DNA of 64,000 bases from Kitasatospora kifunensis (GTDB taxonomy: Bacteria > Actinomycetota > Actinomycetes > Streptomycetales > Streptomycetaceae): the NCBI RefSeq assembly GCF_014203855.1, contig NZ_JACHJV010000001.1, forward strand, positions 2,232,001 through 2,296,000, given 5' to 3'. Each line of letters starts with the position of its first letter. Position 1 is the first letter of the stretch. The notes under the pieces were generated by a model. The model was given only the letters and a program-made list of their open reading frames with translations, did no database searches and was not told the origin of the DNA. A program made the position numbers and the translations under genes. Positions 1-64,000 of this stretch are shown one piece after another.

Positions 1-219
1 GAGATCAAGCTCGTCCAGGTCAAGGACGGCGCCGTGGTGGGTGTCCACATGGTCGGCGCCCGCATGGGTGAGCAGGTGGGCGAAGCCCAGCTCATCTACA
101 ACTGGGAGGCGCTGCCCGCCGAGGTCGCGCAGCTCATCCACGCCCACCCGACCCAGTCCGAGGCACTCGGCGAGGCGCACCTGGCCCTGGCCGGCAAGCC
201 GCTGCACGCGCACGACTGA
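1..219 (+). CDS. lpdA: Dihydrolipoamide dehydrogenase, C-terminal end (partial)
   Basis: The window opens inside this gene in frame 1; only about the last 72 residues are present, ending at a TGA. The segment reads as the dimerisation domain of the flavoprotein E3. It contains the run GEAQLIYNWEA and the C-terminal HAHPTQSEALGEAH, where His-Pro-T-x-S-E is the conserved interface motif that supplies the catalytic His-Glu pair to the partner subunit. E3 reoxidises dihydrolipoamide on the E2 subunit of 2-oxoacid dehydrogenase complexes, passing electrons to NAD+. The E2 gene follows 73 bases downstream in the same orientation, so the two are probably co-transcribed. The FAD and NAD domains lie outside the window. 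Confidence 0.93.
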   Translation, partial: EIKLVQVKDGAVVGVHMVGARMGEQVGEAQLIYNWEALPAEVAQLIHAHPTQSEALGEAHLALAGKPLHAHD

Positions 220-292
220 TCGCGCCCGCCCGTTCCGTCCTTACTTTCCCTGAACTTCCTGAACGCAAGACTTGATAGGAGTCGCTGAAACC

Positions 293-2077
293 ATGGCGGT
301 CTCAGTAACGCTGCCCGCGCTGGGCGAGAGCGTGTCCGAAGGTACTGTCACCCGCTGGCTCAAGGCCGAGGGCGAGCGAGTGGAGGCCGACGAGCCGCTG
401 CTCGAGGTGTCGACCGACAAGGTCGACACCGAGATCCCCGCTCCGGTCTCCGGCATCCTCGCGTCGATCAAGGTCGCCGAGGACGAGACGGTCGAGGTGG
501 GCGCCGAGCTGGCGATCATCGACGACGGCTCGGGCGCCCCGGTGGCTGCTGCCGCCCCGGCCGCCGCCGCTGCCCCCGCGCCGGCCCCGGTCGCCGAGGC
601 TCCGGCCCCGGCTGCCGCCCCCGCTGCCCCGGCCCCCGCGCCGGTCGCCGCCGCCCCGGTTGCCGCGCCGGCTCCGGTCGCCACCGCCACCCCGGTGCTG
701 CTCCCCGCTCTGGGCGAGTCGGTCACCGAGGGCACCGTCACCCGCTGGCTCAAGGCCGAGGGTGACACCGTCGAGGTGGACGAGCCGCTGCTCGAGGTCT
801 CGACCGACAAGGTCGACACCGAGATCCCCTCGCCGGTCGCCGGCGTCGTGGTGAAGATCCTGGTCGGCGAGGACGAGACCGCCGAGGTCGGCGCTCAGCT
901 CGCGCTGATCGGCGCTGCGGGTGCGGTCGCGGCCGCTCCGGCCGCTCCGGCTCCGGTTGCCGCCCCGGCTGCTCCCGCTCCGGTCGCTGCTCCGGCCGCC
1001 CCGGCCCCCGTTGCCGCCCCGCCTGCTCCGGTTGCCGCCCCCGCCCCGGTTGCCGCTCCGGTCGCGGCTGCCCCGGTCGCCCCGGCCCCGGTTGCCGCCC
1101 CGGCTGCTCCGGTTGCCGCTGCCCCGGTCGCGGTCGCCCCGGTCGCCGACGCCGGTGACGCCTACGTCACCCCGCTGGTCCGCAAGCTCGCCGCCGAGCA
1201 CGGTGTCGCGCTCTCCGCCGTCGCCGGCACCGGCGTCGGCGGTCGGATCCGCAAGCAGGACGTCGTCGCCGCCGCCGAGGCTGCCGCTGCTGCCGCCGCC
1301 GCTCCGGCCCCGGTCGCCGCCGCCGCCCCGAAGGCCGCTGCCGCCGCGCCGTCCCCGCTGCGCGGCCAGACGGTCAAGATGACCCGGATGCGCAAGGTCA
1401 TCGGCGACAACATGCTGAAGGCCCTGCACGAGCAGGCCCAGCTGACCAGCGTGGTCGAGGTGGACGTCACCAAGGTCATGAAGCTGCGCGGCAAGGCCAA
1501 GGACGCCTTCCTCGCCCGCGAGGGCGTGAAGCTGTCCCCGATGCCGTTCTTCGTCAAGGCCGCCGCCCAGGCGCTGAAGAGCCACCCCTCGATCAACGCT
1601 CGGATCAACGAGGCCGAGGGCACCATCACCTACTTCGACACCGAGAACATCGGTATCGCGGTGGACTCCGAGAAGGGCCTGATGACCCCGGTCATCAAGG
1701 GTGCGGGCGACCTCAACCTGGCCGGCATCTCCAAGAAGACCGCCGAGCTGGCCAGCAAGGTGCGCGGCAACAAGATCACCCCGGACGAGCTGTCCGGCGC
1801 CACCTTCACCATCAGCAACACCGGCTCGCGCGGTGCGCTCTTCGACACCGTCATCGTGCCGCCGAACCAGGTCGCCATCCTGGGCATCGGCGCGACGGTC
1901 AAGCGCCCCGTGGTCATCGAGACCGAGGAGGGCACCGTCATCGGCGTCCGCGACATGACCTACCTGTCGCTCTCCTACGACCACCGCCTGGTGGACGGCG
2001 CCGACGCCGCCCGCTACCTGGTGGCCGTCAAGGAGATCCTGGAGTCCGGCGAGTTCGAGGTCGAGCTCGGCCTGTAG
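293..2077 (+). CDS. sucB: 2-oxoacid dehydrogenase E2 acyltransferase with two lipoyl domains
   Basis: 594-residue E2 core subunit that transfers acyl groups from lipoyl-lysine to CoA. Two lipoyl domains each carry the DKVDTEI motif (lipoyl Lys43 and Lys173), separated by long Ala/Pro/Val linkers. A peripheral subunit-binding domain follows at about 291-327 (VTPLVRKLA through GGRIRKQD). The C-terminal catalytic domain ends in SYDHRLVDG, with His564 and Asp568 as the expected catalytic pair. The ATG at 293 is chosen because TAGGAG lies 13 bases upstream. It is usually annotated sucB. In actinobacteria, however, the 2-oxoglutarate complex commonly has an E1 fused to its own succinyltransferase domain, and this type of E2 (DlaT/AceF in mycobacteria and corynebacteria) serves pyruvate dehydrogenase, so the substrate is not settled by sequence. 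lpdA lies upstream and lipB/lipA lie 9 kb downstream. Confidence 0.93.
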
Positions 2078-2102
2078 GCCCGGCTTGCCGTCAGCGGTGA
2101 AC

Positions 2103-2147
2103 GTCGGCCGGCCCGCCCCGCTCGGGGCGGGCCGGCCGACGGCTTTT
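2103..2147 (+). terminator. Rho-independent-like terminator after the E2 gene
   Basis: A 17-bp perfect inverted repeat (arms 2103-2119 and 2124-2140, loop GCTC) is followed by GGCTTTT. It sits 26 bases after the E2 stop codon and before the next gene on the same strand. Confidence 0.8.
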
Positions 2148-2266
2148 CCGAGCACACCACGGCCCGGCCCGGCACCTCCCGTTCACCCGAACCGGGGGCG
2201 TGGCGAGAGTGGCGCGGGCGCGGATGGTGTGCGTTTGCGGAGCAGAACAGGGATGCTGGAGCGGTG

Positions 2267-2782
2267 ATGTACGAGACGGACTTCTGGCAGATCATCGACG
2301 AGACCCGCGACGCCGCCGACGGCGATCCGGACGACCAGGCAGACCTGCTGGTGGAGCGGCTCGTGCAGCTGACGCCGGATGAGGTGATCGACTTCGCGCG
2401 GCTGTTCGAGGCCCGGTTCCAGCGGGCGTACACCCGCGAGCTGTGGGGGGCCGCCTACCTGATGCTCGGCGGGGCTTCCGAGGACGCCTTCGACTACTTC
2501 CGCTGCTGGCTGATCGCGCAGGGCCGGGAGGTGTTCGAGGGGGCGCTGTACCACCCGGACGACCTGGCGGAGTTGGTGCCCGACTTCGACGAGGACGAGG
2601 ACGGCGACGGCGAGGAGTTCGGCTACGCCGCCGACGAGGCGCACGAGCAGCTGACCGGGCTGCCGCTGCCGGACCTGGGCAACAACCAGCCCCGACTGCC
2701 GGAGGGCGTGCGGTTCGACTTCGCCGACTCCTCGGAGATGGCGAAACGGTTCCCCAAGTTGTGGGAGATCTACGGGGATTGA
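2267..2782 (+). CDS. DUF4240 domain protein
   Basis: 171-residue acidic, soluble protein of unknown function. The whole chain fits the DUF4240 family: it opens with the characteristic FWQIIDETR and has a central FRCWLIAQGREVFEGAL, the typical family run around the conserved Trp and Gly-Arg. A stretch of Asp/Glu at about 107-118 interrupts the domain. There is no signal peptide or membrane segment. A GTG at 2264 directly precedes the chosen ATG and is an equal alternative; GGAG lies just upstream. It stands alone after the E2 terminator, and the next gene is convergent. The biochemical role of the family is not known to me. Confidence 0.85.
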   Translation: MYETDFWQIIDETRDAADGDPDDQADLLVERLVQLTPDEVIDFARLFEARFQRAYTRELWGAAYLMLGGASEDAFDYFRCWLIAQGREVFEGALYHPDDLAELVPDFDEDEDGDGEEFGYAADEAHEQLTGLPLPDLGNNQPRLPEGVRFDFADSSEMAKRFPKLWEIYGD

Positions 2783-2821
2783 GGGCACTCGCCCGCAGGG
2801 CGACCGGTCATCGCTCCCCGG

Positions 2822-3979
2822 TCAGGTGGCGTTGGGGGCGTTGGTCGACTGGATGCCGGCGGCGATCTGGTCCAGCACGGCGGGGCGCGGAGCCTGCGGG
2901 TCGTCGTCCACCGAGCCGACGATGGTGGTGAAGCCGCCACCGGCGGCCGGTACGGCGATCAGCAGCAGGTAACCGGGCTCGGCCTGCTGGGGCTTCACGT
3001 ACCAGCGGACGGCGTAGCCGCTCTGCCCGGCCACGGTGATCGGGCCGCTGGCCAGCTCCTGGTGCGAGTCGAGCTGGCCGAAGAGCTGCGGCGCGTCCTC
3101 GGACATGCTCTGGCGAGCCGCGCTCTGGGCGTCCGGGCCGCTGGCCGGCTTGGTGTCGATCTCGAAGTTGCCGCGCACGCAGCCGCCCTGGGTGGCGCAC
3201 TGGTAGGGGCCGGTGACCAGCAGGACGGCCGTCGAGGCGTCGTGCTCGGCGACGGACCAGCCGGCGGGCAGCGGGACGCTCCAGTTGTGCGCGGCGTCCT
3301 GCACCGGGCCGGCAGCGGGCGAGGCCGGCGCCGTGCCCGGCGGGAGGGCGCCGGCGCCACCCGACGGCGGGTCGGTGGGAGTGGCGGCGGGTCCGGTGGG
3401 CAGACCGGGGGCGGCGTGGTCGCCGGAGGAACTCGGGCGCGGTGCGTGGCCCGCGCCGGGCGGGACGGCTGCCGAGGCGGGATGCCCGGCCCGACCCGAG
3501 CCCTCGAACAGCGAGATCGAGACACCGGCCACGAGCACCACCAGGGTCAGCGCACCGGCCAGCAGGCCGACGATCAGACCGGTGCGTCTGCCCGGCACGG
3601 GGCCGGGCGGCGCGAGGCCGGGCTGGACGGGGTAGCCCGGCGACTGGTAGCCGTAGGGCGGGGGCGGCACGGCGGCAGGGCCTGGCGAGATGGGCACCGG
3701 GGACTGCGGATGCACCGGGGCGGGATAGCCGTAGCCGACCCCCTCGACCGGTTCGGGAATCGCGGGGTGACCGTACGCCGGGGAGGCGTCGGAGAGCGCG
3801 GTCGCCGGCTCGGCGGGCCCGGCGACGGCCGGCCGAGCGGACGGCCGGGGAGCCGCCGACGGCAGCGGCCGGGTGCGGTCGGTCCACACCGCACCGTCCC
3901 AGAAGCGCTCGTGCGCGCCGACGGCGCCGGCGGTGGGCTCCGGGTCGGGGTACCAGCCGGGAGGGGCGAAGTTGCTCAC
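2822..3979 (-). CDS. DUF2510 membrane-anchored protein
   Basis: 385-residue protein. The N-terminus (residues about 5-35) has the DUF2510 pattern PPGWYPDP ... FWDGAVWT, common in actinobacterial membrane proteins of unknown role. A Pro/Ala/Gly-rich cytoplasmic linker follows, then one transmembrane helix (TGLIVGLLAGALTLVVLVAG) and a second low-complexity linker. The C-terminal folded domain of about 150 residues starts near HNWSVPLPAGWSV and is presumably extracytoplasmic. GTG at 3979 is chosen because the DUF2510 domain begins right after it; longer in-frame starts would add only an unrelated arginine-rich extension. It is convergent with the DUF4240 gene and divergent from the epimerase gene. 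Confidence 0.85.
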   Translation of the reverse strand: MSNFAPPGWYPDPEPTAGAVGAHERFWDGAVWTDRTRPLPSAAPRPSARPAVAGPAEPATALSDASPAYGHPAIPEPVEGVGYGYPAPVHPQSPVPISPGPAAVPPPPYGYQSPGYPVQPGLAPPGPVPGRRTGLIVGLLAGALTLVVLVAGVSISLFEGSGRAGHPASAAVPPGAGHAPRPSSSGDHAAPGLPTGPAATPTDPPSGGAGALPPGTAPASPAAGPVQDAAHNWSVPLPAGWSVAEHDASTAVLLVTGPYQCATQGGCVRGNFEIDTKPASGPDAQSAARQSMSEDAPQLFGQLDSHQELASGPITVAGQSGYAVRWYVKPQQAEPGYLLLIAVPAAGGGFTTIVGSVDDDPQAPRPAVLDQIAAGIQSTNAPNAT

Positions 3980-4115
3980 CGCCGTACCGTATCGGGCCCG
4001 GTGAGCCCACGTCAGTGGTGCCCCGACCAGCGGCTCGCCGGCGGCTCGCGGTCCGGTGGCGACGGCTCGCGGTCCGGTGGCGTCCCTGCGAGCCCGCTCC
4101 TGCGAGGATGGCCAC

Positions 4116-5021
4116 ATGCGCATCGCTGTCACCGGTTCCTCGGGCCTGATCGGCTCCGCCCTCGTCCGCTCCCTGCTGGCCGACGGCCATCAGGTGGTGC
4201 GGCTGGTCCGCCACCGCCAGGCGCTGGGAGCGCGGCCCGACGGCTCGGTGGCGATCGGCTGGAATCCGGCGCGCGGCGAGCTGGACCGGGCCGGCCTGGA
4301 CGGTACGCAGGCGGTGGTGCACCTGGCGGGTGCCGGGGTCGCCGACCACCGCTGGACCGAGGCCTACAAGCGGGAGATCCACGACAGCCGGGTGCTCGGC
4401 ACCCGCACGCTGGCCACCGTGCTGCCCACGCTGACCACCCCGCCCGCCGTGCTGGTCAGCGGCTCGGCCGTCGGGTACTACGGGCAGACCGGGGCCCGGC
4501 GGATCGACGAGACCTCGCCGGCCGGAGACGACTTCCTGGCCAGGGTCTGCATGGACTGGGAGGGCGCGGCACAGCCCGCCGCCGAGGCCGGGATCCGCGT
4601 GGTGCACCCGCGCACCGGGCTGGTGCTCAGCGCGGCCGGTGGTGCCGGCGGGCGGCTGTTCCCGCTCTTCAAGCTGGGGCTCGGCGGCCGGCTGGGCTCC
4701 GGCGAGCAGTACTGGAGCTTCATCTCGCTGGCCGACCAGGTCGCCGCGCTGCGGTTCCTGATCGACCACCCCGAGCTGACCGGTCCGGTCAACCTGACCG
4801 CGCCGGAGCCGGTGACCAACGCCGAGCTCACCGCCGCGCTCGGCCGGGTGCTGCGGCGTCCGACGCCGTTCCCGGTGCCGGACTTCGCGCTGAAGCTGGC
4901 GCTGGGCGAGATGGCGGTGGAGGTGGTGGGCAGCCACCGCGTGCTGCCGACCAAGCTGCTGGCGGCGGGGTTCGCCTTCGCCCACCCGCAGGTGGACGAA
5001 GCGGTGCGGGCCGCGCTCTGA
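4116..5021 (+). CDS. TIGR01777-family NAD(P)-dependent epimerase (SDR39U1-like)
   Basis: 301-residue extended-SDR protein. It starts with the nucleotide-binding motif GSSGLIGSAL, has VHLAGAGVADHRW after strand 4, and YYGQTG at the active site, where this family departs from the usual YxxxK. The C-terminal part (PTPFPVPDFALKLALGEMA and VLPTKLLAAGF) matches the DUF1731 tail typical of the YfcH/SulA group. The substrate is unknown for most members. ATG 4116 is preceded by GAGGA. It is divergent from the DUF2510 gene with a short shared upstream region. Confidence 0.9.
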   Translation: MRIAVTGSSGLIGSALVRSLLADGHQVVRLVRHRQALGARPDGSVAIGWNPARGELDRAGLDGTQAVVHLAGAGVADHRWTEAYKREIHDSRVLGTRTLATVLPTLTTPPAVLVSGSAVGYYGQTGARRIDETSPAGDDFLARVCMDWEGAAQPAAEAGIRVVHPRTGLVLSAAGGAGGRLFPLFKLGLGGRLGSGEQYWSFISLADQVAALRFLIDHPELTGPVNLTAPEPVTNAELTAALGRVLRRPTPFPVPDFALKLALGEMAVEVVGSHRVLPTKLLAAGFAFAHPQVDEAVRAAL

Positions 5022-5245
5022 GCTCTGCGGCCCCGCCTGCGTGGCGCGCAGAGGGGCGCACGCTACGGCGCACGGCGCCCGCGCATGCCCCCAGGCGTGC
5101 AACCGGCGCAGGGCGGAGCCCATCAATCCGGGCCAATGCCCTTGCCTGATCAAGCTTCTGACGGGGCATCACCTCGTGGAACCGTCCCGGCCCCCCGCAG
5201 CCGTCCCGCCGGCCGGAGCTCCGGGACCAGGGAGGGAGCTCGCTC

Positions 5246-6574
5246 GTGACGCCACAGGACATCACCCGCCACAGCCGCGCCGACACCCCCGAGGTGATCG
5301 TCGTCGGTGCGGGGCTGGCCGGCCTGGCCGCCGCCCGGTCACTGACCTCCGCCGGACTGGACGTCCAGGTGCTGGAGGCGAGCGAGCGGATCGGCGGCCG
5401 GATGACCGGCCACCAACTGGACGGCTACCGGCTGGACCACGGCGGCCAGTTGCTCAACACCGATTTCCCCGAGCTGGCCCGCCGGCTCGACCTCGACGGG
5501 CTGGAGTTGCGCCCGCTGGCCCCCGGAGCGCTGGTGCACAGCGGCGGCCGCCGCTACCGCGTCGGCGACCCGCAACTCCCCACCGCCCGGCAGGCCACCA
5601 GCCGCTCACCGCTCGGCAGCCCGCTGGAGAAGGCCCGACTCGGCGCGACGCTGAGCCGGCTGGCCGCCACCCCGGCGCCCAAGCTGCTGGCCCGCCCCGA
5701 GACCAGTACCGCCCGCGCACTGGCGGAGCGCGGACTGCCGCTCAGGGTGGTGGACGGCTTCCTGCGCCCGCTGCTCACCGCACTGCTCAGCGATCCGGCG
5801 CTCGGCACCAGCAGCCGGGTCGCGGACCTGGTGCTGCGCGGCTACGCCCGCGGTCGGCTCGCGCTGCCCGCCGCAGGAACCTCGGCCGTGCCCGAGCAGT
5901 TGGCCGCCGGCCTACCGCCCGGCACGGTCCGCCTGGGCGTGCGGGTGACGGCGATCGGCGCGGACGGGGTGTGGACCGAGGAGCACGGCCGCCTCGGCGC
6001 CCGCGCCGTGGTGCTGGCCACCGACGCCCGGTCGGCGGCCGAACTGCTGCCGGGCCTGCGGTTACCCGACTTCCACCCCGTGACGACCTATTACCACACC
6101 ACCGCCGAGGCACCGCTGGACGAGGCGGTGCTGCTGCTGGACGGCGACCGCACGCACGGCCCCGCGCCGATCTCCCACTCGCTGGTGCTCAGCCGGGTGC
6201 ACGAGTCCTACGCCCCGGCCGGCCGCGCGCTGGTGGCCACCACGGTGCTGGGCCGGCGCGCCTTCGGCACCGGCGGACCCGCCGCCCTGGAACCGGCGGT
6301 GCGGGCGCGGCTGACCGAGCTGTACGGGGTGTCGGCGCGCGAGTGGGAGTTCCTGAGCGTGCGTCACCTGCCCGACGCGGTTCCGGCGATGCCGCCGCCG
6401 CACAATCTGCGCCGCCCGGTACGGGTGCTGGCCGGTCTCTACGTCTGTGGGGACCACCGGGACACCAGCAGCGCGCAGGGCGCTCTGGTGTCGGGTCGGC
6501 GGGCGGCCGAGGCGGTGCTGCGCGACCTGGGCGCGGCCCGGCCGGCGGAGGTCAGCCAGGCCCAGGCGGCCTGA
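5246..6574 (+). CDS. FAD-dependent amine oxidase / protoporphyrinogen-oxidase-like oxidoreductase
   Basis: 442-residue flavoprotein. The N-terminal dinucleotide fold VIVVGAGLAGLAAARSL is followed by the FAD signature ERIGGRM, and the C-terminal VCGDHRDTSSAQGALVSGRRAA contacts FAD in this superfamily. The fold is that of flavin-containing amine oxidases, phytoene desaturases and protoporphyrinogen oxidases; the substrate cannot be read from the sequence. GTG 5246 has GGAGG upstream. One in-frame TTA codon (6062-6064, residue 273) is notable because TTA is very rare in streptomycetes and makes translation depend on the bldA tRNA. It is convergent with the next gene, with a hairpin between them. 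Confidence 0.85.
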   Translation: MTPQDITRHSRADTPEVIVVGAGLAGLAAARSLTSAGLDVQVLEASERIGGRMTGHQLDGYRLDHGGQLLNTDFPELARRLDLDGLELRPLAPGALVHSGGRRYRVGDPQLPTARQATSRSPLGSPLEKARLGATLSRLAATPAPKLLARPETSTARALAERGLPLRVVDGFLRPLLTALLSDPALGTSSRVADLVLRGYARGRLALPAAGTSAVPEQLAAGLPPGTVRLGVRVTAIGADGVWTEEHGRLGARAVVLATDARSAAELLPGLRLPDFHPVTTYYHTTAEAPLDEAVLLLDGDRTHGPAPISHSLVLSRVHESYAPAGRALVATTVLGRRAFGTGGPAALEPAVRARLTELYGVSAREWEFLSVRHLPDAVPAMPPPHNLRRPVRVLAGLYVCGDHRDTSSAQGALVSGRRAAEAVLRDLGAARPAEVSQAQAA

Positions 6575-6605
6575 CCGGTGCCCCCTGCCCGGCGGGCCTC
6601 TCAGC

Positions 6606-6653
6606 GCCTGGATGTGTGCCCGGGCCTGGCCCGCCCCAGGCACACATCCAGGC
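6606..6653. terminator. Bidirectional hairpin between convergent genes
   Basis: A 15-bp perfect inverted repeat (GCCTGGATGTGTGCC at 6606-6620, complement at 6639-6653) encloses a second small hairpin (CGGGC/GCCCG). It lies between two convergent genes and can end transcription from both sides. Confidence 0.7.
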
Positions 6654-6714
6654 TCTCGAGGCGGCGAGCCGCTGCCGCGGCAGGCAGTTCACCGCCCCGG
6701 TGGCCGGCACCCGC

Positions 6715-8694
6715 TCAGATCACCCCCGCCTGCCGCGCGGACTCCTCGAACGCGCGGGCCGCCGGGCTGCCCCGGTAGGGGGCCAGCCTGCGGTGGAAGT
6801 CGCGCAGGTACTCCACCGTCCGGGCCGAGCGCATCTCCCCCGCCGCACGCAACGCCTCGGTGGCCAGCGCGCAGGACTCGTCCAGATCGCCCATCCCGAG
6901 CCGGGCGGCGGCCAGCACGATCCGGCAGAAGACCCGGCTGCGCGCGTAGGCGGCGCCACGCAGCCGCAGTGACTTCTCGGCATGCTGGGCGGCCGGGCGC
7001 CACTGCTGCAAGTCCCGGTAGCTGTGCGCGAACTCGTCGGCCAGCTGGGCCTCGTCGAAGTAGCGGGCCCAGCTGGGCAGGTCGTCGCCGCTGCGGGCGA
7101 GCGCCAGCGCGCGCTCGGCGCGCACCAGCGCGGTGGTACAGGAGCGGGCATCGCCCAGGACCCCGTGGCCGCGCGCCTCGGCGGCGTGCATCAGCGCCTG
7201 GATGGTGGCCGGGGCCGCGGTGCCCACGCCCTGCTGGGCCACCCTGGCCAGTTGGACCGCCTCGCGGCCGTGGCCGAGGTGGACCGCCTGCTGGCTCATG
7301 GTGATCAGCACGTGGCCACCGAGCACCCGGTCCCCGGCCGCCTGGGAGAGCCGCAGCGCCTGGACGAAGTAGCGCTGCGCCAGGCCGTGCGCGGCGATGT
7401 CGAAGGAGGTCCAGCCGGCCAGTCTGGTCAGATCGGCGACCGCCGCGAACAGCGCCCGGCCGATCTGCTCGCCGTAGCGGCCGCGCAGCATCGGCTCGGC
7501 CTCGCTCTCCAGGTAGCGCACCAGCGCCTGGCGGGCGTGTCCGCCGCCGTAGGCGTTGTCCAGTGCCCGGAACAGGTCGCCGACCGCCCGGACGGCGGCG
7601 ATGTCGCCGCGCCCGACCCGCAGCCCCGCGCGGGCCCCGCGCCCGCTCGCCTCGGCCTGCGCCGGTCCCGGCTGGGCCGGCAGTGCGGCCGTCCTGGTGC
7701 CGGAGACCAGCGGTCGCCGGGCCTGCGAGGGCACCCGCCCTGTCGGGGTGGCCCGCACGTTCGACGGCACGGCGCCGCGGGGCGGCTGGTCGCCGTGGTC
7801 CACCGCCGGATCGAGCCGGGCCAGTGGACCGTCCGGACCGCTGACGTAGATGCCCGCCGAGCCGTCCCTGGCCACCTGCTCGTCGCTGCGGCCGATCAGC
7901 CAGTCCCGGCTGGGCACCACCAGGCCGGCCGGGGTGAAGGCGATCCGGCGCAGCTCGGACTGCGGCCCGGTGTCCTTGCGCCACATGCTGGCGACGATGT
8001 CCACCGCCTCTTGCGGGGTCTCGGCGAACTCCAGGCCCGCGTAGACCGGGGCGCAGGCGTCCAGACCGATGTCCTGGGCGGACAGCCGCCGGCCCAGCCG
8101 CCGGGTGAAGACCTCGGCGATCAGCGCCGGGGTGGCCCCGCGCGGCTGCTGGCCGCGCAGCCAGCGGGTCACCGAGGTCTTGTCGTAGCGCAGGTCGAGC
8201 CCGTGCTCCAGGCCCAACTGGTCGACCCGGCGGGCAAGGCCCGCGTGCGAGAAGCCGGCCTCCTCGATCAGCGCCGCGAGCAGCGGGTTCTGCGCACGGG
8301 AGGATTCGGCTCTGGCGGCCGCCTCGCTCTGCGGGTTGTGCAGCTCGGCTGGGCCGAGCGGGTGATCGTCGGGGCGGTGCTGGAGGTCGTCCAGGCCGTG
8401 CTGCTCGTCCAGGCCGTGCGGGTCGCGCAGCGCGCTCTGGTCGTGCAGCGGGGGCTGCTCGGTCAGGCCGCCCAAGGTGTGCGGGTCGGGCTGGTCGGGC
8501 GGCAGATGCTGGTCGTGGTGCCCGAGCTGGTCGTCCGGCCGGTGCGCACGGCGCTCGGCGAGCGGCGAGCCGTCCTGGCGTTGCGAGGGCAGGGCAGGCG
8601 CGCCGGAACGGTCCGGCTCGCCGCGCCGTTCGTGCGGGGCCGGCGGGTCGAGCGGATCGTAGGCCGGGCTGTCGGTTGCAGGCCGTTGGGACAT
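6715..8694 (-). CDS. HTH/TPR-type regulator, NsdA-like
   Basis: 659-residue protein. The first 130 residues are low-complexity and rich in His, Asp, Pro, Gln and Leu, with short imperfect repeats (HGLDEQHGLDDLQHR). A helix-turn-helix-like region follows (about 145-215; SHAGLARRVDQLG ... DKTSVTRWLRGQQPRG), then a long helical TPR-like half rich in Ala/Leu/Arg. This layout is that of the large Streptomyces regulators related to NsdA, which affect development and antibiotic production. The ATG at 8694 is chosen because GAGAGGTG precedes it and the upstream extension is not protein-like. It is divergent from the GAF/PucR regulator. Confidence 0.75.
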   Translation of the reverse strand: MSQRPATDSPAYDPLDPPAPHERRGEPDRSGAPALPSQRQDGSPLAERRAHRPDDQLGHHDQHLPPDQPDPHTLGGLTEQPPLHDQSALRDPHGLDEQHGLDDLQHRPDDHPLGPAELHNPQSEAAARAESSRAQNPLLAALIEEAGFSHAGLARRVDQLGLEHGLDLRYDKTSVTRWLRGQQPRGATPALIAEVFTRRLGRRLSAQDIGLDACAPVYAGLEFAETPQEAVDIVASMWRKDTGPQSELRRIAFTPAGLVVPSRDWLIGRSDEQVARDGSAGIYVSGPDGPLARLDPAVDHGDQPPRGAVPSNVRATPTGRVPSQARRPLVSGTRTAALPAQPGPAQAEASGRGARAGLRVGRGDIAAVRAVGDLFRALDNAYGGGHARQALVRYLESEAEPMLRGRYGEQIGRALFAAVADLTRLAGWTSFDIAAHGLAQRYFVQALRLSQAAGDRVLGGHVLITMSQQAVHLGHGREAVQLARVAQQGVGTAAPATIQALMHAAEARGHGVLGDARSCTTALVRAERALALARSGDDLPSWARYFDEAQLADEFAHSYRDLQQWRPAAQHAEKSLRLRGAAYARSRVFCRIVLAAARLGMGDLDESCALATEALRAAGEMRSARTVEYLRDFHRRLAPYRGSPAARAFEESARQAGVI

Positions 8695-8994
8695 GTCAGT
8701 CAACACCTCTCGGACGCCACGGTCCGGCCCCCCGGTGCCGTGCGCGACGCCCCTGTCGGGAATCGGCGTGAATGTAGCGAGCATTCGGGCGCTATGGGTG
8801 GATCTGGGCGGGCAATCCTCCGAACGGGTGAAGAGCACGCGTCCGTTCTGAGGAAGGTGCGGCGCTCGGGGTTTGGACGGCGCATGATCGAGGCGCCCCT
8901 GACCACATTGGTTTCAACCACCACTGCCGCCTCGACGGATATGGCGTTCGCACACATCCCGCGGCCTTCCCAGCCGGCGCCGCGATCTGACAGC
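8695..8994. other. Divergent intergenic region between two regulators
   Basis: About 300 bases without a supported gene, lying between the starts of the NsdA-like and PucR-like genes and presumably holding both promoters. A short dyad TTGGTTTCAACCA (8908-8920) could be an operator; nothing else stands out. Confidence 0.4.
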
Positions 8995-10995
8995 ATGTCG
9001 GGCACCATGGACGACCCCGGCACCCCGCCCGCCGTCGACGCCCTCGCCGGCGCTGCCGTCGACACCGCCGCCCCGGCCCTGCGCCGGCTGCTCGACCTGC
9101 TCGCCACCGGCGCGGCCGCCGAGGACTTCCCCGAGCTGCTCGCCCAGGCCCGCCGCCAGGGCGCCTGCCCCGCCGTCCTGGCCGAGCTCGAGGAGGGCAT
9201 CCGGCAGGCGCTGCAGGTGCACCGGAGGCTGCGTCAGCACCGGCGCCGCGAAGCCGAGTTGACCGCGCTCTTCGACACCGCCACCGACCTGGCCGGCTCG
9301 CACGAACTCGACACGGTCCTGCAGGCGATCGTCCGCCGGGCCCGCCTGCTGCTGGGCACCGACACGGCCTACCTGACGCTGCCCGACCCGGTGGCCGGCG
9401 ACACCTACATGCGGGTCACCGACGGCTCGGTCTCGCCGCTCTTCCAACACCTGCGGCTGAGCCTGGGCGACGGCCTGGGCGGCCTGGTCGCGCAGCGGGC
9501 CCGGCCGTACGCGACCGGCGACTACCGCACCGACGAGCGGTTCCGGCACACCGGCCGGATCGACGCCGGGGTGCGGGAGGAGGGCCTGGTGGCGATCCTC
9601 GGCGTGCCGCTGCTGCTCGGCGCCGTCCGCCCCGAGGGCGGCCACCGGGTGATCGGGGTGCTGTTCGCCGCCGACCGCGCGCCGCGCGTCTTCGCGCCCG
9701 AGCAGGTGGCGCTGCTCTGCTCGCTGGCCGCACACGCCGCGGTCGCCCTCGACACCGCCAACGCGCTGGCCGACACCCGGGCGGCGCTGGCCGAACTGAA
9801 CACCGCCAATGCCGAGTTGAACACCGCGAACACCGTCATCCAGGCGCATGCCGCCGCCGTCCAGCGCGCCGAGCAGGCGCACGACCGGCTCACCGACCTG
9901 GTGCTGCGCGGCGCCGACCTGGCGGAGCTGGCCGCCGAGGTGGCCGCCCTGCTGGGCGGCGAGGTCGCGGTGTACGGCGCCGAGGGGCACCCGCTGTCGG
10001 GGCTTCAGGGCACACCACGGCGGCTGACCGAGGCGGTGGAGCGCTCACGCGCCGAGGGGCGGGCGGTGCGGCACGGCGACGGCTGGGTCCACGCGGTGCT
10101 GGCGGGGCAGGAGTTGCTGGGCAGCCTGGTGCTGCGCGGGCCGAGCGGGCTGGACGACGCGGACCGGCGGCTGTTCGAACGGGCCGGGGTGGTGACCGCC
10201 CTGCTCCTGCTGCTGCGCCGCTCGGTCGCCGAGGCCGAGAACCGGGTCCGCGGCGAGCTGCTCACCGACCTGTTGAGCGCCCCCGAGCGCGACCAGGCCG
10301 GCCTGCTGGCCCGCGGCCGACGGCTCGGCGTGGACCTGACCCGCCGCCACCTGCTGCTGGTCGCCGAGGCCGAACCGGACGGGCGGGCCAGGCTGGCCGG
10401 CGCGGCCGCGCAGTACCTGTTCGGCCGGCGCGGCCGCAGCGGTGCCCGCGGGGTGAGCGCCGAACACGGCGAGGCCGTGGTGCTGCTGCTGCCGGCCGAC
10501 GAGGCCGGGGCGCCCGAGCAGGCCGCCGAAGCCGCCGCCGAACGGCTGGCCCACCTGGCCGGCCAACCCGTGACGGTCGGCGCCGGGCAGCCCGCCGCCG
10601 GCCCCCTCGCACTGGCCGCCGCCTACGCCGAGGGCCTGCGCTGCGTGCGCGCGCTGCGGGTGCTCGGGCGGGCCGGGCAGGGGGCCTCGGTCGAGTCGCT
10701 GGGGTTCCTCGGCGTGCTGCTCGGCGACGGACACCAGGTGACCGGCTTCGTCACCCGCACGCTGGGCCCGCTGCTGGCGTACGACGCACGCCGGGGCACC
10801 GAACTGGTGCACACACTGCGGGCCTACTTCGCCTGCGGCGGCAGTCTGACCCGGGCCAAGGACGAGCTGCACGTGCACGTGAACACGGTGGTCCAGCGAC
10901 TGGAGAGGGTGGGCCGGCTGCTCGGGTCCGACTGGCAGGAGCCGGAGCGGGCGCTGGAGCTGCAGCTGGCGCTGCGCCTGCAACTGCTGGCCTGA
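8995..10995 (+). CDS. GAF-domain PucR/CdaR-type transcriptional regulator
   Basis: About 666 residues. A helical N-terminus precedes a GAF sensor domain (roughly 105-260, from LTALFDTATDLAGSHELD to LCSLAAHAAVALDTANA). A coiled-coil-like segment with ELNTANAELNTAN repeats follows, then a central region typical of PucR proteins. The C-terminal HTH_30 DNA-binding domain contains LVHTLRAYFACGGSLTRAKDEL and HVHVNTVVQRLERV. Such proteins usually activate catabolic or stress genes in response to a small ligand bound by GAF. The start is uncertain: ATG 8995 and ATG 9007 are in frame and neither has a clear ribosome-binding site. No obvious target operon adjoins it; lipB follows 132 bases later. Confidence 0.85.
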   Translation: MSGTMDDPGTPPAVDALAGAAVDTAAPALRRLLDLLATGAAAEDFPELLAQARRQGACPAVLAELEEGIRQALQVHRRLRQHRRREAELTALFDTATDLAGSHELDTVLQAIVRRARLLLGTDTAYLTLPDPVAGDTYMRVTDGSVSPLFQHLRLSLGDGLGGLVAQRARPYATGDYRTDERFRHTGRIDAGVREEGLVAILGVPLLLGAVRPEGGHRVIGVLFAADRAPRVFAPEQVALLCSLAAHAAVALDTANALADTRAALAELNTANAELNTANTVIQAHAAAVQRAEQAHDRLTDLVLRGADLAELAAEVAALLGGEVAVYGAEGHPLSGLQGTPRRLTEAVERSRAEGRAVRHGDGWVHAVLAGQELLGSLVLRGPSGLDDADRRLFERAGVVTALLLLLRRSVAEAENRVRGELLTDLLSAPERDQAGLLARGRRLGVDLTRRHLLLVAEAEPDGRARLAGAAAQYLFGRRGRSGARGVSAEHGEAVVLLLPADEAGAPEQAAEAAAERLAHLAGQPVTVGAGQPAAGPLALAAAYAEGLRCVRALRVLGRAGQGASVESLGFLGVLLGDGHQVTGFVTRTLGPLLAYDARRGTELVHTLRAYFACGGSLTRAKDELHVHVNTVVQRLERVGRLLGSDWQEPERALELQLALRLQLLA

Positions 10996-11127
10996 CCGGG
11001 TCGGTGCCGTGCGCCGGGTAGCCGTACGGGAGAGCCCTGCAACCGCTCTCGGACATCCGATCGACCCGGCGTACAGTGGCGAGGTTGGGTCGCGGCTCGG
11101 TCGCGAACACCTCGGCAAGGAGCAGCG

Positions 11128-11925
11128 GTGAGCGAGAACGTGCGATTCGTCCGGATGCGCATCGGCGAAGGCGCGGTGCCCTACCAGGAAGCCTGGGAGG
11201 AGCAGCAGCGGCTGCACGCCCTGCGGTTGGCCGACGAGATCCCCGACACCGTGCTGCTGCTCGAACACCCGCCGGTCTTCACCGCCGGCAAGCGGACCAA
11301 GCCCGAGGACCTGCCGCTGGACGACACCCCGGTGGTGCAGGTCAACCGGGGCGGCGAGGGCACCTGGCACGGTCCCGGGCAGCTGGTCGGCTACCCGATA
11401 GTCAAGCTGCCCGAGCCGATGGACGTGGTCGCCTACGTCCGCCGCCTGGAGGAGGCGCTGATCCTGGCCTGCGCCGACCTGGGCGTCGGGACCAGCCGGG
11501 TGGAGGGGCGCAGCGGGGTCTGGGTGCTGGGCCAGGAGCTGCCGCAGGCCAGCGTCGACCCCGCCAAGGTGATCGACATCGGCAAGCTGACCCTGCGCAT
11601 GGGCCTGCCGCTGGGCATCGACCCGCGGCTGGCCGGCCCCGAGTACGCACCCTCCAACGCCGGGCAGCGCGGGGACGACCGCAAGCTCGCCGCGATCGGG
11701 GTCCGGGTGGCGCGCGGCGTGACCATGCACGGGTTCGCGCTCAACTGCAACCCGGACATGACCTGGTTCGACCGGATCATCCCGTGCGGGATCCGGGACG
11801 CCGGAGTCGGCTCGCTCTCCACCGAGCTGGGCCGCGAGGTGCCGGTCGCCGAGGTGGCGCCGGTGGTGGAGCGGCGACTGGCCGAGGTCTTCGCCGCGCT
11901 GCCCGAGCCCGCGCTGACCCGCTAA
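11128..11925 (+). CDS. lipB: Octanoyltransferase LipB
   Basis: 265-residue cofactor transferase that moves octanoyl groups from acyl carrier protein to lipoyl domains, the first step of lipoate assembly. The family signature [18 protein letters not shown] is intact. The catalytic Lys186 (RKLAAIGV) and Cys220 ([12 protein letters not shown]) are both present. It is slightly longer than the usual 215-240 residues because of an insertion around 139-180 ([20 protein letters not shown] ... DPRLAGPEY). GTG 11128 has AAGGAG upstream. lipA follows after 174 bases, and the product acts on the E2 protein encoded at 293-2077. Confidence 0.96.
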
Positions 11926-12099
11926 CCCGCTAACCCGCTGAGGGCACGCGGCACACGCGGCATCGGGCAGTGGCGCTCGGGAATCTCCCGGTGCCGACGG
12001 CTGTTGCCCTGCGAATGCGGGGTGCAGGCCCAGCACAGACCGTACAAGCAGAGGCGTACCCTTGTGGTACCCCCGTCCACTTCTTCATAGGAGCCGCAC

Positions 12100-13053
12100 G
12101 TGTCCGCTGTCGCGCCCGACGGCAGGAAGCTTCTCCGCCTGGAGGTCCGCAACAGCGAGACCCCCATCGAGCGGAAGCCCGAGTGGATCAAGACCAGGGC
12201 GAAGATGGGCCCGGAGTACAACGCCCTCCAGTCGCTGGTGAAGAAGGAGGGGCTGCACACGGTCTGCCAGGAGGCCGGCTGCCCCAACATCTTCGAGTGT
12301 TGGGAGGACCGCGAGGCGACCTTCCTGATCGGCGGGGACCAGTGCACCCGGCGCTGCGACTTCTGCCAGATCGACACCGGCAAGCCCGCCGACTTCGACC
12401 GTGACGAGCCGCGCCGGGTGGCCGAGTCGATCGTCACCATGGACCTCAACTACGCCACCATCACCGGCGTCGCCCGCGACGACCTCGAGGACGGCGGCGC
12501 CTGGCTGTACGCCGAGACGGTCCGCCAGGTGCACGCGCTGACCGCCGAGCGGGCCACCGGGCGCACCGGCGTCGAGCTGCTCATCCCGGACTTCAACGCG
12601 GTGCCCGAGCAGCTGGCCGAGGTCTTCTCCTCCCGTCCCGAGGTGCTGGCGCACAACGTCGAGACGGTGCCGCGGATCTTCAAGCGGATCCGCCCGGCCT
12701 TCCGTTACGAGCGCTCGCTGGACGTCATCACGCAGGCCCGGGCGGCCGGCCTGGTGACCAAGTCCAACCTGATCCTGGGCATGGGCGAGACCCGCGAGGA
12801 GGTCAGCCAGGCGCTGGCCGACCTGGTCGGGGCGGGCTGTGAGCTGATCACCATCACCCAGTACCTGCGCCCCTCGGTGCGCCACCACCCGGTGGAGCGC
12901 TGGGTCAAGCCGCAGGAGTTCGTGGAGCTGCAGCAGGAGGCCGAGGAGCTGGGCTTCGCGGGCGTGATGTCCGGGCCGCTGGTGCGCTCCTCCTACCGCG
13001 CGGGCCGGCTGTACCGGCAGGCGCTGGAGCACCGCGAGCGCACGGCGGTCTGA
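12100..13053 (+). CDS. lipA: Lipoyl synthase LipA
   Basis: 317-residue radical-SAM enzyme that inserts two sulfurs into octanoylated lipoyl domains. The auxiliary cluster motif [12 protein letters not shown] and the radical-SAM motif [11 protein letters not shown] are both complete. Later motifs include [16 protein letters not shown] and the C-terminal [10 protein letters not shown], whose Arg-Ser-Ser ends the family. GTG 12100 has AGGAG upstream. It is the partner of lipB immediately upstream; the order lipB-lipA before DUF4191, RDD and glnA is the usual streptomycete arrangement. Confidence 0.97.
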
Positions 13054-13105
13054 CGGGCACGGCGGCCACCGACGACGACGCCGACCGCCGCCGACGACGA
13101 CGCGT

Positions 13106-13137
13106 GGTGGGGCCCGGAGCACGCTCCGGGCCCCACC
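13106..13137 (+). terminator. Terminator after lipA
   Basis: 15-bp perfect stem with a 2-base loop (GGTGGGGCCCGGAGC at 13106-13120, AC, complement 13123-13137), located 53 bases after the lipA stop. Confidence 0.75.
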
Positions 13138-13278
13138 GGCGTTCACGGCTCCGGTCCGCAGAGCGGAACGGGGGGCTTCAACGAGGCTTTCATCCGGGAT
13201 TGACCGGCGGGTCATCAGCCGGTAACAGCGGTGGCCGAGACTGGGCTCAGCCCAAGGCTCGGCGAGGGGAGTGGCCGG

Positions 13279-13443
13279 ATGCGCACCACGATCGGCGCGG
13301 CTATCAGGCTGGCGGAGAGCGTGCTGCTCGCGCCCGGCCGTCGAGTGGCACGGCACAACGCCTGGACGGCGGTCTGCGAGAACCGGCGTCATGCGGCGGA
13401 CCGCGAGGCGGCCCGGGCCAGCCTGTCGGCGTCGACGCGCTAA
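13279..13443 (+). CDS. Small basic hypothetical protein (54 aa)
   Basis: Short reading frame starting at ATG 13279 with GAGGGGAG just upstream. The product is basic, with AIRLAESVLLAPGRRVARHN followed by AWTAVCENRRHAADREAA. This pattern of a short amphipathic start and an AWxAVCxxRRxAxDR core recurs in small streptomycete proteins of unknown role found between lipA and the DUF4191 gene. No signal peptide or membrane helix is visible. It lies between the lipA terminator and the DUF4191 gene, so it has its own transcript. Support is ribosome-binding site, codon pattern and position only. Confidence 0.55.
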   Translation: MRTTIGAAIRLAESVLLAPGRRVARHNAWTAVCENRRHAADREAARASLSASTR

Positions 13444-13570
13444 CGGCGGCGCGGTAACGGGTAGCGGATCACGGCCCGCGGATGGCGGCCCGTAACGATT
13501 TCCTGCTCGGTTGGGCCTAATCGGGACCGGGCTTCGATATCCGATGTCCCCGCCACGTACCATGACCATC

Positions 13571-14260
13571 ATGGCGAGGGAAACATCCGAGACACCTGGG
13601 CGGCTCAAGCAGATCCGCCAGGCGTACATCATGACCAAGAAGGTCGACACCAAGATCGGCCTGATCATCGGGGGCGTTGGCCTCCTCACCTTCGGCGTGT
13701 TCCTCGCCATCGGTTTCCTGATCGGTCACCCCATCTACCTGGGGATCCTGGGCTTCATCGTGGCGTTCCTGGCGTCGGCCATCGTCTTCGGCCGGCGGGC
13801 CGAGCGGGCCGCCTTCGGCCAGATGGAGGGCCAGCCGGGTGCCGCGGCAGCCGTGCTGAACAACATCCGACGCGGCTGGAGCGCCAACCCCACCCCGGTG
13901 GCGGTCACCCGCAACCAGGACGCGGTCTACCGCGCGGTCGGCCGGCCCGGCATCGCGCTGATCGGCGAGGGCAACCCGAACCGGGTGCGCCCGCTGCTCG
14001 CCGCCGAGAAGAAGAAGATGGCCCGCGTGGTGGCCGACGTGCCGGTGCACGACATCATGGTCGGCGACGGCCCGGGTGAGGTGCCGCTGAAGAAGCTTCA
14101 GGTCCACCTGATGCGCCTGCCGCGCGCGATCACCCCCGCCCAGGTCACCGAGACCAACGACCGGCTGCGCGCGCTGGGCGACCTGCTGTCGAAGGCGCCG
14201 ATCCCCAAGGGCCCGATGCCCAAGGGTGCTCGGATGCCCAAGGGCGGTCAGGCTCGCTGA
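13571..14260 (+). CDS. DUF4191 integral membrane protein
   Basis: 229-residue protein with two closely spaced transmembrane helices near residues 28-75 (IGLIIGGVGLLTFGVFLAIG and YLGILGFIVAFLASAIVFGR). A cytoplasmic domain of about 130 residues follows (GWSANPTPVAVTRNQDAVYR). The C-terminus carries Lys/Pro/Gly repeats (PKGPMPKGARMPKGG). This is the DUF4191 family, conserved across actinobacteria between lipA and glnA. ATG 13562 upstream is an alternative start. Function unknown. Confidence 0.9.
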   Translation: MARETSETPGRLKQIRQAYIMTKKVDTKIGLIIGGVGLLTFGVFLAIGFLIGHPIYLGILGFIVAFLASAIVFGRRAERAAFGQMEGQPGAAAAVLNNIRRGWSANPTPVAVTRNQDAVYRAVGRPGIALIGEGNPNRVRPLLAAEKKKMARVVADVPVHDIMVGDGPGEVPLKKLQVHLMRLPRAITPAQVTETNDRLRALGDLLSKAPIPKGPMPKGARMPKGGQAR

Positions 14261-14314
14261 GCCCCTCCCCCGCCGGCATCTCGGCCCACCGGCCGACGCC
14301 GACGCACCAACGCA

Positions 14315-14340
14315 AAAGGCCCCGCCTCGGCGGGGCCTTT
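14315..14340 (+). terminator. Terminator after the DUF4191 gene
   Basis: 12-bp perfect stem AAAGGCCCCGCC / GGCGGGGCCTTT with a 2-base loop, flanked by A and T runs. It is placed between convergent genes and could serve both strands. Confidence 0.85.
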
Positions 14341-14394
14341 CTCATGTCTGCTCACGTGCTCATGTCTGCTCACGTGCTCATGTCTGCTCACGTG
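14341..14394. repeat. Three tandem copies of an 18-bp repeat
   Basis: CTCATGTCTGCTCACGTG is repeated three times without a mismatch (14341-14358, 14359-14376, 14377-14394); a fourth copy breaks off after CTCA. Each unit ends in the palindrome CACGTG. It lies between the DUF4191 terminator and the end of the RDD gene. Confidence 0.95.
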
Positions 14395-14409
14395 CTCAAT
14401 GTCTACGGC

Positions 14410-14877
14410 TCAGATCCGGACCTCGAGGGTGCCGACCGCCTTGTCGTGCAGACCGCGCTGGTCGCGGTCCCAGACCGCCGCGGGCACCACCAGGCAGAGC
14501 AGCAGGGTGCGCAGCAGCATCTGCGGGATGCTCGCCCGTCCGCCGTCCAGTCGCACCACCCGCAGGCCGAACAGCCGCTTGCCGATGCTGGTCCCGGTGG
14601 TGGAGAGCAGCAGCGCGCTCATCGCGAAGAAGACCGGCAGGCTCAGCAGGTTGGCCTTGGCCGGATCGCCCTGGGCCAGCGCGCCGTAGGCGATCAGGCT
14701 GGCGAGCCAGCCGTCGACGCAGAGCGCGCCGATCCGGCGGGCCGGGCCCGCCATCGAGCCGGAACCCGAGCGCGGGCGGCCGAGCCGCTCGCCGCGGTAA
14801 CCGAAGTCGGCGCCCATCCGCTCGGCGGCGGCCTTCGGACCGTCCAGCCACGATCCCAGTGCTTCTCTACTGTCCAC
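14410..14877 (-). CDS. RDD family membrane protein
   Basis: 155-residue protein. After a 45-residue basic cytoplasmic N-terminus comes the RDD domain. PARRIGALCVDGWLASL carries the family's Arg and Asp in the first helix, and further helices lie around NLLSLPVFFAMSALLLS and QMLLRTLLLCLVVPAAVW. The motif TSIGKRLFGLRVVR lies between them. RDD proteins are small transporters or membrane accessory proteins; the substrate is unknown. It is convergent with the DUF4191 gene and divergent from glnA. Confidence 0.9.
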   Translation of the reverse strand: MDSREALGSWLDGPKAAAERMGADFGYRGERLGRPRSGSGSMAGPARRIGALCVDGWLASLIAYGALAQGDPAKANLLSLPVFFAMSALLLSTTGTSIGKRLFGLRVVRLDGGRASIPQMLLRTLLLCLVVPAAVWDRDQRGLHDKAVGTLEVRI

Positions 14878-15183
14878 GAACCCACAGTAGCCGGGCTTAC
14901 CGGGCTCCCCTGCGCCGACTCCCCCTGCGAGTGAATCCGCGTGGCGCGCTCATTTCAGGTGGTCCAGACCACTTACGGGGAACGGTCCTGCCCGGGGCAC
15001 GTTTTGCCCCCACCCGAGTGACTTTGCCGCCCATTCGGGCCCGCTGGTTAACATGGGTGAAACGATTGGGTCACCAACAGGAAACGGCCTGTTCCTATCG
15101 TGAGCCGCTACCACGGCCGGTTGGGACGACTGGTCCGTGCAGGTCTGGTCCCGGCCCCGGCGGCCGGGCAGAGGAGGACGGTC
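14878..15183. other. Intergenic region upstream of glnA
   Basis: About 306 bases between the divergent RDD and glnA starts. No gene is visible. It contains the GlnR box listed separately and a Gly/Arg-coding-like stretch nearer glnA without a supported start. Confidence 0.6.
15047..15085 (+). promoter_or_regulatory. GlnR binding box of glnA
   Basis: Two a/b site pairs follow the actinobacterial GlnR pattern gTnAc-n6-GaAAc: GTTAACATGGGTGAAAC (15047-15063) and GTCACCAACAGGAAAC (15070-15085, spacing one base shorter). The position, about 100-140 bases before the glnA start, is where GlnR activates glnA under nitrogen limitation in streptomycetes. Confidence 0.75.
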
Positions 15184-16599
15184 ATGTTCCAGAATGCGGA
15201 TGAAGTCAAGGCGTACATCGCCGAGAACGACATCAAGTTCGTCGATGTGCGGTTCTGCGACCTGCCAGGCGTCATGCAGCACTTCGCGGTCCCCGCGGCC
15301 ACCTTCGACCCCGCCGAGACCCTGATGTTCGACGGCTCCTCGATCCGCGGCTTCCAGGCGATCCACGAGTCGGACATGGCGCTGGTGCCCGACCTGGCCA
15401 CGGCACGGCTCGACCCGTTCCGCAAGGACAAGCACCTCAACATCAACTTCTTCATCCAGGACCCGATCACCGGCGAGGCGTACAGCCGCGACCCGCGCAA
15501 CGTGGCCAAGAAGGCCGAGGCCTACCTCGCCTCCTCCGGCGTCGCCGACACCGCCTTCTTCGGGCCCGAGGCCGAGTTCTACGTCTTCGACGAGGCCCGC
15601 TTCGAGACCAGCGCGAACGCCTCGTACTACCACATCGACTCCGAGGCCGGCGCCTGGAACAGCGGCCGGATCGAGGAGGGCGGCAACCGCGGCTACAAGG
15701 TCAAGTACAAGGGCGGTTACTTCCCGACCCCGCCGGTCGACCACTTCGCCGACCTGCGCGCCGAGATGTCCCTGGAGCTCGCCAACTCCGGCCTGCAGGT
15801 GGAGCGTCAGCACCACGAGGTCGGCACCGCCGGCCAGGCCGAGATCAACTACAAGTTCAACACCCTGCTGCACGCGGCCGACGACCTGATGCTGTTCAAG
15901 TACATCATCAAGAACGTGGCCTGGCGCAACGGCAAGACGGCCACCTTCATGCCCAAGCCGATCTTCGGCGACAACGGTTCCGGCATGCACGTGCACCAGT
16001 CGCTCTGGGCCGACGGCTCGCCGCTCTTCTACGACGAGCAGGGCTACGCGGGCCTGTCCGACACCGCCCGCTACTACATCGGCGGCCTGCTCAAGCACGC
16101 CCCCTCGCTGCTGGCCTTCACCAACCCCTCGGTGAACTCCTACCACCGCCTGGTCCCCGGCTTCGAGGCCCCGGTCAACCTGGTCTACTCGCAGCGCAAC
16201 CGCTCGGCCGCGATCCGGATCCCGATCACCGGCTCCAACGCCAAGGCCAAGCGCATCGAGTTCCGCGCGCCCGACCCGTCCTCCAACCCCTACCTCGCCT
16301 TCTCGGCGATGCTGATGGCGGGCCTGGACGGCATCAAGAACAAGATCGAGCCGCTCCAGCCGGTCGACAAGGACCTCTACGAGCTCGCCCCCGACGAGCA
16401 CGCGGGCGTCCCGCAGGTCCCCGCCTCGCTCCCCGCGGTACTGGAGGCCCTGGAGGAGGACCACGAGTACCTGCTCGCGGGCGGCGTCTTCACGCCCGAC
16501 CTGATCGAGACCTGGATCGACTACAAGCGCACCAACGAGATCGCCCCGATCGCGCTGCGGCCGCACCCGCACGAGTTCGAGCTGTACTTCGACCTGTAG
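15184..16599 (+). CDS. glnA: Glutamine synthetase type I
   Basis: 471-residue GSI-beta enzyme making glutamine from glutamate, ammonia and ATP; it forms a cytoplasmic dodecamer. Visible motifs are [20 protein letters not shown] (metal-binding Glu), GQAEINYKF, the ATP-binding [25 protein letters not shown] and [15 protein letters not shown]. Tyr399 in [11 protein letters not shown] is the adenylylation site recognised by GlnE, encoded at 37,035. ATG 15184 has GGAGG upstream and a GlnR box further up. The last codons (TTC GAC CTG TAG) form part of a 13-bp sequence repeated at 26,121. The gene is intact, but everything after its stop codon is an inserted island. Confidence 0.98.
16586..16598. 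repeat. Left 13-bp direct repeat (putative attL core) in glnA
   Basis: ACTTCGACCTGTA covers the end of glnA up to the first two bases of its stop codon. An identical copy lies at 26121-26133. Upstream the two sites also agree outside the core (TTCGA-n-C-n-G-n before it), giving 20 of 23 matching bases. Confidence 0.8.
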
Positions 16600-16602
16600 G
16601 GG

Positions 16603-16680
16603 TGCCTCTGACCTGCGGAAACGCAGGTTGATCTCTCATCGTTTCCGCAGGTCAGGGTCCCTCCTGACCTGCGGAAACGC
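16603..16680. repeat. Left-end repeat cluster of the island (inverted and direct copies)
   Basis: The terminal repeat core CTGACCTGCGGAAACGC occurs at 16608-16624 and again in direct orientation at 16664-16680. An inverted copy CGTTTCCGCAGGTCAG lies at 16640-16655. The first two form a 16-bp perfect hairpin with a 16-base loop immediately after glnA. This resembles arm-type recombinase binding sites and could also act as a substitute terminator for glnA. Confidence 0.75.
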
Positions 16681-17093
16681 CTGCAGAGGGGTCGGCTGCA
16701 GCGCCTCTGGGGCTCGCGATGTGAAATGAGTGTGAGATGGACACGGGCAGATCGAACTCGCAATGATCCCCCATTGCCCTTGCCAGCACTGGGCAGTACG
16801 CCATCTCGCTACTTTCAGTAGTCGTCGCTCGTGGGCTGCCGACTCAACGGATTCGATCTTTTGCCGACACTGCAGCTCCCGCCAGGCGAAGCGTCACCCA
16901 CCTCAGCCGCCGCCGAACCACAGACCCCAGCCCTGAACCTCCCGCAGACGAGCAGCCATGGTGCAACGCCACCAGTTGCGGCCGGGCGCGACGACCCGCA
17001 CCCCCCTCGTCGGCAGATTGGCTGGCGTACACGGGGACAGGCTGGCGCAGCACCAGCGCCGAGAAGCGGTGCACCGTGTTCGTGCGGCAAGCG
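16681..17093. other. Non-coding stretch at the left end of the island
   Basis: About 410 bases between the repeat cluster and the end of the Mrr-like gene. Short open frames exist on both strands, but none has a convincing ribosome-binding site, codon pattern or recognisable domain. No terminator-like hairpin with a T run was noted. Confidence 0.5.
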
Positions 17094-18587
17094 CTATCGC
17101 AGATGAAGCAGTTGGGGTGCTGGGACACCCCATTGGGCCCATCGCTGAACTTCCCAGCCACCCATCAGTTTGATGCTGTGCGCACGCGCGAAGCGCAGAG
17201 CCGGCTTCGTGAACCCGGCGTTCGTTACCAGGATCGCTACATCGGCACCGTGTTGGGGTTTGGCGGTCCCGTTGAAGCGTTGGAGCGCTCCGGTGTCGAC
17301 CTTGTGCAGCTTGGAACTCAACTTGCACTGCACTACGCAACGCTGTCCGGACGGGCTCACGGCTATGACGTCGGCGCCAAGGTCTCCCGGCCCACCCCGC
17401 CGCTGGATGATCGTAAAGCCGTCCCGCTCGAAGAGTGTGGCTACGAGATCCTCAAAGTCGCGGTGGTACATCCTCGTCAGGTCCCACCACTTGGTGCCAG
17501 CACCTGACCTGACGTAGCTGATGCGCCGGTCTTCAGTCAGCGTGATGCTCTGGCAGGCGATTGCGTGGTTCGTCAGGAGCTCCGCGAGGCGGGCTTGGGC
17601 TGCGTATAGCCGGTACGAGAGGCCAGCCACTGCTTCCATTGTTGCCGGCCCGTCGGACGGGGCGGATGAGTCGTTTCCAGGAACCAGACCAAACGCGCTC
17701 GCAGCGCCGCTCCAGAGCTCGGAGCACTCCCGGACCGCTAGATCGGCTTGTTCGCGTTCCTCGAGGAGGCTGGCGCGCATGGCCTTGATTGCCGTGTCAT
17801 AGGCCTCCACGGTTTCCGATGGCACCTGGTCGCCTGCTGGGCACTGGAATCTCGCTGCTGCACGGCGGCTCGCGTCATCAACCTCACTCACTACCGTGGA
17901 ACAGTAAAGCCGCAGGGCGTCATAGATGCTGCGCAGATACCGTCCTTCAGTGCTGATGCCCATGGCGGAGTCCAGGTGGGCCTGGCGGGCGGCCTCCGCG
18001 AGAGCTACGGCGTGAACGGCGTCGCAGTGTTCTCTGAGGATCCGCCTGAGTTGCTCCCGCGCTCTCGGCAGCCCGAAGTAGAGGTCTGCTACTCCCTCAA
18101 GACGACGTGTCCATTGTGAGGAGCGGCTGTCGCGCTGATATTGATCACGGACGTCGTAGCCGAAGAGGTCGCCTCGTTCATTCCACAGCCTCTCGGCGAG
18201 ATCGGCAGCCTGCCTGGCCAAGGTCTTGGCTTCCCTCAGCGACAGCATCAGCTTGAGCTCTGCGGCCTGGATGCCCTCTGCGACGGCCGCCGGTACTGGG
18301 CCGTAGTGCGGGCCGAGACCGTAGCCCTCTGCTTGCTTCCTGCGCAGCACGTCCTGCAGCACGGCCTCCACAGCGCGGTGATGCTCGTTCAGCGCGCCAT
18401 TCGCATCGAGAAGGAAGTATCCCTCTTCGTTCCACAGCCACGTTGCGAGGAGGGCGGCATGATCCGCAACGGCGATCTGGGCGCCCATCCACCGCCGTAG
18501 GTTGCGATTGGCATAGCGGGTGGGAAGTACGGAGAGGGATCGATCAATGTGCACTGGAAGAGGGTACAGATGACCACTCACATACAC
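17094..18587 (-). CDS. Mrr-like restriction endonuclease (type IV-like)
   Basis: 497-residue protein. The C-terminal 125 residues are an Mrr_cat nuclease: MYHRDFEDLVATLFERDGF, then GGPGDLGADVIAVSPSG with Asp406, and CVVQCK with Gln420-x-Lys422, i.e. the PD-(D/E)xK core in its QxK form. VAILVTNAGFTKPALRFA and a final MGGWEVQRWA complete the fold. The N-terminal 370 residues are mainly helical and contain no domain I recognise; they may sense the trigger. Mrr-like enzymes cut modified or foreign DNA. No methyltransferase or specificity gene is nearby, so this is not a classical type II or III system. The ATG at 18587 is the first in frame and is uncertain. Third codon positions are less G/C-biased than in the core genes. 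Confidence 0.82.
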   Translation of the reverse strand: MYVSGHLYPLPVHIDRSLSVLPTRYANRNLRRWMGAQIAVADHAALLATWLWNEEGYFLLDANGALNEHHRAVEAVLQDVLRRKQAEGYGLGPHYGPVPAAVAEGIQAAELKLMLSLREAKTLARQAADLAERLWNERGDLFGYDVRDQYQRDSRSSQWTRRLEGVADLYFGLPRAREQLRRILREHCDAVHAVALAEAARQAHLDSAMGISTEGRYLRSIYDALRLYCSTVVSEVDDASRRAAARFQCPAGDQVPSETVEAYDTAIKAMRASLLEEREQADLAVRECSELWSGAASAFGLVPGNDSSAPSDGPATMEAVAGLSYRLYAAQARLAELLTNHAIACQSITLTEDRRISYVRSGAGTKWWDLTRMYHRDFEDLVATLFERDGFTIIQRRGGPGDLGADVIAVSPSGQRCVVQCKLSSKLHKVDTGALQRFNGTAKPQHGADVAILVTNAGFTKPALRFARAHSIKLMGGWEVQRWAQWGVPAPQLLHLR

Positions 18588-19162
18588 TCGTTCGGGTCCG
18601 CCATGCCTTGCCGGCGATCACGTAATCCCCCATCTTCGATCAGTTCCGCGTCACGGAGCTCCCCCCGCTCGGTCAGGATTCCCCGGGGGGATCGCTATCG
18701 TGGACGTAATAAACACACCTTCAATTACGATCGATCTTGCATCGCTGGGCGGGGGTGGAGGCTTCCGATAGACCGTGGTGCGGGTCGCTTACGCGCTACC
18801 GGTGGCGACCTTCTACCACAGAGCGTGAAGGAGGCCGCATACCCCGCGATCTCGACGGGCAGGCGAGGGTGGCACGGTCGTTCAGACCATTCGTGCCCGC
18901 AAGGTTCAGGAGGACGCGCCAAGGCCCGGGGTACGCACTGCCAGTGGCCAGTTGGATTTTCCCAGGGAGTGGCCATCTGATGGAAAGTCACCTGGCCACA
19001 CTCATCAGTACGGTCAGCGACGAAGGTCAGCAGCTCTACACGTGCAACCTCGGCTCCGCTTGGCCGCGCGCAGCAGGCCACCTCGACACCGCGACCACCC
19101 AAAAGACACTGGTCATCGAACTACAGACCGGCTCATTACCATGCTCTCAGCGCGCCTGGTGG
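18588..19162. other. Gap within the island, no supported gene
   Basis: 575 bases between two genes on the minus strand, presumably containing the promoter of the Mrr-like gene and the 3' region of the ABC-3C operon. Open frames exist on both strands (for example 18737-19171 plus and 18725-19102 minus), but their products show no domain, no membrane segment and irregular codon use. It may be a decayed gene. Confidence 0.45.
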
Positions 19163-21112
19163 TCAGCGTGATCGGTCTTCGTATTCATCCTCTGTTCGAC
19201 TGATGTGTCCGGGGCCAGGGTGGACCACTCCAGGGACCATCGGATGGTCGTAGTCAAGTTCGATCTTCCCGAAGGCAGCGCTGGGAATGGGTGCGGAGTC
19301 GTTGTCGGCAATGATCAGCTGGATCCGGCTGCCGTAAGCATCGGCGAGCGCTTGGAAGCGGTGGTAAATACGGCGACCGCGTTCTTGGTCGTCGGCGTTG
19401 GTACCTGATGCCTTACGTGGGGAGTCGATGATCAGCAAGGAGGGCACAAGAACATCGGGGTGAGTGATGCCGAACTCCAGCAGAGTGAGGCTGTAGGCAA
19501 CGTTGATGCAGGTCACGATGCCCCCTCCGTCAGCCTGGAGGGTTTCGAACGAGCCGTCGTTGATCAGCGGCAGATAGTTCGAGGGGTCGATGGTGGCCGA
19601 CTCGATCCACGGGGCAGGACGGAGGTCGGCGACCATGCCGTTGAAGTTCCGACTAAGGTCGGTAACCAGACCCTTTCGTGCAGCAAGTTCGGCGGTTCGG
19701 GCCTTCTGGTCCGCGGTGGCGCGGGCTCGGCGCTCCTTAATGTCGCGAACGGCCTGGTCAATCCCGCGGGCGCGAGCCCAGTACGCGCGCAGCTGGGTCA
19801 CCGCGTCGATACTCGCCCTGAGTGTGGCCGCGCGAGCGCTGGCGTCGGCGATGGCCTCGAAGCGCGGGGACACCATGTCCCGGGTCTGTGCGTCGAGTTG
19901 CCTGCGCACAGTGTGGGCAAGGAAGTCGGCCTGCTGGACGTGCTCTTGCGCGGCCTGCAGGACTTCAGCGTCGGCGGCCAGGACAGCTCGGGCATCTTGG
20001 AGCTGTTGCTCCAGGGCGTTGCGGGTCTGCTGGATGGCGGCCGGGTCCACATCGTCGTCCGCAGGATCGGGCTGCAGGCAGACTAGGCAGTGATCTTCGG
20101 GGACCGGGCGTGCGTTAAGCCGCTGCATACAGCGGGGGCAGACGACGAAGTCGAACGGGGACAGCTTCTCGATCGCGGTGGCGGAGCGCTCAAGGCGGGA
20201 AATGTCGACCTCGATCTGGGCAACGACCGCTTCCCGGGCTTCGAGGAGTTCCTGAGCTGCCAAGAGCTCCTGAGCCGCCTCCCTGGCGGCGTCGATTGCT
20301 TCACGCAGATCCTGGCGAAGGACCGCGTCAGCTGCACTGTTCTCTTCCAGTTCGTGACGCAGCGCTGCGAGGGCCGCGTCGGCGCGCCGCAGCATGTCGC
20401 GCAGGTTTGCGAGCTCTGCGCGAAGTTCTTCGTCGGTGCGGGGGTCGGCTGCGGCGAGGAAGCGCTGGACGTTGTCGTACTCGGCCGTCTTGGCCTTGAG
20501 CTGCTCCTTCAGCAAGCCCAGCAGCCGTGCGAGTTCCAAGACGGTGCTGTCGGTGAGCCCGAACATGAGCTTGAACAGGTGAGCACGCGCGGGCTTGAAC
20601 CATGTGTCGAGGTGTCCCACGACCTCGCGGTCGATGCCGCGGGCTTCCCGGTAGACGTAGGTAAACAGGTCGACGAATGTGAGGTCACGCGTGGTCGCTT
20701 TCCCCTCTCGGCTGGTGGGGATGCTCTCGCGGGGAAAGTTCAGCGCTTCCAGAAGCAGATCGGACAGCGATTCCCCGGCGGCACCGGCACGCAGCGTGAG
20801 GGTGCGGCGCAGCGCCAGGGTTTCGGGGTCGAGGACGTCGACGTGGTCGGTCTGGTTGTCGTTGATGGTCCGTTTGAGGAGCATGTGCTGGTCGCCGACA
20901 ACTACCTCGGCGCGAACCGAGTGGACGTGGTTGCGGACAGCGGGGGTCAGCATGGCTCTACCGCCGACGGCGTGTTTGAGCAGCATGAGGAGGCTGGACT
21001 TGCCGGTGCCACTAGCGCCGCTGACGACGGTGGCCGGCCCGTCAAAGCGGTAGGTCTTCTCGGTGTCGGCCGTTGTGACAGTGAGGGCAATGAAGCGGAG
21101 GTGGACTGCCAT
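19163..21112 (-). CDS. ABC-3C system ATPase (DUF3732, SMC/Rad50-like)
   Basis: 649-residue ATPase. Walker A is at residues 32-40 (SGASGTGKSSLL, Lys38). A long central coiled-coil region is rich in Ala, Glu, Arg and Leu. In its middle (about 322-345) sits a CPRC ... CLVC pair like a Rad50 zinc hook. Walker B is near 557 (LLIIDSPRKASG). This is the DUF3732 ABC ATPase of ABC-three-component conflict systems, which couples sensing of a DNA or protein threat to activation of the effector. ATG 21112 is chosen because it overlaps the stop of the preceding gene (TGATG), which implies translational coupling; a longer frame upstream merely runs through that gene. It is the third gene of a three-gene operon. 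Confidence 0.85.
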   Translation of the reverse strand: MAVHLRFIALTVTTADTEKTYRFDGPATVVSGASGTGKSSLLMLLKHAVGGRAMLTPAVRNHVHSVRAEVVVGDQHMLLKRTINDNQTDHVDVLDPETLALRRTLTLRAGAAGESLSDLLLEALNFPRESIPTSREGKATTRDLTFVDLFTYVYREARGIDREVVGHLDTWFKPARAHLFKLMFGLTDSTVLELARLLGLLKEQLKAKTAEYDNVQRFLAAADPRTDEELRAELANLRDMLRRADAALAALRHELEENSAADAVLRQDLREAIDAAREAAQELLAAQELLEAREAVVAQIEVDISRLERSATAIEKLSPFDFVVCPRCMQRLNARPVPEDHCLVCLQPDPADDDVDPAAIQQTRNALEQQLQDARAVLAADAEVLQAAQEHVQQADFLAHTVRRQLDAQTRDMVSPRFEAIADASARAATLRASIDAVTQLRAYWARARGIDQAVRDIKERRARATADQKARTAELAARKGLVTDLSRNFNGMVADLRPAPWIESATIDPSNYLPLINDGSFETLQADGGGIVTCINVAYSLTLLEFGITHPDVLVPSLLIIDSPRKASGTNADDQERGRRIYHRFQALADAYGSRIQLIIADNDSAPIPSAAFGKIELDYDHPMVPGVVHPGPGHISRTEDEYEDRSR

Positions 21113-21684
21113 CAGATCTCCGTGCGCCAGGGCCTGTCGACCGCGTCCGGAAGTCGGTCGTAGATGAGGGTTTTCAACGCTGTTCCCGACTTGTTGAAGT
21201 GCCTTTTCAGGAGGTCGATCCGCTGGGCCACCACCGCCCACTCGTCCGTTGCAGCCAGCGCGGTAGCGGCGATTGTTCCTTGGGCAGTGACGCGGAACTC
21301 GGCGCGATCCGCACCGGTGTAGGTGATCAGACCGCGGGCGGCCAGCGATCCGAGAATGCTGTAGTAACGCTGGTCCCAGGGGCCGTACTTGTACCGGGTC
21401 ATGCGGCTCTCGACAGCGAGGCGCTCGGAGGATGTGGGCTGTGTCCCCTGCGGCCAGTTGATGCTGTCGTCGACCAGGAGACGGTCAAGCATGGCGGGGT
21501 AGCGCAGCAGGAAGTCGAGCTTGGCAAGCTTCGTGAGGCCGTTCAGGCCTTTCTTGGCCGCAGTGAACCTGTCGATCAGCAGGAGGATGCGGGCCTCGTG
21601 ATAGTGGGCTTCGCGCATTTCCTGGCGCCGAGCCCGATCTCTGATCCGAGCGACGGCAGCGGTGCGGTCGCTGTGGCTCGTCAC
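21112..21684 (-). CDS. ABC-3C system middle component
   Basis: 190-residue protein with a winged-helix-like look. Motifs are LTKLAKLDFLLRYPAMLDRLL near residue 50, SRMTRYKYGPWDQRYYSILGSLAARGLITY near 95-125 and a variable helical tail. These fit the small middle component (MC) of ABC-three-component systems, thought to bridge the ATPase and the effector nuclease. It overlaps the upstream effector gene by 4 bases (ATGA) and the downstream ATPase gene by 1 base (TGATG), so all three are translationally coupled. Confidence 0.8.
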   Translation of the reverse strand: MTSHSDRTAAVARIRDRARRQEMREAHYHEARILLLIDRFTAAKKGLNGLTKLAKLDFLLRYPAMLDRLLVDDSINWPQGTQPTSSERLAVESRMTRYKYGPWDQRYYSILGSLAARGLITYTGADRAEFRVTAQGTIAATALAATDEWAVVAQRIDLLKRHFNKSGTALKTLIYDRLPDAVDRPWRTEI

Positions 21685-23054
21685 GACGCTTCCTCCTCGG
21701 CGGTGTCGAACGGCTCGGAGAAGTAGAAGTCACAGCGATCACAGAGGTCATAGGCCAAGCCGCGCAGGTGCTGCCCGTTAACCCTGAACGGCAAGGCCGT
21801 CGAGAAGTTCTCGGGCACCAGGTGCTGGGTGAGCAGCTGATTCATTCGCCGGCCGTACGGGACACCGTCAACAGCCTCGTTTTCCGCCTGGTCGCGGCTG
21901 GCGAAGGCGGCGTCCACCACTTCCAGGCTCGCGTTGGCCAGCTCGGTGGTGTCGCCAGCAAGACCCGATCGGTGCTGTTCCCAGAGCACGTACCAGGCGG
22001 AACGGAGCCGCTCGGCGTGGGCGGCCTGGTCGGAGGGGACGCCTCCGCGGGCCAGCTTCTTGCGCAGGTTCCCCCCGCCCGGGGCAACAACGGGGAGTTG
22101 TCCCCGGGCGAAGGTCGGCACCGCAGCGAGGCTGGAGACGAACTGCTCCAGGACCGTGCTGCGGTACAAGGTGCGACGGGCAATGCGCTGCTGGACCTGG
22201 ACGTTGTAGCGAACCCTGCTCGGGTCGGCGATGTAGACGGCGAGCTGTCCGCGGTCGCCCTCGTCGCGGTTGGCTTTGTCGATGCGCTCGACCACAGACC
22301 GGTAGGTGGCCTCGGTGTCAATGTGCTCGCGCTGCAGCATCGCGATCGCTGGCCGGAGAAGGCTCTGCAGGTTCACGTCCGTGATGTGCCGGTTGGACGG
22401 CAGTTCGTCGTCGATATGCAGCACAGCGAAGAAGTCCTTGACCGTGTCGATCAAGCCAGCCGGAACGGCAATATCGGCGAGCTTGGAGACCTCGGGGACC
22501 AAGGGGATGGTGGCGTACGGCTGCTTCCAGCGGATCTTGAGGAAGTACCGGGCGACGGTCGCGGCCATGGCGTCCACGCCAGCAGTGACTTCCGGGTCGG
22601 GTCCGCACATGGCGGAGAGCGTGGCGGCTCCGGGCTTCCCCGTGGTTAGGCCAGCATTCGTGGCGAGACGCAGCCGGACGTTGCTGGCACCGTCACAAGC
22701 TCGCCAGCGGTCGAAGAGGTGGGCCAGGCCGCCGTCCTTGCAGATGTCCGCTACGTTCCACGGGTTCCTGCGCTTGGTGCGGTGCTTGACCGAGACGAGC
22801 TCGACCGAGCCGTCCGCATACGCGATGACGAAGTCCTCGTGCCACTCGCAGACGATGTAGTCGATGCTGTCTTCGGTGAGCATGGCGAGGCACGTCCGGG
22901 CGGCTACCTCCGCCTGGTAGCGGTAGTTGCGCAGGGTGTCAGACCCGCTGTCCTCCTTCGGGGCCATTCGGAAGATCGGGTGAACGAACCCATCATCGTC
23001 GTCCTCGTCAGGCTCCTCGGCAGCCCCGGCCACGGCAAGATCAACCACTTCCAC
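21681..23054 (-). CDS. ABC-3C effector with Cap4-like dsDNA endonuclease domain (DUF4297-type)
   Basis: 457-residue protein. After an acidic N-terminus comes a PD-(D/E)xK nuclease of the Cap4/DUF4297 type: NYRYQAEVAARTCLAML, then Glu70 and Asp74 in CEWHEDFVIAYADG, and Lys90 in LVSVKHR. The remaining 350 residues are a helical region shared by effectors of ABC-three-component systems, including HITDVNLQSLLRPAIAML. It presumably degrades DNA when switched on by the ATPase and middle component, giving anti-phage or anti-plasmid protection, possibly at the cost of the cell. The first GTG (23054) is used; a GTG six bases downstream and ATG at residue 30 are alternatives. First gene of the operon. 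Confidence 0.8.
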   Translation of the reverse strand: MEVVDLAVAGAAEEPDEDDDDGFVHPIFRMAPKEDSGSDTLRNYRYQAEVAARTCLAMLTEDSIDYIVCEWHEDFVIAYADGSVELVSVKHRTKRRNPWNVADICKDGGLAHLFDRWRACDGASNVRLRLATNAGLTTGKPGAATLSAMCGPDPEVTAGVDAMAATVARYFLKIRWKQPYATIPLVPEVSKLADIAVPAGLIDTVKDFFAVLHIDDELPSNRHITDVNLQSLLRPAIAMLQREHIDTEATYRSVVERIDKANRDEGDRGQLAVYIADPSRVRYNVQVQQRIARRTLYRSTVLEQFVSSLAAVPTFARGQLPVVAPGGGNLRKKLARGGVPSDQAAHAERLRSAWYVLWEQHRSGLAGDTTELANASLEVVDAAFASRDQAENEAVDGVPYGRRMNQLLTQHLVPENFSTALPFRVNGQHLRGLAYDLCDRCDFYFSEPFDTAEEEAS

Positions 23055-23313
23055 CCACCCCCTGTCCTACCTGCCGCACGCTCCCAGCATCAGAGGGCCG
23101 GGGGACGGAAGATCCCCAGAAGTACCACACGGCCCACGCAGTCCGTAACCCGGTTGAACACATGCGTTACTCGAACGATTCGCAGATAAGGGAATGGTGA
23201 GGGGGCAGCAGTCGGCATTGCAGGCCTGTGCTTGTGCAGGCACGCCATGACTGATTTCAGTCGTGGCATCGCGGGCAGTCAGGGCGCGCCGGCGGCCTGG
23301 TAAGCGCGCAGGA

Positions 23314-23587
23314 TCACTGCGGACAGGACGACTCCCAGACCACCTCAGCCTGGTCCTCGGCGTCCACTTCGGCAACCGCGATGCCCCCTGCCGGAAGGCC
23401 GGTAGAACGAGATCCGGGCGGAGTCCGTCTCGCACACACCGTGGCCCGCGTTCCCGTACAGGCACGCCACCGCGCCCACTACAGCCGCGCGCGACGCGCT
23501 GCACTACCGACGCCACCATGGGCGTGACGACGACCTGTGCCCCGGGCACCAGGACCGGTGCTGCGGCCCGGTGGTGCGTTTGCTCAC
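23314..23587 (-). pseudogene. Possible frameshifted small gene
   Basis: A GTG at 23587 has AGGAG upstream on the minus strand, but its frame closes after 24 codons. Protein-like segments continue in other frames: VLVPGAQVVVTPMVASVVQRV, then AVACLYGNAGHGVCETDSAR, and finally AVAEVDAEDQAEVVWESSCPQ ending at TGA 23316-23314. At least two frame changes are needed, one at a run of five C (plus strand). This could be a decayed gene or chance; no family is recognised. Confidence 0.25.
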
Positions 23588-23642
23588 GTAAAAACTCCTG
23601 CAAGCCGACCGAAGGTAGTGACGGTCGTCCGGCAGCGTCAAG

Positions 23643-23680
23643 GGCCGGGCTCTACCTGGACAACCAGGTAGAGCCCGGCC
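23643..23680. terminator. 17-bp perfect hairpin upstream of the Shedu gene
   Basis: GGCCGGGCTCTACCTGG (23643-23659), loop ACAA, and its exact complement 23664-23680. There is no T run on either side. It may be a terminator, an insulating hairpin or a regulatory dyad for the Shedu gene 95 bases downstream. Confidence 0.5.
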
Positions 23681-23774
23681 TGGTCTCGTCACCGCCATCG
23701 CGCAAGGTTCAGCGGCATGCTGAACGAGTCGCTGACATCCATGGCAGGATCCGCTGCCTCAGCTACGGCACCGA

Positions 23775-25910
23775 ATGATGGAGACCTCGAAGGTTCCCAT
23801 TCTCCAGACGAGTTGGCCTCCGGAAGTCCATCCTGAACTCATGACCCTGCCCAGTGTCTCTCCGGCTACGCCCACCACGGCAAAGATCACCGCAGTGACA
23901 CGGCGCGACATCTTTGACTACCTGCGCGGTACCGGCACCCCGTGGTGGGGGCGACTCGACGACGAGATTGCATTCCTGGAGCGGCTTTACAAGCTCGACG
24001 AGCTGCCGTCGACCGATAGCCGATTCGCCACAGCACGCGGCGACATCCTCCAGCACCGGTTCAACAACTACGACTGGGACGATGACTGGATCTTCACGGA
24101 TCCCCGTCTAGCGCTCCGCTCCGGGCCAGACGAGGTACTGCTCGCCTTCCTCGTGCAGACTTTGCACCCGGATGTGCTCTTCGACGTTGACCAAGCCTCA
24201 CGGCGCGTCGGTCAACTGAACCGCCTCTTGGAGCCTGACGGCTGGGCACTTCGCGCCCACCGGTTCCTGTCGGGGCGGCCGATCTACACGCCGGTCCGGG
24301 TGCAAGCCGCCGGCCCGCTGGTGTCGTTACCCCTGAGCGACGATGACGCGGGCAAGCTCGATCTCGTTCTCGGCCAGGTCTACAGCCTCCTCGACTGCGA
24401 CGGGCAGGAGGCTACGCGGGACCTCCTACGCAAGGCCACGCTCACGTTGCGCCGCGACGGCGGCATCTACCACCCCATGCCGGACGACAACTGGACCTCC
24501 AGCACATACGAGGCCGTCCTCACAGTCGACCGCCCGCTCCTCCCAAGGTTCACGCCAGCCGTGGTCGATGCCATCTGGCAGCCGCTGGGAGCAGTGCTCG
24601 CACGGCTCGGACGCGAAGACGTGCAGTCGCTCATGGTCGAAGGCGACATGGGGCCGATGCCCTACATCCCGCACGACTGGAGAGGCCGCGCGGTCACACC
24701 GGCCTCCCCCGTGATCCGCGGTGCCCGCATCAACTTTGCTTCCACCGACTTCGACGTTGTGCGCCAGGACTTCTCCGACCTTGAGATCCATTCCGCTGCG
24801 GACGGCGGTTTCCACTACCTCTACGACACTCGGGCGAACAGGCGGGTCACCGACTTCATTCTCGACGACCGACCCCAAGTAGCGACGCTGTGCAACGTCA
24901 CCATCATCAGGAAGGACGATACCTACTCTCCCCGAATCAAGCTGTGGAAGAAGGACAAGACCAAAGCCGAGAAGGCAGTGGCCATGGAGGTCATTCCTGG
25001 AACCGAGACCACGCAGATCATCAAGGCCGTCGTCGACACCAGTGATGCCCACGAGAACTTCTGGAAGGTCATCAACTTCCTCCAAGGGTGCACCGGGCTC
25101 CACACCCCGGGCAGTCGCGCCGGTCTCGCTGTCGGCGATGCCGCTCAGCTCGCCGAAATTCTGACCGGCCAGGACCGGACCATGCTCCTGCACGCGCTCA
25201 AAACCGTAATCGGCGGTTCCCTCACCGAAGAGGACATCCGGCTCATCAGCAATCGCAAGGCCCAGCTCCGGCGCTTCGACCGGCTGCTGAACGACCCTGA
25301 ATATTTTCAGAAGGAGAAGGAGCGAACCGCCAAGTCGAGCGAAGCGCTCTGGCAGGACTATTTCGAAGGAAACCCCTGGATCTTCGGTTACGGCCTCAAC
25401 CTCATCGCCTGCGAGGCCCTCGATGACGGCAAGCTCGAACGCATCACCACCGGGGCCAACATCTTCACCGGAGCCGGCAAGCGGATCGACGCGATCATGC
25501 GCTCCAAAGGCTTCATCAGCAGCATGCTGTTCTGCGAGATCAAGACCCACGAGACGCCGCTGCTCGCCAAGACCCTCTACCGCGCCCCGGACGTCTACCA
25601 AGCCTCGACGGAACTCGGAGGCGGAGTTGCCCAGGTACAAAAGACCGTCCACAAGGCCCAACGGCTGATCTCCGACGAACTGACCCGCCTGTACCAGGAC
25701 GACGGCACCCCGACCGGCACCGAACTCTCGACCACCAAACCCCGCCAAGTCCTCGTGATCGGCAGCCTGAACGAATTCAAGCAGGACGGCGCCGTCAACC
25801 CGGAGAGGCTCAGCTCCTTCGAGCTCTACCGATCCTCTGTCCAAGGCATCGAGGTCATCACGTTCGATGAACTCTACGACCGCGCCTGCTTCATCGTGGA
25901 GGACCGATAG
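23775..25910 (+). CDS. sduA: Shedu-family anti-phage nuclease with AbiJ-type N-terminal domain
   Basis: 711-residue single-gene defence protein. Residues about 38-165 (VTRRDIFDYLRG ... QHRFNNYDWDDDWIFTDPRLAL ... LHPDV) match the AbiJ N-terminal domains of abortive-infection proteins. A middle region of about 330 residues follows. The C-terminus is a DUF4263/Shedu nuclease: Glu523 in SSEALWQDYFEGNPWIFGYG, Asp572 in KRIDAIMRS and Glu588-x-Lys590 in CEIKTHETP, the PD-(D/E)xK core, then QVLVIGSLNEF. Shedu proteins cut DNA in response to phage. Start uncertain: ATG 23775 or, with a shorter linker, ATG 23841; neither has a good ribosome-binding site. One in-frame TTA codon (24327-24329, residue 185) suggests bldA dependence. 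Confidence 0.85.
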   Translation: MMETSKVPILQTSWPPEVHPELMTLPSVSPATPTTAKITAVTRRDIFDYLRGTGTPWWGRLDDEIAFLERLYKLDELPSTDSRFATARGDILQHRFNNYDWDDDWIFTDPRLALRSGPDEVLLAFLVQTLHPDVLFDVDQASRRVGQLNRLLEPDGWALRAHRFLSGRPIYTPVRVQAAGPLVSLPLSDDDAGKLDLVLGQVYSLLDCDGQEATRDLLRKATLTLRRDGGIYHPMPDDNWTSSTYEAVLTVDRPLLPRFTPAVVDAIWQPLGAVLARLGREDVQSLMVEGDMGPMPYIPHDWRGRAVTPASPVIRGARINFASTDFDVVRQDFSDLEIHSAADGGFHYLYDTRANRRVTDFILDDRPQVATLCNVTIIRKDDTYSPRIKLWKKDKTKAEKAVAMEVIPGTETTQIIKAVVDTSDAHENFWKVINFLQGCTGLHTPGSRAGLAVGDAAQLAEILTGQDRTMLLHALKTVIGGSLTEEDIRLISNRKAQLRRFDRLLNDPEYFQKEKERTAKSSEALWQDYFEGNPWIFGYGLNLIACEALDDGKLERITTGANIFTGAGKRIDAIMRSKGFISSMLFCEIKTHETPLLAKTLYRAPDVYQASTELGGGVAQVQKTVHKAQRLISDELTRLYQDDGTPTGTELSTTKPRQVLVIGSLNEFKQDGAVNPERLSSFELYRSSVQGIEVITFDELYDRACFIVEDR

Positions 25911-26089
25911 AACTCCGCCACCCCTCCACCACCACGAGAAGCCTGTTCGAGCCTCGTAGCACTCTGTAGTGCCGAGCAACGGGCTACCAGCACGACCTGC
26001 CAGCATCGCCCCGCACCTCTCGACGCCTCTCATCCGTTGAGGCCGCCGCGTGTGCACTGGTTGTGAAATGATCTTCCATGGAGCTTCTA
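25911..26089. other. Right end of the island, non-coding
   Basis: About 180 bases after the Shedu stop with more A and T than the core genome. No open frame or strong hairpin is visible before the right terminal repeat. Confidence 0.5.
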
Positions 26090-26108
26090 TTTCCGCAGGT
26101 CAGAGGCA
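26090..26108. repeat. Right 19-bp terminal inverted repeat
   Basis: TTTCCGCAGGTCAGAGGCA is the exact reverse complement of 16603-16621 at the left end. It lies 12 bases inside the right copy of the 13-bp direct repeat. Confidence 0.9.
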
Positions 26109-26120
26109 TGTTCGATCAGA

Positions 26121-26133
26121 ACTTCGACCTGTA
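26121..26133. repeat. Right 13-bp direct repeat (putative attR core)
   Basis: ACTTCGACCTGTA, identical to the end of glnA at 16586-16598. In context it reads TTC GAT CAG AAC TTC GAC CTG TAA, a glnA-like tail that would restore a stop codon. This is what an attachment site carried on the element would be expected to show. Confidence 0.8.
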
Positions 26134-26166
26134 AGGCGCCTGATTGACCGCCAGACTCCTTGACCG

Positions 26167-26225
26167 GTACGCCGTGAGCCCCCGATCCACTCCGCCGAGG
26201 AGCCGGTCGGGGGCTCACGTCGTAC
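26167..26225. terminator. Hairpin at the end of the phosphatase gene; probable original glnA terminator
   Basis: Arms 26167-26185 and 26207-26225 pair over 19 bp with one mismatch, around a 21-base loop. It sits 28 bases past the end of the minus-strand phosphatase gene and just outside the right end of the island, so before insertion it would have followed glnA directly and could have served both genes. Confidence 0.65.
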
Positions 26226-26253
26226 CCGCGGGCGGCAGGTGGTGTGCGGCGGG

Positions 26254-27456
26254 TCAGCGGCCCGACGGGCTCAGGGCCAGCAGGGCCAGGTCGTCGGTGG
26301 CCGGGCCGCCGTGGGCCTGGACGTCGGCGCCGACGAAGGCGACCAGCTGTTCGGGGGTGACGCAGGCCCGGGCGGCGAAACGGGTGGCCAGCCGTTCGGT
26401 GAGGGGGTAGAAACGGCCGTCCCGGTCGCGGGCCTCGGTGACGCCGTCGGTGTGCAGCAGCAGCGTCTGACCGGCCGCGAGTGGGACCGAGGTGGGCGGC
26501 GTCGGGTGCTGGGTGCGCAGGTGACCCAGGCCCAGCGGGAGGTCCTGACGGCAGTGCACGGTCTGCACGGTGCCGCCGGCCACGATCACCGGGTCCAGGT
26601 GGCCGCGGTTGATCAGCTGCACCGTGTCGGCGCCGGGCCGGTGCTCCAGCAGGACGGCGGTGACGAAGAGCTCCTCGTCCTCGCGCTCCACCGCGCCGCG
26701 CCGGACCTGGCGGTCCAGCAGTGCGGCGAGTTCGGCCAGTTCGGCGGTCTCGTGCGCGGTGGCCCGGAAGGCGCCGAGCAGGTCGGCCACCGTCCGTACG
26801 GCCTCCAGGCCCTTGCCCCGCACGTCGCCGAGCAGCACCCGGGTGCCGAAGCGGGTGTCGCACAGCTCGTACAGGTCGCCACCGATCGCCACCTCGGCCT
26901 GCGCGGCGCGGTAGTGGCCGGCCGTCCGCAGGGCGCCGACCTGCTCGGGGACCGGGTGCAGCACGGTGCGCTGCAGCGCCTCGCTGACGGTGCGGGCCCG
27001 CACCAGGTGGCGGGCCTGCCGGATGCGCTGGTGGGAGAGCATCACGCCAGCCAGTGCGGCCAGCAGGGTGGAGAGGTAGACCCAGAGGTGGTGGTGCTCG
27101 TAGAGGTGGCCGACCCGGGCCGCGAGCGCCAGCTGGAGCACCAGCGCACCGATGCCGGAGGCGGCGGTGGCCACCGTCCCGAAGCCGAAGGCGACCAGCA
27201 CGGGCAGCCCGGTGAGCAGGAAGCCGGCCGCCGTGGCCTGCGGAAAGGCGACCTCGATGGTCAGGTCGGTGAAGATCAGCAGCGTGGGCAGCCAGCGCAC
27301 CCAGTGCGGGGCGAGGTCGGCCTCGTGGTCGGCGGTGGTGGTACCGGCGAGGGCGGCGCGCAACCGGGCGGCCAGCGTGCGGCGTGCCTCGGGCGGCGCG
27401 GGCCGGGCGGGGCTCGCGGGCACGGGGCCGGCGGGCACGGCGGACCTCGCGGACAC
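26254..27456 (-). CDS. Membrane-bound SpoIIE-type PP2C serine phosphatase
   Basis: 400-residue protein. Three or four transmembrane helices span about 50-145 (LPTLLIFTDLTIEVAF, LVAFGFGTVATAASGIGALV, WVYLSTLLAALAGVML). The cytoplasmic C-terminal half is a SpoIIE-family PP2C domain: AIGGDLYELCDT, LGDVRGKGLEA, LLLHTDGVTEARD and DDLALLAL supply the metal-binding aspartates. Such phosphatases usually act on anti-sigma-factor antagonists. No sensor domain other than the membrane part is seen, and no partner kinase or antagonist gene is adjacent. GTG 27456 is chosen for the GAGGAGGT five bases upstream. Confidence 0.9.
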   Translation of the reverse strand: MSARSAVPAGPVPASPARPAPPEARRTLAARLRAALAGTTTADHEADLAPHWVRWLPTLLIFTDLTIEVAFPQATAAGFLLTGLPVLVAFGFGTVATAASGIGALVLQLALAARVGHLYEHHHLWVYLSTLLAALAGVMLSHQRIRQARHLVRARTVSEALQRTVLHPVPEQVGALRTAGHYRAAQAEVAIGGDLYELCDTRFGTRVLLGDVRGKGLEAVRTVADLLGAFRATAHETAELAELAALLDRQVRRGAVEREDEELFVTAVLLEHRPGADTVQLINRGHLDPVIVAGGTVQTVHCRQDLPLGLGHLRTQHPTPPTSVPLAAGQTLLLHTDGVTEARDRDGRFYPLTERLATRFAARACVTPEQLVAFVGADVQAHGGPATDDLALLALSPSGR

Positions 27457-27593
27457 GGCTGACCTCCTCGGCCGGTGGGAAGCGGGGGCGAGCTTCCATG
27501 GTCTCCCACCCGCGAGGAGGGCACCGGAGGTCCTTCGACCCGCCACCCCGGGACCAAAGTCCCGCTCTCCCCGGTCTGCGCCGGCGGCCCCTG

Positions 27594-28823
27594 TCAGCCC
27601 CGCACGGTGACCGGGAGCGACTGGTAGCCGCGCAGTACCAACCGCGAGCGGCGCACCGGCTCGCGGGCCGGCGCCAGCCGGGGGAACCGGCTCAACAGGG
27701 CGGGCAGCGCGCAGGTCGCCTCCAGCCGGGCCAGCTGGGCGCCCAGACAGTAGTGCGGGCCACCGCCGAAGGAGAGCGCCTGGCTGTCCTGACGGGTCGG
27801 GTCGAACAGGTCGGGGCGGTCGTAGCGGGCCGGATCCCGGTTGGCCGCGCCGATCAGCAGCAGGACCCCGCCGGTGGGCGACAGCGGCACGCCCGCCACA
27901 CTCAGGCCCTCGACCAGCGGCAGGCGATTGGTGAGCTGCACCGGGGAGTCGTAGCGCAGCACCTCCTCGACGAAGCCTGCCGAGCTGATCCGGCCGCTGC
28001 GCAGCCCGTCCGCCGCCCAGGGGTGCTCGAAAGCCAGGGCCAGCCCGTTGCCGAGCAGGTTGGTGGTGGTCTCGAAGCCGGCCACCAGCAGCAGGAGCAG
28101 GTTGGCCAGCAACTCCTGGTCGCTGAGCCGCCCGTCGGCGCCGTCGGCCACCTGAACCAGCGCGCTGACCAGGTCGCCGCGCGGCTCGGCGCGCCGCTGG
28201 TCGGCCAACTCGCCGAGATAGTCCACCAGTTCGTCGCTGGCGGCGTCTGCGGTGGCCAGCTCCTGCGGGCTGATCACCGGCTCCAACAGGACGGAGAGAG
28301 CGCTGCCCAGGTCGCGGAAGCGGAAGCGGTCCGACTCGGGCACGCCGAGCAGTTCGCAGATCACGCCGACCGGCAGCCGGAAGGCGAAGGTCTCCATGAA
28401 GTCGACCGCGGTGCCGTCCGCCCCGAGGTCGGCCAGCTCGGTCAGCAGCCGGTCGACGGCGGCCCGCACCGCCGGTGCCAGTGCGGCCACCCGGCGGGCG
28501 GTGAAGACCGAGGCGATCAGCGATCGCATCCGGGCGTGGTCCGGCGCGTTGTTCTCCAGGACCGAGCGGCTGAGCAGCAGCCTGGCGGAGTGCTCGTGGA
28601 AGGTCGGGTCGAAGCCGCCGCGCGCCTGGGCGTCGGCCACGCCGAAGGCGGAGTCGCGCAGCAGCTGGTGAACCGTGCGGTACTCGGGGACGAGCAGCAT
28701 CTCGTCCCAGATCCGGCTGACCGGGCCGAGCCGGTGCGCGCGGGCGTAGATGGGATAGGGGTTCGCGGAGCCCGCTGGGGTCAGCAGAGCATCGATGATC
28801 TCCGTACCGTCCAAGGCGTCCAT
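27594..28823 (-). CDS. Cytochrome P450
   Basis: 409-residue soluble class I P450. The I-helix oxygen-binding motif is AGFETTTNLLGNG, the K-helix ExxR is EEVLRY, and the haem-binding loop is FGGGPHYCLGAQLAR with the axial Cys. The length and motifs are typical of streptomycete CYP105/107-like hydroxylases. No ferredoxin or ferredoxin reductase gene adjoins it, so redox partners must come from elsewhere. The ATG at 28823 fits the usual N-terminus. It is divergent from the ArsC-like gene with about 60 bases between. The substrate is unknown. Confidence 0.93.
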   Translation of the reverse strand: MDALDGTEIIDALLTPAGSANPYPIYARAHRLGPVSRIWDEMLLVPEYRTVHQLLRDSAFGVADAQARGGFDPTFHEHSARLLLSRSVLENNAPDHARMRSLIASVFTARRVAALAPAVRAAVDRLLTELADLGADGTAVDFMETFAFRLPVGVICELLGVPESDRFRFRDLGSALSVLLEPVISPQELATADAASDELVDYLGELADQRRAEPRGDLVSALVQVADGADGRLSDQELLANLLLLLVAGFETTTNLLGNGLALAFEHPWAADGLRSGRISSAGFVEEVLRYDSPVQLTNRLPLVEGLSVAGVPLSPTGGVLLLIGAANRDPARYDRPDLFDPTRQDSQALSFGGGPHYCLGAQLARLEATCALPALLSRFPRLAPAREPVRRSRLVLRGYQSLPVTVRG

Positions 28824-28883
28824 AACTCGTATCAACCGCACGGTGGGTCGGCCGAGTTCCCGTCGGCCGCATACCCTGGCGGC

Positions 28884-29249
28884 ATGGAGATCTGGATCAA
28901 CCCCCGCTGCGGCAAGTGCCGCAGCGCACTGAGTGCGATGGACGCGGCCAAACTGAAGTACACCGTGCGGCGCTACCTGGAGGATCCGCCCTCGGTGGAC
29001 GAGCTGACCACGGTGCTCGGGCGGCTCGGTCTGGAGCCCTGGGACATCACGCGGTTGGACGAGCCGGTGGCCAAGGAGTCGGGCATGCGCGAGTGGGGGC
29101 GCGAAGCCGCGGACCGGCAGCGCTGGCTCGAGGCGCTGGCGCAGCACCCGATCCTGGTGCAGCGCCCGATCATCACCGCCGACGACGGGCACGCCGTGAT
29201 CGCCCGTACTCCGCAGGCGCTGCAGTCGGTGCTGCCCGAGCAGTCGTAG
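28884..29249 (+). CDS. ArsC/Spx-family thioredoxin-fold protein
   Basis: 121-residue protein with the ArsC-like fold. The start MEIWINPRCGKCRSAL has Cys in NPRCGKC, the position of the arsenate reductase nucleophile. The conserved RYLEDPPS and the distal PILVQRPIITADDGHAVIAR carry the Arg residues that bind the oxyanion. YffB/ArsC-like orphan proteins are common, and there is no ars operon nearby, so arsenate reduction is not implied. Confidence 0.9.
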   Translation: MEIWINPRCGKCRSALSAMDAAKLKYTVRRYLEDPPSVDELTTVLGRLGLEPWDITRLDEPVAKESGMREWGREAADRQRWLEALAQHPILVQRPIITADDGHAVIARTPQALQSVLPEQS

Positions 29250-29295
29250 GCGGGATACCGGCGGGCCGGTGCGCCTGGTGCGCCAGACTGGGCGG

Positions 29296-29853
29296 GTGGC
29301 AGACCAGACGACCTTCATCGCCTTCCTGCGCGCCGTCAACGTGGGCGGCCGCACCGTCACGATGGAGCGGCTGCGCGCGCTCTTCGGCGAACTCGGCCTG
29401 GCCGCCGTACGGACGTACATCCAGAGCGGCAACGTCTTCTTCAGCGCGGACTCCGGGGTGGACCGCGCCGCGCTGACCCGCCGGATCGAGGCCCACCTGA
29501 GCCAGGCGCTCGGGTACCAGGTGCCCACCGTGCTGCGCACGGTGGACGAGCTGGCGGCCGTGCTGGCGGCCGACCCGTTTCACGAGGTGGAGATCACGCC
29601 GGAGGTCCGGCTCTGCGTGGTCTTCCTCTCCGAACCGCCACCCGCCGACCTCGCCCTGCCGCTGCGCTCGCCCAAGGGCGACCTGGAGGTGATTGCGGTC
29701 ACGCCCGGCGAGGCCTTCGTGGTCGCCCGGCGCCTGGCGGGGCGAGCGCCGGCCAACCCCGCGACGGTCTTCGGCAGGACGTACCGGGGGCACGGCACCA
29801 GCCGGTTCTTCCACACCGCGGCCAAGATCCTGGCCGCGGCGCGGAAGGGGTGA
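29296..29853 (+). CDS. DUF1697 family protein
   Basis: 185-residue cytoplasmic protein of the DUF1697 family. It starts with FIAFLRAVNVGGRTVTMERLRALF, has TYIQSGNVFFSAD in the middle, and ends with FGRTYRGHGTSRFFHTAAKILAAA, a variant of the family's T-x-RNW-x-T motif. Function unknown. GTG 29296 is preferred because the family begins a few residues later; an upstream ATG at 29269 would add nine residues. It follows the ArsC-like gene by 46 bases and may be co-transcribed with it. Confidence 0.88.
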   Translation: MADQTTFIAFLRAVNVGGRTVTMERLRALFGELGLAAVRTYIQSGNVFFSADSGVDRAALTRRIEAHLSQALGYQVPTVLRTVDELAAVLAADPFHEVEITPEVRLCVVFLSEPPPADLALPLRSPKGDLEVIAVTPGEAFVVARRLAGRAPANPATVFGRTYRGHGTSRFFHTAAKILAAARKG

Positions 29854-29930
29854 CGGGGTGATCGGGACCGCGACAGCCGGCCCCAGCTAGCGCCACGTCA
29901 GGCAACAGAGCGACCGGCACATGGTCGGTC

Positions 29931-30551
29931 TCAGCCGGCGGCCAGCCGCGTGACGGTGGCGGTGGTCAGGGCGAGCGTGTCGGCGGAGAGCGGAGCGAGC
30001 GCGGAGCCGACGGCGGCCGGGTCGGCCTGCTTGGCGGCGGCGACCAGGGCGGCCGCGTGCTTCTGCAGCGCGGCGAGCTGATCCTCGGCACCGGCGGTGG
30101 ACTCCGGCGAGGCCAGGCGCTGGATCGGACCGCCTGGCAGCACCCCGGCCGGCGCCGACGGCAGCGCGGGTCCGGAGGGGAGAGCGGGTCCGGAGGGGAC
30201 GGCAGACGGTGGCGCCGAAGTGCCGGCCGTCGCCGCCGGCAGCGCCGACCTGAGCTTCTCCGCGGCCATGCCGAGCTGCCCCAACTTGCCCTGCAGCGCG
30301 GGCTCCTCCGTCGCCGTGCCGGAGCCCGGGGTACTCACCGCGACCAGCTCGTTCACCGCCTGAAGTACGCCGCCGAGCGCGCCCAAGGTCGCCATGGTCT
30401 GCGGCACGTCGGGCGCCGCCTGCGGCCTGATCATCGGATGCCGGTGGGCGTCGGCCACCGGGCTCGCACCGCTTGCCGCGATGCCGGTGGTGGCGGCGAT
30501 GGCGCCGGCCAGCGCCGTACTGAGCAGGACCGTGGTCCACTTGCTGTGCAT
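29931..30551 (-). CDS. Secreted Ala/Pro-rich hypothetical protein
   Basis: 206 residues. A clear Sec signal peptide (KWTTVLLSTALAGAIAAT, cleavage near ASGASPVADA) is followed by two helical segments separated by a Pro/Ser/Gly-rich linker with repeats (PSGPALPSGPALPSAPAG). No catalytic motif, lipobox or anchor is visible. GGAAG precedes ATG 30551. Function unknown; perhaps a small extracellular or cell-wall protein. Confidence 0.75.
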   Translation of the reverse strand: MHSKWTTVLLSTALAGAIAATTGIAASGASPVADAHRHPMIRPQAAPDVPQTMATLGALGGVLQAVNELVAVSTPGSGTATEEPALQGKLGQLGMAAEKLRSALPAATAGTSAPPSAVPSGPALPSGPALPSAPAGVLPGGPIQRLASPESTAGAEDQLAALQKHAAALVAAAKQADPAAVGSALAPLSADTLALTTATVTRLAAG

Positions 30552-30774
30552 GGGGGTGAGCTTCCTTCCAAGGGGTCGGGGCCTGAGCGGCCTGCCTCCA
30601 CCTTGGGCACCCACAGTGACGGGCCGCCATCGCGGATAGTCCGAATGTGGCCCAACTACTGCGCTGCACCGGCCAGATCGGCGCGTGGCCAGCCGGGAGC
30701 CAGTGGGCGTACCGACACCGGGAGTAACCTCCGGCCAAGGAGCTGGGCGCCCCCTGCCGGCGGAGCCGCCGGCC

Positions 30775-31494
30775 TCACTCCCCCACCGGAGTGGTCCCCC
30801 ACAGCTCCGCCACGCAGCGCGCGTAGACCGCCTGCCAGTGCGGCCACTGGCGGGCCGTGAGGTCGTCGCACTCGGCCAGCAGCGCCTCTATCTGCTCCGC
30901 CGCGACCCCCTCCAGCAGCCAGGCCAAGGCGTCCGGCGTGCCCGGGCCGTCGGCCATCCGCAGCAGGTCGAGCAGCTCGCCCAGGGTGCCGACCCGGGAC
31001 TGCGGCGGGAGCAGCTCGGCCATCAACGGCAGCACCTGCTCCTCCTCGATCCGCAGGTGGGTCTCCAGGCGCGCGGCCAACTCCTCCACCGCGTAGGCGA
31101 CCGGCCAGGCGCTGGCCGGATCCCGGGTGGCCACCCGCATCAGCGTGGTGGTCCGGGTGAAGGAGTGGTCCAGGTTGTGGTGGTCGTCCTCCAGCCAGTT
31201 GACCAGCAGGCGCAGCTCCGGGGCGAAGCGGCGCAGCAGCGGCCAGAGCCGGACGTCCTGCTGCTCGTGGTGGCAGGTGAGCATCGCGGTGAGGAAGTCC
31301 CAGTGCCGCTGCAGGGCCGCAGCACCCGTCTCGTCGTCGGGCTGCAGCAGGCGCAGCGCGGTCGGCAGGCGGGCGAGGTCGCGGCGCAGGGCCGCGTGGA
31401 CCAGGCGCAGACCGGCGAAACGGACGGGGCGCACGGTCGGCACCACCTCATGGGAGCCGCGCTGGGCGGGGACGACAAGCAGATGCGGCTGCAT
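30775..31494 (-). CDS. Hemerythrin HHE-domain protein
   Basis: 239-residue helical protein. The metal-ligand pattern of HHE cation-binding domains is present: HAALRRDLARLP, CHHEQQDVRLWP, EDDHHNLDHSF and RLETHLRIEEEQVLPLM supply His and Glu residues in the expected spacing. Such proteins bind a di-iron centre and may sense oxygen or nitric oxide, or store iron. It stands alone, with a terminator of the next gene upstream. Confidence 0.85.
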   Translation of the reverse strand: MQPHLLVVPAQRGSHEVVPTVRPVRFAGLRLVHAALRRDLARLPTALRLLQPDDETGAAALQRHWDFLTAMLTCHHEQQDVRLWPLLRRFAPELRLLVNWLEDDHHNLDHSFTRTTTLMRVATRDPASAWPVAYAVEELAARLETHLRIEEEQVLPLMAELLPPQSRVGTLGELLDLLRMADGPGTPDALAWLLEGVAAEQIEALLAECDDLTARQWPHWQAVYARCVAELWGTTPVGE

Positions 31495-31661
31495 GGCACT
31501 CTCTTCAACACTGTCATGGCGGGCTTCGGGACCAGGCGGCGCCGCTTCCCGAAGCGGGTGTGTGAGCGGGAGGCGCGACGTTGCGGTTCCAGCGTGCCGC
31601 CAGTGGATCAGAGGCGAATCAACACCGGCTTGCTGCGCAGGTCAGAGCGGTGGAACAAGAA

Positions 31662-31700
31662 AACCGGGCGGTGCTGACAGTTCGTCAGCACCGCCCGGTT
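31662..31700 (-). terminator. Rho-independent terminator of the esterase gene
   Basis: 17-bp perfect stem AACCGGGCGGTGCTGAC (31662-31678) with its complement 31684-31700 and a 5-base loop. On the minus strand the stem is followed by TTTTC. It lies 18 bases past the esterase stop. Confidence 0.88.
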
Positions 31701-31717
31701 CGCCACCGCGCAGGGGG

Positions 31718-32800
31718 TTAGGCCGCGGTCGGCCCGTCGAGGTTCTGGGTGAGCCACTGCAGGGTGTCGGGGATCATCTTCTTGAAGTGCGAGGTGAGGT
31801 GCTTGCCGCCCGGCTGCTCGTAGTAGTCGATCTTGGTGGGCGCGGCGGCCTTCGCCACCCAGGCCTTGACCAGCTTGACCTCATCCGGCGTGGCGCCGCC
31901 GGCCGTGGCCAGCATCCGCACGTCCGCCTTGCTCTGGCCGACCAGCACGTCCGGGCTGTTGGCCAGCCGCTCGGCCTCGTGGCCCTTCCAGAACGAGGAG
32001 TCCGGGTTGAAGTAGCCGTCGATCGGCACCGCGGCCTTGTAGATGTCCGGGTGCTGCAGCGCCATCTTGGCGCTGCAGAACGCACCGGTGGAGGCGCCCA
32101 TCAGGCCCCAGCCGTCGCGGCTCCTGAGGGTGCGGAAGTTGGCGCGCACGAAGTCGGGAACGTCCTGGGACATCCAGGTGCCCATCTTCGGCTGGCCGGG
32201 GATGTCGCTGCAGTCCAGGGTCTGCTTCTCGTCGGAGACCAGGTTCTGCACCGGCATCACCATGATGAACGGGTGCGCCTTGCCCTGCTTGGCCAGCTCC
32301 TCGTCCTGCACCTGGATCGGCAGCTGGTCGTCGGTCCAGGTGTTGTAGCCGTTGCTCTGGCCGCCCGCGTAGAGAGTGAGCACCGGGAAGCCGTAGTTCG
32401 CGTACTTGGGGTCGTTGTACTGCGGCGGGAGCCAGACCCACACCTTGCCGGTGACCCCGGACTTCTTGCCGGCCAGCGTGGTCATCATGATCGGCCCGGC
32501 CGCGGTGTCACGCGCCTTGGTCAGCTGGGTCGCCGGCCCGGTCGGCAGCTGCACCTTGTCGGAGCCGCCGGACGGCGAGCCGCTCGGCGCGGCCGAACCG
32601 GACGGCGAGCCGGCGGACGGTGAACCGGCCGGCGCCGCACCCCCCGAGGCGCCGGGCGAGGGCGAGACCTTGGCCGCGACCGGAGCAGCCTTGGCCGCCG
32701 GTTTGTCGCCGTCCGGCCCGCACGCGGCGAGCGCGGCCGCCAGCACGAGGACGACGGCAGAGGACAGGACGACACGTGGACGGGCGAGCGGCGGCTGCAA
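31718..32800 (-). CDS. Lipoprotein esterase (alpha/beta hydrolase)
   Basis: 360 residues. The N-terminus is a lipoprotein signal (VVLSSAVVLVLAAALAAC, lipobox LAAC). A Ser/Pro/Gly-rich tether precedes an esterase-D-like hydrolase domain with VWVWLPPQYNDPKYANYGFP, the nucleophile motif GASTGAF (GxSxG), an oxyanion-type FPVLTLYAGG and a C-terminal GGKHLTSHF likely holding the catalytic His. Related enzymes include mycolyltransferase-like and feruloyl-type esterases. The TTG at 32800 is chosen because it gives a normal signal peptide and has GGAA upstream; longer in-frame starts give an implausible arginine-rich leader. Confidence 0.82.
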   Translation of the reverse strand: MQPPLARPRVVLSSAVVLVLAAALAACGPDGDKPAAKAAPVAAKVSPSPGASGGAAPAGSPSAGSPSGSAAPSGSPSGGSDKVQLPTGPATQLTKARDTAAGPIMMTTLAGKKSGVTGKVWVWLPPQYNDPKYANYGFPVLTLYAGGQSNGYNTWTDDQLPIQVQDEELAKQGKAHPFIMVMPVQNLVSDEKQTLDCSDIPGQPKMGTWMSQDVPDFVRANFRTLRSRDGWGLMGASTGAFCSAKMALQHPDIYKAAVPIDGYFNPDSSFWKGHEAERLANSPDVLVGQSKADVRMLATAGGATPDEVKLVKAWVAKAAAPTKIDYYEQPGGKHLTSHFKKMIPDTLQWLTQNLDGPTAA

Positions 32801-33103
32801 GGTCGGACTTTCCGGGTGGTGGGTGGTGCCCGGACGGTGGATCCGGGCGGCGGCGAGCCGGGCGGGGGTCGCCGCGCGGGTGCTGTCGATCCTACGACGG
32901 GCCCCAGGCCGTCCATGGTTGCGACCTGGCGGGCCACCACCCCATATCCGGTGCCGGTTTGGCAAAGATCCGCCGATCGGCGGGGGTCGATCGGCTGGAC
33001 GGCGTACCCGGAGGCGAGGGCCTCGACCAAGGCGGCCGGCCGGCCGGAAACCGTCCGACCGCCGACCTGACGAAGTGTCACCCGACCGGTGCGACCCGCA
33101 GGA
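32801..33103. other. Intergenic region between the esterase and ROK genes
   Basis: About 300 bases, holding the promoter of the esterase gene and the 3' region of the ROK gene. A minus-strand frame beginning near 33082 (VTLRQVGGRTVSGRP) looks mildly protein-like but has no ribosome-binding site or known domain and is not annotated as a gene. Confidence 0.4.
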
Positions 33104-34366
33104 TCACAACAGCCCCAGGGAGGTGAACGGTTCGGTGATGACCCGCTCCAACACGGGCACCGCGGAGGAGCGCACCAGCGTCCTGGCGCCGAAGACCGCG
33201 GGCACGATGTCGGCGGCCACCGCGGCGCCTCGGTGGCTGCGCTCGGCGACCTCGGCCCGCAGGTCGTCCAGGTACTCCTCGGCGACCAGGATGCCGCCGG
33301 CCAGCACCACCCGGCTCGGGTTGAGCAGGTCGACCAGGGTGGCGATCGCCCGCCCCGCCCGCCGGGCCCGGCGGCGCAGCAGCTCCTGCGCGCGGACGTC
33401 CCCGCTGCCGGAACCGGCCGGGCGGGCGGCGGCGACCAGCCGCTCAAGGTCCAGCGAGCCGCCGCTGCCGCCGTGCGCGGCGGGTCCGAGCAGGCCGGCC
33501 GCGCGCGCCTGCGCGACGAGCGCGAGATCGCCGGCCGCGGCGCCGAGGCAGCCGGTCCCGCAGTGCGGGCAGCGCAGCCCTGGCTCGTCGGTGGCGAGCA
33601 GGTGCTCGATGCCACCGGCCGCCGCGCCGGGACCGCGGTGCACGGTGCGGTCCACCACGATCGCCGCGCCCACCACGTTGCCGATGAAGACCAGCACGAA
33701 GTCGTCCACCTCGCGCCCGGCGCCGAACCACAGCTCGGCGCGGGCGATGGCGCGCACCGTCTGCTCCAGCACCAGCGGCCCGGGCAGCCGGCCGGTCAGC
33801 TCGTCGAGCAGCGCCACCTCACGCCAGCCGAGCGGTCCGTGCTCGACAACCTGGCCGCGCGCGCCGTCCACCCAGCCGCCGATGCTCACCCCGGTGCCGA
33901 CCAGTCGGCGCCCGTCCAACCGCTCGTCGAGGAAGGTCCGCACGCCCTCGGCGGCCCGTGCGGCGATCCGACGCGGCGTCAGCTCGCCCGCCCCGGCGTG
34001 CGCGAGCTCGCGTTCGACCAGCACCCGGCCGTCCAGGCCGACCAGGCCGAAGGTGGTCCGCAGCATGCCGATGTGCAGACCGAGCGCCACGGTCCGCTCG
34101 GGGTCGACCCGCAGCGGCACCCGGGGCCGGCCCTGGGTCGGCTCCACCGGGGCGAGCTCGTCGAGCAGCCCGGCCTCGATCAGGGTGCTGGTGAGCTTGG
34201 TGACGCTGGGCGCGGACAGCCCGGTGTGCCGGGCGATCTCGGCCCGGGAGACCGGGCCGTAGGCGAGGACGGCACGCAGCACGGCGGAGGCGTTGCCCTG
34301 TCGCATGTACTCGGCGCGCTGCCCTGGGGTGATCAGGCCCTGGGGCTGCTCGCTGTGAACGGTCAC
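33104..34366 (-). CDS. ROK-family transcriptional repressor
   Basis: 420 residues. An N-terminal MarR-like winged helix (about 25-85; PVSRAEIARHTGLSAPSVTKL) precedes a ROK sugar-kinase-like domain. The zinc motif CPHCGTGCLGA and the late LLNPSRVVLAGGI are present. The kinase-type ATP-binding motif is degenerate, as in NagC/XylR repressors. It probably binds a sugar or sugar phosphate and represses nearby genes. It is divergent from the SDR gene, with a candidate operator in the gap. Confidence 0.9.
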   Translation of the reverse strand: MTVHSEQPQGLITPGQRAEYMRQGNASAVLRAVLAYGPVSRAEIARHTGLSAPSVTKLTSTLIEAGLLDELAPVEPTQGRPRVPLRVDPERTVALGLHIGMLRTTFGLVGLDGRVLVERELAHAGAGELTPRRIAARAAEGVRTFLDERLDGRRLVGTGVSIGGWVDGARGQVVEHGPLGWREVALLDELTGRLPGPLVLEQTVRAIARAELWFGAGREVDDFVLVFIGNVVGAAIVVDRTVHRGPGAAAGGIEHLLATDEPGLRCPHCGTGCLGAAAGDLALVAQARAAGLLGPAAHGGSGGSLDLERLVAAARPAGSGSGDVRAQELLRRRARRAGRAIATLVDLLNPSRVVLAGGILVAEEYLDDLRAEVAERSHRGAAVAADIVPAVFGARTLVRSSAVPVLERVITEPFTSLGLL

Positions 34367-34411
34367 GGTGATCGCCTCCTCCCCGGCACCCTATCGCCCA
34401 CCCGCTCCTAC

Positions 34412-34428
34412 TTATTTTCGGAAACTTA
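34412..34428. promoter_or_regulatory. Candidate ROK operator
   Basis: TTATTTTCGGAAACTTA in the 186-base gap between the divergent ROK and SDR genes is strikingly A/T-rich for this genome. It has the TTTC-GAAA dyad core seen in operators of NagC/Mlc-type repressors. Assignment rests on pattern and position only. Confidence 0.35.
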
Positions 34429-34552
34429 GACTTCTGGGCGCTCCCGACAAGAGCCCGTCCGAGTCCACCGCGCTCTTCGGTGCGCTCCTACCAATGACAC
34501 TGCCCCGCCCGGTCGGCGATCATCGGCTCACCAGCAGCCGAGGGAGTTCCGC

Positions 34553-35296
34553 ATGCCGCAGCAGATCGCCGTCGTCACCGGGGCCGGCACCGGGGTGGGC
34601 CGGGCCGTCGCACTCGAACTCGCCGCGGCCGGCTGGCAGCTCGCGCTCGCCGGACGGCGCGCCGAACCGCTGCACGAGACCGCGGCGCTGGCCGGGGTGC
34701 CCGCCGCGGTGATCCCGACCGACGTCACCGACCCGGCCGCGGTGGCCGCGCTCTTCGCCGAGGTGGCCGACCGCTACGGGCGACTGGACCTGCTCTTCAA
34801 CAACGCCGGGAGCTTCGGCGCGGCCGTCCCGCTCGAGGACCTCTCCTACCAGGACTGGCGTGCGGTGCTCGACCTCAACGTGACCGGCGCCTTCCTCTGC
34901 GCGCAGGCCGCCTTCCGGCAGCTGAAGGAGCAGCGGCCGCAGGGCGGGCGGATCATCAACAACGGCTCGATCTCCGCACACGTGCCGCGCCCGCAGAGCA
35001 TCGCCTACACCGCGAGCAAGCACGCGGTCACCGGACTGACCAAGTCGCTCTCGCTGGACGGACGGCCGTACCGGATCGCCTGCGGCCAGATCGACATCGG
35101 CAACGCGGCCACCGACATGACCGCCGCGATGGGTCTTGGGGTGCGCCAGGCCGACGGCCGGATCGCGCCCGAGCCCACCATGGACGTGGCGGACGTGGCC
35201 CGCACCGTGCGGCACATGGCGGAGCTGCCACTGGAGGCCAACATCCAGTTCGCCACGGTGCTGGCCACCACCATGCCGTACGTCGGGCGCGGCTAG
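34553..35296 (+). CDS. Short-chain dehydrogenase/reductase
   Basis: 247-residue classical SDR. The cofactor motif is [16 protein letters not shown], followed by NNAG, then Ser in [21 protein letters not shown] with the catalytic Tyr and Lys (YxxxK). The run GRR after strand 2 suggests NADP(H) preference. The substrate cannot be told; the neighbouring ROK regulator hints at sugar or polyol metabolism. ATG 34553 has GAGGGAG upstream. Confidence 0.92.
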
Positions 35297-35328
35297 GTCC
35301 GGTCGGTCCCGGCCGGTAGGAGCCCGCC

Positions 35329-36931
<1,603 letters not shown>

Positions 36932-36956
36932 CGCCGGTCACACCCCTGCCTCGTAG

Positions 36957-36989
36957 AGCGCCTGTCACGGCCCACCCGTGGCAGGCGCT
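36957..36989. terminator. Hairpin between the PAP2 and glnE genes
   Basis: 14-bp stem (AGCGCCTGTCACGG / CCGTGGCAGGCGCT, one G-T pair) with a 5-base loop between two convergent genes. Confidence 0.6.
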
Positions 36990-37034
36990 CACCTGTGCGC
37001 TCAGCCTCGTGCGCTCGCCCGCAGAAGAGGGCGC

Positions 37035-40000
37035 TCACCCGTAGAAGAGCCGCTCGACCACCGCCCTGGCCCGCCGGGTCGCCCGCCGGTAGTCGTCCAT
37101 CAACTCTCCGCTGTGGCCGGCCCCGTATCCCAGGTAACGGGCCACCTGGGCCAGCTCGCGCGGCTCGTTCGGGAAGCTGTCCCCCGGGCGCCCGCGGACC
37201 AGCATCACCGCGCCGCGCACCCGCGAGGCCAGCACCCAGGCGGTGTCCAGCACCTCGGCCTCCTCGGCGTCCAGCAGCCCCGCACGAGCGGCGGCGAGCA
37301 GCGCCTGGCGGGTTCGGGTGGTGCGCAGCCCCGGCAGCTCGTGGCCGTGCTTGAGCTGGAAGAGCTGCACCGTCCACTCCACGTCCGCGAGCCCGCCGCG
37401 CCCGATCTTGGTGTGGGTGGTCGGGTCGGCCCCGCGCGGCAGCCGTTCGCTCTCGATCCGCGCCTTGATCCGCCGGATCTCCAGCAGATCCCGCTCGGGC
37501 ACACCCTCCACCGGGTAGCGCAGCGGGTCGATCAGCTCCCGGAACAGCTCCCCCAGCTCCGCGTCCCCCGCCACCGGCTCGGCCCGCAGCAGCGCCTGGC
37601 TCTCCCAGACGTGCGACCAGCGCGCGTAGTACGCCGCGTACGAGCCCAGGGTGCGCGTCAGCGGACCCTGCCGGCCCTCCGGGCGCAGGTCGGCGTCGAC
37701 CAGCAGCGCCGGTTCGGTGGAGGGTGCGGACAGCAGGGTGCGCAGCTCGTTGCAGACCGCCCGGGCGGCGGCGGTGGCGTCGTGCTGGGAGTCGGGCAGC
37801 GGCTCGTGCACGAAGAGCACGTCGGCGTCGGAGCCGTAGCCCAGCTCACGACCGCCGAACCGGCCCATCGCGATCACCGCGAGCCGGGCCGGGAACGCCT
37901 CCCCGTGCGCCTGCTCCCAGCCCGCCGTGCAGGCGGCGAGCGCACCGGCCAGAGTGGCCGCGTTGAGGTCGGTGAGCGCGCCGGCGGCAGCGTCCAGGGC
38001 CTCGCCCGGATCGTCGCCGAAGCGCCCGAGCAGGTCGCCGGCAGCGGTGCGGAACAGCTCGCGGCGGCGCACCGCGCGGGCCGCCGCCACCCCCGCCGCC
38101 GCGTTCGGCGCCCGGCCGACCGCCGCGCGGATCTCCTGCTCCAGCGCGGCGCGCCCGCGCGGCGCCAGGCCCTGCGGATCGCCCAGCATGGCCACCGCCT
38201 CGGGCGCGCGCAGCAGCAGATCGGGGGCCAGGCGCCCGGCCGACAGGATCCGGGCCAGTTGCTCGGCCGCCGCGCTCTCGTCGCGCAGCAGTCGCAGGTA
38301 CCACGGGGTGCGCCCGAGCGCGTCGGAGACCTGGCGGAACCCCAGCAGCCCGGCGTCCGGGTCGGCGGAGTCGGCGAACCAGGCCAGCAGCACCGGCAGC
38401 AGGGTGCGCTGGATGGCGGCCTTGCGACTCACCCCGCTGGCCAGCGCCACCAGGTGGCGCCGGGCGGCCGGCGGGTCGGCGAAGCCCAGCGCCTTGAGCC
38501 GCTCCTCGGCCGCCTCCGGACTCATCGCCGGGGTGCCCGGGGTGAGCGCCTCACCGGCCGACAGGTCGGCCACGGCCGCCAGCAGCGGGCGGTAGAAGAG
38601 CTTCTCGTGCAGTCGGCGCACCTCCAGCGCGTGCCGCTTCCACTCGCGCTCCAGGGCCGCCACCGGGTCCGTGCGGGTGTCGCCGTTGATCATCGGCGCC
38701 AGCGAGCGGGCCAGGCGCCGCAGGTCGGCCTGGTCCTTGGGCATCAGATGGGTGCGCCGCAGGCGGTGCAGCTGGATCCGGTGCTCCAGCGCGCGCAGGA
38801 ACCGGTAAGCGGCGTCCAGCGAGGCGGCATCCGCCCGGCCGACGTAGCCGCCCGCCGACAGTGCGGCCAGCGCCTCCAACGTGTTGCCGCTGCGCAGCGC
38901 CGGGTCGGTGCGACCGTGCACCAGTTGCAGCAGCTGGACCGAGAACTCCACGTCGCGCAGCCCGCCGGGGCCGAGCTTGAGCTGGCGGTCCAGCTCGGTG
39001 GCCGGGATCGCCTCCACCACCCGGCGGCGCATCTGCTGCACGTCCGCGACGAAGTTCTCCCGCTCGGCCGCCTGCCAGACCAGCGGCGCGAGCGCCGCGA
39101 CGTACGCCTCGCCCAGCTCCGCGTCGCCGGCCACCGGGCGGGCCTTCAGCAGCGCCTGGAACTCCCAGGTCTTGGCCCACCGCTGGTAGTAGGCGAGATG
39201 GCTGGCCAAGGTGCGCACCAACGGCCCGTTGCGGCCCTCGGGGCGCAGGTTGGCGTCCACCGGCCAGATGGTGCCTTCCCTGGTGGTGTCCGAGCAGAGC
39301 CGCATCATGGCGGCCGCCAGCCGGTTGGCGGCGCTCAGCGCCAGGTGCTCCCCGACGCCCTCACGGGCCTCGGCGACGAAGATCACGTCCACGTCGGAGA
39401 CGTAGTTGAGCTCCCGGCCGCCGCACTTGCCCATGCCGATCACCGCCAGCCGGCAGGCGTCGGCGGCGGCCGGCTCCTGCTCGGCGGCGATCATCAGCGC
39501 GGTGCGAAGCGTGGCCCCGGCCAGGTCGGCCAGTTCGGCGGCGGTCTGCGCCAGGTCGGTGGTGGCGGTCAGGTCGCGGGCGGCGATGGTCAGCAGGCAG
39601 CGGCGGTAGGCGGCGCGCAGCGCGTCGGCCGGCTCCCCGTCCGCGTCCCGCACCCGCTGCTCCAGCTCGTGGCGGAACTCAGCGGCCCCCGGGTGCATGT
39701 CGCGCTGCTCGAAGGTGACCAGGGCGTGCCAGTCGCGCGGGTGGGTGGCCAGGTGGTCGCCGAGCGCGGCGGAGGCGCCGAGCACGCCGAGCAGCCGATC
39801 GCGCAGCGGCTTGGAGGTGGTCAGGGTGTCCCGCAGGGCGTGCCGCTGGCTCTCGCCGAGCGCTTCGAGCAGCCGGGCCAGGCCCAGCAGGGCGAGGTCG
39901 GGGTCGGCGGTGGCACCGAGCCCGTCGAGCAGGATCGGGTCGTCGGCCAGCCCGTGCAGGGCGGGGGCGGCCAGCCGGCGCACAGCCGCCTCGGGGTCGG

Positions 40001-40061
40001 TGAACCCCCGGCGGACCAGCCGGTTCTCGGGCCTGCTGACGCGGCTGCCACCGGAGGTCAT
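37035..40061 (-). CDS. glnE: Bifunctional glutamine synthetase adenylyltransferase/adenylyl-removing enzyme
   Basis: 1008-residue enzyme that adenylylates and deadenylylates GlnA (Tyr399, encoded at 16,378). It has two tandem nucleotidyltransferase domains. The N-terminal adenylyl-removase has GMGKCGGRELNYVSDVDVIF, and the C-terminal adenylyltransferase has GRFGGRELGYGSDADVLF; each is followed by its own RPEGR and helical domain (LGPGGLRDVEFSVQL, GRGGLADVEWTVQL). ATG 40061 has GAGGAG four bases upstream; an ATG 12 bases further up lacks one. It stands as a single gene, convergent with the PAP2 gene. Confidence 0.97.
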   Translation of the reverse strand: MTSGGSRVSRPENRLVRRGFTDPEAAVRRLAAPALHGLADDPILLDGLGATADPDLALLGLARLLEALGESQRHALRDTLTTSKPLRDRLLGVLGASAALGDHLATHPRDWHALVTFEQRDMHPGAAEFRHELEQRVRDADGEPADALRAAYRRCLLTIAARDLTATTDLAQTAAELADLAGATLRTALMIAAEQEPAAADACRLAVIGMGKCGGRELNYVSDVDVIFVAEAREGVGEHLALSAANRLAAAMMRLCSDTTREGTIWPVDANLRPEGRNGPLVRTLASHLAYYQRWAKTWEFQALLKARPVAGDAELGEAYVAALAPLVWQAAERENFVADVQQMRRRVVEAIPATELDRQLKLGPGGLRDVEFSVQLLQLVHGRTDPALRSGNTLEALAALSAGGYVGRADAASLDAAYRFLRALEHRIQLHRLRRTHLMPKDQADLRRLARSLAPMINGDTRTDPVAALEREWKRHALEVRRLHEKLFYRPLLAAVADLSAGEALTPGTPAMSPEAAEERLKALGFADPPAARRHLVALASGVSRKAAIQRTLLPVLLAWFADSADPDAGLLGFRQVSDALGRTPWYLRLLRDESAAAEQLARILSAGRLAPDLLLRAPEAVAMLGDPQGLAPRGRAALEQEIRAAVGRAPNAAAGVAAARAVRRRELFRTAAGDLLGRFGDDPGEALDAAAGALTDLNAATLAGALAACTAGWEQAHGEAFPARLAVIAMGRFGGRELGYGSDADVLFVHEPLPDSQHDATAAARAVCNELRTLLSAPSTEPALLVDADLRPEGRQGPLTRTLGSYAAYYARWSHVWESQALLRAEPVAGDAELGELFRELIDPLRYPVEGVPERDLLEIRRIKARIESERLPRGADPTTHTKIGRGGLADVEWTVQLFQLKHGHELPGLRTTRTRQALLAAARAGLLDAEEAEVLDTAWVLASRVRGAVMLVRGRPGDSFPNEPRELAQVARYLGYGAGHSGELMDDYRRATRRARAVVERLFYG

Positions 40062-40265
40062 CGCACTCCTCATCGTTCATATGATCAGCTTTTAGCCTAG
40101 GCGCTTTCCCCATTCTTTCCCCGCCGCGAACCCCCGACTCATGGCTGCCGCAGGGCCGTCCGGGTGTACCCGGACGGCCCAAGGCACGGTGCGCGCCACA
40201 CCGCCGACGGTGGATGGTGGACAGCGCGGGCCGCTCGGGCCCGCCGCTGTTCCTGAGGGGTGCTC

Positions 40266-41081
40266 ATGCGCCTGATCAGCCTGCCGCTTGGCCTGATAGT
40301 GGCTCTTGCGCCGACCGTGCCGGCCCCGGCCGACCCCGTACCGTTCACGCCCGCCAACTTCTCGGCGGCCAAGGTCGTCTTCACCGACGACTTCCACACC
40401 CTGGACGTCGGCCCGGGCCGCACCTGGGGCTGGCAGACCGGCGCCTACCAGGACTGCGTCGACAACCAGCACGACTTCAAACTCGACCACCTCAGCGAAT
40501 CGGCCCTGAGCACCACCGGCGGCCACCTGACCATCACCGCCTCCCCCCGCTCCGACGGGAACTGGGACACCGGCCTGCTGACCACCGGCGACTCCTGCGA
40601 CACCGGCGGCGACGGCACCGAGATCCGCACCGGCGACCTGATCATGGCCCACGTCCGGCTGCCCGCCGCCGACTCCGGTGCCTGGCCGGCGCTGTGGAGC
40701 TGGCGCGACGGGCAGAACGAGGTCGACGTCTTCGAGTGGCAGGCCGACCACCCCGGCACGCTGGAGTTCGTCAACCAGGTGCACACCGGTACCGGGCGCT
40801 ACACCAACGCCACGGTCTCCGCCGACCGGTGGATCTACATCGGCGCCCGGCTGGGTGCCGACAACACCACCTGGTACGTCGGCCCCAGCCTCGACCACCT
40901 CGCCGTCGCCTACGCCGACCACAGCGGTGTGGGCGCGGACTTCGCGGCCTATCCGGTGCTCAGCCTCTCCGTCAACAACGGCGTCTACCATCCGGCCCCC
41001 ACCACCGGGACGCCGATCTCCTTCAGCGTCGACTCGCTGACCATCTACCGACCGGCGCCGACCGGCCTGCCCGACTCCTGA
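40266..41081 (+). CDS. Secreted GH16-family glycoside hydrolase
   Basis: 271 residues. A signal peptide (LISLPLGLIVALAPTVPAPA) leads into a concanavalin-like domain. The catalytic motif of family GH16 is intact: Glu152-Val-Asp154-Val-Phe-Glu157 (NEVDVFEWQ), the ExDxxE form. GAWPALWSWRD just before it is also typical. Members cleave beta-1,3(4)-glucans, agarose or related polymers; the substrate is open. GAGGGG precedes ATG 40266. It is convergent with the GT2 gene, which suggests a role in trimming or releasing the polymer that gene makes. Confidence 0.85.
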   Translation: MRLISLPLGLIVALAPTVPAPADPVPFTPANFSAAKVVFTDDFHTLDVGPGRTWGWQTGAYQDCVDNQHDFKLDHLSESALSTTGGHLTITASPRSDGNWDTGLLTTGDSCDTGGDGTEIRTGDLIMAHVRLPAADSGAWPALWSWRDGQNEVDVFEWQADHPGTLEFVNQVHTGTGRYTNATVSADRWIYIGARLGADNTTWYVGPSLDHLAVAYADHSGVGADFAAYPVLSLSVNNGVYHPAPTTGTPISFSVDSLTIYRPAPTGLPDS

Positions 41082-41108
41082 GGCCTGACGCCTGTTCCCG
41101 ACGCCATG

Positions 41109-42482
41109 TCACTGGGCCGAGCGCAGTTCGGCGTTGCGACGGGTCTTGACCCAACCGTTGCGGCCCTTGACGAGGCGTCCCACCGCCCGCCAAGTACACA
41201 GGCAGTAGAGCCAGATGTAGCACGAGTAGGCCACCCCCCAGCCGAGGCAGCGCCACAGGCCCGCCGGCCGTTCGCACTTGAGCCAGTAGAGCGGGCCCCA
41301 GATGGTGAACTGGACGACGCTGAGCGCCAGATAGGCCAGCACCAGGCCGTAGCCGCCGCCCGACAGGAAGACTCCGACCAACTCGGGATGACGGACGAAG
41401 CGCACGGCCAGCAGGATCCCCAGCGCCGGGAAGACCACGCTGCCGAACAGCTGCAACCAGGGCTGCAGGAGGCAGTAGGTGATCTCGAGAACGCCCATCG
41501 TGGTCAGTTTCCGGGAATCCCAGATCCGCGGCAGATACCGCATGCACTGCATGGCGCCCTGGCTCCAGCGGGCCCGCTGGGCGAGCAACTGCCGGACGTT
41601 CCACAGCCCTTCCTGGTCCACCCAGGTGTCCCGGGTGAACGCCGTCTGCCAACCCGCGAGGGTCAGCTGCAGGCCCAACTCGTAGTCCTCCAGCAGCGAA
41701 CCGCCCCAGGGCCCCACCGCCTCCCCTTCGATCCCCTGGCCCGTGACCCCCTTCAGCGCGGAGAGCCGGGTGAACTGGCCGTTGCCGCCCATCGCCACGG
41801 TGCGGGTGATCCGGCGGCTGAGCTGCACGGCGGGGATCGCGGTACGGAACTCGAGGTCCTGCATCCGGACCAGGGTGCGCGCTAGCAGGTTGCGCACCAG
41901 ATAGGGGTGGGGCAGCGGTCGGCGTTCGTCCCGGTTGGCCATCCGCACCTCGATCTGCACCGCCGCCACCTGCGGGTCCCCGAAGAGGTGCTCGGCGGAG
42001 ATGATGTCGAGGCAGCCGGGTCCAGGGGTTCCGTCGGCGTCGAACACCCCGACGATGACCCGCTCGGGCTCGGCCTGCTCCGGGAGCCATCGGCACAGGG
42101 CGCGGTAGGCCTCGTTCAGCGCGGCGCCCTTGCCGGTCCTGGCCTGGGGCAGGACGCGTTGCACCAGGTGCACGTACGGGTCCGCGGCCGCGGCCGCGCG
42201 GATCACCTGCGCCGTCCCGTCGACCGAGGCGTCGTCGATCACCCACACGTGCAAGGCCGGGAACTGCCCGCGCAGCCGGGCCAGAGTCTGGCCGATGACG
42301 GCCTCCTCGTCGCGGCACGGCACCAGCACGTGCCAGTCGAAGGCCGCCGAGTCGCCCGGGTGGCGCGGCCTGCTGCGCACCAGCGGCGTCACCAGGACCG
42401 CCACATAGGCGACGAACGCCGCGCCGAGCAGCAGGGAGAGTGCCATCGCGAAGCTGAGCACCGTCCCGGCGGAGTCGTTCAC
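41109..42482 (-). CDS. Membrane glycosyltransferase family 2 (processive synthase-like)
   Basis: 457 residues. One N-terminal helix (SFAMALSLLLGAAFVAYVA) is followed by a GT-A domain and three or four C-terminal helices. Motifs of processive synthases are present: VLVPCRDEE, VIDDASVDGT, DADG, LLEDYELGLQL and QRARWSQGA (QxxRW). This is the arrangement of cellulose, hyaluronan or poly-N-acetylglucosamine synthases. GTG 42482. It lies downstream of the LAxTG mini-protein and the UDP-GlcNAc 2-epimerase on the same strand, so an N-acetylmannosamine- or N-acetylglucosamine-containing polymer is plausible (inference). Confidence 0.9.
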   Translation of the reverse strand: MNDSAGTVLSFAMALSLLLGAAFVAYVAVLVTPLVRSRPRHPGDSAAFDWHVLVPCRDEEAVIGQTLARLRGQFPALHVWVIDDASVDGTAQVIRAAAAADPYVHLVQRVLPQARTGKGAALNEAYRALCRWLPEQAEPERVIVGVFDADGTPGPGCLDIISAEHLFGDPQVAAVQIEVRMANRDERRPLPHPYLVRNLLARTLVRMQDLEFRTAIPAVQLSRRITRTVAMGGNGQFTRLSALKGVTGQGIEGEAVGPWGGSLLEDYELGLQLTLAGWQTAFTRDTWVDQEGLWNVRQLLAQRARWSQGAMQCMRYLPRIWDSRKLTTMGVLEITYCLLQPWLQLFGSVVFPALGILLAVRFVRHPELVGVFLSGGGYGLVLAYLALSVVQFTIWGPLYWLKCERPAGLWRCLGWGVAYSCYIWLYCLCTWRAVGRLVKGRNGWVKTRRNAELRSAQ

Positions 42483-42626
42483 GCGCTACCGCCTCTCCAC
42501 ACCGAGACGGCCGCTGGCGAAGGCTCGACGACCGGCAGCGGTCCGGTCGGCCACAGCCGCAGGGGCCGGAGCGCGCGGGCACGCGCTCCGGCCCCACGGG
42601 CGGGTTCGCCGACCGGGTGACCGGCC

Positions 42627-42788
42627 TCAGGCATTCCCGCCACGCCGGCGCGCCGCGCGCGTCAACAGGGCACCGCCGACCACCATGGCCGCGGCCATCA
42701 CGGTCAGCAGCAGGGTGTGGCTACCGGTAGCGGCAAGTTCGCAGTAACCGGCGGCTGCGGCGGCGCCACCTACACAGGGCTTGTACAC
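42627..42788 (-). CDS. 53-aa LAxTG-motif membrane mini-protein
   Basis: GTG 42788 with GGAGG six bases upstream opens a 53-residue frame. The layout is a short Ala/Gly-rich start with Cys5 and Cys16, the sortase-type motif Leu18-Ala-Ala-Thr-Gly22, a hydrophobic helix 25-43 (TLLLTVMAAAMVVGGALLT) and a final RAARRRGGNA. This is a complete cell-wall sorting signal of the class-E sortase kind (LAxTG), but there is no N-terminal signal peptide. The start lies inside the end of the epimerase gene (19-base overlap), so translation is probably coupled. No sortase gene is adjacent. Confidence 0.65.
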   Translation of the reverse strand: MYKPCVGGAAAAAGYCELAATGSHTLLLTVMAAAMVVGGALLTRAARRRGGNA

Positions 42789-44017
42789 GGACGTCCTCCA
42801 GGGACTCGATGGTGCGTGCGGGGTTCGCTGGCGGCACTGACGGCCACCGCGTCTGGGGGCACCGGGAGCCCGGGCTCGCCGCGCAGCCGACCGGCCGGGG
42901 CAGCCCGGTCGGTCGCGTCGGCCAGCGCCAGGGTCAGCGCGGTGATCCGCTCGCCGGCCCGTCCGTCGCCGTACGGCGACGGCACCGCGGCCAGCCTGGC
43001 GGTCAACGAGGCGTCGGCGATCAGCCGACGCGCCAGCTCGCCGATCTCCGGCCCCGGACGGAGCAGGGTAGCGAAACCGGCCTCGACCGCCTCCGGGCGC
43101 TCGGTGCTGTTGCGCACCACGATCAGCGGCTTCTTCAGCACCGTGCACTCCTCCTGCACACCGCCGGAGTCGGAGACCAGCAGCCGGGCCTGGCTTGCCA
43201 GGCCCAGGAAGGACGGGTGGTCGATCGCCTCGATCGCGCGCAGCCGGGCAAGCTGCTCCGCCAGACCGTGCCGGGCCACGCACCCCCGCGTGCGCGGGTG
43301 CAGCGGGAGCAGCACCGGCAGGCCGAGTCCGCCCAGTTCGGTCAGGATCCGCTCGAGCCGGGCCGGGTCGTCGGTGTTCTCCGGCCGGTGAATGGTCGCC
43401 AGCACGTACTGGCCCGGCCGCACCGCGTGGCGACGCAGCAGCGCTGCGCACTCGTCCGGGCCCGGCAGCGACTCGGCCACCGCCTCGACGATGGTGTTGC
43501 CGGTGAGGTGGATGCGGCTCTCCGGCACGCCCTCCGCACGCAGGTTGGCGGCCGCCGCCGCGGTCGGCACGCAGTGCGCGTCGGCGAGCACACCGACCAC
43601 CTGACGGTTGATCTCCTCGGGCATCCGCCGGTCGCGCGAGCGCAGCCCGGCCTCCACATGGACCACCGGCACGCCGTGGTAGTGCGCCGCCTGCGCCCCC
43701 GCCGAGGTGGTGTTGGTGTCGCCCTGCACCACCACGGCCGCCGGCGGCTCGGCGGCGAAGAGGTCCGACAGTGCCGAGACCATGTCGCCGATCTGGCGAC
43801 CGCGCGCCGCGCCGCCGATGTCACTCAGACGGACGTCCGGTGGTGGCAGCCGCATCGCGCGAAACACCCCACCGGCCATAACCTCGTCATAGTGCTGACC
43901 GGTGTAGATCACCCGGGCCCGGTCACCGAGGCCGCGGATCACCCCGGCCAGTTTGAGGATCTCGGGCCGGGTCCCGAGCACCACCGCGACCGCACCCACG
44001 AGCGGGCTGGACACCAC
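42770..44017 (-). CDS. wecB: UDP-N-acetylglucosamine 2-epimerase (non-hydrolysing)
   Basis: 415-residue GT-B-fold enzyme interconverting UDP-GlcNAc and UDP-ManNAc. Motifs are GTRPEILKLAGVI, VQGDTNTTSAGAQAA, HVEAGLRS, RMPEEINRQ, TGNTIVEAV, HRPENTDD and SDSGGVQEE. GTG 44017 is preferred because AGGAGGT lies seven bases upstream; a second GTG follows immediately. The last 19 bases overlap the LAxTG mini-gene. First gene of the likely wecB-like, mini-protein, GT2 transcript. Confidence 0.93.
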   Translation of the reverse strand: MVSSPLVGAVAVVLGTRPEILKLAGVIRGLGDRARVIYTGQHYDEVMAGGVFRAMRLPPPDVRLSDIGGAARGRQIGDMVSALSDLFAAEPPAAVVVQGDTNTTSAGAQAAHYHGVPVVHVEAGLRSRDRRMPEEINRQVVGVLADAHCVPTAAAAANLRAEGVPESRIHLTGNTIVEAVAESLPGPDECAALLRRHAVRPGQYVLATIHRPENTDDPARLERILTELGGLGLPVLLPLHPRTRGCVARHGLAEQLARLRAIEAIDHPSFLGLASQARLLVSDSGGVQEECTVLKKPLIVVRNSTERPEAVEAGFATLLRPGPEIGELARRLIADASLTARLAAVPSPYGDGRAGERITALTLALADATDRAAPAGRLRGEPGLPVPPDAVAVSAASEPRTHHRVPGGRPCTSPV

Positions 44018-44158
44018 TGACCGACCTCCTGGGCTCGAACCCGCCCTGGGTTGGTGCAACACGCACCGACCAGGAGGATTAACCGAAGAGCGGCCCGGCC
44101 TGCTCACCAGACGTCAAGATCCACCCTGATGGCCCCGGCTGTCACCCCGGCGCACGAA

Positions 44159-44189
44159 CGGGCCCGCCCCGAACAGCGGAGCGGGCCCG
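44159..44189 (-). terminator. Hairpin after glnA2
   Basis: 9-bp stem CGGGCCCGC / GCGGGCCCG (44159-44167, 44181-44189) located 29 bases past the glnA2 stop. Confidence 0.6.
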
Positions 44190-44217
44190 AAACGGCGGCT
44201 GGGTTCCTCCGGAGGAC

Positions 44218-45579
44218 TCAGAGCACCTGCAGGTTCTTCCGCAACTCGAACGGCGTGACCTCGGAGCGGTACTCCTCCCACTCCTGGCGCTTGTTGCGCA
44301 GGAAGAAGTCGAAGACGTGCTCGCCCAGGGTCTCCGCGACCAGTTCGCTGCGCTGCATCAGGTCGATGGCCTCGCCGAGGTTCTGCGGCATCGGTTGGAT
44401 GCCCATGGCGCGGCGCTCGGCGTCGGACAGCGCCCAGACGTCGTCGTCGGCGCCGGGGGGCAGCTCGTAGCCCTCCTCGATGCCCTTGAGGCCCGCCGCG
44501 AGGGTGACCGCGTAGGCGAGGTAGGGGTTGCAGCCGGTGTCCAGCGAGCGGACCTCGACCCGGGTGGAGCCCTGCTTGCCGGGCTTGTACATCGGGACCC
44601 GGATCAGCGCCGAGCGGTTGTTGTGGCCCCAGCAGATGTACGAGGGGGCCTCGCCGCCCGCGCCCGCGGTGCGCTGCGAACCGCCCCAGATCCGCTTGTA
44701 CGAGTTGACCCACTGGTTGGTCACGGCGGCGGTCTCGGCGGCGTGCTTCAGCAGGCCCGCGATGAAGGAGCGGCCGACCTTGGAGAGCTGGTACTCGGCG
44801 CCCGACTCGTGGAAGGCGTTGCGGTCGCCCTCGAAGAGCGAGAGATGGGTGTGCATGCCCGAGCCCGGGTGCTCGGAGAAGGGCTTGGGCATGAAGCTGG
44901 CGTGCACGCCCTGCTCCAGCGCCACCTCCTTCATCACCAGGCGGAAGGTCATGATGTTGTCGGCGGTGGAGAGCGCGTCGGCGTACCGCAGGTCGATCTC
45001 CTGCTGCCCCGGGGCGCCCTCGTGGTGCGAGAACTCCACCGAGATGCCCATCGACTCCAGCATCGTGATCGCCTGCCGGCGGAAGTCGTGGCCCACCCCG
45101 CGCGGGGTGTGGTCGAAGTAGCCCGACTGGTCGGCCGGCTGGGGCGCGGTGCCGTCCCCCGGGAGGTTCTTGAGCAGGAAGAACTCGATCTCGGGGTGGG
45201 TGTAGAAGGTGAATCCCTGAGCGGAGGCCTTCTCCAGGGTGCGCTTGAGCACGAAGCGCGGGTCGGCGAAGGAGGGCGAGCCGTCGGGCATCAGGATGTC
45301 GCAGAACATCCGCGCGGTGCCGGGGACCTCGGAGCGCCAGGGCAGTATCTGGAACGTGGTCGGGTCCGGCTTGGCGATCATGTCCGACTCGTAGACCCGG
45401 GCGAAGCCCTCGATCGCCGACCCGTCGAAGCCGATCCCCTCGTCGAAGGCCTGTTCCAGCTCCGCCGGAGCCACCGCCACCGATTTGAGGAAGCCGAGCA
45501 CATCGGTGAACCACAGCCGGACGAACCGGATGTCACGCTCTTCGAGCGTACGAAGCACGAACTCCTGCTGCTTGCCCAT
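44218..45579 (-). CDS. glnA2: Glutamine-synthetase-like gamma-glutamylpolyamine synthetase GlnA2
   Basis: 453-residue GS-fold protein. It has FDGSAIEGF, HPEIEFFLL, the ATP-binding MPKPFSEHPGSGMHTHLSLF and NNRSALIRVPMY, but differs from GlnA at the substrate loops. At the place of the GlnA adenylylation Tyr it reads DDDVWALSD with no Tyr, so GlnE should not modify it. Position and sequence match the streptomycete GlnA2 next to nadE, which in S. coelicolor gamma-glutamylates polyamines rather than making glutamine. It is divergent from nadE. Confidence 0.88.
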   Translation of the reverse strand: MGKQQEFVLRTLEERDIRFVRLWFTDVLGFLKSVAVAPAELEQAFDEGIGFDGSAIEGFARVYESDMIAKPDPTTFQILPWRSEVPGTARMFCDILMPDGSPSFADPRFVLKRTLEKASAQGFTFYTHPEIEFFLLKNLPGDGTAPQPADQSGYFDHTPRGVGHDFRRQAITMLESMGISVEFSHHEGAPGQQEIDLRYADALSTADNIMTFRLVMKEVALEQGVHASFMPKPFSEHPGSGMHTHLSLFEGDRNAFHESGAEYQLSKVGRSFIAGLLKHAAETAAVTNQWVNSYKRIWGGSQRTAGAGGEAPSYICWGHNNRSALIRVPMYKPGKQGSTRVEVRSLDTGCNPYLAYAVTLAAGLKGIEEGYELPPGADDDVWALSDAERRAMGIQPMPQNLGEAIDLMQRSELVAETLGEHVFDFFLRNKRQEWEEYRSEVTPFELRKNLQVL

Positions 45580-45797
45580 GGGGACAGTCTCACCTCTGCT
45601 CTTTACGTTCGTGTTACGCAAACACCCACCCACGAGCACCCCTCGGTGGGACGTGCGAACGACTACTCCCCATCATTCCGGATTCCCGCGCCCCGGGAGC
45701 ACCCAGGTGGCTGGAACAGCTCGAGAACGGCACTCGAACGACTCGAACGGGTTGGCCGCACCCCCCATAGCGTCAGAACGACGATTACACTGGCCTC

Positions 45798-47525
45798 ATG
45801 CCGAATCTCCGTCTCGCACTGGCCCAGTTCGACCCCTCCGTCGGGGACATCGCGCGCAACGGCGACGAGGTCGTGCGCTGGAGCAGGCGCGCGGCCGAGC
45901 GCGGGGCACGGCTGGTCGCCTTTCCCGAGATGGCGCTGACCGGGTACCCGGTCGAGGACCTGGCACTGCGGACCTCGTTCGTCGAGGCCTCGCGGGCCGC
46001 CCTGGTGGAGCTGGCCGGGCGGCTGGCCGCCGAGGGGCTGGGCGGGCTGCCGGTGGTGGTGGGGTACCTCGGGCGCGCGCAGGCGACCGGGTCGCCGCAG
46101 AACTGCGCGGCGGTGCTGTACGGCGGCGAGGTGGCGACCCGCTTCGCCAAGCACTTCCTGCCCAACTACGGCGTCTTCGACGAGTACCGGTACTTCGAGC
46201 CGGGCGACCAGCTGCCGGTGCTGCGGGTGGACGGCGTGGACGTGGCGCTGGCGATCTGCGAGGACATCTGGCAGGAGGGCGGCCGGGTGGCCGCCGCCGG
46301 GCAGGCCGGGGCCGGGCTGCTGCTGGTGGTCAACGGCTCGCCGTACGAGCGGAACAAGGACGATCAGCGACTCGAACTGGTCCGGCGCCGGGCCGCCGAG
46401 GCGGGCTGCGCGCTGGCCTACCTGAACATGGTGGGCGGCCAGGACGAGCTGGTCTTCGACGGCGACTCGCTGGTGGTGGACGCGGACGGCCAAGTACTGG
46501 CCCGCGCACCGCAGTTCGAGGAGAGCCTGCTGGTGGTCGACCTGGAGCTGCCGACGGCGAGCGTGACCGCGGCGGCAGGCTCGCGGTTCGGCGACGGCCT
46601 GCGGCTGGTCCACACCGACCTGGGCGGCGAGCCGCGGCCGCGCCCCGCGCAGCCGGCGGGCGAGATCGCGCCCGGGCTCACCGACGAGGCGGAGATCTAC
46701 GCCGCGCTGGTCACCGGGACCCGGGCGTACGTGCGCAAGAACGGCTTCACGTCGGTGCTGATCGGCCTGTCCGGCGGGATCGACTCGGCGTTGGTGGCGG
46801 CGATCGCGGTGGACGCGATCGGGGCACAGAACGTGACCTGCGTCTCGATGCCGAGCCAGTACTCCTCGCAGCACTCCAAGGACGACGCGGCGGAACTGGC
46901 CCGGCGGACCGGGCTGCACTTCAGGACCGTCTCGATCGCGCCGATGTTCGACGCCTACATGGCCTCGCTCGGGCTCACCGGGCTGGCCGAGGAGAACCTG
47001 CAGTCCCGGCTGCGCGGCACGCTGCTGATGGCGATCTCCAACCAGGAGGGCCACCTCGTGCTGGCCCCGGGCAACAAGAGCGAGCTGGCGGTCGGCTACT
47101 CCACGCTCTACGGCGACTCGGTGGGCGCCTTCGGCCCGATCAAGGACGTCTACAAGACGCTGATCTTCCAGCTGGCCAGGTGGCGCAACGAGGTGGCGGT
47201 GGAGCGCGGCGAGGTGCCGCCGATCCCGGAGAACACCATCCTCAAGCCGCCGAGCGCGGAGCTGCGCCCCGACCAGGTGGACAGCGACTCGCTGCCCGAC
47301 TACGACCTGCTGGACTCGATCCTGGACGCCTACGTCGAGGGCGACCAGGGGCGCGACGCGATCGTGGCGCGGGGCTTCGAGGCGGCCGTGGTGGACCGGG
47401 TGGTGCGGTTGGTGGACACCGCCGAGTACAAGCGGCGGCAGTACCCGCCGGGCCCGAAGATCTCGCCCAAGGGCTTCGGGCGGGACCGCCGACTGCCCAT
47501 CACCAACGGCTGGCGCCGCGGGTGA
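45798..47525 (+). CDS. nadE: Glutamine-dependent NAD+ synthetase
   Basis: 575-residue two-domain enzyme. The N-terminal nitrilase-fold glutaminase has Glu44 (FPEMAL), Lys118 (KHFLPNYGVFDEYR) and Cys154 (AICEDIW), the catalytic triad that releases ammonia. The C-terminal synthetase has the ATP-pyrophosphatase loop SGGIDSALVAAIA, SMPSQYSS and GNKSELAVGYSTLYGDSVG. It amidates nicotinate adenine dinucleotide to NAD+. ATG 45798 starts directly at the nitrilase fold. It is divergent from glnA2. Confidence 0.96.
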   Translation: MPNLRLALAQFDPSVGDIARNGDEVVRWSRRAAERGARLVAFPEMALTGYPVEDLALRTSFVEASRAALVELAGRLAAEGLGGLPVVVGYLGRAQATGSPQNCAAVLYGGEVATRFAKHFLPNYGVFDEYRYFEPGDQLPVLRVDGVDVALAICEDIWQEGGRVAAAGQAGAGLLLVVNGSPYERNKDDQRLELVRRRAAEAGCALAYLNMVGGQDELVFDGDSLVVDADGQVLARAPQFEESLLVVDLELPTASVTAAAGSRFGDGLRLVHTDLGGEPRPRPAQPAGEIAPGLTDEAEIYAALVTGTRAYVRKNGFTSVLIGLSGGIDSALVAAIAVDAIGAQNVTCVSMPSQYSSQHSKDDAAELARRTGLHFRTVSIAPMFDAYMASLGLTGLAEENLQSRLRGTLLMAISNQEGHLVLAPGNKSELAVGYSTLYGDSVGAFGPIKDVYKTLIFQLARWRNEVAVERGEVPPIPENTILKPPSAELRPDQVDSDSLPDYDLLDSILDAYVEGDQGRDAIVARGFEAAVVDRVVRLVDTAEYKRRQYPPGPKISPKGFGRDRRLPITNGWRRG

Positions 47526-47526
47526 T

Positions 47527-47559
47527 GAGGGTGGGTCAGCCGACGGCTGACCCACCCTC
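47527..47559. terminator. Terminator between nadE and the EEP gene
   Basis: 15-bp perfect stem (GAGGGTGGGTCAGCC / GGCTGACCCACCCTC) with a 3-base loop. It lies directly after the nadE stop and before the end of the convergent gene. Confidence 0.82.
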
Positions 47560-47575
47560 TCGTTCGTCGTCGGCT

Positions 47576-48583
47576 TCAGCGGTTGTAGCGGTATTCGGCG
47601 GCGATCGCCCGGTGGTCGCTGCCGTCGGCCGGCAGCACCCAGGAGTCGGTGGGCTTCATCCCGCGGCTCATGATCTGGTCGATCCGCGCCATCGGGAACT
47701 GCGCGGGCCAGCTGAAACCGAAGCCGGAGCCCGCCGAGCCCTGGGCCGAGCGCAGCTGCGAGGTGACCGGGGCCAGGCTGCGGTCGTTCATGGTGCCGTT
47801 CAGGTCGCCGAGCAGCAGCACCTTGCCCAGCGGCTCGGCCTGGATCGCGTCACCCAGCGCCTGCGCGCTGAAGTCGCGTTGGTCCGCTGTGAAGCCGGCG
47901 TCGAACTTGACCCGGACCGAGGGCAGGTGCGCGACGTAGACGGCGAGCGGGCCCTTGGGGGTGGCCAACTGGGCGCGGAAGGCGCGGGTCCAGCCGATCT
48001 TGATGTCCACCACCCGGGTGTCGCTGATCGGGTACTTGGACCAGAGGCCGACCGTGCCCTCGACCGTGTGGTACGGGTAGTTGGCCGCGAGCCCGCTGGT
48101 GTAGGCGGGCAGCGCCGCGCCGGTCAGCTCCTCCAGCGCGACGATCTGCGCGCCCGAGCCGTTGACCAGCCGCACGGTGCTCTGCGGGTCGCGGTTGTCG
48201 GCGTCGACGTTGTGGGTGAGCACGGTGAAGTCCCCCGTGCCGCTGCTCTTGTCGCTGAACTGCCCGCCGAAGAGCACCGTCCACAGCACGGCCGGCAGCA
48301 GCAGCGCGACCAGCGCGGTGGCCGAGCGTCGCAGCAGCGCGGCCACCAGCAGGACCGGGACGGCCAGCCCCAGCCAGGGCAGGAAGGTCTCCAGCAGGCT
48401 GCCGAGATTGCCGACCGAGTTGGGCAGCTCCCCGTGGAAGCCGAACAGCACCGAGACCAGCAGGGCCAGCGCGGCGATCAACCAGCCCCGCCGCCAGGTG
48501 GAGCTGCCCCGGCGGTCCCGACGCCAGTCGAGTATCCAGGGTCGCCGCCCGGCGTCATTCCATGCCTGGCCGGCCTGCGTCAT
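47576..48583 (-). CDS. Membrane-anchored endonuclease/exonuclease/phosphatase-family protein
   Basis: 335 residues. A basic N-terminus and three transmembrane helices (WLIAALALLVSVLFGF, FLPWLGLAVPVLLVAALL, ALVALLLPAVLWTVLF) precede an extracytoplasmic EEP domain. Its motifs are LTHNVDADN, VALEELTG, LLLGDLNGTMND and DGSDHRAIAAEY, which provide the metal-binding Glu/Asp and the catalytic His. Similar streptomycete proteins are predicted membrane phosphatases or nucleases; the substrate is unknown. ATG 48583 is chosen over longer starts. Confidence 0.88.
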   Translation of the reverse strand: MTQAGQAWNDAGRRPWILDWRRDRRGSSTWRRGWLIAALALLVSVLFGFHGELPNSVGNLGSLLETFLPWLGLAVPVLLVAALLRRSATALVALLLPAVLWTVLFGGQFSDKSSGTGDFTVLTHNVDADNRDPQSTVRLVNGSGAQIVALEELTGAALPAYTSGLAANYPYHTVEGTVGLWSKYPISDTRVVDIKIGWTRAFRAQLATPKGPLAVYVAHLPSVRVKFDAGFTADQRDFSAQALGDAIQAEPLGKVLLLGDLNGTMNDRSLAPVTSQLRSAQGSAGSGFGFSWPAQFPMARIDQIMSRGMKPTDSWVLPADGSDHRAIAAEYRYNR

Positions 48584-48758
48584 GCGGTGACCCCTTACTG
48601 GTCGTGGGTGCGTTGTCCCGGCTGTACCGGACCAGGACCGCCCGGTAGCGGGCGGTCCACGAGGGTCCGTTACGAATCCCGAAATATGGGATATTCGGCT
48701 CAGCCTATGCCGAGACAGACGCACCACGACGCAGCGCGGGTTCCACCGCCGGACCCTC

Positions 48759-49436
48759 TTAGGCCGCGCCGACCCGGTGAGCCTGGCCACGCAGGCCCTG
48801 CAGCAGGGAGTCCACGATGGTGGCCGGCAGCTGCGGATCGTCCAGCGGCGAGTCGTCCCAGACCACCGCGCGCAGCAGCATCGGGCCGATCAGCATCTCG
48901 CAGAGCAGCTCGCTGTCCAGATCCCCGCGGAACTCCCCGGCCGCCACGCCGCGCTCCACCACCTGGCGCATGATCTCCCGGCGGCGCAGCACCACCTGCT
49001 CGTAGTAGGTCTCCTTGAGCGCGGGCATCGAGTGCATCTGGTCGAGCACCACCCGCAGCACCCAGCGTGAGCGCTTGGCCAGCCCGCGCCGACGCATGAA
49101 GTCCAGGATCACCACCAGGTCGTCCCTGGCGCTGGTGCCGGGCAGCGGCGGCTCCGGCTCCTCCAGCCGGACCAGCACGTCGACCAGCAACGCCTCCTTG
49201 TTGGCCCAGCGGCGGTAGATGGTCGCCTTGCCCACGCCCGCGGCCTGCGCGATGCGCTCGATGGTGAGCTCCGCCAGCGTGCCGCCCTCGGTCATCAGCC
49301 GCTCCACGGCAGCGAAGATCGCCTGCTCGGCGGCCTCGGAGCGGGGCCGTCCCCGCCGCGGCGGCACGCACAGCGGCGCCGCGGCGGGGACGGTGATGGT
49401 GGCCTGACGGTCCGTGTCCATGAGCCCATTGTCCAT
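48759..49436 (-). CDS. TetR-family regulator
   Basis: 225 residues. The N-terminal helix-turn-helix (about 24-75) reads GRPRSEAAEQAIFAAVERL then LTIERIAQAAGVGKATIYRRWANKEALL. The C-terminal ligand domain is of the TetR_C type (DDLVVILDFMRRRG ... LCEMLIGPMLLRAVV). It starts eight bases after the MFS stop codon, so the two form one transcript and TetR probably represses the pump. ATG 49421 is an alternative start. Confidence 0.92.
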   Translation of the reverse strand: MDNGLMDTDRQATITVPAAAPLCVPPRRGRPRSEAAEQAIFAAVERLMTEGGTLAELTIERIAQAAGVGKATIYRRWANKEALLVDVLVRLEEPEPPLPGTSARDDLVVILDFMRRRGLAKRSRWVLRVVLDQMHSMPALKETYYEQVVLRRREIMRQVVERGVAAGEFRGDLDSELLCEMLIGPMLLRAVVWDDSPLDDPQLPATIVDSLLQGLRGQAHRVGAA

Positions 49437-49444
49437 CGCGAGAC

Positions 49445-51070
49445 TCAGGCCTTGGTCGATTCAACGACCGGCACGGCCTGCGGGTTCGCAGCGTCGGCGG
49501 GTCCGGCACCCTGGCCGTGACCTGGGGCGGCGACCTTGCCGGGCAGGAAGAACCAGGCCAGCAGCGCCCCGATCAGGGTGACCCCGGCGGACAGGCTCGC
49601 CACCACGTGCATCGCGTGGATGAACGAGTCGTAGGCGGGCTGGACCAGCACCGTGCCCTTGGCGCCCATGCTCCCGGCGACCCCCAAGGTGGCCTCCACC
49701 GACTCGCCGGCCTTGTCGCGCAGGGCCTGCGGCAGCGCCGTGAGCTTGTCCGCGATGCCGTCGCGGTAGCTGGTGGAGAGCACCGCGCCGAGCACCGCGA
49801 CGCCGAGCGAGCCGCCCACCTGACGGAAGGTGTTGTTGATCGCCGAGCCCGCGCCGGCCTTCTCCCGGGGCAGCGAGCCCATGATCGCCACGGTCACCGG
49901 CGGCATCACGTGCGCCATGCCGGCGCCCATGATGAAGCCGATCACCTCCAGCACCCAGATCGGGGTGCTCTGGCCGAGCAGCAGGTAGCCGAGGAAGGCG
50001 AGCGCGATCAGGCCCATGCCACCGGCGCAGGTGGCGCGCACGCCGAGCTTGTCGACCACCAGACGAGCGCGCGGCGCGAAGATCAGCTGGGCGCAGGCCA
50101 GCGGCAGCATCAGCGCGCCGGAGGCCAGCGGGCTGTAGCCGCGCACGCTCTGGGTGTAGAAGACGCCGAAGAAGGAGACGCCCATCAGCGCGAAGAAGAC
50201 CAGCCCGACCACGGTCACCGAGGTGGAGAACGCCTTGTTGCGGAACCAGCTGACGTTCAGCGCCGGGTGCGTGACCCGCTTCTCGTAGACCACGAAGGCG
50301 GCCAGCGCGAGCGCCCCGACCAGCACCGGCACCCAGGCCTCGGGAGCGGTGAAGTCGGCCAGCTCGCCGCCCTTGATGATGCCGTAGATCAACGCGACCA
50401 GGCCGACGATCGACAGCAGCACGCCGACCGGGTCGAGCTTGCCCGGGTTGGGGTCGCGGGAGTCGGGGACCAGCAGGAACATCGCGACCAGCGCCACCAC
50501 GACGATCGGGACGTTGACCAGGAAGACCGAGCCCCACCAGAAGTGCTCGATCAGCAGGCCGCCGGTGATCGGGCCGATCGCGATCGCCAGGCCCACCGCG
50601 CCGGCCCAGATCCCGATCGCCTTGGGCTGCTCGTGCCGCTCGAAGACGTTCATGATGATCGCCAGCGTGGCGGGCATCACGAAGGCACCACCCAGGCCCA
50701 TCACCGCGCGGTAGGTGATCAGCTCGCCCGGGCTGGAGGCCAGCGCCGAGAGCAGCGAGCCGACGCCGAAGACCAGCATGCCGCCCAGCAGGGCCTTCTT
50801 GCGCCCGAACCGGTCACCGAGCAGGCCGGAGGTGAAGAGCAGCCCGGCGAAGACCAGGGTGTAGGAGTTGATCGCCCACTCGAGGTCGCTCTGCGAGGCG
50901 CCCAGGCCCACGGGCGCCGGGGTAGCGATGGTCTTCATCGCGACGTTGAGGATCGAGTTGTCGAGGACGACGACGAGCAGCGCCAGGATCAGCGTGCCGA
51001 GGATCGCCCACCGGCGGCGGTGGATTGCTTCCGGCACGCGTGGCGCGGAGCCGGCTACTGCGGTGGTCAT
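49445..51070 (-). CDS. DHA2-family drug:H+ antiporter (MFS)
   Basis: 541 residues with 14 predicted transmembrane helices. Signatures are [14 protein letters not shown] (motif D), [15 protein letters not shown] (motif A) and [30 protein letters not shown] (motif C, split here by helix). This fits the EmrB/QacA DHA2 group of multidrug exporters in the plasma membrane. It lies upstream of its probable TetR regulator, with dyad operators before the start. ATG 51070. Confidence 0.93.
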
Positions 51071-51146
51071 ACGTCTGTCCCGTTCCGTACGGAGGTGTGC
51101 GGCGTGCTGGCGCGGAGCCGGCCGGAGCCGCCGGGCGGAGACCGAT

Positions 51147-51215
51147 CGAGACGGACGCGTCTCGAAATCCCCCGACCTTGACTGTATCCCCTTTTGCGAT
51201 ACGAGACGTACTCGT
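51147..51215. promoter_or_regulatory. Candidate TetR operators upstream of the MFS gene
   Basis: Two dyads share the half-site CGAGAC: CGAGACG-n4-CGTCTCG (51147-51164) and ACGAGACGTACTCGT (51201-51215), the second in an A/T-rich stretch likely to hold a promoter. They lie 77-145 bases before the pump gene and before panB on the other strand. Confidence 0.45.
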
Positions 51216-51344
51216 TTTGTTGAGGCGGCGCGGTGCCATCCGGAACCCCGGCTCTTTGCGCCGCGCCCGGGCCGTGCAAGCATGGAGGAGATCCGGGGAC
51301 GCCGTACGGCGCCACGAGACCACAACCCTTCAGGAGCCTGTTCC

Positions 51345-52280
51345 ATGAACGCTTCTCAGCTTCCGCCTGCCCAGACACAGACAGACCCGACGCAGACGGA
51401 CCCGACACCTGCCGACCCGACGCCGAGCGCCGAGCGCCCTGCCGGGTCCGGGGGGCACTCCCTCTACGGCGGGGTCACCAACCGCCGGGTCACCGTCCGG
51501 GACCTGGCCGCCGCCAAGCAGCGCGGGGAGCGGTGGGCGATGCTCACCGCCTACGACGCCCTGACGGCCGGAGTCTTCGACGAGGCCGGGATCCCGGTCC
51601 TGCTCGTCGGCGACTCGGCGGGCAACTGCCACCTCGGCTACCAGACCACCGTCCCGGTGACCATGGACGAGATGGTGATGCTCAGCGCCGCGGTGGTGCG
51701 CGGCACCGAGCGCGCGATGATCATCGGCGACCTGCCGTTCGGCTCCTACCAGGAGTCCCCCGCCCAGGGCCTGCGCAACGCCGCCCGGCTGATGAAGGAG
51801 GCCGGGGTTGGCGCGGTCAAGCTCGAGGGCGGCGAGCGCAGCGCGCACACCATCGAGCTGCTGGTCGACGCCGGTGTGCCGGTGATGGCGCACATCGGCC
51901 TGACCCCGCAGTCGGTGCACGCGCTCGGCGGCTATCCGGTGCAGGGCCGCGGCGAGGAGGCGGCGCACAAGCTGCAGCGCGACGCCAAGGCCGTGCAGGA
52001 GGCCGGCGCCTTCGCGGTGGTCCTCGAGGCGGTGCCGGCCGAGCTGGCCGCGCACGTCACCGAGTCGCTGGCGGTGCCGACCGTGGGCATCGGCGCCGGT
52101 GTCGGCTGCGACGCCCAGGTGCTGGTCTGGACCGACATGGCCGGCATGACGGCGGGCCGGGTGCCGAAGTTCGTCAAGCAGTACGCCAACCTGCGCAGCG
52201 TGCTGGGCGACGCCGCCCGCGAGTTCGCCGCCGACGTGCTCGGCGGCAGCTTCCCGGCCCCTGAGCACACCTTCAAGTAG
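51345..52280 (+). CDS. panB: 3-methyl-2-oxobutanoate hydroxymethyltransferase
   Basis: 311-residue TIM-barrel enzyme for the first step of pantothenate synthesis: ketopantoate from ketoisovalerate and methylene-tetrahydrofolate. After a 37-residue Thr/Pro/Gln/Asp-rich N-terminal extension come [30 protein letters not shown] with the metal-binding Asp, [28 protein letters not shown] and VLEAVP. ATG 51345 has AGGAG upstream. It is divergent from the MFS/TetR transcript. Confidence 0.95.
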
Positions 52281-52291
52281 TTCCTCCCTCC

Positions 52292-52350
52292 TCGCTGTCA
52301 GCCCCCTGACTCCTCGGCCCGACGGCCGCTCGTCAGGGGGCTGACAGCGA
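52292..52350 (+). terminator. Terminator after panB
   Basis: 19-bp perfect stem (TCGCTGTCAGCCCCCTGAC and its complement) with a 21-base loop that folds again (CGGCC/GGCCG). It begins 12 bases past the panB stop. Confidence 0.75.
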
Positions 52351-52411
52351 GCCGACGGTGGTGACAGCGAGCTGAGGGCGGGCTGGCAGTGGCGGCGGAC
52401 AGTCTTGAGCC

Positions 52412-53455
52412 ATGACACCGACCGCCACCGCCCCGAACCACCTGGGGCATCTCACCTCGATCCCCCGCGACAGCCGGCCAGGCGCCGTGGAAGCCCGCGG
52501 AATCGTCAAGCGCTTCGGCGGTCCGTCGGGAACGACCGCCCTGGACGGCGTCGACCTGACGGTCCGCCAGGGCACCGTGCTCGGCGTGCTCGGCCCCAAC
52601 GGGGCCGGCAAGACCACGCTGATCCGCGTCCTGTCCACGCTCATCACGCCGGACGCCGGCACCGCCACCGTCGGCGGCTTCGACGTGCGGCGCCAGCCCA
52701 AGCAACTGCGCCGCACCATCGGCCTCACCGGGCAGTACGCCTCGGTGGACGAACTGCTCTCCGGCTACGAGAACCTCTACCTGATCGGCCGGCTGCTCGA
52801 CCTCTCCCGCAAGGACGCCAGGGCCCGCGCGAGTGAGCTGCTGGAGCGCTTCTCGCTCACCGAGGCGGCCCGGCGCGAGGCCAAGACCTACTCCGGCGGG
52901 ATGCGCCGCCGGCTCGACCTGGCCGCCAGCATGATCGGCCGCCCGCAGGTGCTCTTCCTGGACGAGCCCACCACCGGCCTGGACCCGCGCACCCGCAACG
53001 AGGTCTGGTCGGAGGTCCGGCGGATGGTGGCGGAGGGCGCCACCGTGCTGCTCACCACCCAGTACATGGAGGAGGCCGAGCAGTTGGCCACCGACCTGAC
53101 CGTGATCGACCGCGGCCGGGTGATCGCCAACGGCACGGTGGCCGGGCTCAAGGAGCAGGTCGGCGGGCGGACCCTGCGCATCCACCCCGCCCACCCCGGT
53201 GAACTCGCCGAGATGGCCCGCTGCCTGACCGAGGCCGGCATCGCCGTCGGCGCCATCGACGATGCCGACGATACCGGGCGCGAGCTGCTCACCGTGCCGA
53301 TCGGCGAGGACGCGCAGCTGACCGCCGTGATCGGCGTGCTCGGCACCCGCGGCTTCGCCATCGCGGGCATCGACACCGAAGTGCCCAGTCTGGACGAGGT
53401 GTTCCTCGCCATCACCGGTAGCCCGTCCGCCGACACCGAGGAGAGCCAGCGATGA
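52412..53455 (+). CDS. ABC exporter ATPase, DrrA-like
   Basis: 347 residues. It has Walker A GPNGAGKTTL, the signature YSGGMRRRLDLA, Walker B VLFLDEPTTGLDP and the switch His replaced by Gln (LLTTQYMEEAEQL), normal for the DrrA group. A C-terminal domain of about 100 residues ends in VPSLDEVFLAITG. It energises export of hydrophobic antibiotics or lipids with the permease encoded next. The genes overlap by 4 bases (ATGA). Confidence 0.93.
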   Translation: MTPTATAPNHLGHLTSIPRDSRPGAVEARGIVKRFGGPSGTTALDGVDLTVRQGTVLGVLGPNGAGKTTLIRVLSTLITPDAGTATVGGFDVRRQPKQLRRTIGLTGQYASVDELLSGYENLYLIGRLLDLSRKDARARASELLERFSLTEAARREAKTYSGGMRRRLDLAASMIGRPQVLFLDEPTTGLDPRTRNEVWSEVRRMVAEGATVLLTTQYMEEAEQLATDLTVIDRGRVIANGTVAGLKEQVGGRTLRIHPAHPGELAEMARCLTEAGIAVGAIDDADDTGRELLTVPIGEDAQLTAVIGVLGTRGFAIAGIDTEVPSLDEVFLAITGSPSADTEESQR

Positions 53456-54276
53456 CCACCGCGACCACCGCACTGCCGCGCCCCGCCGTCCGCCCCAGCA
53501 CCAGCGGCCGGATCGGCCCGCGCGACCACCTGCGCCACATCGGCGCACTGACCCGCCGCAACCTGATGCGGATCAAGGCCGACCCCGAGTCGATGTTCGA
53601 CGCGATCCTGATACCGATCATCTTCACGCTGCTCTTCGTCTACGTCTTCGGCGGCGCGGTCTCCGGCAACCAGCAGGCCTACAAGCAGTACCTGATCCCC
53701 GGGCTGCTCGGCAGCACCGGACTCAACCTGGCGATGGCGGTGGGCACCGGCCTCAACAGCGACCTGGCGACCGGGGTGATGGACCGGTTCCGCACCCTGC
53801 CGATCGCCCGCTCCTCGGTGCTGGTCGGCAAGATGGTGGCCGAGGCGCTGCGCGGACTGCTCTCCTTCTGCATCCTGATCGGCTTCGCCCTGATCCTCGG
53901 GTTCCAGCTGAAGGCCGGTGTGCTGGGCGCGTTGGAGGCGATCGGGCTCTCGCTGGCCTTCGCGATGTCGCTGGTCTGGATCTCGATGCTGCTGGGTCTG
54001 ACGGCACGCAGCCCCCAGGCCGTCCAGGGGCTCGGCATGCTGGTGATCATGCCGCTGCAGTTCGGCAGCTCGATCTTCGCACCGACCAGCACCATGCCCG
54101 GCTGGCTGCGCGCCTTCACCCGCTACAACCCGCTGTCCAACCTGGCCGACGCCAACCGCAGCCTGATGAACGGCGGTCCGCTGACCCACTCGGTGACCAT
54201 GGTGCTGCTCTGGTCGGTGGGCCTGACCGCGATCACCGCGCCGCTGGCGGTGGCCCGGTTCCGCAAGCGGGTCTAG
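53452..54276 (+). CDS. ABC-2 type exporter permease, DrrB-like
   Basis: 274 residues with six membrane helices. It begins with LTRRNLMRIKADPESMFDAIL, followed by IIFTLLFVYVFGGAV, and the ABC-2 signature region is near GLMVIMPLQFGSSIFAP-type sequence (LGMLVIMPLQFGSSIFAP). It ends with NPLSNLADANRSLMNGG. Partner of the DrrA-like ATPase, in the same operon with a 4-base overlap. The cargo is unknown. Confidence 0.92.
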   Translation: MTTATTALPRPAVRPSTSGRIGPRDHLRHIGALTRRNLMRIKADPESMFDAILIPIIFTLLFVYVFGGAVSGNQQAYKQYLIPGLLGSTGLNLAMAVGTGLNSDLATGVMDRFRTLPIARSSVLVGKMVAEALRGLLSFCILIGFALILGFQLKAGVLGALEAIGLSLAFAMSLVWISMLLGLTARSPQAVQGLGMLVIMPLQFGSSIFAPTSTMPGWLRAFTRYNPLSNLADANRSLMNGGPLTHSVTMVLLWSVGLTAITAPLAVARFRKRV

Positions 54277-54287
54277 ACGGGAAAGCG

Positions 54288-57200
54288 TCAGACCTCCTCC
54301 ACCAGCGCGTCCAGCAGGGCCGCGGTCGCCTCCCAGGCGAGCGTTCGGCCCTGCTCGCAGGTCTGCTCGAAGCCCTCCTCGCCCAACACCTCGATCAGCG
54401 CCCGCTGCTGCCGGTCGCGCTCCATCCGCTCCAGGCACATACCCCGCACGTTCATCCGGCCGCTGTGCGCCGCGTACAGCAGGCAGGCCCGCTCGGCCAG
54501 CGCCCGATCACCGTCGCGCTGGGCCCGGGCCAGCACCACCGCGACCGCCGACGGGAGCAGCATCAGGGTGACGTGCTGGGCGAAGACCACCGCGGTCGAG
54601 GGTGCCTCGCGCAGCACCCGCAGCCCCGTGCGCAGTTGCTCCACCCCCTCGTCCACGTCGCCGCAACGCGCCAGCACCGCGCCGTCGGCACAGCTCACCA
54701 GGGCGCCCATGATGCCTGGGTTCGCCGATTCGAACCCGGCCCGCGCCTCCCGCAGGGCCTCCAACTCCGCGCGGGCCACGGCGAACTGGTCTCGCTGCAG
54801 GGCGAGCGAGCTGAGCAGCAGGTGGCCGTAGACCAGCGCGCCCCTGGCCTCCTGACTGCCCGAACTGCTGCCCGCCAGGCCCACGCGGATCAGCCGCACC
54901 CCCTCCGCCTCGTCCGTCTCCAACAGTGCCTCGCCGAGCCGGACCTGGAGGAAGGGCACCTCCTGCGGGGCGCCGAGCTCCTGGGCCAGCTCGATCGCCC
55001 TCCGGTAGGCGGCGATCGCGCCGGCGGTGTCGCCGAAGTAGCCGGCCGTCTCCGCCTGGGCCGTGAGCGTCTCCGAGATGCCCCAGTTGTCGCCGAGCCG
55101 GGTGTAGATCGCCATCGCCTCGTCACCGTCGAGCCGGGCCTGTTCGAGACCGCCGACCAGGTCGTTGGAGAACTTGGCGCGCAGTTGCAGGGCCCAGGCC
55201 AGCTCGCTCTGCCGACCGTGCCGCCGGCAGCCCTCGACCGCCCGGTCGATCAGCGTGAGCAGGCTGTCGGGCTGCTCGGTCAGGAAGCAGGCGAAGATCC
55301 GCAGCAGCGGCGGGTAGCTGTAGGACTGCGGCAGATCCGGGTGGTAGATCCGCAGGATCTGCCGGGCCCGCTCCGACAGTGCCCCCTCGTCGAGCGTCTC
55401 CTGGTCGAACTCGAAGTGGGAGACCAGCTGGTAGAGCCAGACCTGTCGGCGGGCTTCGGCCAACACCGGTGCCGACCACGGCAGCGGGTACTCCAGCGGA
55501 CCGAGGTCCAGCGGCTCGGGCGGCGCGGCCTCGGCGGTGAACGGGTCGGCGCCCAGCGCGCAGACCTGGTCCAGCCAACTCCTGGCCTCGGCCCGGAAGT
55601 CGCGCAGCATCCAGAACCACATCATGGAGAGCAGCAGGGACAGCGCCTCCTGTTCGGCCCGGGTGTCCAGCGCGTGGCGCAGCGCGGCCCTGATGTTGTC
55701 CTGTTCGCGCTCCAGCACGACGAGCCAGTGGGCCTGCTGATGGCTGTGCAGGTTCAGCTGGGCGGTGCACGCCAGTTCGCGGAAGGCGGTCAGGTGGCGC
55801 TCGGCGGCCGCGCCGTCCTTGGACTCGGCCAGCCGTTCGACGGCGTACTCGTGGATCGTCTCCAGCATCCGGTAGCGCGGCGGACCCTGCGGGTCGAGAC
55901 CGGCCACCAGCAGCGACTTGTCGACCAGCGAGAGCAGCAGCTCGGCCACCTGCTCGCCGCGCACCAACTCGCCGTCCGCGCAGACCAGCTCGGCCTCCGT
56001 CAGCCCGGCGCCGCCGGCGAAGACCGACAGACGGCGCAGCACCGCGCGCTCGCGCTCGTCCAGCAGCTCCCAGCTCCAGTCCACCACCGCGCGCAGGGTC
56101 TGCTGCCGCGGCAGCAGGACCCGGCTGCCGCCGGTGAGCAGGGCGAAGCGGCTGTCCAGCCGGTCGGCCAGCTGACGTGGCGTCAGGCCGCGCAGCCGGG
56201 CGGCGGCCAGCTCGATGGCCAGCGGCAGCCCGTCCAGGCGGCGGCAGATCTCGGCGCAGGCCGCCGGGTCGTCGGCCACCGTGAAGCCGGCCCGGGCGGC
56301 CGCGCCGCGCTCACCGAGCAGCCGCAGCGCGATCGGGTCGGGCAGCGGCTCCACCGGCAGCACCGCCTCCCCTGGCACCCCGAGCGGCTCGCGGCTGGTG
56401 GCCAGGATGCTCAGCTGCGGGCACTCGGCGAGCAGTTGGTCGGCGAGTTCGGCGGCTGCCTGGATCAGGTGCTCGCAGTTGTCGAGCAGCAGGAGCATCC
56501 GGGCCCGGCCGCAGTGCTCGACGATCCGGCGCACCGGGTCGTCAGGGCGGCCCTCGGTGAGGCTCTGGTGCAGCACGGTGGCCCGCAGGCCGAGCGCGGA
56601 GAGCACCGCGCCGGGGACGGCGGCCGGGCTCTCCAGTGGCGCGAGTTCGGCCAGCCAGACGCCGTCCGGCCAGTACGCCTCGGCCTGGGCCAGGCGACCT
56701 GCCTCCACCGAGAGGCGGGTCTTGCCCGAACCGCCGGGGCCGGTGAGGGTGATCAACCGGGCCGAGCCGATCAACTCGGCCAGTGCGTGAAGGTCCTGCT
56801 CACGCCCGACGAAACTGGTCAGCCGGGGGCGCAGGTTGCCGGCGGCCGGGACTGCAGGCCCAGGGCTGACCGGCTCTGCCGGTATCCGGGCAGCCACCTG
56901 GGCGGGCGGCTCGGCCGGCAACTGCCGGAGCAGCTCCTGGTGGACGGCCCGCAGCTCCGCCCCCGGGTCGGTGCCCAAGCGCTCGGCCAACGCCCGACGC
57001 AGCCCCTCGTAGCGCTCCAACGCCTCGGCGGTGCGCCCGACCTGGTGCAGCGCACGGATCCACAGCACGTGCAGCGGCTCGTCCAGCGGATGGTCGGCGC
57101 AGAGCCCGGCCAGCTCGGCGGCCACCTCCACGGCCTGCCCGAGCGCGAGGTCGGCGCCGATCCTGGCCCGGCGCACCTCGTCCCGCTGCGCCTCCAGCCG

Positions 57201-57641
57201 CACCGCACTGCCCGCCCGGTCCGGCAGGTCGGCCAGTGCCGGGCCGCGCCACAGCGCCAGCGCCTCGCGCAGCTGCTCGGCCGCGGACTTCGCGTCGCCG
57301 GCGGCCAGGGCGCGCTGCCCCAGCGCGGCCAGCTCCTGGAACCGGTCCAGGTCGCTGCGCGCCCCGGTCAGCCAGTAGCCGCCGGGCCCCGAGCCCACCT
57401 CCGCGCGCCCGATGGTGCGGCGCAGCCGGCCCACCAGGGTCTGCAACGCGGCGCCCGCGTCCCGCGGGAGCTCATCGTCCCAGACCTCGGCGACCAGGAC
57501 CTCGGCCGGCACCGCGCGCCCCTGGCGCAGCACCAGCGCGGCCAGCAGCGCGCGCAGCCGGGCACCACCGAGCGCGATCGGGGTGCCGTCGTCGTGATGG
57601 GCGGTCGTGGTGCCGAGGATGCCGTAGTGCACGGGGACCAT
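54288..57641 (-). CDS. AfsR/SARP-like BTAD/NB-ARC transcriptional regulator
   Basis: 1117 residues. Order: an OmpR-like winged helix (about 15-85, ALGGARLRALLAALVLRQGR), the bacterial transcriptional activation domain BTAD (about 90-240), and an NB-ARC/LuxR-like ATPase with P-loop LTGPGGSGKTRLS near 290 and Walker B LLLLDNCEHL. A long helical C-terminal half follows, without clearly repeated TPR units. Such proteins activate antibiotic gene clusters or act globally like AfsR. It is convergent with the DrrAB operon (12 bases apart) and may control it. ATG 57641 is the natural start. Confidence 0.9.
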   Translation of the reverse strand: MVPVHYGILGTTTAHHDDGTPIALGGARLRALLAALVLRQGRAVPAEVLVAEVWDDELPRDAGAALQTLVGRLRRTIGRAEVGSGPGGYWLTGARSDLDRFQELAALGQRALAAGDAKSAAEQLREALALWRGPALADLPDRAGSAVRLEAQRDEVRRARIGADLALGQAVEVAAELAGLCADHPLDEPLHVLWIRALHQVGRTAEALERYEGLRRALAERLGTDPGAELRAVHQELLRQLPAEPPAQVAARIPAEPVSPGPAVPAAGNLRPRLTSFVGREQDLHALAELIGSARLITLTGPGGSGKTRLSVEAGRLAQAEAYWPDGVWLAELAPLESPAAVPGAVLSALGLRATVLHQSLTEGRPDDPVRRIVEHCGRARMLLLLDNCEHLIQAAAELADQLLAECPQLSILATSREPLGVPGEAVLPVEPLPDPIALRLLGERGAAARAGFTVADDPAACAEICRRLDGLPLAIELAAARLRGLTPRQLADRLDSRFALLTGGSRVLLPRQQTLRAVVDWSWELLDERERAVLRRLSVFAGGAGLTEAELVCADGELVRGEQVAELLLSLVDKSLLVAGLDPQGPPRYRMLETIHEYAVERLAESKDGAAAERHLTAFRELACTAQLNLHSHQQAHWLVVLEREQDNIRAALRHALDTRAEQEALSLLLSMMWFWMLRDFRAEARSWLDQVCALGADPFTAEAAPPEPLDLGPLEYPLPWSAPVLAEARRQVWLYQLVSHFEFDQETLDEGALSERARQILRIYHPDLPQSYSYPPLLRIFACFLTEQPDSLLTLIDRAVEGCRRHGRQSELAWALQLRAKFSNDLVGGLEQARLDGDEAMAIYTRLGDNWGISETLTAQAETAGYFGDTAGAIAAYRRAIELAQELGAPQEVPFLQVRLGEALLETDEAEGVRLIRVGLAGSSSGSQEARGALVYGHLLLSSLALQRDQFAVARAELEALREARAGFESANPGIMGALVSCADGAVLARCGDVDEGVEQLRTGLRVLREAPSTAVVFAQHVTLMLLPSAVAVVLARAQRDGDRALAERACLLYAAHSGRMNVRGMCLERMERDRQQRALIEVLGEEGFEQTCEQGRTLAWEATAALLDALVEEV

Positions 57642-57867
57642 TCTGCGGCCTGTGCCGCCGTCTCCCGCCCGCTTTTCCGGGTCCCAGGAAACACCCGGGG
57701 ACAGGCCCCGGAACAGGCCCGGGGCGCGGTACGTTCACCCGGCGGCGCTTGTCCATCGCCCGAGCCGACCGGCATGATCGATGGGACGGGCCCGAACAGA
57801 GCGCCCAGCCAGCCCACTGATCCACTCGCCGGACCGCCTGGCGATCCACCGACGGAGACCCGCTTCC

Positions 57868-58677
57868 ATGAGCTTTGCCGACACACGCCGCTCGAACAGC
57901 GAGGAGCGCCGGATCAGCCCGGTGTTCTGGGTGCTGCTGGGGATCCTGGGCACCTCGGGCTGGGCGATCTGGACCGGCTTCGGCGCGGCGGGCTTCGGCG
58001 TCTTCCTCTTCGTGGTCGCCGGCTGGATGGTCTCGCTCTGCCTGCACGAGTACGCGCACGCCAGGACGGCGCTGCACGGCGGGGACATCACGGTCGGCGC
58101 CAAGGGCTATCTGACGCTCAATCCGTTCAAGTACGCGAACGCCCTGATGAGCTTCGTACTGCCGGTGATCTTCGTCGTGCTGGGCGGGATCGGCCTGCCC
58201 GGCGGGGCGGTCTTCATCGAGCGGCACCGGATCCAGGGGCGCCTCAAGCACAGCCTGATCTCGGCCGCCGGTCCGCTGGTCAACCTGGCCTTCGCGGTGC
58301 TGCTGCTGGCCCCGGTCGGCGCCGGCTGGCTCGACAACCTGCCCGGCACCACGCAGCTGGGCCCGTACCAGGTGAGCGTCTTCCCGGCCGCGCTGTCCTT
58401 CCTCGGCCTGCTCCAGGTGAGCGCCGCGCTGCTCAACCTGCTGCCGGTGCCCGGCCTGGACGGCTACGGGATCGTCGAGCCCTGGCTCTCGCCGAAGACC
58501 CGGCGCGCGGTCGAACCGTTCGCGCCCTACGGGCTGCTGGCGGTCTTCATCGTGCTCTGGCAGTCCCAGGTGAACGTGTGGTTCTTCAACCTGGTCTACA
58601 ACATCATGGGCCTGTTCGGCGTCAAGGGCGGCTACGCGGACCTCGGGCAGTACCTGTTCCGGTTCTGGTCCCACTAG
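57868..58677 (+). CDS. Site-2-protease-like M50 membrane metalloprotease
   Basis: 269 residues with about six membrane helices. The zinc motif HEYAH (His60, Glu61, His64) lies in the second helix, and LLPVPGLDGYG near 190 supplies the third ligand Asp. The insertion between them (GAKGYLTLNPFKYANALMSF) is typical of the short M50 subgroup without PDZ domain. It may cut membrane-bound regulators such as anti-sigma factors. GGAG precedes ATG 57868. Confidence 0.92.
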   Translation: MSFADTRRSNSEERRISPVFWVLLGILGTSGWAIWTGFGAAGFGVFLFVVAGWMVSLCLHEYAHARTALHGGDITVGAKGYLTLNPFKYANALMSFVLPVIFVVLGGIGLPGGAVFIERHRIQGRLKHSLISAAGPLVNLAFAVLLLAPVGAGWLDNLPGTTQLGPYQVSVFPAALSFLGLLQVSAALLNLLPVPGLDGYGIVEPWLSPKTRRAVEPFAPYGLLAVFIVLWQSQVNVWFFNLVYNIMGLFGVKGGYADLGQYLFRFWSH

Positions 58678-58691
58678 GCCCCTGCCGACCC

Positions 58692-58871
58692 CTACTGGCG
58701 GGCCCGCTCGGCCAGCTTCTCCTTGCGCAGCAGGAACCAGGCGATGTTGCTGGCCACGCCCGCCAGCAGGATCCAGATCACGCCGAGCCAGTTGCCCTCG
58801 ACGAACGAGACCACCGCGGCGGACACCGCGAGGACGACGACGATCAGGGCGTACAGGGCGTTGCGGGGCAT
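58692..58871 (-). CDS. Small two-helix membrane protein
   Basis: 59 residues, almost entirely two transmembrane helices (ALYALIVVVLAVSAAVVSFV and GVIWILLAGVASNIAWFLL) and a basic tail KEKLAERARQ. GGAG lies nine bases before ATG 58871. No family recognised. It is convergent with the M50 protease gene. Confidence 0.65.
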   Translation of the reverse strand: MPRNALYALIVVVLAVSAAVVSFVEGNWLGVIWILLAGVASNIAWFLLRKEKLAERARQ

Positions 58872-59034
58872 GTCGGTGGGCTCCAGAGCTCGGCGGATGT
58901 CGCTCTCATTCTCACGGAGGGTGCGGGCCCGCCCCAAGCCGGGTGGGTCCGCACCCTCCGTGTCGTCACGCGATCGTCATGCCGGGCCACCGTGCGTCAC
59001 GTCGGCCGACCCCGGCACCGCACACCGGTACCCC

Positions 59035-59751
59035 TCAGACGTCGGTGATCCGCAGCCCGGCGTGCGCCTTGTAGCGGCGGTTGACCGAGATCAGGTTGGC
59101 CACCAGCGACTCCACCTGGTGGGCGTTGCGCAGCCGGCCCGCGTAGATGCCGCGCATGCCCGGGATCCGCTCGGCCAGCGCCTGGACCAGGTCGGTGGCG
59201 GCGCGCTCGTCGCCCAGGACCAGCACGTCGGTGTCGATGCTGTCGATCGAGGGGTCCTGGAGCAGAACCGCCGACAGGTGGTGGAAGGCGGCGGTCACCC
59301 GCGAGTGGGGCAGCAGCGCGGCGGCCTGCTGGGCGGCGCTGCCCTCCTCGGGAGTGAGCGCGTAGGCGCCCTGCTTGTCGAAGCCCAGCGGATTGACGCA
59401 GTCCACCACGATCTTGCCGGCCAGCTCGGCGGCCAGGTTGGCCAGTAGCTCGCCGTGCCCCTCCCAGGGCACCGCGACGATCACGATGTCGCTCTCCCTG
59501 GCGGTCTGGGCGTTGTCCGCGCCGCGCACCCCGAGCCCGAGCTCGGCGGCCGCCGCCTCGGCCCGCTCGGCGCTGCGCGAACCGAGGACCACCTGCTGGC
59601 CGGCCTTGGCCAGCCGGTAGGCCAGCCCCCGCCCCTGGTCACCGGTGCCGCCGAGGACACCGACCACCAGCTCGCTGATGTCGGGGCGCTCGCTCGCGGG
59701 GGTGGGGGTCGGGGTGACGGTGGGGCCGTTCGCTGAATCGAGGGAAGTCAT
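59035..59751 (-). CDS. NADPH-dependent F420 reductase
   Basis: 238 residues. After a Thr/Pro-rich N-terminal extension of about 28 residues comes the Rossmann motif VVGVLGGTGDQGRGLAYRLA and the NADP-specific SRSAERAE. VIVAVPWEGH, DCVNPLGFD and AFHHLSA fit the F420H2:NADP+ oxidoreductase (Fno/NpdG) family, which moves hydride between NADPH and coenzyme F420. ATG 59751. It is divergent from the next gene with only 46 bases between. Confidence 0.9.
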   Translation of the reverse strand: MTSLDSANGPTVTPTPTPASERPDISELVVGVLGGTGDQGRGLAYRLAKAGQQVVLGSRSAERAEAAAAELGLGVRGADNAQTARESDIVIVAVPWEGHGELLANLAAELAGKIVVDCVNPLGFDKQGAYALTPEEGSAAQQAAALLPHSRVTAAFHHLSAVLLQDPSIDSIDTDVLVLGDERAATDLVQALAERIPGMRGIYAGRLRNAHQVESLVANLISVNRRYKAHAGLRITDV

Positions 59752-59797
59752 ACCGAGGATCCTGCCAAAACCATGGACCCAGCTCCATTCTGTCGCC

Positions 59798-60397
59798 ATG
59801 GACGTGACGAGAGTGAGCGCGCTGCGCGAGGTGCTGTCCGGCTCCCCGCTGCTGGACGCGACCAGGGACTTCGCCGGCTCGCTGCGCACCGCGGTGACCC
59901 GGCGCACCGCGCGCGGCCTGCTGCTGGTCGGCACCTCACGCTACGAGCCGTGGCACCTGGCGGCACACCTGGGCGAGGAGGCCGCCTGGTCCCAGGTCCC
60001 GGAACTGGCACCGACGTTGATCCGCCATCAGGTGCCGCCCGAGGCCGCCCTCCCCGCCCAGCTGCGGCACGACCTGCGGCGCCTCGCGGCGGCCGGTCGC
60101 GGCGAGACGGTGCTGGTGGTCAGCCCCGAGGCCGCCGGCGAGCGACTGTTGGAGCGGGTGCGCGATGCCCGCCGGGGCGGGGCGACGGTGCTCGCACTGG
60201 AGGCGGGCGACCCCGAACTGGCCACGCTCGCGCACGAGCGGCTGACCGTGGACAGCCCTGAGGAGCCCGGCTTCGACCTGGTGCAGCACCTGGTCAGCGC
60301 GGCCGCCGGCGAGCGGCCCCGCTCGCGGATCGCAGGGCTGGCCAAACTGTCCAGGTTGGCACGGCAGTTCACCACGGAGCCGGTCAACCGCTGGTGA
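59798..60397 (+). CDS. Conserved actinobacterial hypothetical protein
   Basis: 199 residues, soluble, no signal peptide. Features are VSALREVLSGSPLLDATRDFAG, a central RGLLLVGTSRYEPWHLAAHL, and a helical C-terminus. It reads like the uncharacterised streptomycete proteins found beside the F420 reductase gene. No catalytic motif is recognised; function unknown. ATG 59798 is the only good start. Confidence 0.75.
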   Translation: MDVTRVSALREVLSGSPLLDATRDFAGSLRTAVTRRTARGLLLVGTSRYEPWHLAAHLGEEAAWSQVPELAPTLIRHQVPPEAALPAQLRHDLRRLAAAGRGETVLVVSPEAAGERLLERVRDARRGGATVLALEAGDPELATLAHERLTVDSPEEPGFDLVQHLVSAAAGERPRSRIAGLAKLSRLARQFTTEPVNRW

Positions 60398-60464
60398 TCA
60401 GGGCGGCCCGCCGACCTGGAAAATGCGTTGCGGCGGCGCGGGGCACGCCGCAGGATGGCAGCTC

Positions 60465-61784
60465 GTGACCGAAGAGAGCCCTGCCGGACCAAGCCTGCTG
60501 AGCCGGCTGCGCCCGGACCTGACGCCGTGGCGTGCCTCGCGGGACTTCCGGCTGCTCTGGGGCTCGGGCTGCATCTCCAGCTTCGGCAGTTTCCTCACCT
60601 ACGTCGCCGTCCCACTGCAGATCAAGCAGCTGACCGGCTCCTACCTCGCGGTCGGGGCGGTCGGCCTGGTCGAGTTGCTGCCGCTGATCGTCTTCGGCCT
60701 GTGGGGCGGCGCGCTCGCCGACGCGCTGGACCGCCGCAAGCTCGTGCTCGGCGCGGAGGCCGGGCTCGGCCTGCTGAGCGGGCTGCTGCTGCTCAACGCG
60801 CTGCTTCCGCACCCGATGCTCTGGCCGATCTACCTGGTGGCCGCGCTGGTCGCGGCGCTGGACGGGCTTCAGCGTCCCGCCCTGGACACCCTGGTGCCGC
60901 GGATCGTGGCGCACGAGCAACTGACCGCGGCCTTCGCGCTGATCTCGCTCTACCGCAGCACCAGCACCGTGCTCGGTCCGGCGTTGGCCGGCTTCGTCGT
61001 CGCCTACAGCGGCCCCGGCACCGCGTACGCGCTGGACGTGGTCAGCTTCGCCGCCTCACTGCTGCTGCTCGCCCGGATGCGTGCGGTGCCGCCGCCGACC
61101 GGCGCCGTCAAGCCCTCGGTGGCCGCGATCATGGCCGGCGTGCGGTACGCCTGGAGCCGCCCCGAGTTGCTCGGGACCTACGTGGTGGACATCGCCGCGA
61201 TGCTCTTCGCCTTTCCCAACGCGATCTTCCCCTTCCTCGCCGACGACCTGCACGCGCACTGGGCGCTGGGGTTGATGTACGGCGCCTCGGCCGTGGGCTC
61301 GCTGATCGTCTCGGCCACCAGCGGCTGGGCCGGCTCGGTGCACCGGCACGGCCGGATGGTGGTGCTGGCCGCCCTCGGCTGGGGCGTGGCGATGACGGGG
61401 GCCGGGCTGACCGGCTCCATCTGGCTGGTGCTGCTCTGCCTGGCCGCGGCCGGCGGCGCGGACATGATCAGCGGGATGGGCCGCTCCACCATGTGGAACC
61501 AGTCCATCCCCGACGAACTGCGCGGGCGGCTGGCCGGGGTGGAGCTGCTGAGCTACTCGGTCGGCCCGCAGCTGGGGCAGGTCCGGGCCGGCGGCACGGC
61601 CTCGCTGGTGGGGGTGCGCGGCTCGGTCTGGATGGGCGGGCTGGCCTGCGTGCTGAGCGTGGGCTGCCTTGCCGCGGTGCTGCCCAAGCTGCTCGCCTAT
61701 GACGCCCGGACCGACCCGCACGTGGCCGCGGCCCGCGCGGCGCGCGAGCAGCGGGCGGCGGCGGAGGCCGTCAGCACGGCCTGA
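60465..61784 (+). CDS. MFS transporter
   Basis: 439 residues with 12 predicted transmembrane helices. FGSFLTYVAVPLQIKQLTGS and LWGGALADALDRRKLVLG (motif A) are typical of the enterobactin-exporter-like/MFS_3 group, together with DGLQRPALDTLVPRIV. It may export a siderophore or other small molecule. GTG 60465 is chosen over an ATG further upstream because the transporter domain begins shortly after it. Confidence 0.9.
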   Translation: MTEESPAGPSLLSRLRPDLTPWRASRDFRLLWGSGCISSFGSFLTYVAVPLQIKQLTGSYLAVGAVGLVELLPLIVFGLWGGALADALDRRKLVLGAEAGLGLLSGLLLLNALLPHPMLWPIYLVAALVAALDGLQRPALDTLVPRIVAHEQLTAAFALISLYRSTSTVLGPALAGFVVAYSGPGTAYALDVVSFAASLLLLARMRAVPPPTGAVKPSVAAIMAGVRYAWSRPELLGTYVVDIAAMLFAFPNAIFPFLADDLHAHWALGLMYGASAVGSLIVSATSGWAGSVHRHGRMVVLAALGWGVAMTGAGLTGSIWLVLLCLAAAGGADMISGMGRSTMWNQSIPDELRGRLAGVELLSYSVGPQLGQVRAGGTASLVGVRGSVWMGGLACVLSVGCLAAVLPKLLAYDARTDPHVAAARAAREQRAAAEAVSTA

Positions 61785-61803
61785 CCGGGCATCCGACCAA
61801 GCG

Positions 61804-62028
61804 TCAGTCCTCGTCGTCCTTCGGGCGGTCGTGCCAGCGCGGGTCGGTCTCCCACTCCTGATTGCGCTCGCGCGCCGTCTCCATCGCGTGGGCGGCCTCC
61901 TCGCGCGTGGCGTACGGGCCGAAACGGTCCTTGGCCGGGCACTCCGGGCCCTCCTCGACCTTCTGGTGCTTGAGGCAGTAGAACCACTCGCCCGGCTTGC
62001 CGACCGTGCTCCGCTTGAACAGCGCCAT
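61804..62028 (-). CDS. Small acidic conserved protein
   Basis: 74 residues. It has GEWFYCLKHQKVEEGPECPAK with two Cys and one His in a CxxH ... C arrangement, then DRFGPYATREEAAHAMETARERN and an acidic end. GAGGAGGAG lies directly before ATG 62028, a strong ribosome-binding site. Function unknown; small proteins of this kind are widespread in streptomycetes. It is convergent with the MFS gene. Confidence 0.8.
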   Translation of the reverse strand: MALFKRSTVGKPGEWFYCLKHQKVEEGPECPAKDRFGPYATREEAAHAMETARERNQEWETDPRWHDRPKDDED

Positions 62029-62131
62029 CGCTCCTCCTCGTCCGAGCCCACCCGATATCACTGATCATTCCCGGTGACGGCTTCGCACACACAGCCGGGA
62101 CGGACCTGGCCCGAGCGCTAGACTCGCGGCC

Positions 62132-62980
62132 ATGGCTCATCTCGTTCCCGGTACCCAGTCCCCCACCCGCAAGGTCCCGGCGCACATCGCCCGCCCGGAG
62201 TACGTCGGCAAGCCCTATCCGACGCCGTACACCGGACCCGAGGTGCAGGACGCGGAGACCGTCGAGAAGATGCGGATCGCCAGCCGGATCGCCGCGCGGG
62301 CGATGGCCGCGGCCGCCGAGCTGATCGCCCCCGGGGTGACGACCGATCAGCTGGACGCGGTCGCCCACGAGTACATGTGCGACCACGGCGCCTACCCGTC
62401 CGACCTCGGCTACCGCGGCTTCCCGAAGTCGATCTGCACCTCGATCAACGAGGTGATCTGCCACGGCATCCCCGACTCGACGGTGCTGCAGGACGGCGAC
62501 ATCGTCAACATCGACGCCACCGCGTTCATCCACGGGGTGCACGGCGACCTGAACGCCACCTACCTCTGCGGCGAGGTCGACGAGGAGTCGCGGCTGCTGG
62601 TGGAGCGGACCCGGGAGTCACTCAACCGGGCGATCAAGGCGGTCAAGCCGGGGCGTCAGATCAACGTGATCGGCCGGGTGATCGAGTCCTACGCCAAGCG
62701 CTTCGACTACGGCGTGGTGCGCGACTTCACCGGTCACGGCATCAACACCTCGTTCCACTCCGGCCTGATCATCCCGCACTACGACAGCGACCGGGCCACC
62801 CAGGTGATCAAGCCCGGGATGACCTTCACCATCGAGCCGATGCTCACCCTGGGCACCTACGACTACGAGATCTGGCCGGACGGCTGGACGGTGGTCACCA
62901 AGGACCGCAAGCGCACCGCCCAGTTCGAGCACACCCTGCTGGTCACGCCGGACGGCGCGGAGATCCTCACCCTGCCGTAG
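62132..62980 (+). CDS. map: Methionine aminopeptidase, type I
   Basis: 282-residue pita-bread-fold enzyme removing the initiator methionine. Metal ligands are in [18 protein letters not shown] (two Asp), [10 protein letters not shown] (His), TIEPML (Glu) and AQFEHT (Glu). A 40-residue N-terminal extension with [14 protein letters not shown], a possible SH3-ligand-like proline stretch, marks it as the actinobacterial type Ic. ATG 62132. Confidence 0.96.
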
Positions 62981-63007
62981 CGGCCGGCTGCACCAAGGCC
63001 TGCGCGG

Positions 63008-63715
63008 TCAGCCGATCAGCCACTGCTCCTCGGCGACCGCGCCGACCTCGGTGCAGGCGTCGGTGAGCACGTCCAGCACCCGCAGCGGGTCCGGCAGCGG
63101 CTGCTCGGGCCCGCGCAACCAGCGGACCTGCGAGCCGTCGGGCAGCGCGGCCGGCGGCAGCAGGGTGTAGGAGCCGCGGCAGTGCCAGCGCAGGCCTGGA
63201 TGCTCGGACATGGTGTCCGGATGGGTGTCCAGCTCGCTCGACCACCACTCGTCCTCGTCCTCGGGGGTACCCCGGGTGGCGGTGAAGAAGAGGTAGCGCT
63301 CCTCGCCGACGGCCGCCACCGGCCCCTCCACGCCCTGCGCGGTGAGCCGCTCCAGCGCCAGGCGCCCCGCCTCGGCGGGGACGTCCAGCACATCGTGGGC
63401 CCGACCGGTGGCGGTGATGAAGTTGGTCTGCGGATCACGCGAGAGCCAGCGGGAGAGCTGCTCCGGATCGGTGGTGGCCTGCGACTGCCAGGCGAAGGAG
63501 ACCGGATGCTGGGCCGGTGCCGGGCAGCCGACGCGGTCACAGGAACAGCGGTAGCCGGCCAGATGGGCGGCGGGGGCCAGCGGGAAGCCGGCCCGAACCG
63601 CGCCGAGCAGCAGATCGAGTCGGGCCGCCGGGGAACTCACAACGCCCGCGGTCGACTTGTCGCGCTGGTGATCGCGCCGCGGCCACCAGGCCGTCCACCT
63701 GCTGCTGGCTTCCAT
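63008..63715 (-). CDS. Bifunctional primase/polymerase N-terminal-domain protein
   Basis: 235 residues. The sequence resembles the prim-pol N-terminal domain: LLLGAVRAGFPLAPAAHL, CSCDRVGCPAPAQHPVSFAW with four Cys in a zinc-like pattern, NFITATGRAHDVLDVPAEAG and YTLLPPAALPDGSQVRWLRG. It lacks a helicase domain and so is a stand-alone domain, commonly found beside map in streptomycetes; its activity is not known. ATG 63715 follows a short leader. Confidence 0.82.
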   Translation of the reverse strand: MEASSRWTAWWPRRDHQRDKSTAGVVSSPAARLDLLLGAVRAGFPLAPAAHLAGYRCSCDRVGCPAPAQHPVSFAWQSQATTDPEQLSRWLSRDPQTNFITATGRAHDVLDVPAEAGRLALERLTAQGVEGPVAAVGEERYLFFTATRGTPEDEDEWWSSELDTHPDTMSEHPGLRWHCRGSYTLLPPAALPDGSQVRWLRGPEQPLPDPLRVLDVLTDACTEVGAVAEEQWLIG

Positions 63716-64000
63716 CGGGCCCCTTTCGCACGGCTGTGACTGGTGTGCCACAGCGTTCGACGCTCCTACGGACGCAACGCCCGACGCCGCTCGCGGCTTC
63801 CCGGGATCACCGGAATCCGTCCGCACCGGGCGATGCCGGCCACGCCGACGCGCGCCGTTCGCGGCCCGCACGGGGCCGGCTGACCCGGGCCGGGCCCGAG
63901 GGCGTACAGAGCAGGATAAGGGAGCTCGAGGGTGTCACCGACCCGGGGGTGTTTGGGTCCGCACCATGGATGATGCGAAGCTGGCCGGATGAGGAGCGCG
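63716..64000. other. Intergenic end of the window
   Basis: 285 bases upstream of the prim-pol gene, probably its promoter region. An ATG at 63985 near the edge could begin a gene continuing outside the window, but four codons are too few to judge. Confidence 0.35.

Follow-up and report, generated by a model that had tools for sequence, protein, structure and literature searches.

Shedu proteins that carry varied N-terminal domains are a known class. For most Shedu N-terminal domains we know of no trigger. In 2025, Gu reportedly distinguished 79 Shedu N-terminal types in eight classes. The minimal SduA proteins of Bacillus cereus (8ti8/8ti9) and Escherichia coli (8ps4/8ps5) have a nuclease fold and catalytic residues in common with the protein described here, which adds about 300 N-terminal residues to them. 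Passages of PMC12137116 describe VcSduA of Vibrio cholerae, a type I-D Shedu protein in which a GHKL ATPase precedes the Shedu nuclease; it defends its host, and changes in either part abolish defence. Our protein is likewise a single chain with a large module added in front of a Shedu nuclease, but that module is of another kind, its first part being an AbiJ-type domain. According to parts of PMC3710099, where AbiJ-NTD3 was named, such domains are fused to AbiJ/HEPN proteins, DUF2726 REases, TIR domains, kinases and ABC ATPases, and AbiJ-NTDs were proposed to contact viral components and restrain the attached enzyme. The words DUF4263, SduA and Shedu are absent from the text of that paper. 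In the portions available of PMC11811056 and PMC12447246, AbiJ and Shedu are both named, as separate systems only.

The gene lies in a stretch of 64,000 nucleotides from Kitasatospora kifunensis, a soil-dwelling relative of Streptomyces, hereafter the window, as an ORF at 23775-25910 on the forward strand that begins with ATG and stays open across 711 codons. Two Pfam domains were found in it by hmmscan, and no others at E up to 1. AbiJ_NTD3 (PF18860) covers residues 37-179 (23883-24311), scoring 156.1 bits against a cut-off of 32.5 (E 7.4e-46), and SduA_C (PF14082) covers residues 521-701, with 91.7 bits against a cut-off of 27 (E 7.1e-26). Nine orthologues align across nearly the full ORF length at 64-91% identity. 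The preliminary description gave the protein 711 residues, which is correct for the open frame. The protein itself probably starts at Met23 (23841) and has 689 residues, because Met23 is invariant in the ten aligned family members (window included), because the public annotation of one orthologue begins exactly at the equivalent Met, and because another copy (L010) has an in-frame stop two codons ahead of it. Upstream of Met23, His19 is also invariant in the ten and the other residues vary. Further upstream, at 23643-23680, is an inverted repeat with perfect 17-bp arms and a 4-base loop, the core of which occurs once in the genome.

The nuclease half of the fusion is an ordinary Shedu. The PADLOC SduA model PDLC00391, 402 positions long, aligns over residues 321-710 (E 6.3e-151); the whole of a minimal Shedu is therefore present, beyond the nuclease domain alone. 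This alignment also divides what had been described as a 330-residue middle region. That region does lie between the AbiJ part and the nuclease, but it consists of two parts, a small alpha/beta module at residues about 189-312 (24339-24710), which we name Mid, and the Shedu protein's own N-terminal region at residues 321-478 (24735-25208), the latter present in short Shedu relatives too. The PD-(D/E)xK nuclease region follows at residues 479-711 (25209-25907). Its proposed catalytic residues were placed correctly: Glu523 (codon 25341-25343), Asp572 (25488-25490) and Glu588-Ile-Lys590 (25536-25544) align with their counterparts in 8ti8, and the Glu of the last motif is Ala in chain 8ti9_E. Glu523, Asp572, Glu588 and Lys590 are invariant in the ten aligned members of the fusion family, window included, and in a wider set of 18 sequences that extends to four short, distantly related Shedu proteins (27-35% identity).

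Comparison with solved structures gave the same assignment. B. cereus Shedu 8ti8 was matched by sequence (E 1.5e-12) and by profile (E 9.6e-26), and E. coli SduA 8ps4 by profile (E 3.1e-8). With the predicted structure as query, Foldseek matched 8ti8 at E 1.4e-8, and VIA-align of the predicted C-terminal part returned Z 16.8 for 8ti9, 16.7 for 8ti8, 12.9 for 8ps5 and 12.8 for 8ps4, the next row being Z 7.9. The best of these superpositions, on 8ti9_A, covers 181 aligned residues at rmsd 3.5, with low model confidence at model residues 517-560, which include part of the active site. By its domain, catalytic residues, fold and stand-alone gene, the protein belongs to Shedu (SduA/DUF4263). The N-terminal part does match an AbiJ profile and the predicted nuclease fold keeps its acidic/Lys cluster, the two points on which the preliminary description had let its proposal stand or fall.

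According to sections of the AbiJ literature, AbiJ abortive infection proteins have an N-terminal domain of the same type 3 as the fusion but end in a HEPN RNase, where the fusion has a predicted Shedu-family DNase. An assignment of the fusion to AbiJ itself was ruled out, as hmmscan found no HEPN or Abi_C domain at E up to 1. In VcSduA, as far as its published description was available, the place of AbiJ_NTD3-Mid is taken by the GHKL ATPase. We found no paper on an AbiJ_NTD3-Mid-Shedu fusion in the open-licence literature. Within that literature, as far as it was searched, the stack of AbiJ_NTD3 and Mid on Shedu is new, and the earlier view that the combination had not been characterised holds there.

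We consider it probable that the fusion is a single-protein anti-phage DNase of the Shedu type, held off by stacked sensor modules and freed by an infection cue. Residues 321-711, the Shedu N-terminal region and PD-(D/E)xK domain, would form a complete minimal Shedu nuclease, and AbiJ_NTD3 and Mid would keep it inactive or set when and where cutting happens. An infection cue would make AbiJ_NTD3 and Mid release the nuclease, which could then cut phage DNA, probably near DNA ends by analogy with characterised Shedu proteins. The predicted structure of the 689-residue form is poor overall (mean pLDDT 56.9, pTM 0.35), so domain contacts that could show such autoinhibition are not visible in it. 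When AbiJ_NTD3 and Mid were predicted together alone, the NTD3 model was confident, with AlphaFold2 block means of 81-93 pLDDT over ORF residues 43-172. Neither module matched a PDB entry by fold at E 0.001 or better, and the viral fold library gave no match at E 0.001. For NTD3, the best solved relative by sequence profile was at E 0.85; the VIA-align table covers Mid only, so by that method NTD3 was hardly probed.

Both modules are reused outside Shedu. In a protein search, 33 of 394 genomes of the family had a match at E 1e-5, near full length in 11 of these, including the window's own. Ten proteins with an NTD3 match, picked from the loci of this search, were scanned with Pfam and all passed the AbiJ_NTD3 cut-off. 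Four carry a kinase domain (L018, L020, L021, L022) and three Abi_C (L023-L025); one (L030) is a fragment next to an IS110 transposase, and the last two, L026 and L027, have no further domain at E 0.01, with sub-threshold DUF559 matches at E 0.039 and 0.094, respectively. Additional NTD3 proteins include another kinase (L019), a protein with AAA_15/AAA_21 on a viral contig (L083) and one with no other domain, also on a viral contig (L082); viral contigs yielded two NTD3 loci with A6 and none with A2. The one N-terminal domain on various effectors is as given in the parts of PMC3710099 consulted, and the kinase and AAA cases were found here as well. Among 296 genomes of the phylum, NTD3 was above cut-off in 3 and SduA_C in 13, with both only in the window's genome. 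Since this sensor-like domain is shared by Shedu, kinase, Abi_C and ATPase proteins, the most easily assayed of these effectors could be used to look for its cue.

In three of the AbiJ_NTD3-kinase proteins (L018, L019, L020) about 150 residues precede NTD3. This stretch matches the PADLOC PDC-M01A and PtuA models in L018; on inspection by eye, L019 and L020 look similar at this place. A similar stretch seems, by eye, to be placed after NTD3 in L083.

Taken alone, residues 181-322 drew no match from the families of Pfam (E up to 5) or PADLOC (E up to 0.01). A Mid profile built from seven family members matched in nine of 293 genomes of the order. Six of these hold the Shedu family or its remnants, and in the other three the match is the first half of a small frame: L095 (G384, 303 codons, E 4.8e-8), L096 (G243, 285 codons, E 3.2e-7) and L097 (G226, 300 codons, E 4.2e-4). 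A Mid profile that already included these frames gave three matches in 296 genomes of the class, namely the window's own, a further Mid-headed frame of 262 codons (L103) and a doubtful fragment (L104). Conversely, a model made from L095-L097 only was compared with 1,559 ORFs, taken from the window and six fetched stretches. Its only matches at E up to 10 were the six Shedu orthologues, always where Mid lies (E 5.9e-14 to 1.8e-7). These reciprocal matches show that Mid is reused outside Shedu; as far as our searches reach, it is a reusable module without earlier description. The end segments of L095-L097 have DUF559/DUF2726 matches at E 0.005-0.008, below the Pfam cut-offs, and L103 matches DUF559 at E 0.079, also below cut-off; L095-L097 had no PADLOC match. 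The partner of Mid in the small frames is thus likely a nuclease, judging by these sequence matches, and L095, L096, L097 and L103 possibly form a new nuclease family.

Reuse of both modules, together with their faster divergence (below), makes it more plausible that NTD3 and the middle hold the trigger sensor, as had been suggested. Thirty NTD3 positions, many of them polar, are retained by 93% or more of the tree rows. Eleven residues (R43, E64, Q93, H94, N98, D100, R111, H131, N149, D155 and S166) are kept in Shedu and also in 87-100% of the 14-15 non-Shedu rows, which are kinase, Abi_C, nuclease-like and other proteins. Because these residues are retained in Shedu and non-Shedu NTD3 alike, NTD3 might respond to one common infection cue, for example a nucleotide-like ligand or the state of a nucleic acid, and not to a variable phage protein. 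Mid might then be a second, independent input, which would make the fusion a two-input switch built from swappable sensors. We regard this extension as speculative and rather unlikely in its entirety.

The predicted fold of Mid, alpha-beta-beta-alpha-beta, bears on a different role for the added modules. Its best VIA-align score was Z 7.9: there were many rows for ribosomal eS7 (up to Z 7.9), and among these stood SirA (Z 7.6), DnaA domain I (Z 7.1) and DciA (Z 6.8). At this level we do not claim a KH-, ferredoxin- or DnaA-domain-I-like fold. The weak resemblance to the alpha/beta adaptor domains SirA, DnaA domain I and DciA could however mean that NTD3, Mid or both are targeting modules and not triggers, binding phage DNA, replication proteins or a DNA structure and bringing an always-competent nuclease there. 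The N-terminal part of E. coli SduA clamps DNA ends according to passages of PMC12904381, which is in keeping with this reading. Z values under 8, on the other hand, may reflect a common arrangement only, and the kinases and Abi_C proteins that carry NTD3 as well have no need of DNA targeting. We think targeting unlikely and retain release by an infection cue as the preferred reading.

Scanning genomes for two peptide patterns of the subfamily gave 23 loci, 17 in Streptomyces, three in Kitasatospora and one each in Nonomuraea, Mangrovactinospora and Actinoplanes; two of them (L034 and L044) are from one species and have similar flanks. Sixteen of the 23 copies have a single open frame to the conserved end, counting one with an internal in-frame deletion (L042). 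The other seven are interrupted or remnant copies, some of which may be draft-assembly errors, and their number indicates that the gene is often lost. Such losses could point to an abortive-infection suicide nuclease, in which the N-terminal modules serve as an antitoxin within the same chain and the nuclease, once released, kills the host cell instead of clearing the phage. In excerpts of the literature, AbiJ-NTDs are proposed as antitoxin-like inhibitors (PMC3710099) and Shedu is toxic on heterologous expression (PMC12904381). Broken copies can equally come from assembly errors or ordinary turnover, however, and in the parts of PMC12137116 consulted VcSduA was protective at all tested multiplicities, which its authors read as direct restriction with host survival. 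Passages of PMC11811056 similarly group Shedu with non-abortive systems. Host suicide is thus improbable in our view, and clearance of the phage by the freed nuclease is the outcome we favour.

For a tree of NTD3, 44 loci were entered, two of which (L014, L050) were lost to the length filter, leaving 42 rows (41 different) with analyst-assigned labels. All 27 Shedu-family rows, which include some interrupted copies and an NTD3-Mid remnant that lacks the nuclease (L098), fall on one side of a branch with support 100/99. A single origin therefore explains the sample. Divergence by domain was compared in 15 sequences (105 pairs). Mean identity rose from 0.694 in NTD3 through 0.711 in Mid and 0.719 in the Shedu N-region to 0.806 in the nuclease region, and mean dN fell in the same order from 0.216 through 0.193 and 0.188 to 0.121. 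Identity was lower than in the nuclease region in 104 of the pairs for NTD3, in all 105 for Mid and in 102 for the Shedu N-region. This faster divergence of the front parts fits a sensor role, and relaxed constraint would look the same. In the close pair of the window and L003, NTD3 was not faster (dN/dS 0.096, against 0.105 for the nuclease), and domain-wise dN/dS was mixed among four close pairs. Identities in L031 hinted at intragenic recombination, but the tree forks were open and we do not claim it.

Divergent from the Shedu gene is a three-gene Lamassu system (19163-23054, reverse strand) made up of LmuA with a Cap4 nuclease domain, LmuC and LmuB. Beyond it, also on the reverse strand, 17094-18587 encodes a 497-residue protein whose C-terminal part is an Mrr_cat nuclease domain (E 5.7e-23), preceded by about 370 residues without a significant match. 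Matches to the window's LmuA, LmuB, LmuC and Mrr proteins were absent from the 27 loci searched, of which 23 are orthologue loci, and from the stretches of about 20 kb around the Shedu gene in five other genomes. No neighbour family was found in more than five of 24 loci, as counted from ORFs with GC3 above 0.80 only. The Shedu fusion is thus a stand-alone single-gene system with no conserved partner gene. A functional unit with the divergent Lamassu operon was ruled out, since Lamassu is not found beside the orthologues in the loci searched.

These genes share a 9.5-kb element (16575-26136) in a part of the window, 15-26 kb, where GC is 0.62-0.67 compared with mostly 0.69-0.78 elsewhere. Direct repeats of 27 nt lie outside, the left (16575-16601, forward strand) being the end of the glutamine synthetase gene and the right (26110-26136, forward strand) 85% identical to it. 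Identical 19-nt inverted repeats lie just inside (16603-16621, forward strand; 26090-26108, reverse strand). In the window, the inverted repeat (up to 2 mismatches) and a 24-base form of the direct repeat (up to 3 mismatches) each occur only at their two element sites, with 0.01 and 0.00 occurrences expected by shuffling; the whole genome has two more places like the inverted repeat, with 1 and 2 mismatches. Six ORFs were picked within the element: a 105-codon ORF without Pfam match, those of the Mrr_cat protein, LmuB, LmuC and LmuA, and the Shedu gene. No integrase was recognised among them. A reverse-strand ORF at 14950-16572 was rejected as a gene, as it has no Pfam match and the opposite strand (15103-16596) encodes the glutamine synthetase.

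The flanks were surveyed in 70 genomes of the genus. We used the 53 in which the SpoIIE-type gene on the right was strongly matched and left out the 17 with weaker matches only. In 47 of the 53 both flanking genes lie on one contig with order and orientation kept; the other six have no such pair on a single contig. The gap between the two genes in these 47 ranges from 80 bases to 144 kb, the longer ones possibly containing ordinary genes. The Shedu gene falls, by coordinates, within this interval in five (G000, G084, G114, G171, G193) of the seven same-genus genomes with a near-full-length copy, but not in G061 or G187. In the five genomes with the shortest gaps, checked as candidate empty sites, the glutamine synthetase end was found without the exact shared 11-base core and with no clear second repeat copy, an outcome compatible with site-specific insertion and with its absence alike. 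G193 has three repeat copies, two of them preceded by the inverted repeat; extra downstream copies of the glutamine synthetase end there (L113, L114) and in G084 (L076) suggest stacked elements.

A gene inside a terminally repeated element, at a site whose content differs between genomes of the genus, could also be a passenger of that element which mainly excludes rival elements, such as plasmids and other islands, over phages. Near-full-length matches to the fusion occur on 6 of 72,556 plasmid records, in one of which a transposase gene splits the match; among the 33 plasmid records with an NTD3 match these six, all from Streptomyces, are the ones with the Shedu fusion. Its neighbour Lamassu acts on plasmids too. 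Exclusion of rival elements is nevertheless compatible with phage defence as well, and as the gene's main role it seems to us a doubtful prospect; we keep to an anti-phage role as the likely one. In either case, the element at the glutamine synthetase gene is a place to seek further defence genes in the genus.

The same glutamine synthetase gene as at the window's element recurs in a further genome of the genus (G143:C1:6119163-6120063), where one of the AbiJ_NTD3 proteins with a weak DUF559 match (L026, G143:C1:6113833-6114333) is encoded about 5 kb downstream.
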